Shown here piece after piece: positions 1 through 36,655 of a DNA stretch of 36,655 nucleotides (positions within the stretch are counted from its first letter, which is position 1; every line of letters starts with the position of its first letter). The notes under the pieces are model-generated. The model saw only the letters and a list, made by a program, of their open reading frames with translations. It ran no database searches and was not told where the DNA came from. The DNA comes from Gammaproteobacteria bacterium (lineage in GTDB: Bacteria; Pseudomonadota; Gammaproteobacteria; JAADHQ01), in contig DRJK01000103.1 of NCBI GenBank assembly GCA_011052215.1, forward strand, positions 1 through 36,655. The letters run 5' to 3'. The position numbers and the translations under genes are program-made.

Positions 1-153
1 ACATGAAACCGGCAAGCCTGATCAAGACACGCAAAACATGCCATCCATGGCGGCTCGGCTGCCGCATCCGTGCGGCAGACGGTCTTGATCAGGCGTACCG
101 ATTCCATGTCCTCACATTGATATGTGCTTCATTAAGTTAACGGGACAACAGTG
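1..153 (-). mobile_element. MITE-like repeat, copy 1 (left part cut by window edge)
   Basis: This is the first of nine copies of a dispersed family of about 232 bp. The terminal repeat GTTAACGGGACAACAGTG ends at 153. Before it lies the internal hairpin, with arms near 3-30 and 89-113. The segment next to the right terminus reads CCTCACATTG...TATGTGCTTC, the reverse complement of the left end of other copies, so this copy sits in minus orientation. The far end lies outside the window. The closing GTG can be read as an in-frame start for uup, but the ATG at 163 is better. Confidence 0.85.
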
Positions 154-162
154 ATATTTACT

Positions 163-2073
163 ATGAATATATTAAGTCTTGATAAAATAAATCTGGCCTA
201 TGGTCATCTGCCTTTACTTGATAATGTAAACCTGCAGATTGAGTCGGGTGAACGTGTTTGTCTGATTGGCCGTAACGGCACGGGCAAGTCAACACTAATG
301 AAAGTGGTCTGTGGCAAAAGCCAGCCCGATGATGGCACGATATGGCTGCGTGATGGTACCCGGGTTGCCTATCTCGAGCAGGAAGTTCCGGAAAATGAAT
401 CCCGAAGTGTTTTTGATATTGTTTCCAGCGGATTGGGTAATGTCAGTGAACTGTTAACGAGGTATCACAGTCTGGTGCATGAAGTATCACTGGGTGGTGA
501 CAATAACTTGTTGCATGAATTGTCCGACCTGCAACACAGACTGGAAGCAGGAGATGGATGGAGGCTTACACAGAAGGTTGATATGGTTATTTCGAAACTC
601 GATCTTGATCCGGACAAGGAGCTTGCACAGATGTCAGGTGGGCTGAGGCGCCGCGTTATCCTCGCCCAGGCACTGGTCAATGAGCCGGATCTTTTGTTGC
701 TTGATGAGCCAACCAACCATCTTGATATCAGCTCGATTACCTGGCTTGAGGAATTTTTGCGGTCATACCCGGGTGCGGTTGTGTTTATTACACATGACCG
801 GACTTTTCTCAGGCACCTGGCCACCAGAATAGTAGAACTGGACAGGGGAATATTAAGGTCATATCCGGGCAATCTGGACAGTTATATCAAGCGTAAGGAA
901 CAGGAACTGTCCGCAGAGGAAAACGCGAATAAGAATTTTGACAAAAAGCTGGCAGAGGAAGAACTATGGATACGCAAGGGTATCAAGGCAAGGCGTACGC
1001 GCAATGAGGGAAGGGTGCGGGCACTGGAAGCGATGCGCAAGGAGCGATCTCAAAGGCGGGACAGACAAAAAAATGTCAATATGAACCTGGATTCAGGTGA
1101 AGCAACAGGAAAAATTGTAGCGGATTTGCGTCACGTCAGTTTTTGTTATGATGACAATGTAATCATACATGATTTGTCAACGCGGATTATCCGGGGTGAC
1201 AGGATAGGTATTATTGGGTCAAACGGTTCGGGTAAAAGCACATTACTTAAACTGATTCTAGGGGTTATCACACCCGAAGAAGGCGAGGTTGTGCAGGGTA
1301 CAAAACTGAAAACAGCCTATTATGACCAGCAAAGAGACCAGCTTGATCTGGAAAAAACCGTAAAGGAAAATATGAGTGAAGGCCAGGATTATGTGGTTGT
1401 CAGAGGGCACTCCAGACATGTGATCAGTTACCTGAAAGATTTTCTATTTCCCCCCGAAAAAATAAATACCCCGGTCAAGGCACTTTCCGGCGGAGAAAGG
1501 AACCGGCTGTTGCTGGCAAAGACCTTTGTGAAATCATCAAACCTGCTGGTACTGGATGAGCCGACAAACGATCTTGATGTTGACACTCTGGAGCTACTGG
1601 AAGAACTGCTTGTTGATTACGATGGTACATTGTTGCTCGTCAGTCATGACCGCAGTTTTCTGGATAATGTGGTTACTTCAACGCTGGTATTCGAAGGTGA
1701 TGGCAACGTAAACGAGTATGTTGGTGGTTATGAAGACTGGCTACGACAAAGCAAAAAACAGCAGGCAGAACTTCAGAGGTCAAAAAAATTTCCTGCTCCT
1801 GCAGAAAAAAGCTATGAAAAAAACCGGCGATCAGGGAAAAAGCCGGGCTACAATGAAAAACGTGAACTGGAATGCCTGCCTGGAAAAATTGAAGAGCTTG
1901 AGTCCGAACAGAAGCAGTTGCAAGATAAAGTAAGTGACCCCGGGTTTTATATGCAGGGGAAAGATACTATCAAGGAAATATTGAACGAAATTGCTGTCAT
2001 CGAAACAGATTTGTCAGAGGCATATTCCAGGTGGGAACAGCTTGATAAGCAGGGTTCAGAAAATACAGACTAG
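163..2073 (+). CDS. uup: ABC-F family ATPase Uup
   Basis: This is a soluble ABC-F protein with two nucleotide-binding domains and no membrane domain. The first Walker A, GRNGTGKST, is at residues 36-44 and is followed by signature MSGGLRRR and Walker B LLLLDEPTNHLD. The second Walker A, GSNGSGKST, starts at residue 352 and is followed by LSGGERNR and LLVLDEPTNDLD. A charged linker separates the domains. The C-terminal 90 or so residues are Lys/Glu-rich and look like the coiled-coil DNA-binding domain that separates Uup from other ABC-F members. At 636 residues it matches the usual Uup length. In E. coli Uup is linked to precise excision of transposons and to ribosome or replication-intermediate functions. 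An in-frame GTG at 151 belongs to the repeat end, so ATG 163 is preferred. Confidence 0.95.
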   Translation: MNILSLDKINLAYGHLPLLDNVNLQIESGERVCLIGRNGTGKSTLMKVVCGKSQPDDGTIWLRDGTRVAYLEQEVPENESRSVFDIVSSGLGNVSELLTRYHSLVHEVSLGGDNNLLHELSDLQHRLEAGDGWRLTQKVDMVISKLDLDPDKELAQMSGGLRRRVILAQALVNEPDLLLLDEPTNHLDISSITWLEEFLRSYPGAVVFITHDRTFLRHLATRIVELDRGILRSYPGNLDSYIKRKEQELSAEENANKNFDKKLAEEELWIRKGIKARRTRNEGRVRALEAMRKERSQRRDRQKNVNMNLDSGEATGKIVADLRHVSFCYDDNVIIHDLSTRIIRGDRIGIIGSNGSGKSTLLKLILGVITPEEGEVVQGTKLKTAYYDQQRDQLDLEKTVKENMSEGQDYVVVRGHSRHVISYLKDFLFPPEKINTPVKALSGGERNRLLLAKTFVKSSNLLVLDEPTNDLDVDTLELLEELLVDYDGTLLLVSHDRSFLDNVVTSTLVFEGDGNVNEYVGGYEDWLRQSKKQQAELQRSKKFPAPAEKSYEKNRRSGKKPGYNEKRELECLPGKIEELESEQKQLQDKVSDPGFYMQGKDTIKEILNEIAVIETDLSEAYSRWEQLDKQGSENTD

Positions 2074-2152
2074 TGCTCTTTACTGTTAAAATAGCAGAAT
2101 GGTATGCAAGCATGAAGCACAGCCAATCCAATTCATAATGATACTGCAATAG

Positions 2153-2857
2153 TCAGTCTGGATTATAATCCTGACAGTTCCAGTAATGCTGATTGACGAC
2201 GGGAGGCTTGCCTTCAATAGCAAGGGCCGCCTTGTACCGACCTGAAATCACGACGGGGATGATATGCCATGGTCGATCTGCAAATGGCCTGACAGGCAGA
2301 TCGTGTTGTAGCATTCCTTTTGGCAAGGACAAACTATCAAGTCCACCCTGCAACCCTTTGCCTGTACCCTTCAGATAGGCTTCCTTGAAACACCAGAGTT
2401 GATAAAAATATTCAGGCAGTTCTTCCCTGGCCAGATCCAGTAGCCACTCATATTCTGAAGTGCTGAAAAAACGTTTTGCAATAGAAAGGAAGTCTCGGCC
2501 CGGTTTTATTGTTTCGACATCAACCCCGATATTATTATGCGCGGAAACGGCCAGTAAGGAAAAGGCATGGGTATGGCTAAGGTTGAAGTAAATGCCCCTG
2601 TTTCTTTCAAGAACAGGCTTTCCTTGACTGTCTGTCTGTATGTGTATTTGTTGCGGGATTTCCTTGATGAACTTTCCCAGCACAATTCGCATTACAGCAT
2701 GTGATGTGATGAAGGTGTGTCGTTTTTCGTTTGAGTGAATGCCTTTAACACGAGCCTTTTCTTCAGGCGAAAGATATCCTGAGAGGAAATCAAGCTCATC
2801 TTCTTTTCCGGCAGTGGGTATTTGCCAGACTTCAACAGGGGCGCTGGTGTTTGTCAT
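2153..2857 (-). CDS. 4'-phosphopantetheinyl transferase, Sfp/AcpT superfamily
   Basis: This enzyme transfers the phosphopantetheine arm of coenzyme A to a serine of a carrier protein. The family motifs are in order: FNLSHTH, GVDVE (metal-binding acidic residues), then WCFKEAYLKGTGKGL, which contains the catalytic Trp-x-x-Lys-Glu-Ala block. The open frame extends upstream to 2962, but the first 35 codons would come from the adjacent mobile repeat. I therefore take ATG 2857, giving 234 residues, the usual size. No carrier protein, polyketide or peptide synthetase gene is in the window, so the acceptor is unknown. It could be the housekeeping enzyme for the fatty-acid acyl carrier protein or a dedicated one. 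Confidence 0.88.
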   Translation of the reverse strand: MTNTSAPVEVWQIPTAGKEDELDFLSGYLSPEEKARVKGIHSNEKRHTFITSHAVMRIVLGKFIKEIPQQIHIQTDSQGKPVLERNRGIYFNLSHTHAFSLLAVSAHNNIGVDVETIKPGRDFLSIAKRFFSTSEYEWLLDLAREELPEYFYQLWCFKEAYLKGTGKGLQGGLDSLSLPKGMLQHDLPVRPFADRPWHIIPVVISGRYKAALAIEGKPPVVNQHYWNCQDYNPD

Positions 2858-2932
2858 TATATTGTGGTGGTCTTGCAGGGCTGTCACTGGCGTTATACTA
2901 ACAGATAATACCCCCACATCTATACGCACTTT

Positions 2933-3164
2933 TACTGCTGCCCCGTTAACTTTATGAAGCACATATCAATGTGAGGACATGGAATCGGCAAGCCTGATCA
3001 AGACCGTCTGCCGCACGGATGCGGCAGCCGAGCCGCCATGGATGGCATGTTTTGCGTGTCTTGATCAGGCTTGCCGGTTTCATGTCCGGATTGCGGGTTA
3101 GTCCAAAACGCACTTGCCGCTTACATTTCAACTACATTCGTCACGGGTTAACGTGACAACAGTG
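2933..3164 (+). mobile_element. MITE-like repeat, copy 2 (full length, 232 bp)
   Basis: The left end reads TACTGCTGCCCCGTTAAC and the right end GTTAACGTGACAACAGTG, an imperfect terminal inverted pair. The internal hairpin arms lie near 2978-3009 and 3055-3085 and enclose a GC-rich core with its own small stem, CTGCCGC/GCGGCAG. The 9-base flanks (acgcacttt on the left, aaatatgtt on the right) do not match, so no target duplication is visible. The copy supplies the first codons of a long alternative frame of the transferase gene on its left. The rest of the gap up to 3180 holds nothing else. Confidence 0.9.
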
Positions 3165-3180
3165 AAATATGTTAAGTAAT

Positions 3181-3720
3181 TTATCGAACGATTTTGCTGA
3201 ATTTTGAGCCTTCCAGTGTTAAATTGTACATCAGCCCCTTGTTTCCAAATATAAAACCTACAATGGGTTTGTTGTGCGTGGTGGAGTCTATTGCCTTGCC
3301 CGCACCCAGTTCGATTAATGCAACCGATCCATCTACACCTGCTTCCCAGCCATCACTTTTTCTGAATTTCTCAAGGGCCTTTTTTTGCAGAAAAACAATA
3401 ATAACGCTTTTTTGTTGTGCTCCAAACTGAAACCCGATTGAGGCTGCAGCTGTGCTGTAATATTGTACGGTTTTGCCTTTTATCAACAATGCACCTTCAC
3501 CATATTCACCACCGATACCAAAACCTGCCTTGATCACATCGGGGAATACAAGAACACCCTCTGCTTTTTTCAGAAAGGTGCGCGCGCCACCTATTTTATT
3601 TTTAAATTTACTTAGCGTACTTTTTACCTTGATATCAATTTCGGTCTTGTCAGCCGCATTTATTATACTGGAGAAAGTCAGGATTAAGCTATAAAGACTT
3701 ACAAACAGAATATTTTTCAT
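3181..3720 (-). CDS. SYLF-domain (Ysc84-like, DUF500) secreted lipid-binding protein
   Basis: This is a 179-residue protein with an N-terminal signal peptide (Met-Lys, hydrophobic run, probable cleavage after INA at about residue 22). The rest is a single SYLF/Ysc84 domain with the family pattern of glycine-rich strands: GVLVFPDVIKAGFGIGGEYG, then YYSTAAASIGFQFGAQ. Known members bind phosphoinositides in eukaryotes; the bacterial role is uncharacterised and is assumed to be periplasmic or outer-membrane associated. A strong ribosome site (GGAGGT) lies 5-6 bases before the ATG. A PilZ gene lies immediately upstream on the same strand, and the 42-base gap suggests cotranscription. Confidence 0.88.
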   Translation of the reverse strand: MKNILFVSLYSLILTFSSIINAADKTEIDIKVKSTLSKFKNKIGGARTFLKKAEGVLVFPDVIKAGFGIGGEYGEGALLIKGKTVQYYSTAAASIGFQFGAQQKSVIIVFLQKKALEKFRKSDGWEAGVDGSVALIELGAGKAIDSTTHNKPIVGFIFGNKGLMYNLTLEGSKFSKIVR

Positions 3721-3762
3721 CTATACCTCCGGTTGTCTGCGATGGTTGATTGTGAAGTGAGC

Positions 3763-4131
3763 TTAACCGGCTAGCCCATATTTCAGTTTTTCTATTTTTT
3801 TCTTGTTAATCCTGTCTTTCACCATAAGCGCCTGCAATATTTTCAATGTATCGTTATTCGCCTTGCGAAACTGGATAGCGATGCCTCCATTGGTTTTACG
3901 AATAAATTTACCAAGAATACGGGATTGTTTCAGTCCCCGGCCATTTAATTCTGAAAATCTGATTTCGAGAACTCTATGTTTAGGGAAAGTAACATTATGT
4001 GTCAATAGTTCTGCCCCTCCCAGCGAAACATCGAGGGTTTTGCAGCAAAGTATTTCTTCACCAGCTGGACGCCACATCCTGATTTCCACATCTAAAGCTA
4101 AAGAGTCTCTTTTCCATGTACGTTGTTCCAT
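3763..4131 (-). CDS. PilZ domain protein
   Basis: This is a small single-domain protein (122 residues) of the c-di-GMP-binding PilZ family. The N-terminal basic RTWKR stretch resembles the RxxxR arginine motif, and DVSLGGAELLT fits the second (D/N)xSxxG motif. Beta-rich segments follow (VLEIRFSEL, GKFIRKTNGGIAIQF), then a helical basic tail. ATG 4131 is chosen over GTG 4134 because CAGGAG lies seven bases upstream of it. The ligand-binding residues are present in degenerate form, so c-di-GMP binding is likely but not certain. It probably forms an operon with the SYLF gene downstream. The target process (motility, adhesion, envelope) cannot be read from the sequence. Confidence 0.8.
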   Translation of the reverse strand: MEQRTWKRDSLALDVEIRMWRPAGEEILCCKTLDVSLGGAELLTHNVTFPKHRVLEIRFSELNGRGLKQSRILGKFIRKTNGGIAIQFRKANNDTLKILQALMVKDRINKKKIEKLKYGLAG

Positions 4132-4417
4132 CACTGACTCCTGAAATTATTTCTATAATTAATACTTAACAGTACTGTATTATTATGGTTCTTTTTTACA
4201 ATAAAATGAAGTAAAGTTGTATATTAGCTATCTTTTACATTAGTAGAGGCTAATACTTCAGGAGAAGATCTGAATCGGCATTTCCAGGCGGATTTCCACA
4301 AACATCATTGCGGTTAGTAAATACGGGTCATTGCGACGTGAAACATATTTTATAAAATTATAAAAATCAATATTATATTTCCTGTTCATGATAATTAACC
4401 TTACACTCTAATATCAC

Positions 4418-5251
4418 ATGCCAAATCGAGTAGAGAAAAAAACAGGCCTGCTGTCGATGATATTTGTCTGGCTCACGGGTATTTCCCCTACATTTAACCG
4501 TTTTTTATGGAAGAAATGGTATAACTTTCTTGCCCTGCATGATCCTGAGAGGTTGTTATCCAGCATGAACTACGGGTTTCTGCCCGTGGGGAATGGAGCA
4601 GAATCCGGGAAAAGTCCGGTGGATGTCGTACCACAACTGGAGCTCTATGAATATGTTATCAGCGATGCAGATATCAACGGCAAGGTTGTCATTGAAGTGG
4701 GTGCGGGTAGAGGGGGTGGTGCGTTATATTTATCAGAAAAATACAACCCATTATTGTATATCGGGCTCGATCTGGCAAAAAATGCTTCGGTTGACTGTGC
4801 CTCACTGAAGCAGAATAGTAATCTCACCTTTGTTGCAGGAGATGCATTACAGATTCCACTGAAGAAACACGTTGCGGATGTCCTGATCAATATTGAATCC
4901 TCCCATTGTTATTCGAGCATTGAAACGTTTATCGAAGAGGTGGCATGTGTCCTTAAACCAGGAGGATATTTTTGTTATTGTGACTTGATGCCGGTAAGTC
5001 AGGTAGCGATGATGAAGAGCCAGTTGGCAAGTCATGATATGCATGTTTTACGAGCCAAAGATGTAACCTGCAACATAATGGCCTCACTAAACCGGATTTC
5101 AGATAGAAACACAGACATGATCAGAAAAAAAGTTCCATGGTATCTAAAAAGGTCATTTTCTGATTTTGCCGGTATTCAACACACGGGGGTCTATAATCTC
5201 TTTGAATCCGGAAAGTTAGTGTATTATTTCTTTTTGGCAAAACGATTGTAA
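4418..5251 (+). CDS. Class I SAM-dependent methyltransferase
   Basis: This 277-residue protein has a Rossmann-type methyltransferase core. Motif I, VIEVGAGRGGGALYL, is near residues 91-105, with acidic motif II IGLDLA, then AGDALQIPL and the post-core VLKPGGYFCYCDL. The arrangement resembles small-molecule or lipid methyltransferases (sterol or phthiotriol types) more than protein or RNA methylases, but the substrate is not identifiable. The N-terminal 50 residues carry an aromatic/basic segment that may associate with membrane. The stop codon is five bases before the msrA start, so the two genes are probably cotranscribed. Upstream, 4132-4417 is an AT-rich divergent intergenic region with no repeat copy in it. 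Confidence 0.85.
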   Translation: MPNRVEKKTGLLSMIFVWLTGISPTFNRFLWKKWYNFLALHDPERLLSSMNYGFLPVGNGAESGKSPVDVVPQLELYEYVISDADINGKVVIEVGAGRGGGALYLSEKYNPLLYIGLDLAKNASVDCASLKQNSNLTFVAGDALQIPLKKHVADVLINIESSHCYSSIETFIEEVACVLKPGGYFCYCDLMPVSQVAMMKSQLASHDMHVLRAKDVTCNIMASLNRISDRNTDMIRKKVPWYLKRSFSDFAGIQHTGVYNLFESGKLVYYFFLAKRL

Positions 5252-5256
5252 GTATC

Positions 5257-5874
5257 ATGATGGTAACGATGGTTAAGGCGGATCAGGCACTGCAAGGCAG
5301 GCAAAGCCTCATGCCATTAACCCGTAAGCACGGCGTGCTTAATACACCGCTGAGAGAGGACTTTGATAAAAAGTATTCAAGACTGGTCGTGGGTATGGGT
5401 TGTTTTTGGGGTGCCGAAAGGTTGTTCTGGAAGCTGAAAGGGGTTTACACAACGGCGGTGGGGTATGCTGGCGGCTTCACCCCTAATCCTGAATATGAGG
5501 AAGTTTGTTCGGGAATGACGGGTCATGCCGAGGTTGTGCTGATTGTTTATGACCCAACGCACACAACCTTGCAGGATTTACTCGCCGTCTTTTGGGCAGG
5601 GCATGATCCGACACAGGGGATGCGTCAGGGTAATGATACAGGGACACAGTATCGATCGGCTGTATATCCGGGTAGTGATGAAGAATACCGGCAGGTGATT
5701 TCCAGCAGGGACAGGTACGCAAAAGTATTGGCAAAAAGTGGACTGCCGGCAATCTCGACTGAAATCAGGATTGAAAGTACATTTTACTATGCAGAAGAAT
5801 ATCATCAGCAATACCTGGCAAAAAATCCATCGGGATATTGTGGCCTGAAAGGTACAGGGGTGGATTATTCATGA
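5257..5874 (+). CDS. msrA: Peptide-methionine (S)-S-oxide reductase MsrA
   Basis: This enzyme reduces the S-epimer of methionine sulfoxide in proteins and free methionine. The catalytic cysteine lies in MGCFWGAERLFWKL at residue 49. Conserved substrate-pocket and core motifs follow: GYAGGFTPNPEYEEVCSG, GHAEVV, FWAGHDPTQGMRQGNDTG and TQYRSA. A resolving cysteine is in GYCGLKG near residue 195. The N-terminal extension with MPLTRKHGV is like that of the long E. coli-type enzyme, and the 205-residue length agrees. Several Met codons crowd the start (5257, 5260, 5269), so the exact first residue is uncertain. It lies five bases after the methyltransferase gene. Confidence 0.96.
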   Translation: MMVTMVKADQALQGRQSLMPLTRKHGVLNTPLREDFDKKYSRLVVGMGCFWGAERLFWKLKGVYTTAVGYAGGFTPNPEYEEVCSGMTGHAEVVLIVYDPTHTTLQDLLAVFWAGHDPTQGMRQGNDTGTQYRSAVYPGSDEEYRQVISSRDRYAKVLAKSGLPAISTEIRIESTFYYAEEYHQQYLAKNPSGYCGLKGTGVDYS

Positions 5875-5879
5875 CGGGG

Positions 5880-6111
5880 CACTGTTGTTCCGTTAACTTT
5901 ATGAAGCACATAACAATGTGAGGACATGAAATCGGTAAGCCATATCAAGACCGTCTGCCGAACGGATACGGCAGCCGGGCCGCCATGGATGGCATGTTTT
6001 GCGTGTCTTGATTTGGTTTGCCGGTTTCATGTCCGGGTTGCGGGTTGGCCCAAAATGCACTTGCCGTTTACGTTTCAACTATATTCGTCATGGGTTAACG
6101 GGACAACAGTG
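5880..6111 (+). mobile_element. MITE-like repeat, copy 3 (full length, 232 bp)
   Basis: It begins CACTGTTGTTCCGTTAAC and ends GTTAACGGGACAACAGTG. It has the same internal hairpin organisation as copy 2, with the core in the common orientation; the arms (near 5925-5954 and 6003-6031) carry several mismatches. The flanking nonamers (atgacgggg, tatcggtaa) do not match, so the target duplication is lost or the copy was rearranged. It separates msrA from the convergent PilZ gene. A frame of 64 codons running through it is judged non-coding. Confidence 0.9.
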
Positions 6112-6146
6112 TATCGGTAACTGAAATTGAAGGTTACAGCCAGAAA

Positions 6147-6452
6147 CTAAAAACCGGATGATACATCCGTCAAGTGACATGAAATAAGGTATTTATCATC
6201 AGCAATTGATTCACATCGAAGTACTTTGCCAACTGCCTTGATACCGGGAATGGTTTTTTTGCTTCCAGGTTTGATCTGTATGTTAATCTTGCTTGATAAT
6301 TTTATTTTTTCATCTGCAATCATATGAATCCCGGTGGCTGAAAAATTCTGCATTTTTGCAACCTTCCAGCCTTTATTATTTGCAGTTCGATACAGCACCG
6401 GACATTGGGCATCCAGCCGGGGAAATGTTCTATTATTGTTTTCTTTATTCAT
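6147..6452 (-). CDS. PilZ domain protein (second copy type)
   Basis: This protein of about 101 residues consists of one PilZ-like domain. It has an N-terminal RTFPRLDAQCPVLYR arginine segment, then NFSATGIHMI in the position of the (D/N)xSxxG motif, then KINIQIKPG and a beta-rich end with KVLRCE and YLISCHLTDV. It differs clearly from the PilZ protein at 3763 and is not a recent duplicate. The frame is open from a GTG at 6467; the ATG at 6452 is preferred because AGGTG lies upstream, though the spacing is long. It stands alone between a mobile repeat and a divergent gene. c-di-GMP binding is an inference from the family. Confidence 0.75.
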   Translation of the reverse strand: MNKENNNRTFPRLDAQCPVLYRTANNKGWKVAKMQNFSATGIHMIADEKIKLSSKINIQIKPGSKKTIPGIKAVGKVLRCESIADDKYLISCHLTDVSSGF

Positions 6453-6579
6453 TTCATTGATATTCACCTAAAATGCTCATTAATGCAATGAAAATCAGTC
6501 ACATAGCTTGCCACAGGACCGATCCAGGACTAATATTAACCTATTATCATTCTATTTTGAATCATGAGACCGAGAAGCC

Positions 6580-7191
6580 ATGAGTTATTCTGTTGTTTTC
6601 ACAGGTCAAATCAGGCCCGAATTTAAAAAAGAGGCAGTTGTGCAATCACTTGCCAGCATGTTCAGGAAGGACCCCTTGTTTATTGAAAAAATGCTTGCCG
6701 GCAAACCTGTCGTAATCAAACGTGATCTTGAACAGGAAGAAGCCAGGAAATACCAGTTTGCTATCAACAAGGCAGGCGTTTTTGCAAGCCTGATAGATCA
6801 GGAGGAGGTACGTCCAGTCAGCCAGAAAGCCAACACATCAAATACTGATGAGGAGGTGACTGCCAGTGAAAAAGAAACACGGAAAGCCGGGGAGCAGACA
6901 AAGCCCATGGCAGGTACGAATGAAATTTCAGTGGCCGGGCCCGGTGTTAAAATCATTGAACATGTAATGCCTGAAGAACCCGCCATTGACATTTCACAGT
7001 TAACCATGTCAGCAGCAGGAGAAATTATCGTGGAACCATCTGTAGTCGAGCCGGTTGCTATTCATGAATTTGTTGCAGAACTCTCTGATACCGGTACAAG
7101 GCTGTCGGATGAAGCCCATGCCAATGAACTGGAGATTGATATCTCGACAATGAGCATAGCTGAAGCCGGCTCAGAGTTACAGGACAAGTGA
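6580..7191 (+). CDS. Uncharacterised acidic protein with duplicated C-terminal motif
   Basis: I do not recognise a named family. The N-terminal 75 residues (MSYSVVFTGQIRPEFKKEAV to AGVFASLIDQEE) form a compact alpha/beta segment resembling short N-terminal modules of proteobacterial envelope proteins, with no signal peptide or membrane helix. The rest is acidic and low in complexity. It carries the same short motif twice, AIDISQLTMSAAGEII and EIDISTMSIAEAGSEL. Such motifs probably act as short linear binding sites, but this is inference. GAGAAG lies just before the ATG. It is divergent from the PilZ gene and about 145 bases upstream of gshA, so cotranscription with gshA is possible but not evident. 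Confidence 0.7.
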   Translation: MSYSVVFTGQIRPEFKKEAVVQSLASMFRKDPLFIEKMLAGKPVVIKRDLEQEEARKYQFAINKAGVFASLIDQEEVRPVSQKANTSNTDEEVTASEKETRKAGEQTKPMAGTNEISVAGPGVKIIEHVMPEEPAIDISQLTMSAAGEIIVEPSVVEPVAIHEFVAELSDTGTRLSDEAHANELEIDISTMSIAEAGSELQDK

Positions 7192-7335
7192 GCTAGGACA
7201 GCGAACAGTTTATTTCGTTAAGTATCAAGCAATCTGTATAACGCAGGCACGGTGAGTGCTTTCAAACAGCTTGCAAGTCACTTCATGAAAATATAAGATG
7301 CCTCACCAATACTTTTACTTACCCGGGCTATATCC

Positions 7336-8907
7336 TTGTACTCAGACATTAAGTTAAATATCGCTCGCCTGGTCGATACAGGTAGTACTGATTATTTGCA
7401 GGCAAGTCTGGTCGGAATCGAGAAGGAAAGTCTGCGCGTATCGATGGAAGGGAAAATAGCACAGACTCGTCACCCCTTGAATCTGGGTTCTGCATTAACA
7501 AACCAGTATATTACCACCGATTACTCAGAAGCACTTACCGAATTCATTACGCCGCCGATGACTTCAATCGGCAAGGCGCTTTGTTTTCTGGAAGACCTGC
7601 ACATTTTTGTTTATCAACGTCTTGAGGGAGAAAAATTCTGGGCCACAAGCATGCCCTGTGTGGTAATGGGTGAATCCCGGATACCTGTCGCGGAGTACGG
7701 CAAATCCAATCTTGGGAAAATGAAGACTGTTTATCGAAATGGCCTGGGGTACAGGTATGGAAAAACCATGCAAACTATCGCGGGTGTTCATTTTAACTAT
7801 TCGTATGCCGATAAATTCTGGAGTTGTCTTTACGAGTCGGGCGACAAGTCTGTAGAATTACAGGAATTTATAAATGAACAGTATTTTTCATTGATCAGAA
7901 ATCTTTTGAGAACAGGGTGGATCGTACCATATCTTTTTGGAGCTTCACCTGCTGTATGCAGATCATTTTTTGAAAATATCAAAACGAACCTGAAAACATT
8001 TGATGAAAATACCTATTTTGAGCCATATGCGACATCTCTCAGAATGAGCGATATTGGCTACCATAATAAAAAGGAGAATGAGAATGGTATTCAGGTCTGT
8101 TATGACAGCCTTGATGAATATATCGCAAACCTGAAATATGCCATTGAAACTCCTTGCCCCGAGTATGAGAAAATTGGAGTAAAGGTAAATGGTAAATATC
8201 GTCAGCTGAATGCAAATATCCTGCAAATAGAAAATGAATATTACAGTACTGTCAGACCCAAGCAAATTGTCGCACCAAACGAAAAACCCGTTAATGCACT
8301 AAAAGAAAGAGGCGTTAAATACATTGAGCTGCGGTCACTGGATGTTAATGCTTTTGATCCATTGGGCATCAATGAGGTCCAGTTGCATTTCCTTGAAGCC
8401 ATGATGCTTTTTTGTTTACTAACAGACAGTCCTGATATTTCTGCCATGGAACGAAGAGATATTGATTATAATGAAATGCTGGTTGCATTAAAGGGAAGAC
8501 AGCCCGGGTTAAAAATAAAATATAAGGGAAAAGATATCAAGCTGGGTGATTGGGCAAAAAATTTATTTTCCGCAATGGTCCCAATATGCGAATTGCTGGA
8601 TAGTGTAAATAACACAGACAAGTATTCAAGGGCGCACGGTGTTTTGTACAGGTCGGTTGAAGATTCCGGAAATACACCATCGGCAAAAATGCTGGCCGAA
8701 ATGAAGGAAAAGCAGGAGGCATTTCATTTTTTTGCAAAAAGAATGTCCATCCAGCACGGCAGCTATTTCAAGCAAAAGACCCTTGATGCAAACAGCAGGA
8801 AAATGTTCGAGGAACATGTTAGTGAATCACTGATCAGGCAGAAACAGATTGAAAGTTCAGATGAGATATCCTTTGATGTTTTTATGGAAAACTATTACAG
8901 GAACTAG
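7336..8907 (+). CDS. gshA: Glutamate-cysteine ligase GshA, proteobacterial type
   Basis: This enzyme carries out the first step of glutathione synthesis, ATP-dependent formation of gamma-glutamylcysteine. It aligns along its length with the E. coli-type enzyme: GIEKESLRV, ITTDYSEALTEFITPP, WATSMPCVV, YGKSNLGKMKTVYRNGLGYR, MQTIAGVHFNYS, YLFGASPAVC, YATSLRMSDIGYHNK, LQIENEYYSTVRPK and YIELRSLDVNAFDPLG. These include the substrate-binding and metal-binding residues. The length of about 523 agrees with the family. The best start is the TTG at 7336, since homology begins soon after it and no upstream ATG is in frame; no clear ribosome site precedes it. gshB is not in the window. The gene is followed by a deleted repeat copy. 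Confidence 0.96.
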   Translation: MYSDIKLNIARLVDTGSTDYLQASLVGIEKESLRVSMEGKIAQTRHPLNLGSALTNQYITTDYSEALTEFITPPMTSIGKALCFLEDLHIFVYQRLEGEKFWATSMPCVVMGESRIPVAEYGKSNLGKMKTVYRNGLGYRYGKTMQTIAGVHFNYSYADKFWSCLYESGDKSVELQEFINEQYFSLIRNLLRTGWIVPYLFGASPAVCRSFFENIKTNLKTFDENTYFEPYATSLRMSDIGYHNKKENENGIQVCYDSLDEYIANLKYAIETPCPEYEKIGVKVNGKYRQLNANILQIENEYYSTVRPKQIVAPNEKPVNALKERGVKYIELRSLDVNAFDPLGINEVQLHFLEAMMLFCLLTDSPDISAMERRDIDYNEMLVALKGRQPGLKIKYKGKDIKLGDWAKNLFSAMVPICELLDSVNNTDKYSRAHGVLYRSVEDSGNTPSAKMLAEMKEKQEAFHFFAKRMSIQHGSYFKQKTLDANSRKMFEEHVSESLIRQKQIESSDEISFDVFMENYYRN

Positions 8908-8963
8908 TTTTTGTAGCACAGGTCGACAGGGAAAAACCGGGGCGGTCAGTTTTATTGGCTTAT

Positions 8964-9021
8964 CACTGTTGTCCCGTTAACTTTTCAACTACATTCGTCA
9001 TGGGTTAACGGCACAGCAATA
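8964..9021 (+). mobile_element. MITE-like repeat, copy 4 (58-bp deleted derivative)
   Basis: Only the two ends remain. The left terminus CACTGTTGTCCCGTTAAC plus two bases is joined directly to the last 38 or so bases of the right end (TTCAACTACATTCGTCATGG then GTTAACGGCACAGCAATA). About 175 bp, including the whole hairpin module, is missing. Flanking nonamers TTGGCTTAT (8955-8963) and TTGGTTTAT (9022-9030) agree at 8 of 9 positions, so the deletion either preceded transposition or occurred inside an inserted copy without touching the ends. Confidence 0.88.
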
Positions 9022-9026
9022 TTGGT

Positions 9027-10328
9027 TTATGAAGCCTTTGAGAAAGACCATTTAGATGTAAATGCCGTGTCATATATACTGGAAGGGTCGGCACCATAGG
9101 ATCCAATAGGCAAGCTATATGCTATCTCAAGATATCGCCCATCAACTGTCTTCACCTTTTTCATTAGATCAAGAAGCTTGAATCTTTTATATCGATTTTT
9201 TTCGGCATCAAGTAATAACAATACCTTGGGCCTTAACCTTCTTTCCGGATTTTGTTCAATTACCATGGCTGTTTCAGATGTACTGAGTTCAACCAGAGTG
9301 CCGGCAGGATATATACCTGTTGCCTGTATAAATTCCTCAACCAGATCTTTCTGAAACTCCTGGTTTATCATTCTGTATATCTGGGCGATGCCATCTGTCG
9401 GGCTCAAACCAAACTCTTCATTTCTGGGGAAGGTGATTTCATCATAATAACCGGAGATTCCGGCCAACTTTGCCAGATATGGAATCTGGTCGCCAATAAG
9501 TCCTTGCGGGTATCCTGACCCGTCATGTTTCTCATGCATACTGGCAACAACGCCCAGTACATGGTTGTTCATACCATCTGTTTCATTCAGAATTTCCATG
9601 GCATGCATGACATGTGTCTGATACAACTCAAGCTCTTCCAGACTAAAATCAGCCTGACTTTTTTCAAGCAGACTATCAGGTAACTTTGTCTTTCCTACCT
9701 CTGAAATCATTATTCCAAGTGCAAGATTATTCAGGGCATCTACGGATACACCCAGATGTCTGCCCAGGGAGATGGCCCAGATGGTGGTACGTACGGTATG
9801 ACCGTATAAATGTGAGTCCTTGTCCTTGATTTTGTTTAACCAGATGAAGGCATCTGGATTTTTTATTATATTCTGCACCATAAGTGAAACAACCTTTTTC
9901 GTTTCCTTAACCGGGAATTTCTTATGTGATGCCAGGGCCCCGTCGATATAGGAGATAGCGAGTTCTGCGAGTTCTTTCATCTTGTGCGCATTTTTAACCT
10001 CTTTCCTTGGTGAGGTTGCATACTTGTAGAAGCCTTTTTTGGTTTTCAGTTTTCTGGATTTGACACCTTTGACCGATTTATTAGTTATGCCGTTAGAGAA
10101 GGATGAGTCCAGGGTTTGCAGGAATACAGGATCAACAGGACTTTTGCCACGTCTTATGTCAATGTAGACATGTTTACAGTACTGACGAAGAGCACTGATA
10201 TCACTTAATTCCTTGATGTAATAGCCCTGGAGTGGAAATGGTGTCTCGATCCACGGACGATCGAGACGAGATACATACATCCCCGTTGTAAGATCCTCGA
10301 TGTCAATTTTTATTTGATCCATAGACAT
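9027..10328 (-). CDS. DUF3391 + HD-GYP domain protein with degenerate metal site
   Basis: The N-terminal 70 residues (IDIEDLTTGMYVSRLDRPW, then HVYIDIRRG) match the DUF3391 module that usually precedes HD-GYP domains. The HD-GYP region covers about 170-360 and keeps DGSGYPQGLIGDQIPYLAK. Several ligands of canonical c-di-GMP phosphodiesterases are replaced. The HD pair of LHDIGK is Ser209-Glu210 (MISEVGK), the first His of the HHE motif is Met264, and the Asp of the ADxYDA motif is Gly293 (ISGYYDEIT). His177, Lys213, His239 and His265 remain. It is therefore probably not an active phosphodiesterase and may act as a c-di-GMP or protein-binding module. It is a single gene. The mobile repeat derivative and its 3' target repeat touch its stop codon. 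Confidence 0.88.
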   Translation of the reverse strand: MSMDQIKIDIEDLTTGMYVSRLDRPWIETPFPLQGYYIKELSDISALRQYCKHVYIDIRRGKSPVDPVFLQTLDSSFSNGITNKSVKGVKSRKLKTKKGFYKYATSPRKEVKNAHKMKELAELAISYIDGALASHKKFPVKETKKVVSLMVQNIIKNPDAFIWLNKIKDKDSHLYGHTVRTTIWAISLGRHLGVSVDALNNLALGIMISEVGKTKLPDSLLEKSQADFSLEELELYQTHVMHAMEILNETDGMNNHVLGVVASMHEKHDGSGYPQGLIGDQIPYLAKLAGISGYYDEITFPRNEEFGLSPTDGIAQIYRMINQEFQKDLVEEFIQATGIYPAGTLVELSTSETAMVIEQNPERRLRPKVLLLLDAEKNRYKRFKLLDLMKKVKTVDGRYLEIAYSLPIGSYGADPSSIYDTAFTSKWSFSKAS

Positions 10329-10492
10329 GCTATTCCCACAGTTATATTCATAATAAAATTATCGGCTTGATGACTATAATAGTAAGGGTGTGTGGTATTC
10401 GTTGTGAGTTGGCGCACATTTTACTAACAGATTAACTACACTATAATCAGGTATAATAAGTATTATTAACATTAGAAATAATCTACAAGATA

Positions 10493-11845
10493 TTGATTGA
10501 TTTATATAAAAAACTGAAATTCCTGTTATGGGATGATGAACTGGGCAGACAGTCTGCATGGATCCGGTTTTTACAGGGTTTAATCCGTATTATATATGTG
10601 GTAATACGGGATCTGGCAGATGGACAACTGACCCTGCGTGCGATGAGCCTGGTATATACGACGTTGCTGTCACTGGTACCCCTGCTGGCAGTCAGTTTCT
10701 CGGTACTTAAGGGTTTTGGTGTTCATAACCAGATTGAACCCGTACTGTTGAAACTGTTGGCCCCTTTGGGTGAGCAAGGTGTTGAGATCACCCAGAGAAT
10801 TATCGAATTTGTCAGTAACGTCAAGGTTGGGGTACTGGGGTCACTGGGCCTGTTCCTGTTGTTATACACGGTGGTTTCACTGATAAAAAAAATAGAGGGG
10901 GCATTTAATTTTACCTGGAATGTTTCCCGGGTTCGTCCATTTACACAACGGTTCAGTGATTACTTGAGCGTAATATTTGTAGGCCCGGTCCTTGTTTTTA
11001 CAGCAATCGGTATAACCGCCAGCATTACCAGTACCAGCCTGTTTGTAGGATTGCAATCGATAGAGTTGTTCGGTGTTTTTCTTGCTTTTATCAGCAAGGC
11101 CGTACCATTTCTCCTGATTATTACAGCCTTTACATTTATTTACAGCCTGATACCGAATACCAGGGTGGTTTTTAAATCTGCTTTGGTAGGGGCAGTGATA
11201 TCCGGTATCTTGTGGGAGACAACAGGCTGGGCGTTTGCATCATTTCTGGTTAAATCGGCTAACTACACTGCGATATACTCGGCTTTTGCCACATTGATAT
11301 TTTTTCTTATATGGTTGTATTTGAGCTGGGTTATATTACTGATCGGGGCAAGTATTGCATTCTATCATCAGAATCCCGAGTATATTACGCCTGAAAAAAT
11401 CAGCCTGAAAATAAGTAACAAGGCAAAGGAGCATCTTGCTATCAAGGTTATGATGGAGATATGTGAACGATACAATAACCTCAAGGATGAAATGACGCAC
11501 GATGAACTGGTGCAGGCTACTTCGGCACCGTCGATAATACTTTCTCAAATACTTGAGAACCTGGAAAGCAGTGGATACATTATTCATACCGATGATTTTC
11601 CTGCCTTGTATTATCCTTCGAAACCACTGGAAAAGATCAAGGTTATGGATGTTATTGATGACATTCGACAGGACGGTAATAATTCCCATATTGAGAACAG
11701 GATGAAGGTTGATGAGCCTGTTATAATTGAGATATTCGACATTATCGATTCATCCGTGAGGAAATCATTATCTGATATGAATTTTTTACAACTGATCAAT
11801 AAACTGGGAAAGAATAAAGAACACAATAATGATACAGAAAATTAA
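10493..11845 (+). CDS. YihY/BrkB family inner-membrane protein with C-terminal extension
   Basis: This 450-residue protein has six hydrophobic segments in the first 300 residues, in the YihY/BrkB pattern. Conserved pieces are LADGQLTLRAMSLVYTTLLS, LVPLLAVSF, a VRPFTQRFSDYLSV loop and VGAVISGILWETTGWAFASF. Despite the older label ribonuclease BN, family members are membrane proteins of uncertain function. The last 140 residues are soluble and resemble a winged-helix segment (HDELVQATSAPSIILSQILE), as in the long gammaproteobacterial version. The frame starts at TTG 10493, the best start available. It overlaps the next gene by 17 bases, which implies translational coupling. Confidence 0.88.
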   Translation: MIDLYKKLKFLLWDDELGRQSAWIRFLQGLIRIIYVVIRDLADGQLTLRAMSLVYTTLLSLVPLLAVSFSVLKGFGVHNQIEPVLLKLLAPLGEQGVEITQRIIEFVSNVKVGVLGSLGLFLLLYTVVSLIKKIEGAFNFTWNVSRVRPFTQRFSDYLSVIFVGPVLVFTAIGITASITSTSLFVGLQSIELFGVFLAFISKAVPFLLIITAFTFIYSLIPNTRVVFKSALVGAVISGILWETTGWAFASFLVKSANYTAIYSAFATLIFFLIWLYLSWVILLIGASIAFYHQNPEYITPEKISLKISNKAKEHLAIKVMMEICERYNNLKDEMTHDELVQATSAPSIILSQILENLESSGYIIHTDDFPALYYPSKPLEKIKVMDVIDDIRQDGNNSHIENRMKVDEPVIIEIFDIIDSSVRKSLSDMNFLQLINKLGKNKEHNNDTEN

Positions 11846-12158
11846 CCTGTTATTAAAACAAATGAAACCATTGCGGGTAATGCTTGCCATACTGGCATTA
11901 TTACTCAGTATTTTTTCTCCTGCTGCAGGAACCATGGCAAATTATGAAGGAATTGCAGTATTGCAGACGCTGATCATGCCAGCACTCACCCCGTTGATTT
12001 TCATGGTGCTACTCCTTGATGCCTTGATGAACAGAGTCTGGCTGATTGATGCAAAAGGTGATGACGCAGTAAAATTCAGGAATATAATGAGAATTGATCT
12101 GCTTCTGGTTGCCATCATCTTTATTGTCTGGATACCCTACTTCATCGCAATCTGGTAA
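11829..12158 (+). CDS. Small integral membrane protein, unknown
   Basis: This 109-residue protein has three probable membrane helices: about 15-33 (LRVMLAILALLLSIFSP), 48-66 (LIMPALTPLIFMVLLLDAL) and 90-108 (LLLVAIIFIVWIPYFIAIW). The loop between helices two and three carries a short charged stretch. No family is recognised. The start lies inside the end of the BrkB-like gene (17-base overlap), and the stop is ten bases before the next gene, so it is the middle gene of a three-gene operon. Its position next to a BrkB-like protein suggests a membrane partner, but nothing direct supports this. Confidence 0.75.
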   Translation: MIQKINLLLKQMKPLRVMLAILALLLSIFSPAAGTMANYEGIAVLQTLIMPALTPLIFMVLLLDALMNRVWLIDAKGDDAVKFRNIMRIDLLLVAIIFIVWIPYFIAIW

Positions 12159-12168
12159 ATCATGTCGC

Positions 12169-13038
12169 ATGGATACCCGGATTATAATTACTGGTTGTGG
12201 TTATGTTGGCAAAAAACTGGCTTCCGAATGCAGGAAAAATGATTATAAAGTCATTGCAATTACAAGAACAGAAACAAGCCGGCGACAGTTAGAAAATGAA
12301 TTTGAAAGTTATGATATCGACCTGGATAAAAATAGTGATTTTCCAGTTGAAATAAACTTGCAGCATGCAATTGTTTTCTACCTGATACCGCCGATTAAAA
12401 CAGGGGTGACCGATACCCGAATAGTCCATTTTCTTGATTCCCTGAATACATTAAACCTGCCAAAAAAAATTATTCTGATAAGCACCACGGGTGTGTATGG
12501 AGACTGTAAGGGGGAGTGGGTCGATGAGACACGCATGCCCGAACCACTTACCGAACGTGCCAGGAGACGTCTCAGCGCAGAAACCAGTCTTTCTGACTGG
12601 TGTGATAAAAGGGAGGTGGATTCTGTTGTGTTCAGAGTGCCTGGTATATATGGCCCGGGTAATCTACCGGTCAGGCGGTTGTATGAAAAAAAGCCGGTAT
12701 TGACCATATCCGACTCGCCATGGAGTAACAGGGTTCATGTTGATGACCTGGTACAGGCCTGTATCAAGGCAATAAGTTATTGCGGTGACCAAAAAATATT
12801 TAATATCAGTGACGGGAATCCGGCAACCATGACTGAATTTTTCATTGCCGTAGCCAGGCGTATGGGTTTACCGGAGCCGGAACAGCTTGGTCTGGATGAA
12901 TGTAGCAGAAGGTTTTCAGTAAACATGATGTCATATCTGGCCGAATCAAAAAAAATTGATAATTCGGCCATGATCAGAGAACTCAAGGTCAGGCTGAAAT
13001 ACCCGACCCTTGTGCAAGGTCTGCAAAATCAGGTTTGA
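12169..13038 (+). CDS. NAD-dependent epimerase/dehydratase-like protein (extended SDR, YeeZ type)
   Basis: This 289-residue Rossmann protein starts MDTRIIITGCGYVGKKLA, with the dinucleotide motif GxGxxG at residues 9-14. Later it has ILISTTGVYGDCKGEWVDE and VFRVPGIYGPGNLPV, which match the SDR active-site region, except that the usual catalytic YxxxK is not obvious (RARRRLSAE occupies that place). HVDDLVQACIKA and IFNISDGNPATMTEF are typical of the YeeZ/NAD-epimerase group. The substrate is unknown. The frame is open from 12094, but ATG 12169 follows the upstream stop by ten bases and places the glycine motif at the usual distance. It converges with, and slightly overlaps, bolA. Confidence 0.85.
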   Translation: MDTRIIITGCGYVGKKLASECRKNDYKVIAITRTETSRRQLENEFESYDIDLDKNSDFPVEINLQHAIVFYLIPPIKTGVTDTRIVHFLDSLNTLNLPKKIILISTTGVYGDCKGEWVDETRMPEPLTERARRRLSAETSLSDWCDKREVDSVVFRVPGIYGPGNLPVRRLYEKKPVLTISDSPWSNRVHVDDLVQACIKAISYCGDQKIFNISDGNPATMTEFFIAVARRMGLPEPEQLGLDECSRRFSVNMMSYLAESKKIDNSAMIRELKVRLKYPTLVQGLQNQV

Positions 13039-13349
13039 TTGCTACCACCCTGACAGGGTGGTGATTGCGGGCTGGTAGCGTTTGCCTCGATCCATTCACC
13101 GGGCGTATAGGTGTGCAAAGCCAGGGCATGGATTGAACCGGACAGCTCATCTTTCAGGATGGCGTTAATTATCCTGTGTTGGGCCAGCAGGTTCTTTCCT
13201 TCAAATTCCTTGCTTACAACGGTGATATTAAAGTGCGATTCCGAGCCCTTGGGAACATTATGCTTATGACTCTCGTTCAATACCTCCAGAAAGTCGGATT
13301 GTATATTGTCAGCCAGTTTTTTTTCTATCTTGTCCTGGATCGTTCTCAT
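13029..13349 (-). CDS. bolA: BolA family protein
   Basis: This 106-residue protein matches E. coli BolA over nearly its full length: IQDKIEKKL, FLEVLNESHKHNVPKGSESH, FNITVVSKEFEGKNLLAQHR, ELSGSIHALALHTYTPGEW and a C-terminal SPPCQGG tail like the SPPCRG of E. coli. The conserved His of ALALHTYT and the Cys near the end are candidate iron-sulfur ligands shared with monothiol glutaredoxins. BolA proteins work in iron-sulfur trafficking and in stress-dependent morphology and biofilm regulation. Its last ten bases overlap the end of the convergent epimerase gene. The C-terminal codons contain a perfect nine-base inverted repeat (13044-13062), probably incidental. Confidence 0.93.
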   Translation of the reverse strand: MRTIQDKIEKKLADNIQSDFLEVLNESHKHNVPKGSESHFNITVVSKEFEGKNLLAQHRIINAILKDELSGSIHALALHTYTPGEWIEANATSPQSPPCQGGSNQT

Positions 13350-13563
13350 ACCTGTCTCCTGCCTGAAAATTCAATTAAATCAGATACATTTTAATAGTTT
13401 ACAGGGAAAATATACATAGCTGTTAATTAAAAATATACAATGTCAATTAAAGTATCATATTGGGATTGCCGATAACATGTTCATGCCGGCAGGGCTGGGG
13501 TTAATTGTTCATATCAACAAATTAATAATAAGTTGATTATCATGAGGTTTTATAAAATCACCT

Positions 13564-14703
13564 ATGCAGCCACAGCAACAGCAAGTATCTGATCAACATA
13601 AATCCCCCGTCCTGATAGTAGATGATTCCAAGGTCATCAGACTGGCCCTGAGCAAGATTCTGAGAAAGAATTTTGAGGTAATTCAGGCCGTTGATGGTGA
13701 GGATGCATGGGACAAGCTTATTGAAAATTCTGCAATTACAGCCGTTTTTTCAGATGTTTCCATGCCAAACCTGGATGGATTCGGTTTGCTGGAAAGAGTT
13801 CGTAATTCCAGTGATGACCACATACAAAACATACCCTACATCATTATTACCGCAAACGATGATGATCCTCAATTTGAAGAAAAAGTATCCAGTGCAGGTG
13901 GTGATGCGCTAATCACCAAACCGTTCAAGACGGATGAAATAACAAATTGTGTTAACAAATTCTTCTCTGTAAATGAGGAAGCAGGGCCGGCAGCGCCAGG
14001 GCTGTCTGATCAAGCCGTTGCAGAAATTCTCGGGTTTGACAATGAAGATCAGGCCACCGTGCCAGAGCAGGAAAAAATCACACAGCACCCGGTTGCGCAG
14101 GAAGAAGTGCCATTGGTTGAACCTGAATTGATGCCGGCAGTGAATGAAATGCATGGGGAAACAGGCGAAATCGAAACCACAGAAGTGAAAGCGCCCGGGT
14201 TTGAATTCACCATTGATGAAGATTTCCTGAATAATGAACTGGACACATTTGAGCTTGAGATTGATGAAGATTTTGATGCCGTTGATGGGTCTGTCACGTC
14301 TGAACCCATGGCAGAGCCAGCTGGCAATGATGAAAAAGATGATGAAATCTCTCTTACATTTGAACTGCCCGACGAGAGTAATCTGGAATATGCAGAGACC
14401 ATTGCAAGTGAAGCAGTTGCACCTGAAACAGGTGAGACTGCATCTTATGACAAGAAGCTTGGTATAGAACAAGCGAGAAAGCGTGCCATGGATATCGCCA
14501 GGGAACAGGCAGAACGCAGTCAGCAGGACATTGAAAATGACAAAAAGGCCAGAGATTCTGAAAGGAATGAAATTCGCAGGAGACTGGAAGAATTAAGGGC
14601 CAGGGAATCTGAAACCAGCAAAATTACAGATTCGAATAAATCTTTATTCTTTAAGAAATTTATGTATATAATTACCGGGGCGTTCCTGCGCAACAAAAAA
14701 TAA
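13564..14703 (+). CDS. Response regulator with acidic linker and C-terminal helix
   Basis: The receiver domain spans about residues 14-136. The acidic pocket VDDSK, phosphoacceptor FSDVSMPNLDG, switch IITAND and invariant Lys in ALITKPFKTDE are all present. No known output domain follows. Instead there is a strongly acidic low-complexity stretch of roughly 160 residues (FTIDEDFLNNELDTFELEID and similar), then a predicted charged coiled coil (ARKRAMDIAREQAERSQQD to ELRARESE), ending in KKFMYIITGAFLRNKK, a hydrophobic/basic end that could touch membrane. It likely acts by protein-protein contact. It leads a co-directional group with ycgL, a small conserved gene and an HDOD gene. No cognate histidine kinase is in the window. 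Confidence 0.88.
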   Translation: MQPQQQQVSDQHKSPVLIVDDSKVIRLALSKILRKNFEVIQAVDGEDAWDKLIENSAITAVFSDVSMPNLDGFGLLERVRNSSDDHIQNIPYIIITANDDDPQFEEKVSSAGGDALITKPFKTDEITNCVNKFFSVNEEAGPAAPGLSDQAVAEILGFDNEDQATVPEQEKITQHPVAQEEVPLVEPELMPAVNEMHGETGEIETTEVKAPGFEFTIDEDFLNNELDTFELEIDEDFDAVDGSVTSEPMAEPAGNDEKDDEISLTFELPDESNLEYAETIASEAVAPETGETASYDKKLGIEQARKRAMDIAREQAERSQQDIENDKKARDSERNEIRRRLEELRARESETSKITDSNKSLFFKKFMYIITGAFLRNKK

Positions 14704-14728
14704 ATAGATAGTCAAGGTCCGGATCAAC

Positions 14729-14971
14729 ATGGAATGTAATATATACAAGGGCAGTAGGCAGCAAGATCATTATCTATTTATGCCGGTAGAAAAACCTGTA
14801 ACCGATATTCCTGGTGACATTCTTAAAATGTTTGGAGATATCGAACTTGTCATGCAACTGGACATAAGCCGGTCCACCCGGCTTGCACAGTCCAGTCCCT
14901 CTGAAGTAATCGGTATAATTAATGAAAAAGGTTTCTATATACAGATACCGGCTGGTAATATAACTATATAA
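14729..14971 (+). CDS. ycgL: YcgL domain protein
   Basis: This 80-residue protein matches the YcgL family (DUF709). It has an N-terminal CNIYKGSRQQDHYLFMPVEK strand region (family pattern C-x-I-Y-K/R-S), then IPGDILKMFGDIELVMQLDI, and a closing KGFYIQIPAG like the YYLQLPPP of E. coli. It is shorter than E. coli YcgL at the C-terminus. The family has a compact alpha/beta fold and no established function in this type of organism. It starts 25 bases after the response regulator and ends 16 bases before the next gene, so it is the second gene of an apparent operon. Confidence 0.85.
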   Translation: MECNIYKGSRQQDHYLFMPVEKPVTDIPGDILKMFGDIELVMQLDISRSTRLAQSSPSEVIGIINEKGFYIQIPAGNITI

Positions 14972-14987
14972 AATCGTGGAGTAATAA

Positions 14988-15272
14988 ATGGCAGAAACCG
15001 TAGATGACATTTCGATATCATACACCGAGGATGATACCGTTATCACCAGGCAACTGGATAAAGTTGTTCTTACAAAAGGAGCCTGGTCTACTATCGTTTT
15101 CAAGTATCAGGATTGGGATAGAAGCAAGCAGGAATATGGCCCGGTTAAATTTACGATCAGGCGGTACCAGAAGAGGGATGGTGAGTATAAGCAGAAATCC
15201 AAATTCAATATTTCAAGTATAGCTCAGGCAACAAAAATAATTGAAACATTACAAAAATGGATTGATGAGTAA
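14988..15272 (+). CDS. Small conserved gammaproteobacterial protein, possible PC4-like fold
   Basis: This 94-residue protein has a highly patterned middle, KVVLTKGAWSTIVFKYQDWD, then YGPVKFTIRRYQKRDGEYKQ, then KFNISSIAQATKIIETLQKW. Similar orphan proteins are common in environmental gammaproteobacteria. The alternating strand pattern with basic and aromatic residues and a C-terminal helix recalls PC4/YdbC-type single-strand nucleic-acid binding proteins, but I cannot confirm this and list it only as a possibility. It lies between ycgL and the HDOD gene, with six bases to the latter, so it is part of the same transcription unit. No signal peptide or membrane segment. Confidence 0.75.
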   Translation: MAETVDDISISYTEDDTVITRQLDKVVLTKGAWSTIVFKYQDWDRSKQEYGPVKFTIRRYQKRDGEYKQKSKFNISSIAQATKIIETLQKWIDE

Positions 15273-15278
15273 CGATGT

Positions 15279-16145
15279 ATGGATATGGATCCCGTAAAGA
15301 AAATAGTAGATAGTACAAAAACCCTGATATCTCCACCGGATGTCTGGTTCCGTTTTAATGAAGCTATTAACACACCCAATACAACCATTGAGGATATATC
15401 CGATATAGTCAAAACAGATCCCAGCCTTGTGGCAAATGTCCTGAAAGTGGTCAATAGCCCTTACTATGGTATTCGTAACAAGGTTGATACCATATCCAGG
15501 GCCATTTCTGTTATCGGCATGGATGATCTGTATAATATTATTACCTCAGTTGTTGCAGTTAATTCATTTTCAAAAATAGCAACCGATCTGGTCAAGCCCT
15601 CAACATTCTGGCGCCATAGCTTCTGTACAGCAATACTGGCAAGAAAACTGGCAAAAGACTGTAATGTATTGCACATAGAAAGGCTTTATGTCGCCGGTTT
15701 GCTGCATGATATCGGTAACCTGGTCCTGTATTCCAGGTTCCCTGTGGAGTCAGAGGAGATAATCAGGGAATCAGATGGTGATGAGGAATTGCATTTCAGG
15801 CTGGAAAAAAAAATGTTTGGCTTTACCCATGCAGATATCGGCGCAGAGCTGTTATTGCAGTGGGGCTTGCCTGATGTATTAACCAATACTATCAGGCAAC
15901 ACCATGATCCCTGTGTAAATGAAGATGTTGTACTGGATGCCTGTATTATTCATCTGGCCAATACCTTGTCAAATTGCTTTATATTAGGCACATATCTTGA
16001 AAGACTGCCTGAAAAATCCAATGAGCCGGATGAGTGTATCTGGAAATATATCAGCTTGACTGATAAACAGAAGGATGAAGTATATGAAGGGCTCAATGAT
16101 GAGCTGGCCGATGCAATCTCGATACTGATCCCGTATAACCTGTAG
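15279..16145 (+). CDS. HDOD domain protein
   Basis: This is a 288-residue single-domain signalling protein. HDOD features are SPPDVWFRFNEAINTP, IVKTDPSLVANVLKVVNSPY, ISRAISVIGMDDLYNIITS, then FWRHSFCTAILARKLAKD, AGLLHDIGNLVLYSRFP (an intact His-Asp pair), HADIGAELLLQWGLP and IRQHHDP. HDOD proteins are scaffold-like relatives of HD hydrolases found in chemotaxis, motility and c-di-GMP circuits. The His-Asp pair is kept here, although catalysis has not been generally shown for the family. It is the last gene of the group that starts with the response regulator, and its stop is four bases from the convergent gene at 16150. Confidence 0.9.
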   Translation: MDMDPVKKIVDSTKTLISPPDVWFRFNEAINTPNTTIEDISDIVKTDPSLVANVLKVVNSPYYGIRNKVDTISRAISVIGMDDLYNIITSVVAVNSFSKIATDLVKPSTFWRHSFCTAILARKLAKDCNVLHIERLYVAGLLHDIGNLVLYSRFPVESEEIIRESDGDEELHFRLEKKMFGFTHADIGAELLLQWGLPDVLTNTIRQHHDPCVNEDVVLDACIIHLANTLSNCFILGTYLERLPEKSNEPDECIWKYISLTDKQKDEVYEGLNDELADAISILIPYNL

Positions 16146-16149
16146 GATT

Positions 16150-16716
16150 TCAGTTATCCTTGTTATGACCACCTGTTTTGTCAAACAGGACAGTGTATTG
16201 TTCCTGCAGATAGTCGACACTCTCAAGGGCCTTCTTGAGGTCATCCTTTAATCTGTCATTATCCTTTTGAAGTGCTTCGATGACACCTTCCATTTTTTCT
16301 ATGTCTTCCTGGTTGTCTGAATTATCGTCAGGATTGTAATGGCTCATGCCGCCCAGTTCCTTGTATGCTTCTGTCAGGTTGTTAAGGTCATTTTGAAGCT
16401 CGAGAATCAGGTTCCTGCCTTTTCCATTAAAGATTCGAAGAACATGATCACAAATTGTTTTTTCCTTCTCCATTATGTTATGGGCACATTCCTTGCCATC
16501 TCCGTCATCCAGGCTGAATGCACTGGTTAATGATTCTTCCAGGGTTGTTTTGCGTTCTTTGGAGAGTGATTTGAAGTCATTAACAAATTCATCGGTTATC
16601 GATTTATCTGCCTTTTTCTTCTTAAACATAATTATGATATAGATAACGAATATTACCCCTATAAACAGGCCAATCTCGGCACCTATGACCAGCATGCTTG
16701 TATATAACTCATCCAT
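16150..16716 (-). CDS. Membrane-anchored coiled-coil protein, unknown
   Basis: This 188-residue protein has one N-terminal membrane helix (about residues 9-29, VIGAEIGLFIGVIFVIYIII) followed by KKKK, which favours a cytoplasmic C-terminus. The rest is highly charged, with a predicted coiled coil near the end (IEKMEGVIEALQKDNDRLKD). No family is recognised. ATG 16716 is preferred over the upstream Met at 16746 because GGAG lies just before it and the protein then starts MDELYTSM. It follows the VWA gene by 45 bases on the same strand and is probably cotranscribed, suggesting a membrane complex with the VWA protein. The function is unknown. Confidence 0.75.
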   Translation of the reverse strand: MDELYTSMLVIGAEIGLFIGVIFVIYIIIMFKKKKADKSITDEFVNDFKSLSKERKTTLEESLTSAFSLDDGDGKECAHNIMEKEKTICDHVLRIFNGKGRNLILELQNDLNNLTEAYKELGGMSHYNPDDNSDNQEDIEKMEGVIEALQKDNDRLKDDLKKALESVDYLQEQYTVLFDKTGGHNKDN

Positions 16717-16761
16717 TTTGTATCTCCAGATGTAACCATTTTTCAAAGGTGATATGCCGTG

Positions 16762-18978
16762 TCATTTCGATTTCACCTCGGAGCTAATATCAGACTCTTC
16801 TTTCAACTGTGAGTCAACGTTTTCTTTATCCACAAGATCGTCTATATCAAGTTCAGAAACAGTTTCGGGTGTGTCTTGTGTTTCAGTATTTTTTTCAGCT
16901 TCATCTGCAACAATATCTGAATTTTCCCCTTCAGCTTTTTCTGTGCCGGTATTTTCGATATCCTCAAGACCGTCAATGTCAATTTCAAGAATTGCCTCAG
17001 GTGTTTTTGTAGCCGGTTCTTCGGAAACCATTTCAACGGCTTCGGTTTTGCTACCTTTAACATCTGTATCTACATCAGAAGCATTGCTTGCATCGTCTGC
17101 AACCGATTCATTTACACCTTCAGAACCCGGGTCATCATCACCTTTGGAAATCTCCTTTTCCGGATTGACATCTTCAATATCTTCCAGACCGGATATAACT
17201 GCTTCATCGGCCTTACTGCCAACTTCCTCGGTTAGCTCAGGAATCATTGTATCGGAGTCATTTTTTGATTCCGGTTTATCCACTTCCTGATGTGGTTCCG
17301 ATCCTGTATCACTATTTTTCGATGTAACTTCAGTTTTTTCTTCGCCGGTTTTTTCAATCTGTTCTTCGGCCTTTTCTTCGGGTTCTGCCGGTTTATCCTC
17401 GATTATCTGGTTGTCACTGGTTTTGGTCAGTTTTTTATAGGTCAGGATACCGATTACAATGAAAAATACATTTAGTAAAAACACAACGGAACCGATGAGA
17501 ACCCAACTGGTCCCTTCTTCTTTTTCAGGTTCGTGAGCGGGTTCAGGGGCATGAGTTTTCTTTGCGGCCTTCTTTATTTCAGGTGGGGCCTTCACCTTAA
17601 CGGGGTTCTCTTTAACGGTTTCTTCCTGCTTTTGTTTGATCAGTTGTTGTTTTACACGGGAAGGAATGATCTCAAACATTTGTTTGACGGGTTTCTTTTT
17701 AACTGCAACCGGTTTTTTTACTTCGGCAACGGGGATGAATATTGTAAAATCATGCTGGAACTCTCTCGTGAAGGTAGGCCCGTTGACCGTGATTGTAAGT
17801 GAATAGTCATTTTCGAGCATTGCAGTATCCAGGCTGGCAGCAAAGTCGCCATTTCCCTGATAGTTGATTGTCACAATCTTTGTTGTAGCGGCATCTTTTT
17901 TCTTCAGTGATGAGGTTACTTTTAATAAATTGATAAATTCTTTCTTTTTGACGACCTTGCTGTCTTCAGTCATATAGGCCCTGATATTAAAAGGCTCACC
18001 GGGGTGTAATGAAGAAGGCAGCTTGTCTACCCGCAAACGCAGGTTGGTCACGACCATGATCTTGTTGTCGGGGTCGATGGGTGCATCAACAAGCCAGTTA
18101 CCCGCCTTCGGGCCGGAGGCCGTGATAACCTCGTAGTTATTGGATTTAACCCATTTAACAGACGCAGGATGTTTATGATGGGTCCAGACTTTTTTCTCCG
18201 GTGTAATCAGCTTGCTGTCATGTTTTTTGTTAAACAGGACAATGGTCATGTCCTCTACTGATTTGTCAATCCTGAACTTGTTGCCTTTTAAGGGAATGGT
18301 GTCCGGTTTGGTCGTTGACTGGAACAGTTTGAAAAAATAACGGTCCAGTGCCCCTGCATCCTTGATCACGGTAAAACGGCCCTTCGTTTCAAGGGACAGC
18401 TTTTTAAGCAAGGCATGATCGGCATGTTCAGACAGCGCAATCGTGTGAACGGTAATATTCCTGTTTTTCAGATCAGGTAGAATCTTGTCGATGATATTCT
18501 TGCGTGATTGTTTATTTTTTTCAGCATCCTTTGATATGTCCACGTATCCATCTGTTAACAGGATAAGGTATTTATCCCTGGTTTTGCCCCTGTCGTACCA
18601 CTCATCCGAGGCGACAACAAGCGCTTTTTCAATATTGGTAAAAAGACCGTGGGAATGAATTTCCTTTGCTGTTTTGAATGCAGTTTTTCGCCATTGCCTG
18701 TCAACCTTTCCATATTTCATCAACATGTTGACTTTAGAGGCAAATGTCCAGATTCCGGCATAGACATTATCGGGGAGAACTTCTGAAAAAAGCTGAACTG
18801 CCTGGACGCGATGATTCAGAGGGTCATTGACCTTCATGCTTCCGGACATATCGATAATGATCCTGATGTCCCTGGCCGGAGTGGCAGTTTTTGCAAATAC
18901 GGTTGTCTGGACAAACAGAATCCCGGGTAGCAGGGCCAGTAACAGGCTTAAAATTCCATTTTTTTTGTGTCTAGTCAT
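16762..18978 (-). CDS. VWA-domain membrane protein with acidic repeat tail
   Basis: This 738-residue protein has an N-terminal signal peptide (to about VFA, residue 29) followed by a von Willebrand A domain. Its metal-ion site DMSGS is at 43-47, with further conserved pieces GLFTNIEKAL and LILLTDGYVD. A beta-rich region follows (about 220-430), then a Lys/Pro-rich stretch and one membrane helix near 490-515 (WVLIGSVVFLLNVFFIVIGI). The last 200 residues are very acidic and carry a repeated short motif, GLEDIEDVNPEKE, then IDGLEDIENTGTEK, then LDIDDLVDKENVD. The topology implies an extracytoplasmic VWA domain and a cytoplasmic tail. It may sense or bind envelope ligands; the function is unknown. 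The coiled-coil gene follows on the same strand. Confidence 0.85.
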   Translation of the reverse strand: MTRHKKNGILSLLLALLPGILFVQTTVFAKTATPARDIRIIIDMSGSMKVNDPLNHRVQAVQLFSEVLPDNVYAGIWTFASKVNMLMKYGKVDRQWRKTAFKTAKEIHSHGLFTNIEKALVVASDEWYDRGKTRDKYLILLTDGYVDISKDAEKNKQSRKNIIDKILPDLKNRNITVHTIALSEHADHALLKKLSLETKGRFTVIKDAGALDRYFFKLFQSTTKPDTIPLKGNKFRIDKSVEDMTIVLFNKKHDSKLITPEKKVWTHHKHPASVKWVKSNNYEVITASGPKAGNWLVDAPIDPDNKIMVVTNLRLRVDKLPSSLHPGEPFNIRAYMTEDSKVVKKKEFINLLKVTSSLKKKDAATTKIVTINYQGNGDFAASLDTAMLENDYSLTITVNGPTFTREFQHDFTIFIPVAEVKKPVAVKKKPVKQMFEIIPSRVKQQLIKQKQEETVKENPVKVKAPPEIKKAAKKTHAPEPAHEPEKEEGTSWVLIGSVVFLLNVFFIVIGILTYKKLTKTSDNQIIEDKPAEPEEKAEEQIEKTGEEKTEVTSKNSDTGSEPHQEVDKPESKNDSDTMIPELTEEVGSKADEAVISGLEDIEDVNPEKEISKGDDDPGSEGVNESVADDASNASDVDTDVKGSKTEAVEMVSEEPATKTPEAILEIDIDGLEDIENTGTEKAEGENSDIVADEAEKNTETQDTPETVSELDIDDLVDKENVDSQLKEESDISSEVKSK

Positions 18979-19190
18979 TATTCCACTTTGAAAATAAGTA
19001 ATTACACTTTTTATCGGTCATGGTTAACACTTACTTTAGACCATTTTTCTGTTGATTTATAAATAATTACAAAAAATTCAGTCTGTTAGACCAATATTAT
19101 CACGGGTTGTCATGATGGTTTTTTCGTGGTGATTACTGGAAACGGCTGATTTGTGTTAAAATATACCTATTCTATTGATTTTAAAGAAAA

Positions 19191-21299
19191 ATGATGCATC
19201 AGGCCGAAACAGGATTATTTTCCCGTCGCAAATACTGGGCACACCGTTTCGGTGTAGCGGGCAACCTGCCGATGAGCCGGGAGGAAATGGACCACCTTGG
19301 TTGGGACAGTTGCGATATTATCATCGTGACCGGCGATGCCTATGTGGATCATCCCAGCTTTGGCATGGCGCTGATTGGTCGCCTGCTTGAGGCACAGGGA
19401 TTCAGGGTCGGCATTATCTCACAACCGGACTGGACTGACCGTGCAGACTTGATGTCGCTGGGGCAACCCAACCTTTACTTTGGCGTGACGGCGGGCAATA
19501 TGGATTCCATGGTCAACCGTTACACGGCAGACCGAAAGATCCGTTCAGACGATTCTTACACGGCAGGTGGAGAAGGCGGCTTGCGTCCGGACCGGGCCGT
19601 TATCGTCTATTCACAGATGTGCAGGCAGGCATACAAGGGCACCCCGGTGATTATCGGCGGTATCGAGGCCAGCCTGAGGCGTATCAGCCATTTTGATTAC
19701 TGGTCTGAAAAAGTCAGGCGGTCTGTTTTGCTGGACTCAAAGGCAGACCTGCTGGTTTTTGGTAACGCCGAGCGGCAGATGGTTGAAATTTCCCATCGAT
19801 TAGCAAACGGCGAACAGATAAACGAGTTAACCGACATCCGGGGGACCGCCCTGACATATAAACAGGTGCCGGGTAACTACAAACTGGTTGATTATTCCCT
19901 GATTGATACAAGTGGTGTTGTATTAGCGGATACAAACCCGTATCAATCTGACCGCGAGACTGAATGTAAACAAATACCGGATCAACAACCCGGGGATGAT
20001 AAAAAAAATTCGCAAGCTGTTTCAATTGACGGGCCACATAAAACGGCCATCGTTTTGCCTTCATATGAGCAAGTCAGGTCAGACAAAAAATTATATGCAC
20101 ATACTTCGCGTATTATGCATCTGGAAACCAACCCCGGTAATGCACGTGCCCTGATTCAGGAACACAACGGGCGATACCTTTTTCTGAACCCCCCGGCACT
20201 GCCGCTGTCAACCCGGGAGCTGGACAAACTGTTTGAGCTACCCTATACGCGACTACCACACCCCGCATATGAAACGAAAAAAATTTCTGCCTATGAAATG
20301 ATCCGGTTTTCGATCAATATCATGAGGGGTTGTTTCGGGGGGTGTACCTTCTGCTCCATTACCGAGCATGAAGGACGAATCATTCAAAGCCGTTCGGAAA
20401 ATTCCATCATCAGGGAAATTGAAACAATAAGGGACACCGTGCCGGGGTTCACCGGTAATATTTCAGACCTGGGTGGCCCGACGGCGAACATGTATAACCT
20501 CGGGTGTAACAGCAGCGAGGTAGAGGCCGTTTGCCGCCGACTCTCCTGCGTATACCCGGTCATCTGTAAAAACCTGAATACAAACCATGAAACATTGATC
20601 CGGCTTTACAAACGGGCGAGGCAGTTGCCGGGTATCAAGCGTATCTTTATCGCCTCTGGTGTCAGGTATGATTTGGCAGTGCAGTCCCCCGAGTATGTTC
20701 GTGAGCTGGTTGGCCATCATGTTGGTGGGTACCTGAAGATCGCTCCGGAACACACCGAGAACGGGCCGCTGTCAAAAATGATGAAGCCGGGGATGGGTGT
20801 CTATTACAAATTCAGGGAACTATTCGATAAATACTCAGAAGAGGCCGGTAAGGAACAATATCTGATCCCTTATTTTATTGCGGCACATCCCGGCACAACC
20901 GATGAAGACATGCTTGAACTGGCATTGTGGTTAAAGGCCAATGATTACCGTGCCGATCAGGTACAGACATTTTTGCCCTCACCGATGGCACTGGCAACCA
21001 GCATGTGGCATACCGGTTATAATCCCCTGAGAAGTTTAAAGATGGGCGAGAGAATGGCATCGCCCAGGGGAAACAGAAAAAGACGGCTTCACAAGGCATT
21101 TCTGCGTTACCATGATTCGAAGAACTGGCCATTACTCAGGGAGGCATTAAAGCAAATGGGCAGGGCAGACCTGATCGGAAATGGCAAGAAACACCTGGTT
21201 CCCCGTTGGCAGCCGGAATCGGATAGCAGCAGCGTCTTGAGAAAAAGGGGGAATAAAAACAGGTCCTTCAGGACAACACACACAGGGAAAAGCGGCTAG
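19191..21299 (+). CDS. ygiQ: YgiQ family radical SAM protein
   Basis: This 702-residue protein matches the large YgiQ family (about 700-740 residues). The N-terminal domain ([59 protein letters not shown]) resembles a cobalamin-type Rossmann region. The radical SAM cluster motif is [19 protein letters not shown] near residues 378-396. The C-terminal half contains [43 protein letters not shown] and [18 protein letters not shown]. The family is strongly conserved but its substrate is unknown. Tandem ATG codons at 19191 and 19194 make either start possible. It converges with the FHA gene fifteen bases downstream. Confidence 0.95.
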
Positions 21300-21314
21300 G
21301 AGCCTCCCGAGCCC

Positions 21315-21617
21315 TTATTCCAGTTCTTCAACATAAGTGCAGGCTACCGTTCCGATTGAAAGCTGATCACCTGCTTCAAGTGTGTGATAATTGACTTTAT
21401 TACCATTAATAAAGGTCCCGTTGGTGCTGTGCAGGTCGGCCAACTGTACCTTGTGATCACCGTTTTTCATGATCTGGTAGGTAATCAGGGCATGTCTTTT
21501 GCTGACGGATTTATCATCCAGTGTGATGTCGTTCAGACTGCTTCGGCCAATACTTGTGCTGCCTTCTTCGAGGGTAAATTCGGCCGGGTTTTCACCAAAA
21601 ATTACTAATCTGGGCAT
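21315..21617 (-). CDS. Stand-alone FHA domain protein
   Basis: This 100-residue protein is a single forkhead-associated domain, a phosphothreonine-peptide binding module. The canonical features are all present: STSIGRSSLNDITLDD (GR and the ND strand), SVSKRHALITY (Ser-x-x-His), then LADLHSTNGTFINGNKV and LEAGDQLSIG. It has no membrane segment or enzyme domain, so it must act as an adaptor in Ser/Thr-phosphorylation-dependent or related signalling. No kinase or phosphatase of that type is in the window. It stands alone, convergent with ygiQ, with a mobile repeat upstream at 21651. Confidence 0.92.
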   Translation of the reverse strand: MPRLVIFGENPAEFTLEEGSTSIGRSSLNDITLDDKSVSKRHALITYQIMKNGDHKVQLADLHSTNGTFINGNKVNYHTLEAGDQLSIGTVACTYVEELE

Positions 21618-21650
21618 GAGAAATTAAACTCTGTTTTATTGTTATATTAT

Positions 21651-21883
21651 CACTGCTGTCCCGTTAACTTTAATGAAGCGCATAACAATGCGAGGGCATG
21701 GAATCGGCAAGCCTGATCAAGACCGTCTGTCGCATGGATGCGGCAGCCGAGCCGCCATGGATGGCCTGTTTTGCGTGTCTTGATTTGGCTTGCCGATTCC
21801 GTGTCCGGATTGCGGGTTAGCCCAAAACGCACTTGCCGCTTACATTTCAATTATATTCGTTACATGTTAACGGGACAGTCGTG
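21651..21883 (+). mobile_element. MITE-like repeat, copy 5 (233 bp, perfect 9-bp duplication)
   Basis: It starts CACTGCTGTCCCGTTAAC; the right end, TGTTAACGGGACAGTCGTG, carries a small change. The identical nonamer TTATATTAT flanks both sides (21642-21650 and 21884-21892), a clean target-site duplication. The internal hairpin (arms near 21697-21724 and 21776-21803) is in the common orientation, with changes in the right arm only (TTGATTTGGC instead of TTGATCAGGC). It lies in the 500-base gap between the FHA and FKBP genes. Confidence 0.92.
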
Positions 21884-21984
21884 TTATATTATAGTTCGTA
21901 ATCCACATGCAGGATATCACATTTCCTTTAGCATAAACCGGAATTCAACAGTTGACTACTTTGAAATAGCCCTAAGTTATTGAT

Positions 21985-22103
21985 ATAAAAATATTTCTGA
22001 TACAGTCTGGTCGGCTCCCCGGGTGGCCGCTTTCACGCATCCTGGGCCGTTGTTACTGTCCTGGCTGAAATCGGTTACCGGATCAGAGTGGAAATATTTT
22101 TAT
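21985..22103. repeat. 119-bp segment bounded by a perfect 13-base inverted repeat
   Basis: ATAAAAATATTTC at 21985-21997 is the exact reverse complement of GAAATATTTTTAT at 22091-22103. The pairing resumes inward with TCTGAT against ATCAGA, with a small bulge. The interior is much richer in GC than its AT-rich borders. It is unrelated to the MITE family and contains no plausible ORF. It sits just after the 3' end of the FKBP gene, which ends at 22119 on the other strand. It could be a small mobile element, a structured 3' region or a non-coding RNA. No flanking duplication was seen. Confidence 0.5.
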
Positions 22104-22118
22104 GCCTGAATCCTGTGC

Positions 22119-22796
22119 CTATAAAACCTTCAATAACTCGATTTCGAATATCAGGGTTTCGTTAGACCCGATTGAGGAACCCCGGGGACCCTCCGCGCCA
22201 TAGGCAAGATCTGAAGGAATAACGACTTGCCATTTATCACCTGGCTGCATTTTTTGTAACGTTATCGTCCAGCCCTTGATAACCCCTTTGAGGGGGAAGG
22301 TTGCAGGTTGCCCGCGTTTATATGAGCTATCAAATTCCTTCCCATTAATATGCGTACCCCGGTAATGAACCTGGACCTTGCTTGTTGCGCCTGGTGAGGT
22401 GCCTTTTCCAGACTTGACTATCCGGTAGTAAATTCCATTGGAAAGTTCCTTAACGCCCTTTTCTTTCCTGAATCGGGTAATAAATGCTTTTCCTTCTTCA
22501 AGGTTGGCCTTTCCCAGCGCCACATGTTGTTTCATCTTTTTATTTCTGAATGAAATGATGGCCTCGTTAATTTCCTTATCGGTCAGTTTTATTTTCTGCC
22601 CTTTAAGGACATCGGACAGGGCATCGATAAATGCCTGTTTGTCTGCATCGGGATAGCGGTGTTTAACTTGTTCACCGATATGTTTGCCCAGGGCGTACCC
22701 ATAACGTTGTTCAACAGTTTTGTATTTTTCGGCGAAACTGTTTGCAGAAACCAATAGACTGGTCAGGATAATACTTGTAATAAAGCTGATTTTCAT
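22119..22796 (-). CDS. FKBP-type peptidyl-prolyl isomerase, Mip/FkpA-like, exported
   Basis: This 225-residue periplasmic or surface folding catalyst has a signal peptide at residues 1-22 (ITSIILTSLLVSANSFA). An alpha-helical N-terminal dimerisation region follows (YGYALGKHIGEQVKHRYPDA to AFITRFRKEKGVK), as in Mip and FkpA. A C-terminal FKBP domain begins VQVHYRGTHINGKEFDSSYK and includes GVIKGWTITLQKMQPGDKW, IPSDLAYGAEGPRGS and LIFEIELL. ATG 22796 is chosen because AAGGA stands six bases upstream; an earlier ATG at 22802 abuts that site. It lies 54 bases after the DnaJ-related gene on the same strand, so the two may be cotranscribed. Confidence 0.93.
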   Translation of the reverse strand: MKISFITSIILTSLLVSANSFAEKYKTVEQRYGYALGKHIGEQVKHRYPDADKQAFIDALSDVLKGQKIKLTDKEINEAIISFRNKKMKQHVALGKANLEEGKAFITRFRKEKGVKELSNGIYYRIVKSGKGTSPGATSKVQVHYRGTHINGKEFDSSYKRGQPATFPLKGVIKGWTITLQKMQPGDKWQVVIPSDLAYGAEGPRGSSIGSNETLIFEIELLKVL

Positions 22797-22866
22797 TCTC
22801 ATTCCTTCATATTAATAATTTGTCAGGACGCCAGGGTGTTTATAACAATGAATGCGGTAATGGCAA

Positions 22867-23457
22867 CTACAAACAACGTTTCAGAACCTGAAAGGCACTG
22901 TTTATTTCCTGTATCCTGATATTATCACCACCACGGTCAGGATGGAACTTCATTGCCATTTTTCTATAATGATTTGTTAAAGTATTCTTATCAAATGGCT
23001 CATCGAGTTCGAGTACGGACAATGCATTCATTTTTTCGTCTGAATGAATAAAATGCTGCCAAAAGTAGTCCAGTAATTTGTCAATGTCCTCCTGGCTTGT
23101 ATCGGTCAGATTAGACAGGTCGAGATAATAGCTTGCCAGCCTGTCAGGTTTGCCCAGGTCATTGCCGACAGGCTCTGTATAAGGGCAAATGTGGATATTT
23201 AATGCAGAAATTTCCAGATTGCCGGCCCGGCTTGTCCACAGGTCCTCTCTGAGGCGGTACAATCCATGGTAGACAATGAAATGGACGGCAAATAACCTGG
23301 CCGTGTCCTTGAATAACGCTTCATTGCATTCCCCGGGGAAAATATCTGCCTTGATACGTTGAATCAGATCATATTCGCTTATTCCATCACTGGCAGACCT
23401 TAATGTCGCAAGTAACGTATTTTTTATGACATCGATATTCTCTTTGATATTATTCAT
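22867..23457 (-). CDS. DnaJ-related protein with C-terminal J domain
   Basis: This protein of about 196 residues has its J domain at the C-terminus, unlike classical DnaJ. The helix pair ending LTNHYRKMAMKFHPDRGGDN contains the obligatory HPD tripeptide, followed by IQEINSAFQVLKRCL. The N-terminal 130 residues (ISEYDLIQRIKADIFPGECN, LFAVHFIVYHGLYRLREDLW) match the DNAJ_related domain of gammaproteobacteria. It should stimulate a DnaK-type Hsp70 on unknown clients. A TTG at 23463 opens the frame, but ATG 23457 is the likelier start. The FKBP gene follows on the same strand, which makes a small folding-factor group. Confidence 0.9.
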   Translation of the reverse strand: MNNIKENIDVIKNTLLATLRSASDGISEYDLIQRIKADIFPGECNEALFKDTARLFAVHFIVYHGLYRLREDLWTSRAGNLEISALNIHICPYTEPVGNDLGKPDRLASYYLDLSNLTDTSQEDIDKLLDYFWQHFIHSDEKMNALSVLELDEPFDKNTLTNHYRKMAMKFHPDRGGDNIRIQEINSAFQVLKRCL

Positions 23458-23531
23458 TGCCAAATCGTATAATCAGGTCTTGTAATCAAACACTGTAAAT
23501 GGGTCTTCATGAAAACGGATATACATATTAT

Positions 23532-23763
23532 TACTGCAGTCCCGTTAACTTTATGAAGCACATATCAAAGTGAGGACATGGAACCGGCAAGCCGGATAAA
23601 GACCGTCTGCCGCACGGATGCGGCAGCCGAGCCGCCATGGATGGCATCTTTTGCGTATCTTGATACGGTCTGCCGGTTTCATATCCGTATTGCGGGTTAG
23701 CTAAAAACGTATTTGCCGTTTACGTTTAATCCGGATTCATTACAGGTTAACGGCACAGCACTG
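23532..23763 (+). mobile_element. MITE-like repeat, copy 6 (232 bp)
   Basis: It starts TACTGCAGTCCCGTTAAC and ends GTTAACGGCACAGCACTG. The flanking nonamers ACATATTAT (23523-23531) and ACATACTAT (23764-23772) agree at 8 of 9. The hairpin arms (near 23578-23605 and 23656-23684) have diverged more than in other copies. The right end overlaps the 5' part of the long open frame of the MOSC gene, whose real start is downstream of the element. Confidence 0.9.
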
Positions 23764-23784
23764 ACATACTATCGAAAAATTATA

Positions 23785-24636
23785 ATGACCGCTATCACGT
23801 TAAGCCAGATCTATACATACCCCGTCAAATCCCTTGCCGGGATTCGGATGGATGAAGCCATTATCACGCCGTTTGGTCTTCAGCATGATCGTCGCTGGAT
23901 GATCGTTGACAATGACAGTAAATTTATTACCCAGCGCCTCTATCCCAAACTATCATTAATCGGCACCCGCCTGACCGATAATGAAATTATTCTCACCGGG
24001 CCGGAAAAAACCGGGATATCAATCCCGATAAAGCTGGATACAGGAAACGTTTTATCGGCAACAGTCTGGAATGATCGGGTTGATGTATTGCCCGCAGCCG
24101 GGCAGGCAAATAACTGGATCAGCCAGTTCCTTGGCATTGAATGCAGTTTTGTCTATATGCCGGATTCAACCACCAGGCAAGTAGACCAGGGGTACGCATG
24201 GACAGAACACGACAAGGTCAGCCTTGCCGACGCCTTTCCGTTTCTGCTGATTTCAGAGGCATCACTTGAAGACCTGAATGGCAGGCTGGAAAACAAAGGT
24301 GTGGGCAGGGTATCCATGCCCAGGTTCAGGCCAAACCTGGTAGTAAGCGGATGCGCTGCCTTCGCCGAGGATGGCTGGCGGTCCTTCACCATTGGTGAGA
24401 ACCTGTTTCATGGCATGAAACTTTGTTCCAGATGTGTCATGACGACAGTGGACCCTGAAAAAGGAGAAAAGGGGCGAGAACCGCTTCAAACCCTGTTTGA
24501 ATACAGGAAGCAGGGAAACCATGCCTTTTTTGGTCAAAATACCTTGCTGGATACGGGCCATAACAACACACTGGTATTGAATAAGGGTGACCGGGTTGAG
24601 ATTACCGAGCTAAGGAACCTCTGGTTCAATTCATGA
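23785..24636 (+). CDS. MOSC domain protein (YcbX-like, no ferredoxin domain)
   Basis: This 283-residue protein has an N-terminal MOSC_N beta-barrel region (LSQIYTYPVKSLAGIRMDEA, GLQHDRRWMIVD, FITQRLYPKLSLI) and a MOSC domain with VSLADAFPFLLISEASLEDL, MPRFRPNLVVSG and LCSRCVMTTVDPEKGEKGRE. The Cys in CSRC corresponds to the molybdenum-cofactor-ligating position of YcbX/mARC-type enzymes, which reduce N-hydroxylated compounds. E. coli YcbX has an extra C-terminal 2Fe-2S domain that is absent here, so a separate electron donor is needed. ATG 23785 is used because the earlier part of the frame lies in the repeat. It converges with the formyltransferase gene. Confidence 0.9.
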   Translation: MTAITLSQIYTYPVKSLAGIRMDEAIITPFGLQHDRRWMIVDNDSKFITQRLYPKLSLIGTRLTDNEIILTGPEKTGISIPIKLDTGNVLSATVWNDRVDVLPAAGQANNWISQFLGIECSFVYMPDSTTRQVDQGYAWTEHDKVSLADAFPFLLISEASLEDLNGRLENKGVGRVSMPRFRPNLVVSGCAAFAEDGWRSFTIGENLFHGMKLCSRCVMTTVDPEKGEKGREPLQTLFEYRKQGNHAFFGQNTLLDTGHNNTLVLNKGDRVEITELRNLWFNS

Positions 24637-24655
24637 ACTCGCATCTTGCCCGGAG

Positions 24656-25555
24656 TTAATCAGAGGCTCCCTGAACAATCACCTGTAAATAACCATTGCT
24701 AAACGGAAGTACTTCCACATTTTCATTGCCTCCATTCATTGTGGCGGGTTTTTCTGAACCTTCACTGTAGCCACAGGTATCCTTGATAACCACCTCGCGG
24801 TCATCCAGCACAATCCTGTATGCGTGGTTCCAGTGCCGTGTCCCGCAAATAAAATTGTAGGCACGCCGTGCATTCCAGCTCACGGGTATCGTAAATACGC
24901 CCACATCCGGCCAGCCATAATAGCTTGATGCCGACTCGTCCTGTTTGTGTGTGTTCAAGGTTCCGGAACAGATGCCTTCAATAAGGTTTTGTATCAGGCC
25001 GGCTGCAAGCCCGGCCAGGATGACAGTTGCACCCTTGCTACTGATGCCATCGTACAGTGCTGTTTTATCCTGCAAGGCAATATCACCTGTATCAAATGTT
25101 TCTTCAATTTTGTGTAGCGTGATTCCTGAAGTGGCCTCACCAAAATAAAACTGCCAGAATAATGGAACCGGGCCACGATATGCAGGTAACAGGGAAGGAT
25201 GTACATTATAGGCGCCTGACCTCGGGTAGTTAAATAATGACGCTGGAAGCCTGTATGGAAAACCGGCCAGGATAATCAGCTCAGGTTTTGCCTTGCTCAG
25301 GATATCCCTGTAATCATAGTGCCGGTCGCTGTCAACAGGGTAAACCGGAATTTTCCTGTGTACAGCAAGTGACCCCACTGAGGCAGGATTCAGGACACTA
25401 ATATCTTTTTCAGGATACGGTTTATGGGTTATGGATGAATGGCTGGGCAAAACGATTCCGCGTATATTACTGTAGCTCAACATGAGGTTTTCAAGACACA
25501 GTCTTGAATACAGTCCTTCCATCGCAAACAATAATATACCGGGTGGATTTAACAT
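24656..25555 (-). CDS. Formyltransferase-fold protein (divergent Fmt-like)
   Basis: This protein of about 299 residues has the 10-formyltetrahydrofolate formyltransferase fold. The catalytic triad signature is present: NVHPSLLPAYRGPVPLFWQF gives Asn and His, and ETFDTGDIAL gives Asp. A C-terminal part resembling the Fmt OB-fold domain follows (FTIPVSWNARRAYNFICGTR). The N-terminus (MLNPPGILLFAMEGLYSRLC) lacks the usual FxGTPxFA start of true methionyl-tRNA formyltransferases, so the substrate may instead be a sugar nucleotide, an amine or another small molecule. It sits 15 bases downstream of a def gene, as Fmt often does. ATG 25555 is chosen over an upstream TTG at 25564. Confidence 0.8.
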   Translation of the reverse strand: MLNPPGILLFAMEGLYSRLCLENLMLSYSNIRGIVLPSHSSITHKPYPEKDISVLNPASVGSLAVHRKIPVYPVDSDRHYDYRDILSKAKPELIILAGFPYRLPASLFNYPRSGAYNVHPSLLPAYRGPVPLFWQFYFGEATSGITLHKIEETFDTGDIALQDKTALYDGISSKGATVILAGLAAGLIQNLIEGICSGTLNTHKQDESASSYYGWPDVGVFTIPVSWNARRAYNFICGTRHWNHAYRIVLDDREVVIKDTCGYSEGSEKPATMNGGNENVEVLPFSNGYLQVIVQGASD

Positions 25556-25570
25556 TAATAACAAATCAGA

Positions 25571-26116
25571 TTAGCTGTCACAAGGAGCAGGTGAATAACG
25601 TTTCGATTCCTGTAACGCATCAATAAAACCAAAGTCAGCCAGGTTTTTCAGCCTTTGTATATACAATATACCATCAAGGTGATCACATTCATGTAACACA
25701 ACCCTGGCGTGAAAACCCTCAACGGTCCTGTTTATTGTCTTTCCTTCATGATTAAAACCGCCATAGCGTATTTTTGTTGCCCTTGGCACAAGTCCACGCA
25801 TACCCGGGATGCTCAGGCATCCCTCCCAGTCTTCAACGGTTTCTGTGGTCAGGATATCAATAACAGGGTTTATCAATACGGTTTCCGGAACCGGTTCGGC
25901 ATCGGGATAACGGCTGTTCCCGGTAAAACCGAATACGACCACACGCTTCAGCACACCAATTTGCGGGGCCGCCAGTCCAACCCCCTGATAATCGCGCATG
26001 GTGTCATAAATGTCATCGACAAGAATCTTTATGATACCCGAGCCGGGGTCTTCAACAGATTCACTAATCCTGCTTAATAGCGGGTCACCCAGTTGTAAAA
26101 CCTTTTTTATAGACAT
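25571..26116 (-). CDS. def: Peptide deformylase
   Basis: This metalloenzyme removes the formyl group from the N-terminus of new proteins. All three family motifs are present: GVGLAAPQIG, EGCLSIPG (Cys metal ligand) and HECDHLDG (HExxH). MSIKKVLQLGDPLLSRIS is a normal N-terminus, so the frame before ATG 26116 is not used. The C-terminal 20 residues (LKNLADFGFIDALQESKRYS) differ from the classical basic tail of E. coli Def, which may mark a second, accessory deformylase. It is followed by a divergent formyltransferase gene and preceded by 210 bases of unremarkable sequence and repeat copy 7. Confidence 0.93.
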   Translation of the reverse strand: MSIKKVLQLGDPLLSRISESVEDPGSGIIKILVDDIYDTMRDYQGVGLAAPQIGVLKRVVVFGFTGNSRYPDAEPVPETVLINPVIDILTTETVEDWEGCLSIPGMRGLVPRATKIRYGGFNHEGKTINRTVEGFHARVVLHECDHLDGILYIQRLKNLADFGFIDALQESKRYSPAPCDS

Positions 26117-26326
26117 ATTTTCATGTTGTCTCTTATGCTGACCCTGACCTGAACGTATCATATCTCAATAAAATAGAAATGACAGACCTTGAATGATGAC
26201 AGGTGCCCGGTCAAGGTGTTGAAACAAAATTTCTGAAAAGTCATAAAACCGTATCAGTTAGCCGGATCACAGGGTTTATTGGATAAAATATACCGAGCCT
26301 GGCACATTTTAGGCTATATTATAAAT
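26117..26326. other. Intergenic stretch upstream of def and repeat copy 7
   Basis: AT-rich non-coding sequence with no tRNA, recognisable operator or additional repeat. It should contain the def promoter on the minus strand, but no confident -35/-10 pair was identified. Its last nine bases form the left side of the target duplication of copy 7. Confidence 0.5.
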
Positions 26327-26558
26327 CATTGCTGTCCCGTTAACTTTATGAAGCACATAACAATGTGAGGACATGAAACCGGCAAGCCTGATCAAGACAC
26401 GCAAAACATGCCGTCCATGGCGGCTCGGCTGCCGCGTCCGTGCGGCAGACGGTCTTGATCAGGCTTACCGATTCCATGTCCGGATTGCGGGTTGGCCCGA
26501 AACACACTTGCCGCTTACATTTCAGCCACATTCGTCATGGGTTAACGGCACAACAGTG
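26327..26558 (+). mobile_element. MITE-like repeat, copy 7 (232 bp, inverted hairpin module)
   Basis: The ends are CATTGCTGTCCCGTTAAC and GTTAACGGCACAACAGTG, in plus orientation by their adjoining sequences (TTTATGAAGCACATAACAAT on the left, CTTGCCGCTTACATTTCAGC on the right). The inner module reads GACACGCAAAACATGCC...GGCAGACGGTC, the reverse complement of the module in copies 2, 3, 5, 6 and 9. The arms are swapped too (ATGAAACCGG now on the left). The nonamers ATTATAAAT and ATTATAAAC agree at 8 of 9. Confidence 0.92.
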
Positions 26559-26626
26559 ATTATAAACAGAGAAATCAACAACATTTATTCCTGTGTTATA
26601 ACTATCCAGGTGAGAAGTGTCCAGTC

Positions 26627-28216
26627 ATGAATACTGCTAGCGAACAAAACACGCCACTCATCGATGCCCTGTTAAATCCGGCATTCTATGACCACCCGGT
26701 CAGCTCCTGCCAGTTGATCGAAACGCATATCTCCTGGGTGATATTAACAGGCGATTTTGCCTACAAGGTAAAAAAACCGGTCGATTTCGGTTTTCTGGAC
26801 TTTTCATCACTGCAAAAAAGAAAGTACTACTGTGAGGAAGAGTTGCGCCTGAACCGCCGTCTGGCACCGGACATTTATCTGGATGTCGTGGCGATAGTCG
26901 GGACACCTGAAGCCCCGTCTCTAACGGGCCCGGGCAATGTCATCGAATATGCCGTCAAAATGGCACAATTTTCGCAGCAAATGCAACTTGATCATGTGCT
27001 GGCAAGAAACGAACTTCAACCAAACATGATTGATGCGATAGCAAATCTGATAGCTGCCTTTCATCAGCAGGTCGATACAGCCGGAGATAACACCCACTAT
27101 GGTGATCCCGAGCATGTACGCCAGCCGATTGAAGAGAACTTTGTCCAGATTCGTGAAAGAGTGACAGATAACAAACATCTCAAATTACTTTCAGAACTGA
27201 AACAATGGAGCGAACATTCATTCAGAGAACTGCAGGGTTATTTTATTCAACGTAAATTAACAGGGTTCATACGTGAGTGTCATGGTGATTTACATTTACG
27301 AAATCTTGCCTGGTATAAAGACAAGCCACTGGTTTTTGATTGCCTTGAATTCAACCAGAACTTCCGCTGGATCGATGTACTCAGTGAGGTCGCTTTTCTG
27401 GTGATGGACCTGCAAGATCGGGATCAGCCATCAATGGCATATCGGTTCCTGAACCGTTACCTGGAATTAACGGGTGATTATGAAGGGATCAGCGTGTTAC
27501 GTTTTTATCTCGTTTACCGGGCGATGGTAAGGGCCAAGGTGGATGCCATCCGCGCACATCAACCCGGCTTGTCCGTGGAGGACACAGAAAAGGCCAGCAG
27601 GGAATTTCATGGCTATCTTCGACTTGCGCTGACCTATACAAAACGGGGCACCCCTTATATCATAATAACCTGCGGTATGTCGGCAAGCGGCAAAAGCACG
27701 TTGACCCAACCGCTACTGGAGAAACTTGCTGCAATCCGGATTCGTTCAGACGTGGAACGCAAAAGACTGTATAACATCATGCCGGGCGAAAACTCGTACG
27801 CAAAAACGGGGCAGGGAATATATACACCGGAAGCGACAAATAGCACTTATCTCAGGCTGGCTGCACTGGCAGGCAATATACTTGATTCCGGCTTTCCGGT
27901 TATCATCGATGCGGCCTTCCCGGAAATTGAACAACGCAATCTCTTCAGGCAACTGGCCACCGGGAAAAAGACCCGCTGCATTATTCTTGAGTTCATCGCC
28001 TCAAATAATACCTTGCGACAAAGGATACGAGACAGGAAACAGGACGTATCCGATGCTGATCTGGATATCCTTGAGGACCAGATCAGGAACTGGCACCCGC
28101 TGGAGCAGGATGAACAGGCCGGTATTATTACAATTGATACCGAAAGGCCATTTGATATTAATAAACTAATAAGTCAGATCGAATCATGCAGAAAGATCGG
28201 ACCGGGAAATGGCTAA
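26627..28216 (+). CDS. Fused phosphotransferase-like and P-loop kinase protein
   Basis: This 529-residue two-domain protein has an N-terminal half resembling the aminoglycoside/choline phosphotransferase fold: ISWVILTGDFAYKVKKPVDF, a catalytic-loop-like RECHGDLHLRNLAWYKD near residue 217 and LVFDCLEFNQNFRW. The C-terminal domain has a Walker A, GMSASGKST, near residue 349 and looks like a gluconate-kinase or Zeta-type P-loop kinase (RIRSDVERKRLY, PVIIDAAFPEIEQRNLF). This architecture is widespread in proteobacteria, but its substrate is not known. The gene overlaps the downstream alpha/beta hydrolase by eight bases, showing translational coupling. It lies about 70 bases after repeat copy 7. 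Confidence 0.88.
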   Translation: MNTASEQNTPLIDALLNPAFYDHPVSSCQLIETHISWVILTGDFAYKVKKPVDFGFLDFSSLQKRKYYCEEELRLNRRLAPDIYLDVVAIVGTPEAPSLTGPGNVIEYAVKMAQFSQQMQLDHVLARNELQPNMIDAIANLIAAFHQQVDTAGDNTHYGDPEHVRQPIEENFVQIRERVTDNKHLKLLSELKQWSEHSFRELQGYFIQRKLTGFIRECHGDLHLRNLAWYKDKPLVFDCLEFNQNFRWIDVLSEVAFLVMDLQDRDQPSMAYRFLNRYLELTGDYEGISVLRFYLVYRAMVRAKVDAIRAHQPGLSVEDTEKASREFHGYLRLALTYTKRGTPYIIITCGMSASGKSTLTQPLLEKLAAIRIRSDVERKRLYNIMPGENSYAKTGQGIYTPEATNSTYLRLAALAGNILDSGFPVIIDAAFPEIEQRNLFRQLATGKKTRCIILEFIASNNTLRQRIRDRKQDVSDADLDILEDQIRNWHPLEQDEQAGIITIDTERPFDINKLISQIESCRKIGPGNG

Positions 28217-29018
28217 AAAAGTGCAGGGCTATGTAGCCATAATCATTATTATCTACATGGCAGTCAACGGGTTTATGTATTTACGCCAGCCAGCCATGGT
28301 ATTTTTTCCGGCCAGGGACCTGTCGGAAAATCCGGATGACTGGGGCCTGCAATACGATGATGTGTTTATAAAGACAGCAGATGGAGTAACAATTAATGGA
28401 TGGTTTATCCCTGAAAAAAATTCTGACAAGGCATTGCTGTTCTTGCATGGAAATGGCGGAAACATTTCACACCGAAAAGAGTCTGTCGAGATATTTAACA
28501 GGCTTGGATTGAACGTTTTTATTATAGACTACAGGGGTTATGGCATTAGTGAGGGAAGTCCCGATGAAAAAGGTCTTTACCTTGATGCTCAAATTGCCTG
28601 GGATTATTTAATAAAAAAAGGATTTGATAAAACAAAAATTATTATCTTCGGGCGGTCACTGGGCGGGGCCATCGCAATCAATCTGGCATCAAAGGTAAAA
28701 CCGGGGGCATTGATTATCGAGTCAACCTTTAGTTCGGCACGTGATATGGGGCAATCAATATTTCCCTTGCTTTCCCGTGTACTCATCTTCAGGTATAGCT
28801 TCAATAGCGGGGAACTGATTAAAAAAATAAATAGCCCGTTACTTGTTATTCACAGCCCGGATGATGAAATTATCCCGTTTAAACTGGGCAAAAAAGTCTT
28901 TGATGCCGCAAACGAACCTAAATCCTTTTTTTCTTTACAAGGTGATCACAATAATGGATTTATCATAAGCCAGCCTGACTATGAAAAAAGACTGGCTGAG
29001 TTCATTATGGGCAAATGA
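28209..29018 (+). CDS. Membrane-anchored alpha/beta hydrolase (Bem46/YfhR-like)
   Basis: This 269-residue hydrolase has an N-terminal membrane helix (about residues 6-24, GYVAIIIIIYMAVNGFMYL). The core contains LFLHGNGGNISHRKESVEIF (oxyanion hole), IDYRGYGISEGSPDEKGLYL and the nucleophile elbow IIFGRSLGGAIAINLA. The acid is in SPDDEIIPFKLG and the His in GDHNNGF. This pattern fits Bem46/YfhR serine hydrolases, whose substrates are poorly known. The start codon lies inside the 3' end of the kinase-fusion gene, so the two are coupled. After the stop come a truncated mobile repeat and a terminator belonging to the opposite-strand gene. Confidence 0.9.
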   Translation: MAKKVQGYVAIIIIIYMAVNGFMYLRQPAMVFFPARDLSENPDDWGLQYDDVFIKTADGVTINGWFIPEKNSDKALLFLHGNGGNISHRKESVEIFNRLGLNVFIIDYRGYGISEGSPDEKGLYLDAQIAWDYLIKKGFDKTKIIIFGRSLGGAIAINLASKVKPGALIIESTFSSARDMGQSIFPLLSRVLIFRYSFNSGELIKKINSPLLVIHSPDDEIIPFKLGKKVFDAANEPKSFFSLQGDHNNGFIISQPDYEKRLAEFIMGK

Positions 29019-29041
29019 GGTAAGAGAAAAACTGAACTGAT

Positions 29042-29148
29042 CCGGCCGCCCCCGCATTTCTACCACGCGGCAGACGGTCTTGATCAGGCTTACCGGTTCC
29101 ATGTCCTCACATTGTTATGTGCCCCATAACGTTAACGGGGCAACAGTG
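29042..29148 (-). mobile_element. MITE-like repeat, copy 8 (one half only)
   Basis: The right-hand part reads GCGGCAGACGGTCTTGATC, then CAGGCTTACCGG...CCATGTCC and CACATTGTTATGTG, ending GTTAACGGGGCAACAGTG. Read in reverse this is the left half of the family, so the copy is in minus orientation. Homology is clear from about 29066; the stretch from 29042 is weaker. The other half and any left target repeat are missing, consistent with deletion. The remaining bases to 29268 show nothing recognisable. Confidence 0.82.
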
Positions 29149-29268
29149 ATTATATTTATACAACATTTAACTCTGCGTCCCCGCTATCCACACAGGCGAC
29201 GGGTATATTGCATAAACAGTCGCGGATAATAAAACGGGCAAGCACTGTCAGGTCATGTCCAGATCAGT

Positions 29269-29298
29269 AAAAAAATAGCCCGGCTTTACGCCGGGCTA
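29269..29298 (-). terminator. Rho-independent terminator of the small heat-shock gene
   Basis: Read on the minus strand, the stem TAGCCCGGC pairs perfectly with GCCGGGCTA around a five-base loop and is followed by seven T residues. It lies about 20 bases after the stop codon of the Hsp20-family gene. This is the clearest intrinsic terminator in the window. Confidence 0.92.
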
Positions 29299-29318
29299 TG
29301 GGTAATACCCGGTAAATA

Positions 29319-29801
29319 TTACTCACCCTCTACTTTTATAGCGTGTCGTTTGGCGCTTTCAAGTTTGGGTAAGGTGACTTCCAGCAGACCATCCTTGAAT
29401 TTTGCCTTGATTCTGGATTCATCTACAGCAGCAGGCAGTGACACGGTACGCAGGAAATTACCTGTGCTGATTTCGTGTCTGTAATATTCACCTTTCTTGT
29501 CCCTGGTTTCCTCGCGGGTTTTGCCATGGATGGTGACGGTATGATCAGTGCTTGATATATCCAGATCACCTTTTTTTACACCCGGTAATGCCGCACGTAC
29601 CAGAATAGTTGCATCCTGATCAATGACATCAACGTGTGGCAAACCCTCTGCAAGCACGGATGACCCGGCGCTGAACGGACGCATCCATCCTCGGGGAATA
29701 AAATTTTCAAACAGTTGCTCCATTTCTTCGAGCACACCCATGGGTCGGAACGGAACAATGTTTTCATGCTCTGTATGTTTGCGTGGGGTTTGTGTAGTCA
29801 T
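29319..29801 (-). CDS. Small heat-shock protein, Hsp20/alpha-crystallin family
   Basis: This 160-residue ATP-independent holdase chaperone has an N-terminal region (NIVPFRPMGVLEEMEQLFEN, FIPRGWMRPF) preceding an alpha-crystallin domain. The domain carries LPHVDVIDQDATILVRAALP, GVKKGDLDISSTDHTVTIHG and the conserved GxLxVxLPK end as DGLLEVTLPKLESAKRHAI. The basic/acidic short tail is class typical. A strong ribosome site, AAAGGAGGTG, stands just before the ATG, and a perfect terminator follows. A TTGACA sequence is present about 75 bases upstream on the coding strand, without a convincing -10, so control by a heat-shock sigma factor cannot be judged. Confidence 0.94.
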   Translation of the reverse strand: MTTQTPRKHTEHENIVPFRPMGVLEEMEQLFENFIPRGWMRPFSAGSSVLAEGLPHVDVIDQDATILVRAALPGVKKGDLDISSTDHTVTIHGKTREETRDKKGEYYRHEISTGNFLRTVSLPAAVDESRIKAKFKDGLLEVTLPKLESAKRHAIKVEGE

Positions 29802-30039
29802 GATACACCTCCTTTGTTACGGCTTTAACAAAAGTGCATCGGAACGATCAACAATGGTTCCAAATGTCGCCTGTCAAAGAGAGGCAATTACAACTCCCTT
29901 TAACAATATAAATATAGTTTACTGGCCAGATCATTTCAATGACTACGGTCAAGGCAGCTTCAGTATTATAAAATTTAATAGGCAGGGCAGAATGATAAAA
30001 ATATTTTATTGTTTAACAAGACTGCTTTTCATGATGTAT
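29802..30039. other. Promoter region of the small heat-shock gene
   Basis: AT-rich, non-coding. On the minus strand it carries TTGACA near 29872-29877 and the gene's ribosome site AAAGGAGGTG near the start codon. No CIRCE-type inverted repeat was seen, and I saw no sigma-32 -10 element. The last nine bases are the left target repeat of copy 9. Confidence 0.45.
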
Positions 30040-30276
30040 TACGGCTGTCCCGGTAACCTCATGAAGTGTATATAAATGTGAGGATATGAAACCGGTATGG
30101 CCAAATAAAGACCGTCTGCCGCACGGACGCGGCAGCCGAGCCGCCATGGAGGGCATGTTTTGCGCGTCCTGATTTGGCCATACCGGTTTCATATCCGGAT
30201 TGTTCTGTTTAGCTTAAAACGTACTTGCCGTTTTCGTATCGACTTGGATTTGTTAAAGGGAAGCGGCACAGCAATA
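30040..30276 (+). mobile_element. MITE-like repeat, copy 9 (237 bp, divergent, perfect duplication)
   Basis: The ends, TACGGCTGTCCCGGTAAC and GCGGCACAGCAATA, have drifted from the consensus, yet the nonamer ATGATGTAT is identical on both sides (30031-30039 and 30277-30285). The hairpin arms read CCGGTATGGCCAAATAAAGA (left) and TTTGGCCATACCGG (right). The bases differ from other copies in both arms but still pair, so the stem is maintained by paired changes. Confidence 0.88.
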
Positions 30277-30363
30277 ATGATGTATCAAGCATTCCTGTTA
30301 TCTTTCCGGTTCTGTGAGAAGGCAGGTTCAACGGGGTAAATTGCAATCATTGTTCAGAAAAAT

Positions 30364-31656
30364 TCAGGCTTCCTGATTTCTGATGATATGTTTATATAAA
30401 CGAAATCCGGAGTAAAGATTATTCCACAGTATCCCCGCTGTAATAATTAACAGCAGCGCCGCCGGCCGTAAAAAATAATCAGGCCAGAACACCGCCAGAA
30501 TGAACAGTAACAACATCAGGCAATGTGCCCTGAAATGCAAGCGAGCATGACGTTCGGGTATCACCTGTTTCATATTGGGAATATTTCCCCTTGTATGACC
30601 TCTCCCCTGAATATAATTATTCAAATGCAGCCATATCAAAAAAGGAGCGATCTTGTATAACATGCCGCTTATCGCTGACATGGAAAAACCTGTAATCATC
30701 AATACCCCGAAAAATATCTCCAGCTGGTCGTGTGTGCCCGTGAGCGATAAACCCCAGGCGATTACCACCAGCAGAAGACTACTCAGGGACACACGCCAGA
30801 AATTCAATGTTACGTCAGGTATATACCTGCGCCTGCGCGACAAAAGATTCATGCTGACCAGTAAAAAAAACACCAGCCCGGATGCCAGCAGACCCCCGGC
30901 AAGATGCGACAGCCAGATTGTCTGAGGGAAAAAGATCTGTACCAGACTCCAGCACGATAATAATAGAAACATCAGTATGGCAAGCCATCGCATCATCGGC
31001 CCGGGATAATCAGGGGTAATCTGAAACATTGGTATCACCTGATAGGCCACACCCATTATCAACAGGCTCACCCAGCCGACCAGGCCCCAGGTCATGTGCT
31101 GGTCGGTCATGCCCGGCAATCTTTCGAGCCCGTTCCAGCTATAACCCAGCGCCAGATACACGCCCAACACCACCGTTACAGCAAAGGCCAGCAGGGCAAC
31201 CGTTGTTGAACGCACGGTTGTATGCCCGGAACGTGCCTTACGCAAGGTGACCAGTAATACCAGTATAAAACCCGTAAGCGCCAGCCCGAGCAACACACCC
31301 GCCAGGGTAAATAAAGCCGTTTTCTGCCACAACCAGCCAGCCGTCAGTGCCAGCGTCCCGGCGACAAGCAATAAATGAATGACGGTGCTGAATGATAGCG
31401 GATATGAAATCTGTACCCCCATCAGTACCGGCGTTAACTGTTGTAATGCGCCTGCCATGACCATGGTCAGAAAACCCAGGGTAAGAAGATGTGTTGCGGC
31501 CAGAAGTGCCGGGTGCCAGCGACTGGAAAGTACATCCGGCCCGGCCCAGAACAAGGTTACCCCGCACGCCACTGCAAAAAGAGGCGCGGTAAGAAAAAAT
31601 CTATATGGAACAGAAAGCGGCGGCGTCTGTGCCAGCGAAAGTGCGGCAGCCTTCAT
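30364..31656 (-). CDS. Multi-spanning membrane protein, heme-copper oxidase subunit I/NnrS-like
   Basis: This 430-residue, very hydrophobic protein has about twelve membrane helices. Histidines in membrane segments, LAATHLLTLGFLTMVMAGAL and TDQHMTWGLVGWVSLLIMG, together with HLAGGLLASGLVFFLL and SAISGMLYKIAPFLIWLHLN, resemble cytochrome-oxidase subunit I-like and NnrS-type proteins. NnrS is a heme-copper protein linked to nitric-oxide tolerance. The gene lies in an operon with hemerythrin and DUF2249 genes: its ATG overlaps the DUF2249 stop as ATGA. This neighbourhood is common in denitrifying or NO-exposed proteobacteria. Heme or copper binding is inferred from the histidines only. No terminator was seen after it. 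Confidence 0.8.
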   Translation of the reverse strand: MKAAALSLAQTPPLSVPYRFFLTAPLFAVACGVTLFWAGPDVLSSRWHPALLAATHLLTLGFLTMVMAGALQQLTPVLMGVQISYPLSFSTVIHLLLVAGTLALTAGWLWQKTALFTLAGVLLGLALTGFILVLLVTLRKARSGHTTVRSTTVALLAFAVTVVLGVYLALGYSWNGLERLPGMTDQHMTWGLVGWVSLLIMGVAYQVIPMFQITPDYPGPMMRWLAILMFLLLSCWSLVQIFFPQTIWLSHLAGGLLASGLVFFLLVSMNLLSRRRRYIPDVTLNFWRVSLSSLLLVVIAWGLSLTGTHDQLEIFFGVLMITGFSMSAISGMLYKIAPFLIWLHLNNYIQGRGHTRGNIPNMKQVIPERHARLHFRAHCLMLLLFILAVFWPDYFLRPAALLLIITAGILWNNLYSGFRLYKHIIRNQEA

Positions 31657-31958
31657 GGGTAAGAGGGTTTCACACTGGAAAGCTTTATAACCAGTGTGTC
31701 GGCCCGGGTCAGAACTGAAGATTGTGCCCCGGCATCGCCTTCATGCCAGATAAACACATCGTACGCAACATCACTGCCGGTACAGGTAATAAATGAAAAG
31801 CCTTGCTGTTTCAGGTTGTCATATAACAAACAGGGTTCACGGCGATGCCTCATCCTGAGATAATCTCCCTTACCCAGTTTCTCTGCCAACTCCATTGCAC
31901 GCACCAGGGGTTCAGGGGGCTCCATGTCCACCGCATCCAGCAGGTATTCCCTTGCCAT
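31653..31958 (-). CDS. DUF2249 domain protein
   Basis: This 101-residue cytosolic protein has a DUF2249 (SirA/TusA-like fold) pattern: LLDAVDMEPPEPLVRAMELA, then LGKGDYLRMRHRREPCLLYD, then KQQGFSFITCTG and a C-terminal VFIWHEGDA. The first part is the family's Asp/Pro-rich start, here with MEPPEPL. The start codon follows the hemerythrin stop directly (TAAATG) with GGAGGA a few bases upstream, so the genes are translationally coupled. The stop overlaps the start of the membrane-protein gene. DUF2249 proteins are often found with NO-reductase and hemerythrin genes; the biochemical role is not established. Confidence 0.85.
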   Translation of the reverse strand: MAREYLLDAVDMEPPEPLVRAMELAEKLGKGDYLRMRHRREPCLLYDNLKQQGFSFITCTGSDVAYDVFIWHEGDAGAQSSVLTRADTLVIKLSSVKPSYP

Positions 31959-32402
31959 TTATTCCTCCGCTAACGTCTGCATTTCTGATATGACCTGATT
32001 GCTTTTATCTGCCAGCAATTGATCCGCCATCGGATAAAGCATCATTTCCTCCTTGGCATTGTGTTGTTGCATAAACATCAACAGGGTTTCTGCTTCACCC
32101 AGAAATGTATCCTTGTCTTCTGCATCCAGGGCATTCTGCATGGAACGCATCAAACCACGCATCTGCTCATGTTCGTGGCGCATCACCTGGGTTGGCCCCA
32201 TCTCACTGCCCTGGGCCTGTTCAAAGGCCGGGAACAACACCTTTTCTTCCATCGTAAAATGCAGTTCCATAGACGGATAAAACTCCTGATAGGCCTGCTG
32301 TGTGGCTGGCCAGTCATCTTTTGAGGCCGCCTTCTCTGCATCCAGAAAAAAACCGTCACAACGCTTGTGGTCACTGGACATATGATCAAAAATGCTCGTC
32401 AC
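31959..32402 (-). CDS. Hemerythrin-domain protein
   Basis: This 147-residue four-helix protein has diiron ligands in order: SSDHKRCDGF (His), LHFTMEEKVLFPAFE (His, Glu), VMRHEHEQMR (His) and MQQHNAKEEMMLYP (His, Glu). Such proteins bind oxygen or nitric oxide or act in iron-sulfur repair. It starts with GTG 32402; GGAG stands nine bases upstream. It is the first gene of a three-gene unit with DUF2249 and the heme-copper-like membrane protein. A perfect FNR/Dnr-type palindrome lies about 80 bases upstream of the start, which fits control by oxygen or nitric oxide. Confidence 0.92.
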   Translation of the reverse strand: MTSIFDHMSSDHKRCDGFFLDAEKAASKDDWPATQQAYQEFYPSMELHFTMEEKVLFPAFEQAQGSEMGPTQVMRHEHEQMRGLMRSMQNALDAEDKDTFLGEAETLLMFMQQHNAKEEMMLYPMADQLLADKSNQVISEMQTLAEE

Positions 32403-32470
32403 TATACTTTCTCCATCGTTGTTGCTAAAAATACCACTGCAATATACTCAAGAATACCTGAGCCAATCAT

Positions 32471-32492
32471 ATTATACATTGATAGAGATCAA
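32471..32492 (-). promoter_or_regulatory. FNR/Dnr-type binding site upstream of the hemerythrin operon
   Basis: TTGATAGAGATCAA at 32479-32492 is a perfect TTGAT-N4-ATCAA palindrome, the FNR-family consensus. Its centre lies about 83 bases upstream of the hemerythrin start codon. If transcription began at about 32444, the site would be centred at -41.5 with TATTCT (minus strand, 32456-32451) as the -10, as in class II activated promoters. A competing exact TATAAT (minus strand, 32476-32471) abuts the box and would put the site in the promoter spacer, giving repression. Which applies cannot be told from the sequence. Confidence 0.7.
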
Positions 32493-32740
32493 CAGAAATA
32501 AAGCAAAACAGTTATATGGCGGGCACAGACCCGTGTGCAAATTTAAATGTCTGTTGCCGGAAAAACCGGCCCATCGACAAAGGAATAATAATATATATTA
32601 TTCATTATGTTATGATGTATAGTTAATCTATAATATTATGTATGCAATGTTACCACACAGCGGGGTGATTCATGATTTTTCAGAATGAGGGACGTCTTCC
32701 ACTGCCCCTTTTTTTTCTTTTATAACACTACACTGGAAGT
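32493..32740. other. AT-rich intergenic region before the mutarotase gene
   Basis: No convincing gene. It contains a 16-base perfect AT palindrome, AATAATATATATTATT, at 32587-32602, and further AT-rich sequence that may hold the plus-strand promoter of the mutarotase gene. No binding site other than the FNR-type box to its left is recognisable. Confidence 0.45.
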
Positions 32741-33667
32741 ATGATGTCACTCGCTATAGAACAACTGAATAAAAACTTTTCATTTCGGAATGGAGGCAAT
32801 ACCCTTTTTTTCAGGGCAGGTCAGGGCGGCATACCGTTCATTGAAATCAACAATAAACAGGCGAAAGCTACTATCAGCTTGCAAGGTGCACATCTTCTTG
32901 ACTGGACACCTGTGGGCGAAGACGGGGTCATCTGGTTATCTGAAGATGCTACGTTTGCACCCGGCAAGGCAATACGTGGGGGTATCCCTGTCTGCTGGCC
33001 CTGGTTTGGCACACATCAAAACAAAGCATCCTTTCCCGCACATGGTATTGCCCGTACTGTGTCGTGGCAGGTCACGGCTACACAGCAATTATCGACAGGT
33101 GAAACACAAATTAATTTCAGGCTGGAGGTCAATCTGCTTGACGAACAGTGTCAACGCATGTGGCCGTTGGCAACGGTAGTCGAATACCGTATTACAATTG
33201 CCAAAACCTTAAGGCTGGAACTCACCACCATTAACAATAGCCGCCAATCCATCACCATCGGGCAGGCATTGCATAGCTATTTTAATGTTGACGATATTAC
33301 CGGCACCACCGTGTCTGGACTGGAAGGCAAGGATTATCTCGATAAAACGGATAATTATAAACGTAAAACACAAGTCGGGGCCATTGTCATCGATGCGGAA
33401 GTGGACCGTGTGTATTTGAATACATCCGATGATGCCATCATAGAGAATAAAAAAAGAAAAATAATCATCAAAAAACGGGGCAGTCAATCAACGGTTGTCT
33501 GGAACCCGTGGAAGGATGTTGCTGAAAAAATGGGCGACATGGATAAAGCTGGCTACCTCGGCATGTTATGTGTTGAATCTGCAAATGTGGCAGAGGATGT
33601 CATTAGAATAAAGGCAGGAGAAAGTCATACATTGGCGGTGATTTATAAGGTTGAGAAAACAGGGTAG
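32741..33667 (+). CDS. yeaD: D-hexose-6-phosphate mutarotase (YeaD family)
   Basis: This 308-residue aldose-1-epimerase superfamily enzyme is predicted to interconvert anomers of hexose-6-phosphates. The characteristic segments are ATISLQGAHLLDWTP, VIWLSEDATFAPGKAIRGGI, PVCWPWFGTH, a catalytic-His segment FPAHGIARTVSWQ, HSYFNVDDITGTTVSGLEG, VWNPWKDVAEKMGDMD and the catalytic Glu in MLCVESANVAEDVI. ATG codons at 32741 and 32744 are both possible. It seems to stand alone, 42 bases before the yajD gene, which differs in base composition. Confidence 0.92.
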   Translation: MMSLAIEQLNKNFSFRNGGNTLFFRAGQGGIPFIEINNKQAKATISLQGAHLLDWTPVGEDGVIWLSEDATFAPGKAIRGGIPVCWPWFGTHQNKASFPAHGIARTVSWQVTATQQLSTGETQINFRLEVNLLDEQCQRMWPLATVVEYRITIAKTLRLELTTINNSRQSITIGQALHSYFNVDDITGTTVSGLEGKDYLDKTDNYKRKTQVGAIVIDAEVDRVYLNTSDDAIIENKKRKIIIKKRGSQSTVVWNPWKDVAEKMGDMDKAGYLGMLCVESANVAEDVIRIKAGESHTLAVIYKVEKTG

Positions 33668-33721
33668 TATTTTATCCGGAACGACTGGTGGCTTTGAAAA
33701 AACAACGGTGTGGAGGTCTGT

Positions 33722-34090
33722 ATGGTGAAGTCAGGTAATGACAAGCTGGATAAGGTGGTGGCCGATGCACGTCGCGCCCGCGATTTGCGCGATCAGGGTT
33801 ATCGCGAACGGGCACTGAAGATGTATCCGCATATTTGCGGTCGTTGTACGCGTGAATTTAACCGCAGGAATCTGCAGGAGTTGACCGTGCATCACCGTGA
33901 TCATGATCACGATAATAATCCGGACGATGGCAGCAACTGGGAATTGTTATGTCTTTACTGCCATGATAATGAACACCAGCGACAACTGGAGGCGCAGCAG
34001 GGCAATCACGCCACCGACAGCGACAAATGCACCACTGCCACGTATAACCCGTTTGCCGGTCTCAAATCCATGATGGAGAAAAACAAATGA
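33722..34090 (+). CDS. yajD: YajD family HNH nuclease
   Basis: This 122-residue protein matches E. coli YajD closely: GYRERALKMYPHICGRCTRE, NLQELTVHHRDHDHDNNPDD, GSNWELLCLYCHDNEHQRQL and the closing YNPFAGLKSMMEKNK. The paired CxxC motifs (CGRC and CLYC) bind zinc, and HHRDHDH with the following Asn and His residues forms the HNH active site. The biological role of YajD is not established. GGAGG stands seven bases before ATG 33722, so the in-frame GTG at 33710 is not used. The region from here to 34844 looks richer in GC than its neighbours. The last 75 or so bases before the next gene are non-coding. Confidence 0.94.
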   Translation: MVKSGNDKLDKVVADARRARDLRDQGYRERALKMYPHICGRCTREFNRRNLQELTVHHRDHDHDNNPDDGSNWELLCLYCHDNEHQRQLEAQQGNHATDSDKCTTATYNPFAGLKSMMEKNK

Positions 34091-34166
34091 ATATACAATA
34101 CGCTCTAGCCGGTTTTTTCAGGGAGTCATATTTGCGCGGCAGGGTCACCAACAAATCGGGTAATTA

Positions 34167-34844
34167 ATGACACCCTGGGTATTGCTTGATAGCGCTCAGG
34201 TGCCCGGTAACGGGGGTGAGCTGCTCCTGTATCAGGTCGGTCAGGAATTCTCGATCAAAATCGAGGGCCGTGGCGAGCTGATGAACAGCCGCGTCCATGG
34301 CTCCGAAGATGCACTGGCCGATCATACCTGTAACAGGCTGGTGGATTGCCTGAATCCACGACTGCTCATCGGCGGTCTGGGTATGGGTTTTACCCTGGCG
34401 GCGGCGCTGCGGTTAGTCGGTAATCAGGCGCAGGTGGTAGTGGCTGAATTGGTACCGGCAGTGGTGGAGTGGAACAGGGGACCACTTGGAGAGCGTGCCG
34501 GCCGTCCACTTGAAGATCCACGGGTGGTCGTGCATGAAGGGGATGTTGCCCGTATTCTAAAGTCGGAACAGCAAGCTTATGATGCGATTTTACTGGACGT
34601 GGATAACGGCCCTGCGGGGCTCACGCGTAAGAATAACGATTGGCTCTACAGCATTGACGGCTTGAATGTGGCATATACAGCGCTGCGTCTGCAAGGTGTA
34701 CTGGCAGTGTGGTCAGCCGGCCCGGACAGAAATTTTTTACAACGGCTGCGAAAAGTGGGCTTCGAGGTGAATGAGGTACGTGTTCATGCACATGGCAGGA
34801 AGGGGGCACGGCATGTTATCTGGCTAGCAAGGAAAGTGGTATGA
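34167..34844 (+). CDS. Spermidine-synthase-like SAM-fold protein
   Basis: This 225-residue protein is related to the spermidine synthase/aminopropyltransferase-type Rossmann enzymes. It has a glycine motif LLIGGLGMGFTLAAALRLVG, an acidic-residue strand VVVAELVPAVVEWNRG, VVHEGDVARIL and the characteristic YDAILLDVDNGPAGLTRKNN, then LRLQGVLAVWSAGPD. The N-terminal beta domain of genuine spermidine synthases is short or absent, so the real substrate may differ (family members are often annotated as spermine synthase). Composition is GC-richer than genes on either side, as for yajD. It converges with the DUF1499 gene; an inverted repeat lies between them. Confidence 0.82.
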   Translation: MTPWVLLDSAQVPGNGGELLLYQVGQEFSIKIEGRGELMNSRVHGSEDALADHTCNRLVDCLNPRLLIGGLGMGFTLAAALRLVGNQAQVVVAELVPAVVEWNRGPLGERAGRPLEDPRVVVHEGDVARILKSEQQAYDAILLDVDNGPAGLTRKNNDWLYSIDGLNVAYTALRLQGVLAVWSAGPDRNFLQRLRKVGFEVNEVRVHAHGRKGARHVIWLARKVV

Positions 34845-34904
34845 TATAACTGTTTTTTCTTACTGCATGTTAATTTAGTCCTGGTGCCTGTCCCTGTCTG
34901 GTTT

Positions 34905-34935
34905 CGCCAGTATAATGGGTAAAGTTATACTGGCG
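34905..34935. repeat. Perfect 11-base inverted repeat between convergent genes
   Basis: CGCCAGTATAA (34905-34915) pairs exactly with TTATACTGGCG (34925-34935) around a nine-base loop. It lies about 60 bases after the spermidine-synthase-like gene and 28 bases before the end of the DUF1499 gene on the other strand. No T-run follows on either strand, so a classical terminator is not clear. It may be a bidirectional stabilising or terminating hairpin, or an operator. Confidence 0.55.
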
Positions 34936-34962
34936 TCTACCAACATAGACAAGTCACTTGCC

Positions 34963-35709
34963 TTATCCATTCCGGACACGTTTTTTCAGGGCCTTGAAAA
35001 ATGAACGTATCCTGTTTGCATTGGTGCCACCATCCCCACCACCACCAAAACGTGATGTAGAACGCATGTCGATCCGGCTATTGCCGTCTTTTGTTGCGGT
35101 GATATGAATAACAACATCGTCACTAAAGCCAAACCAGAAAGTTTTGTCGGTTGCCTCGACATGCAGTTCATCCCGATTGGGTTTATATAATTGCCAGCCT
35201 TTGTCATGAATAATATCAACTGCCAGGTCAAAGGCCTTACTTGCAGGGACAGGCAGGATCAGGGGTTTAATATCCGGATAGGCCTCTTCCTGCCAGGCGG
35301 CTATGCCGATACCGCCATACACACGTGAATTTGGAGCATCCCAGAATGTGGGTGGGTCTTCGGTGTTGGTGGTGATATCCTCAATCGGCGGCAAGGTCTC
35401 CTTGGCCTCTTTCCACGACTGCAATAACAAGACCATTGGTATGATAATAACCAGGCCCAGCAAGCTGAAAACAAAACCACGACGTTTGCCACCGGGGCGC
35501 GCCATCAACAATCCGGATAAACATAAAACGGCGGCAGCCATGCCCCCATAAGCGGCCCATTTAAGAATAATGACGGCTGTAGTGAAGTTCCACCAGCCAA
35601 TGCGACTGCCTAATGGCCCGGCCATCGCGGCGAGTATGGACAAAATAATGAATCCAAAACCGATAGCAGCAGGTTTGTACAGTGGTTTTTTTGATATCTG
35701 ATTTTTCAT
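34963..35709 (-). CDS. DUF1499 membrane protein
   Basis: This 248-residue protein has an N-terminal membrane part with three helices (about 13-31, 40-66 and 78-97; IGFGFIILSILAAMAGPLG, GGMAAAVLCLSGLLMA, FSLLGLVIIIPMVLLLQ). A soluble DUF1499 domain follows, containing PPIEDITTNTEDPPTFWDAP, DKGWQLYKPN, LHVEATDKTFWFGFSDDVVI, IDMRSTSRFGGGGDGGTNAN and RIRSFFKALKKR. DUF1499 proteins are widespread in proteobacteria and uncharacterised. It is a single gene with its promoter in the AT-rich stretch 35710-35863 next to the RAYT element. Confidence 0.88.
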   Translation of the reverse strand: MKNQISKKPLYKPAAIGFGFIILSILAAMAGPLGSRIGWWNFTTAVIILKWAAYGGMAAAVLCLSGLLMARPGGKRRGFVFSLLGLVIIIPMVLLLQSWKEAKETLPPIEDITTNTEDPPTFWDAPNSRVYGGIGIAAWQEEAYPDIKPLILPVPASKAFDLAVDIIHDKGWQLYKPNRDELHVEATDKTFWFGFSDDVVIHITATKDGNSRIDMRSTSRFGGGGDGGTNANRIRSFFKALKKRVRNG

Positions 35710-35863
35710 AATTCACCGATAAATATTATAATACAAGGACGCCTGCTGTAATGAAAAACAAATAGCCCTCTGTATTATATGACAGCGAGAGGAGAAATCG
35801 TTCACTGTTCCCACAAAATAAATAGCAGAATAAAAAATAAATAGAATAAATAGTAAGAATAAG

Positions 35864-36645
35864 TAGGGTCAGACTCGACATAATTGAGCAGGGATGATAG
35901 CCTGCTGTTTCACCGGAATAGATCGGAATAACAGGACATGGCAAGACTTCCCCGTATATATGTAAAAAACCAGCCGCAACACATTATCCAGCGGGGCAAT
36001 AACCGGGAACCGATTTTTGTAGATAAACAAGACTATTTGTTCTACTTGAAATGCCTTCAGGAAGCAGTAAAAAATCATGAGCTTCATGTACATGCCTATG
36101 TGTTAATGACTAACCATGTCCATCTACTGGCTTCTCCCCAGCAAGAGAGCAGCACAGGCAAGGTGATGCAATCAATTGGACGGCGGTATGTGCAATATTT
36201 TAACTACAGATACGATCGCACGGGAACGCTGTGGGAAGGTCGATACAAGTCTACACTCATTGATAGTGAGCAGTACTTACTGATCTGCATGCGCTATATT
36301 GAATTAAATCCAGTAAGAGCCAATATGGTGTCGCACCCAAAAGAGTATCGCTGGTCCAGTCATCGCATAAATGCATTGAGTGAGCCTGGTGAATGGATAA
36401 AACCACATATCGTCTATCGACGGCTTGGCAATGATATCGCGGAGAGAGAAAAGGCCTATCGCGCACTATTCCGGAATCATCTGCCTTTACGAGCTATCGA
36501 GGATATTCGAGAGGCAACAAACAAGGCCTGGGTATTGGGGCCGGATCGTTTTAAGAAAAAAATGGAAAGGCTGGCGGGCAGACGTTCAGCACCCTTGCCA
36601 AAGGGGAGGCCCAGGCAGGCATGAATTATATCGAGTCTGACCCTA
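35864..36645 (+). mobile_element. RAYT element bounded by 22-base inverted repeats
   Basis: TAGGGTCAGACTCGACATAA (start of 35864-35885) is the reverse complement, with one mismatch, of the 22 bases at 36624-36645. The right copy starts at the last base of the transposase stop codon. The bracketed 782-base unit contains only the transposase gene. Such TAGGGTCAGACTCGA-like ends are seen around RAYT genes in many gammaproteobacteria. No short REP-like dispersed copies of this end were seen elsewhere in the window. Confidence 0.82.
35938..36624 (+). CDS. REP-associated tyrosine transposase (RAYT, Y1_Tnp family)
   Basis: This 228-residue HUH-type single-strand transposase relates to IS200/IS605 TnpA. 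LPRIYVKNQPQHIIQRGNNR begins the Y1_Tnp domain; the metal-binding HUH motif is MTNHVHLLASP near residues 57-67. Further on are YVQYFNYRYDRTGTLWEGRY, with candidate nucleophilic tyrosines, and YIELNPVRANMVSHPKEYRW. The C-terminal basic tail (KKKMERLAGRRSAPLPKGRP) is typical of RAYTs and probably binds the flanking hairpin DNA. RAYTs usually act on nearby REP sequences rather than moving themselves. It appears intact and complete. Confidence 0.93.
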   Translation: MARLPRIYVKNQPQHIIQRGNNREPIFVDKQDYLFYLKCLQEAVKNHELHVHAYVLMTNHVHLLASPQQESSTGKVMQSIGRRYVQYFNYRYDRTGTLWEGRYKSTLIDSEQYLLICMRYIELNPVRANMVSHPKEYRWSSHRINALSEPGEWIKPHIVYRRLGNDIAEREKAYRALFRNHLPLRAIEDIREATNKAWVLGPDRFKKKMERLAGRRSAPLPKGRPRQA

Positions 36646-36655
36646 ATTTAACGTA

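Follow-up and report, generated by a model that had tools for sequence, protein, structure and literature searches.

Why should a 36.7-kb stretch of DNA (the window, by which we mean the whole of the stretch analyzed) hold nine related copies of one short hairpin-bearing sequence, which enzyme put them there, and what is the hairpin that they carry? The window lies at the beginning of contig C103 of a gammaproteobacterial draft genome (2.61 Mb, 183 contigs), and an earlier note on it had described nine MITE-like copies, the positions of which are reproduced here with two small corrections. We conclude with high confidence that they belong to an IS4-type MITE family whose interior is a TwoAYGGAY hairpin.

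Copies of the element in the window

The nine copies comprise six that are near full length, one with an internal deletion and two that are truncated. The full-length copy at 21651–21883 (233 bp, + strand) is bounded by a left TIR, CACTGCTGTCCCGTTAAC (21651–21668, +), and a right TIR, CACGACTGTCCCGTTAAC (21866–21883, −; locus L161), and on each side of it stands the same 9-bp target duplication, TTATATTAT (21642–21650 and 21884–21892), identical at 9/9 positions. The diverged full-length copy of 237 bp at 30040–30276 (+) also has a perfect duplication (ATGATGTAT, 9/9), and the flanks match at 8/9 positions for three others, namely the full-length 232-bp copies at 23532–23763 (+; ACATATTAT/ACATACTAT) and 26327–26558 (hairpin and core on the − strand) and the internally deleted copy of 58 bp at 8964–9021, which retains both TIRs (TTGGCTTAT/TTGGTTTAT). 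These are the five copies for which matching flanks had been claimed, and the claim holds for each. The remaining two full-length copies, both of 232 bp and on the + strand, had by implication no matching flanks, and their flanks agree at 4/9 positions for 2933–3164, with no clear target duplication, and at 1/9 for 5880–6111, with none. The copy at 1–153 (−; right TIR at 136–153) is cut by the contig edge, since the window begins where the contig does. The second truncated copy (−; right TIR at 29131–29148) had been placed at 29042–29148 and is indeed present, but the start was wrong; it begins near 29067 and has lost its left half.

Genome-wide distribution and target duplications

A search of the whole assembly with the core pattern (at most three mismatches) returns 165 matches in 2.61 Mb and none in the reversed control, a copy number that is an estimate with error possible in both directions, several dozen contigs starting or stopping inside a copy. 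The TIR pattern yields 143 matches in the whole assembly vs three in its control. The density in the window, nine copies in 36.7 kb, is above the genome average of about one per 16 kb. From the window and some 80 further regions around copies we took 65 elements in which the two ends and their flanks are present; in these the identity between the left and right 9-bp flanks is 0.71, compared to 0.36 for mismatched partners, and the flanks match perfectly in 20 elements where 0.14 would be expected. At lengths of 3–8 and 10–13 bp the flank identity is at the control level, so that the signal is confined to a length of nine: the copies were transposed by an enzyme that makes 9-bp cuts. The ends are shifted by 3 bp in some copies (for example the CACTGTCCCG or CATTGCTAATG variants), and allowing for this would raise the count of matching flanks. 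The modal length is 232 bp (30 of the 65) with a second class of 235 bp (n = 10), and no MITE copy lies inside an ORF among the 30 tested. Short and non-coding, with paired TIRs, a constant length and a target duplication, the 65 elements display the properties by which a MITE is recognized. The mobile-element reading had been staked on consistent termini and on 9-bp flanks that match more often than by chance across the genome; the termini are consistent and the flanks are far above chance, which upholds it. That this is a high-copy MITE of the IS4 type is, with the evidence on its ends given below, almost certain.

An interval without the element is found in a genome of the same genus (G001, locus L242), in which genes for a DnaJ-like and a MOSC protein are adjacent and separated by a short spacer, at the place where the window has the copy at 23532–23763 between the same two genes; the comparison is at the level of gene neighbors, as divergence of the non-coding flanks precludes the alignment of an empty site base by base.

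The family also varies in structure. An element of 393 bp (L081, G000:C77:2943-3335, G000 being the genome under study) has perfect 18-bp TIRs and extra DNA after the hairpin (containing GGATCCGCTGATTAATTCTGG), with flanks matching at just 4/9 positions, and one of 439 bp (L284, G002:C45:16135-16573) has exact CACTGCTGTCCCGTTAAC ends and a second, nested hairpin of 27 bp (beginning AACCGCCAAGACGCCAAGGACGCCA). One MITE is seen with and without its hairpin both in the genome under study (L049 and L116) and in Dive96_bin3.252 (L155 and L159); L049 is 150 bp long, has its hairpin deleted and is flanked by a perfect 9-bp duplication.

IS4-type ends and the probable mobilizing transposase

The earlier note had proposed that an insertion sequence with MITE-type ends and 9-bp duplications would identify the helper, and such elements, all of the IS4 family and with the MITE's ends (CACTGYTGTCCCGTTAAC), are found in other Gammaproteobacteria. 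Its own candidates, ISAs1, IS5 and IS1, give way to this family, to which the autonomous elements with identical ends belong, and were set aside on that basis. The element L253 (1273 bp) has CACTGCTGTCCCGTTAAC exactly at both ends and an IS4 transposase gene with a broken frame, and ends near-identical to those of the MITE bound L178 (1271 bp, with a perfect 9-bp target duplication), L291 (1281 bp, duplication 8/9) and L259 (1275 bp), the last of which encodes a transposase of 389 aa with DUF4372 and DDE_Tnp_1 domains that scores 276 bits to NF033592 IS4 (cut-off 115). The YREK signature Y-2-R-3-E-6-K can be read directly in the translations of L259 and of the IS4-like element L061 described below. 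The same transposase family occurs elsewhere, in other Gammaproteobacteria and on plasmids, between ends that begin CACTAGTGTCCGG or CACTGCTGTCCC and with 9-bp duplications that are often perfect. Another locus, L187, was rejected as an IS4 element with an exact TIR, as the TIR lies beside the alignment and not around it. Across the class, matches to the MITE/IS4-type ends are present in 40 of 369 genomes, with 117 in the genome under study and 44–57 in four others, and among those inspected many are MITEs whose flanks match at 8/9 or 9/9 positions. They include matches in vent Gammaproteobacteria and in Nitrosomonas marina, where one element (L153) is 143 bp long with a perfect 9-bp duplication.

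No intact helper with the MITE's exact ends was found in the assembly of the genome under study. This has one DDE_Tnp_1 transposase gene, of the IS4 family (191 bits to NF033592), and its IS4-like copy on contig C71 has CACTAGCGTCCGGTTAAC-like ends that are related to, but different from, those of the MITE and lie about 1.17 kb apart. We rejected this copy as the direct helper, as its ends differ at several positions and its size of about 1.17 kb compares with 1.27–1.33 kb in its relatives. The element (L061, C71:1-1300) abuts a truncated MITE copy in what is a nested insertion, and the flank on its right is no longer MITE sequence, which means that the site has been rearranged; more likely it is a later arrival than the MITE, inside a copy of which it sits. 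The MITE family seems to be stranded in its own genome, because the only IS4-like copy there has a different end and looks short. We propose that an IS4-family transposase with DUF4372 and DDE domains would have recognized the CACTGYTGTCCCGTTAAC ends in trans and made 9-bp staggered cuts, that such a transposase probably moved the copies by trans-mobilization, and that it would since have gone missing from this genome, leaving the copies to decay.

Two further observations concern other elements with IS4-type ends. A GAGACATGAA-like motif recurs inside L283, L280, L276, L275, L278 and L148 and also in the 5′ part (near position 150) of the IS4 transposase genes of L253, L259 and L178, and is possibly a relic of the parent gene. 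In L275, L276, L278, L281, L282, L290, L274, L148 and L261, MITEs with IS4-type ends enclose a different hairpin (GTCATTCCGG..CCGGAATGACG), which we take to resemble the widespread dRS3-like repeats; elements with such ends appear to carry hairpin cargo of two or more kinds.

The hairpin in the interior of the MITE

The earlier reading recognized a hairpin element but not the known RNA family that it carries. The interior of the MITE matches Rfam RF01731, TwoAYGGAY, which we regard as its very likely identity. In the window the hairpin at 2968–3094 (+) scores 43.8 bits, against a gathering threshold of 43, and the other copies score 30–37 bits (one copy above gathering and three below), including those at 21687–21813 in the 21651 copy (32.4 bits) and at 30075–30203 (+) in the 30040 copy (36.6 bits), both below the threshold, so that the RF01731 score is borderline in the window. 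In genome G187, MITEs with ends of this kind reach 49.9 and 55.0 bits, and L288, a TIR element of another family, scores 49.9 bits and is thus at or above gathering. Matches to miRNA families reported by cmscan were dismissed as chance matches of long hairpins. The passages on TwoAYGGAY RNA in Weinberg et al. (2010; PMC2864571) describe two adjacent hairpins with AYGGAY loops and an orphan family of Gammaproteobacteria, and Rfam places RF01731 in the CsrB clan (CL00106) and lists it as cis-regulatory.

In the MITE a long outer stem ends in two small hairpins, each of which has an ANGGA loop. Among 103 copies in the genome under study both AYGGAY motifs are retained in 74 and both GGA in 90, where the count for loop B is biased upward by its position inside the search pattern. 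Loop A, which is outside that pattern, has its A in 103/103 copies and GGA in 98–100, and the second base varies (C in 79, G in 14 and T in 10). In a set of 22 hairpins that spans several lineages of MITEs with IS4 ends, pairing is seen in 95.9% of the cells vs 86.7% after shuffling, and changes on both sides are seen in 30 of 44 pairs vs 10.7; a second set of hairpins has 450 double-change cells vs 139, and in neither set was the observed covariation score reached by any of 500 shuffles. Within IS4-end lineages the adjacent 20-bp arms pair at 18–20 of 20 positions, and across lineages the 5′ arms are identical to the consensus of the window at just 5–13 of 20, that is, the stem has been rewritten with its pairing kept. 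Stem variants changed on both arms also occur within single genomes. The structure of the hairpin is conserved.

The same hairpin between unrelated ends

A covariance model (R1) was built from the 22 IS4-end hairpins with a short calibration, so that its E-values are rough. It recovers some RF01731 loci outside the training set (for example L217, with 71.9 bits, and L216, with 49.6 bits) and finds hairpins in elements without IS4-type ends at rough E-values of 1e-9 to 1e-24, and it has no match in the csrB or IS control loci. The matches are concentrated in G038 (at least 50 copies), G054 (18) and G047 (8), with few or none in most of the 56 genomes. In G054 the hairpin lies in elements of 170–189 bp with ends beginning GTAACTACTCA and the TIR GTAACTACTCAGCG, which have 8-bp duplications (perfect in 5/8, identity 0.91 vs 0.29). 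In G038 it lies in elements of about 203 bp with the TIR AATACGTGTTCCGAAT, flanked by CTA..TAG, that is, a TA duplication inside CTAG, the context being present at 12/16 left and 13/16 right ends; these copies are not found by RF01731. Their ends and duplications suggest that the G054 and G038 elements may be of the IS66 and IS630 types, respectively. MITEs whose ends are unrelated have the unpaired parts of the hairpin in common (ACCGT, CGAGC, GCGTGT and both ANGGA loops).

One structured hairpin is accordingly present in three sorts of MITE that differ in their ends and target signatures, which means that the "RNA family" is at least partly a recurrent MITE cargo, and suggests that mobile DNA carries TwoAYGGAY as cargo, at least in part. 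Not every copy of the hairpin has a recognizable MITE around it, since no TIR is evident at its loci in G047 and no TIR with target duplication was found at the TwoAYGGAY loci of G160, G270, G363, G242, G148, G028 and G088. We infer that the hairpin is a portable module, maintained by selection that acts on the lineage of the element.

Possible roles of the hairpin

What maintains the module can be approached through the mutations that copies have acquired. In 47 end-ascertained copies the frequency of private mutations does not differ between the core and the rest (19/1833 vs 108/9058, p = 0.63). Substitutions pooled without distinction are rarer at the ANGGA sites (7/376 vs 1042/10515), a comparison in which inherited variants are counted repeatedly, and shared variation is lower in the core, where the contrast in distinct variants is not significant (p = 0.19). 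The orientation of copies to the neighboring genes shows no bias (6/6/8/9). With private mutations even and orientation unbiased, nothing shows selection for an RNA function of individual copies, and we favor constraint on the transposing lineages followed by neutral decay after insertion.

The same observations suit an explanation to which we give somewhat less than an even chance, in which the IS4-type MITE carries the hairpin as a structural passenger, DNA template switching or hairpin repair maintains the complementarity of the long arms, and neither CsrA nor an RNA role matters. Stems that are rewritten between lineages and still paired, and two-armed variants within one genome, are what such processes would leave, as are the even spread of private mutations and the lack of orientation bias. 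Template switching, however, does not explain why the unpaired ACCGT, CGAGC, GCGTGT and ANGGA segments recur across MITEs with unrelated ends, nor why the N of ANGGA varies while its A and GGA do not.

The loops could be accounted for by CsrA. CsrA binding had already been predicted for the two ANGGA loops of TwoAYGGAY (PMC4333381), and the genome under study encodes a canonical CsrA (contig C134). Read-through RNA from a MITE copy would display paired sites of the CsrA/RsmA type and might thereby titrate CsrA or alter the fate of a host transcript; alternatively the role may be at the level of DNA, for example hairpin extrusion that aids transposition. A CsrA decoy is the leading, if weakly supported, idea for the role of the hairpin, and on its sequence motifs we consider it possible, and on balance improbable, that CsrA is the reason for the hairpin. 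Rather less probable, in our estimation, is the wider proposal that TwoAYGGAY is a portable hairpin helping miniature transposons of unrelated families to spread via a shared host factor, which would be either CsrA, recruited by the paired GGA loops, or a factor that binds DNA hairpins. If so, it is the presence of the hairpin and not the type of transposase that unites these MITEs.

Independent origin of the hairpin in each type of MITE by convergence, with neither capture nor common descent, is in keeping with stem sequences that differ between the types, but we consider it distinctly unlikely given that the unpaired linkers and their order are common to them and that R1, trained on IS4-end elements alone, finds the other types with no csrB or IS control match. 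Least credible by far is a REP/REPIN-type repeat spread by the window's REP-associated tyrosine (Y1) transposase relative (228 aa, 35938–36624, +; PF01797 51.7 bits; NF047646 77.7 bits, just below the cut-off of 80), for while the window has that gene and the repeat is intergenic and palindromic, TIRs of a defined 18 bp together with target duplications of 9 bp speak for a DDE transposase, the ends are common to the MITE and IS4 elements, and REP/REPIN sequences, which rely on a tyrosine transposase, have no TIR-bounded duplication.

Relation to known elements

The IS4-type MITE with a TwoAYGGAY interior ties to mobile DNA an orphan RNA family that is cis-regulatory in Rfam and a predicted CsrA binder. 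It makes two questions directly testable, whether CsrA sites are scattered through genomes by MITEs and why one hairpin is reused, and it is a caution that covariation in such families can come from mobile hairpins and not from host regulatory RNAs alone. No paper linking TwoAYGGAY or CsrA to MITEs was found in the open-access literature.

High-copy MITEs are known from other bacteria. In the sections consulted of the accounts from Coxiella (PMC5896051), where they occur with small RNAs, and Thiomargarita (PMC4853749), they resemble the family described here in copy number, and some are linked to RNA elements, but their ends and target duplications differ where these are given, the hupL MITE of Thiomargarita having a 10-bp repeat, unlike the 9 bp found here, and TwoAYGGAY was not found in those sections.

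Among insertion sequences the closest description is that of the IS4Sa subgroup, in which the TIR starts with CA and has T at position 9 and the duplication is 8–10 bp (De Palmenaer et al., 2008; PMC2266710). The ends, size and 9-bp duplication appear to fit this subgroup, judged by pattern match to the published description: the ends of the MITE in the window start with CA and have T at position 9, its duplication is 9 bp long, and the autonomous elements that share its ends have a YREK-type DDE transposase and a length of 1.27–1.28 kb. The element in the window differs in being without a transposase, and the word "MITE" is absent from that paper.

With the sRNAs of the CsrB/RsmB type (RF00018) the hairpin shares an Rfam clan and the GGA-loop hairpins, which in CsrB/RsmB sequester CsrA; in contrast, the MITE has two loops per element, is dispersed and is without an evident dedicated promoter, and its CsrA sites are predicted from the motif and the clan. 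Passages in the literature that cover the name TwoAYGGAY make no mention of a transposon. The family as described in PMC2864571 is alike in having a long outer stem that bears a pair of adjacent hairpins with AYGGAY/ANGGA loops and in its gammaproteobacterial distribution, the model scores running from borderline to clear, and the difference is that here it forms the interior of a MITE present at about 165 copies.

Follow-up and report, generated by a model that had tools for sequence, protein, structure and literature searches.

The repeat at positions 30,040–30,276 of the window (the whole 36,655-nt stretch analysed here, from contig DRJK01000103.1 of the host genome) is a non-autonomous transposon of 232–237 bp with 18-nt imperfect inverted ends and a 9-bp target-site duplication. 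The middle of this MITE carries a Y-shaped structure, in which an outer stem of 26–31 bp closes two short hairpins with A-N-GGA loops. Among relatives in other genomes, both loops and a paired outer stem persist, whereas the stem sequence does not, and it is on the loop-bearing strand that pairing is preferentially maintained. From these sequence patterns we consider it probable (about 55%) that the element is an RNA scaffold that presents putative CsrA-type loops on a sequence-free stem and is spread here by the MITE. The loop-bearing strand would act as RNA, and the stem would be a sequence-free clamp that keeps the two loops close. The loops would bind CsrA/RsmA, a dimer that could take both, and the many copies might be dispersed CsrA sites or decoys. 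The RNA nature, the CsrA binding and the decoy role are proposed with falling certainty.

Nine copies were found in the window: six with both terminal repeats, a 58-bp derivative and two cut copies (Table 1). Copy 9 is short and non-coding and has the terminal inverted repeats and target-site duplication (9/9) of a MITE. The original prediction that both arms of copy 9 had changed while pairing was kept was confirmed, with the interval exact and 29/31 pairs Watson–Crick (94% complementarity). The stem is mismatched at pair 26 (A-G) and pair 28 (A-C). Folded as RNA, copy 9 gave z = −7.8 (plus strand) and z = −9.2 (minus strand). An empty site for copy 9 was sought by synteny in three congeners, and the search gave hairpin matches alone in G002, one weak match in G003 and nothing in G001. 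The flanks of the 58-bp derivative, TTGGCTTAT and TTGGTTTAT, resemble by eye a 9-bp duplication of its own; either its hairpin was lost in place or the hairpin is unneeded for insertion. An IS200-like Y1 transposase (PF01797, 51.7 bits) with inverted repeats (GGGTCAGACTCGA...) on its flanks lies at 35938–36624. It resembles the TIR-associated tyrosine transposases in the passages of PMC3733652 that describe them. A link between this transposase and the hairpin elements was rejected, as the 176 loci (931 kb) contained no homolog at E 1e-4.

Table 1. Positions of the MITE copies and of the parts of copy 9 in the window.
Feature	Positions	Strand	Basis
Copy 9, whole MITE, 237 bp	30040..30276	+	sequence, terminal repeats
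Target-site duplication, left copy, ATGATGTAT	30031..30039	.	identical to 30277-30285
Target-site duplication, right copy, ATGATGTAT	30277..30285	.	identical to 30031-30039
Copy 9 left terminal inverted repeat	30040..30057	+	3/18 mismatches to consensus used
Copy 9 right terminal inverted repeat	30259..30276	-	6/18 mismatches to consensus used
Copy 9 outer stem, left arm	30082..30112	+	arm complementarity
Copy 9 outer stem, right arm	30166..30196	+	29/31 pairs Watson-Crick
Copy 9 inner hairpin 1, loop ACGGAC (A-N-GGA)	30116..30135	+	sequence; structure and loop counts
Copy 9 inner hairpin 2, loop ATGGAG (A-N-GGA)	30143..30154	+	sequence; structure and loop counts
Copy, 232 bp	2933..3164	+	RF01731 match 43.8 bits (gathering 43) at 2968-3094
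Copy, 232 bp	5880..6111	+	both terminal repeats
Copy, 233 bp, perfect 9-bp duplication	21651..21883	+	both terminal repeats
Copy, 232 bp, duplication 8/9	23532..23763	+	both terminal repeats
Copy, 232 bp, hairpin core inverted relative to own flanks	26327..26558	+	both terminal repeats
Copy truncated at contig end	1..153	-	
Half copy	29067..29148	-	
58-bp derivative, both terminal repeats, without hairpin	8964..9021	+	

A search of the host genome (2.61 Mb, 183 contigs) for the core with at most 3 mismatches gave 144 matches, 64 forward and 80 reverse, and a reversed control pattern gave 0. The copies analysed are a sample of about 100 that were fetched from these 144 matches. The fetched stretches contained 105 core matches, one of which (window 28287) was false by eye, leaving 104 copies. 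The hairpin was complete in 93 of the 104, and alignment A1 comprised 92 rows, without L016, whose right arm is broken. Both ends were present with at most 5/18 mismatches in 70/104 copies. The length of these 70 was 231–236 bp in 67, with peaks at 232 bp (32 copies) and 235 bp (19). The 9-bp duplication matched at 8/9 positions or better in 34/70, compared with about 1.1% in the shuffled control, and it was perfect in 19/70; other duplication lengths gave counts of 0–2.

The hairpin core was inverted relative to its flanks in 8/92 complete copies, which would be the expected outcome of recombination between the two arms. Inversion was flagged in 16/104 copies; the other 8 are truncated at contig ends, which makes the flag unreliable for them. 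In L016, inner hairpin 1 has ATCCGT in its loop, which is ACGGAT reverse-complemented, as though this hairpin alone had flipped. In L023 and L001, unique flanking DNA was seen by eye to be inversely duplicated past the MITE ends for about 20–45 nt on each side; these may be genuine palindromes or artefacts of the assembly. L116 (G206:C137), in a genome of another family, carries this MITE too, again with the same ends, which suggests horizontal transfer or contamination.

The alignment of the 92 host hairpins showed that 97.1% of the arm cells were paired. Double-sided change was found at 17/31 stem pairs (132 cells), a level reached by 0/500 shuffles, and at most 24 doubly changed cells were obtained when the partner was slid by 1–3 columns. 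Related rows inflate the double-change counts, which the slid controls and the independent set of 49 loci described below answer in part. The 31 arm pairs of the 93 complete hairpins comprised 2563 Watson–Crick, 166 G-U, 31 A-C and 62 other cells. The arm lengths also changed together: the 17th pair was missing on both sides in 58/93 copies, present on both in 34/93 and one-sided in 1/93. One-sided variants persist, with pair 26 unpaired in 25/92 copies and pair 22 in 13/92. The RNAalifold consensus recovered the outer stem and missed, in the present register, both inner hairpins.

Copy 9 had been called divergent. Its right end departs from the consensus at 6/18 positions, and its arms are not one-off, since those of L027, the nearest to it, are equal at 57/62 letters and differ at only 5/62. 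The long-arm type to which copy 9 belongs was found in 34/93 copies, and A-G at pair 26 in 24/93, copy 9 among them. As the arm type is shared with other copies, the paired substitutions mark a lineage and not an event in copy 9. Since hairpins at orthologous loci of another genus are inherited or exchanged whole (see below), the paired differences of copy 9 would have come as one block with the arm type, not pair by pair.

A covariance model (R1) was built from the host hairpins and applied at E ≤ 1e-3, with E-values that are rough. It matched 50/369 Gammaproteobacteria genomes, many of them with all 9/9 scored candidates. In these genomes the arms were wholly different between loci, even inside one genome (G180, G251 and G091), and the core around the two loops stayed. 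A pattern that fixed the core letters only found 101 stretches in the collection of named genomes. Among the 80 titles listed, all that named a group were gammaproteobacterial, and the hosts of the named loci include Marinobacter, Alteromonas, Halorhodospira, Thiohalomonas, Parahaliea and Shewanella. A plasmid collection searched with the 57-nt core gave no match.

Of the 101 exact-core stretches, 89 had a flank of 70 nt or more on each side. Although the pattern ignored the arms, the core lay inside a stem in 89/89 of these loci (median 29 bp, range 15–52), and the median stem score was 25.4 vs. 3.4 with swapped partners. Alignment A2 contains 49 of the 65 non-redundant loci listed; 16 were omitted because of irregular or shifted arms or for brevity. 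This selection favours pairing; the stem lengths, the swap test and the G-U and A-C counts over the 89 loci include the omitted 16. In A2, 26/26 arm pairs were doubly changed (658 cells vs. a shuffle mean of 194), and all four Watson–Crick types occurred at most arm positions. The mean identity was 33% in the arms and 89% in the core, the latter partly fixed by the search pattern. The inner hairpins covaried too, at pairs 31–48 and 34–45, and the RNA fold of L222 was the model structure. Stems of 48–52 bp with at most 1 mismatch and unique sequence were seen in L187, L193, L196, L214 and L230, on metagenome-derived contigs (mostly Halorhodospira sp.); either they formed very recently or their pairing is unusually strong.

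The original prediction had further suggested that the stem itself may matter, and it proposed a covariance model and a covariation test. The model was built and covariation proved strong over the 92 copies and the 49 other loci; together with the excess of G-U over A-C given below, this supports the suggestion. A predominance of one-sided changes without covariation, named there as the contrary outcome, was not observed, though one-sided variants exist.

The non-Watson–Crick arm pairs of the 89 named loci were 107 G-U and 20 A-C (p = 1e-15). Counted by locus, the ratio was 48 vs. 7 (p = 1e-8), and 66 non-redundant named loci gave 79 G-U and 15 A-C. The genus of genome G275 showed the same skew, with 56 G-U and 11 A-C in 91 distinct elements (106 counted). 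In the 92 host rows the counts were 163 and 31, or 62 vs. 30 without the two commonest wobble pairs. Pairing of double-stranded DNA or copying between arms would give equal numbers of G-U and A-C, so the observed skew points to one functional strand, the one that bears the loops. Host variants present in at most 3 copies gave 13 G-U and 20 A-C. A-C is not rarer than G-U among these rare variants, so that single copies decay without visible selection. Taken together, the two results would mean that the loop-bearing strand is under selection in the spreading lineages and that single copies decay after insertion. In single-stranded DNA too, G-T is a better pair than A-C, and the loop strand in that form would give the same bias, which leaves RNA as the probable form. 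Replichore strand bias in two one-contig genomes, judged by eye only, looked mixed.

The genus of G275 allowed orthologous loci to be compared. The element was present in 13/15 of its genomes, with a maximum in G369, where 131 of 150 scored candidates matched, and the copies often occurred as inverted pairs about 280 bp apart. Repeats near these elements look like the SMAG repeats of Stenotrophomonas. Twenty orthologous locus pairs had both flanks of at least 200 nt and at least 80% identity. No double change was found in 14/20, which had 0–3 single changes and 0–2 core differences. The other 6/20 had 6–10 double changes and 5–16 core differences between flanks that were 81–95% identical; two of these six share locus L274, which leaves five independent cases. 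This group is too changed for stepwise drift at the rate of the 14 pairs, and thus whole hairpins, arms and core together, were exchanged. The exchange would be conversion from a paralog or loss followed by new insertion. The 18 single changes comprised 11 Watson–Crick/G-U, 4 Watson–Crick/A-C and 3 with another mismatch. In this genus, the hairpins are thus inherited or exchanged as whole units. Arm-to-arm correction, which the original prediction had offered as an alternative source of the paired changes, is not borne out as the main process, since most pairs had no more than a few single changes, the rest had whole-hairpin replacement, and isolated paired changes are few. A search for orthologs among the 101 named loci gave no clear pair in which the distances on the two sides were equal.

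Both loops were A-N-GGA in 84/92 host copies and in 89/91 elements of the genus of G275, where N of loop 2 was free (T41, G34, A13, C3). Minor letters made up 1.4% and 0.8% at the A.GGA columns of the host copies vs. 8–10% in the arms and 5% in the linkers. GGA in hairpin loops, a feature of CsrA-binding RNAs, is therefore present. The CsrA SELEX consensus is RUACARGGAUGU, as given in the passage of the review PMC4347634 that reports it. The loop 2 consensus of the 49 named loci, GUACAGGGAUGU, part of which was fixed by the search pattern, fits this consensus. The ACA of the SELEX consensus was found in neither loop of the window copies, which have CCA or GCA instead, a point against strong CsrA binding in the host copies. 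The host genome contains CsrA genes at 91.5 and 38.1 bits. CsrA was found in 45/50 element-bearing genomes vs. 267/319 others (p = 0.30), and in complete genomes only, in 41/42 vs. 238/271 (p = 0.06), so no clear link was seen in these comparisons. G197 (98% complete) has the element, and CsrA was not found in it.

Gene context was classified with simple longest-ORF calling for 61 named loci, 28/89 near contig edges being omitted. Of these loci, 24 have both neighbours on the opposite strand (antisense) and 15 have both on the same strand (sense); convergent genes flank another 16, and divergent genes the remaining 6. The elements thus keep to gene ends and are seldom between divergent genes. 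No sense bias next to genes was seen in the tandem contexts, and a plain 3′UTR role therefore does not fit.

Three other readings were weighed against the RNA scaffold with CsrA-type loops. The conserved unit may be an RNA with another job, such as an RNase III substrate, a terminator, a protector of mRNA ends or an attenuator of the REP/MITE kind, with GGA loops that do not serve CsrA; we consider this unlikely. The position of the elements near gene ends agrees with such a job, as do the inverted pairs about 280 bp apart, which recall REP dimers and the TIR repeats of S. maltophilia in the relevant passages of PMC3733652. A plain stem would not need two conserved A-N-GGA loops with a free N, however, inspection by eye showed no U-run following the stem, and sense bias is lacking. 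That copy 9 reflects chance or a single conversion event is highly improbable. Its divergent right end speaks for such an event, and the near-identical arm type in other copies, together with the covariation in both alignments, has already refuted it.

The element may also be a palindrome at the DNA level, with a stem kept by template switching, one arm being copied from the other, or used as a cruciform or single strand for transposition and with incidental loops, which we judge to be rather improbable. Several results agree with this. Eight rare compensated pairs occur in 6 host copies, and 6 of them are single-copy pair states (L031, L043, L063, L064). An isolated paired change from T-A to G-C was found at one orthologous pair, the inverted cores are what arm recombination would give, and sense bias is lacking. 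Template switching and cruciforms treat the two strands alike, yet G-U far exceeded A-C (107:20 and 56:11). The core is conserved at loci whose arms are not, and the 58-bp derivative keeps both ends without a hairpin, so that the hairpin may be unneeded for insertion.

A tentative and somewhat doubtful proposal, drawn from sequence comparison, is that Gammaproteobacteria genomes may hold dispersed, partly mobile CsrA-binding RNA modules, in some genomes more than 100, whose sequence-free stems are exchanged as whole hairpins. If this is true, the modules would together set the level of free CsrA, and a MITE could expand the system in one lineage. The elements represent a very abundant class of palindromic repeats that retain pairing but not sequence. 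They would connect a little-understood Rfam motif with mobile DNA, and the CsrA-type loops would give a testable reason for the persistence of the repeats. Paired change can come from whole-hairpin exchange and not from pair-by-pair compensation, which matters where covariation is taken as proof of selection.

The element resembles the TwoAYGGAY motif (RF01731), as both have an outer stem around two hairpins with AYGGAY-type loops. TwoAYGGAY is listed for human gut, Gammaproteobacteria and Clostridiales in the part of PMC2864571 that names it, and CsrA binding had already been proposed for it on motif grounds, as stated in PMC4333381 where the motif is discussed. The ACGGAC loop of copy 9 fits AYGGAY and ATGGAG departs at the last base; nearly all copies have A-N-GGA with N = C, G or T. 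Copy 9 scored 36.6, below the RF01731 gathering score of 43. The host genome gave 49 matches to RF01731 at E ≤ 1e-3, 5 of them above the gathering cut-off, and only 2 of 20 related loci compared with Rfam matched it at E ≤ 0.05. RF01731 also found elements in G028 and G012; these palindromes have a different build and were kept out of the counts of the hairpin family. These high-copy palindromes (L103, L107, L108, L110, L111, L113 and L114) have loops that are mostly GGA on the matched strand, and RF01731 may gather several repeat families. In the openly licensed literature, TwoAYGGAY was not found as a high-copy repeat or MITE cargo, nor was the combination of a TwoAYGGAY-like core, high copy number, MITE and CsrA.

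REPs of the GTAG and CGTC families and the TIR repeats of TIRYTs are likewise high-copy intergenic palindromes that form inverted dimers and lie near gene ends, according to the sections of PMC3733652 on these repeats. REPs are given there as 20–40 bp, and CGTC REPs as having stems of 8–9 bp that start with AT and a CCA tail. Inner hairpin 1 of the element follows CGTC and its stem does not start with AT, which sets it apart from CGTC REPs. The self-complementary "1152 TIR" repeats of S. maltophilia, compared by their description in PMC3733652, may be the copies in the genus of G275 and thus an earlier sighting of a subset.

The CsrA-sequestering RNAs of the CsrB/RsmY/RsmZ type also have GGA motifs in hairpin loops. 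These RNAs are single-locus and have many sites each, whereas the hairpin element has two sites per copy on a long stem and its copies are scattered. Like bacterial MITEs, the element is short, contains no gene and has inverted ends and a target duplication. Unlike them, its structured core also occurs outside the MITE, in genomes where most of the loci inspected by eye are without these ends.
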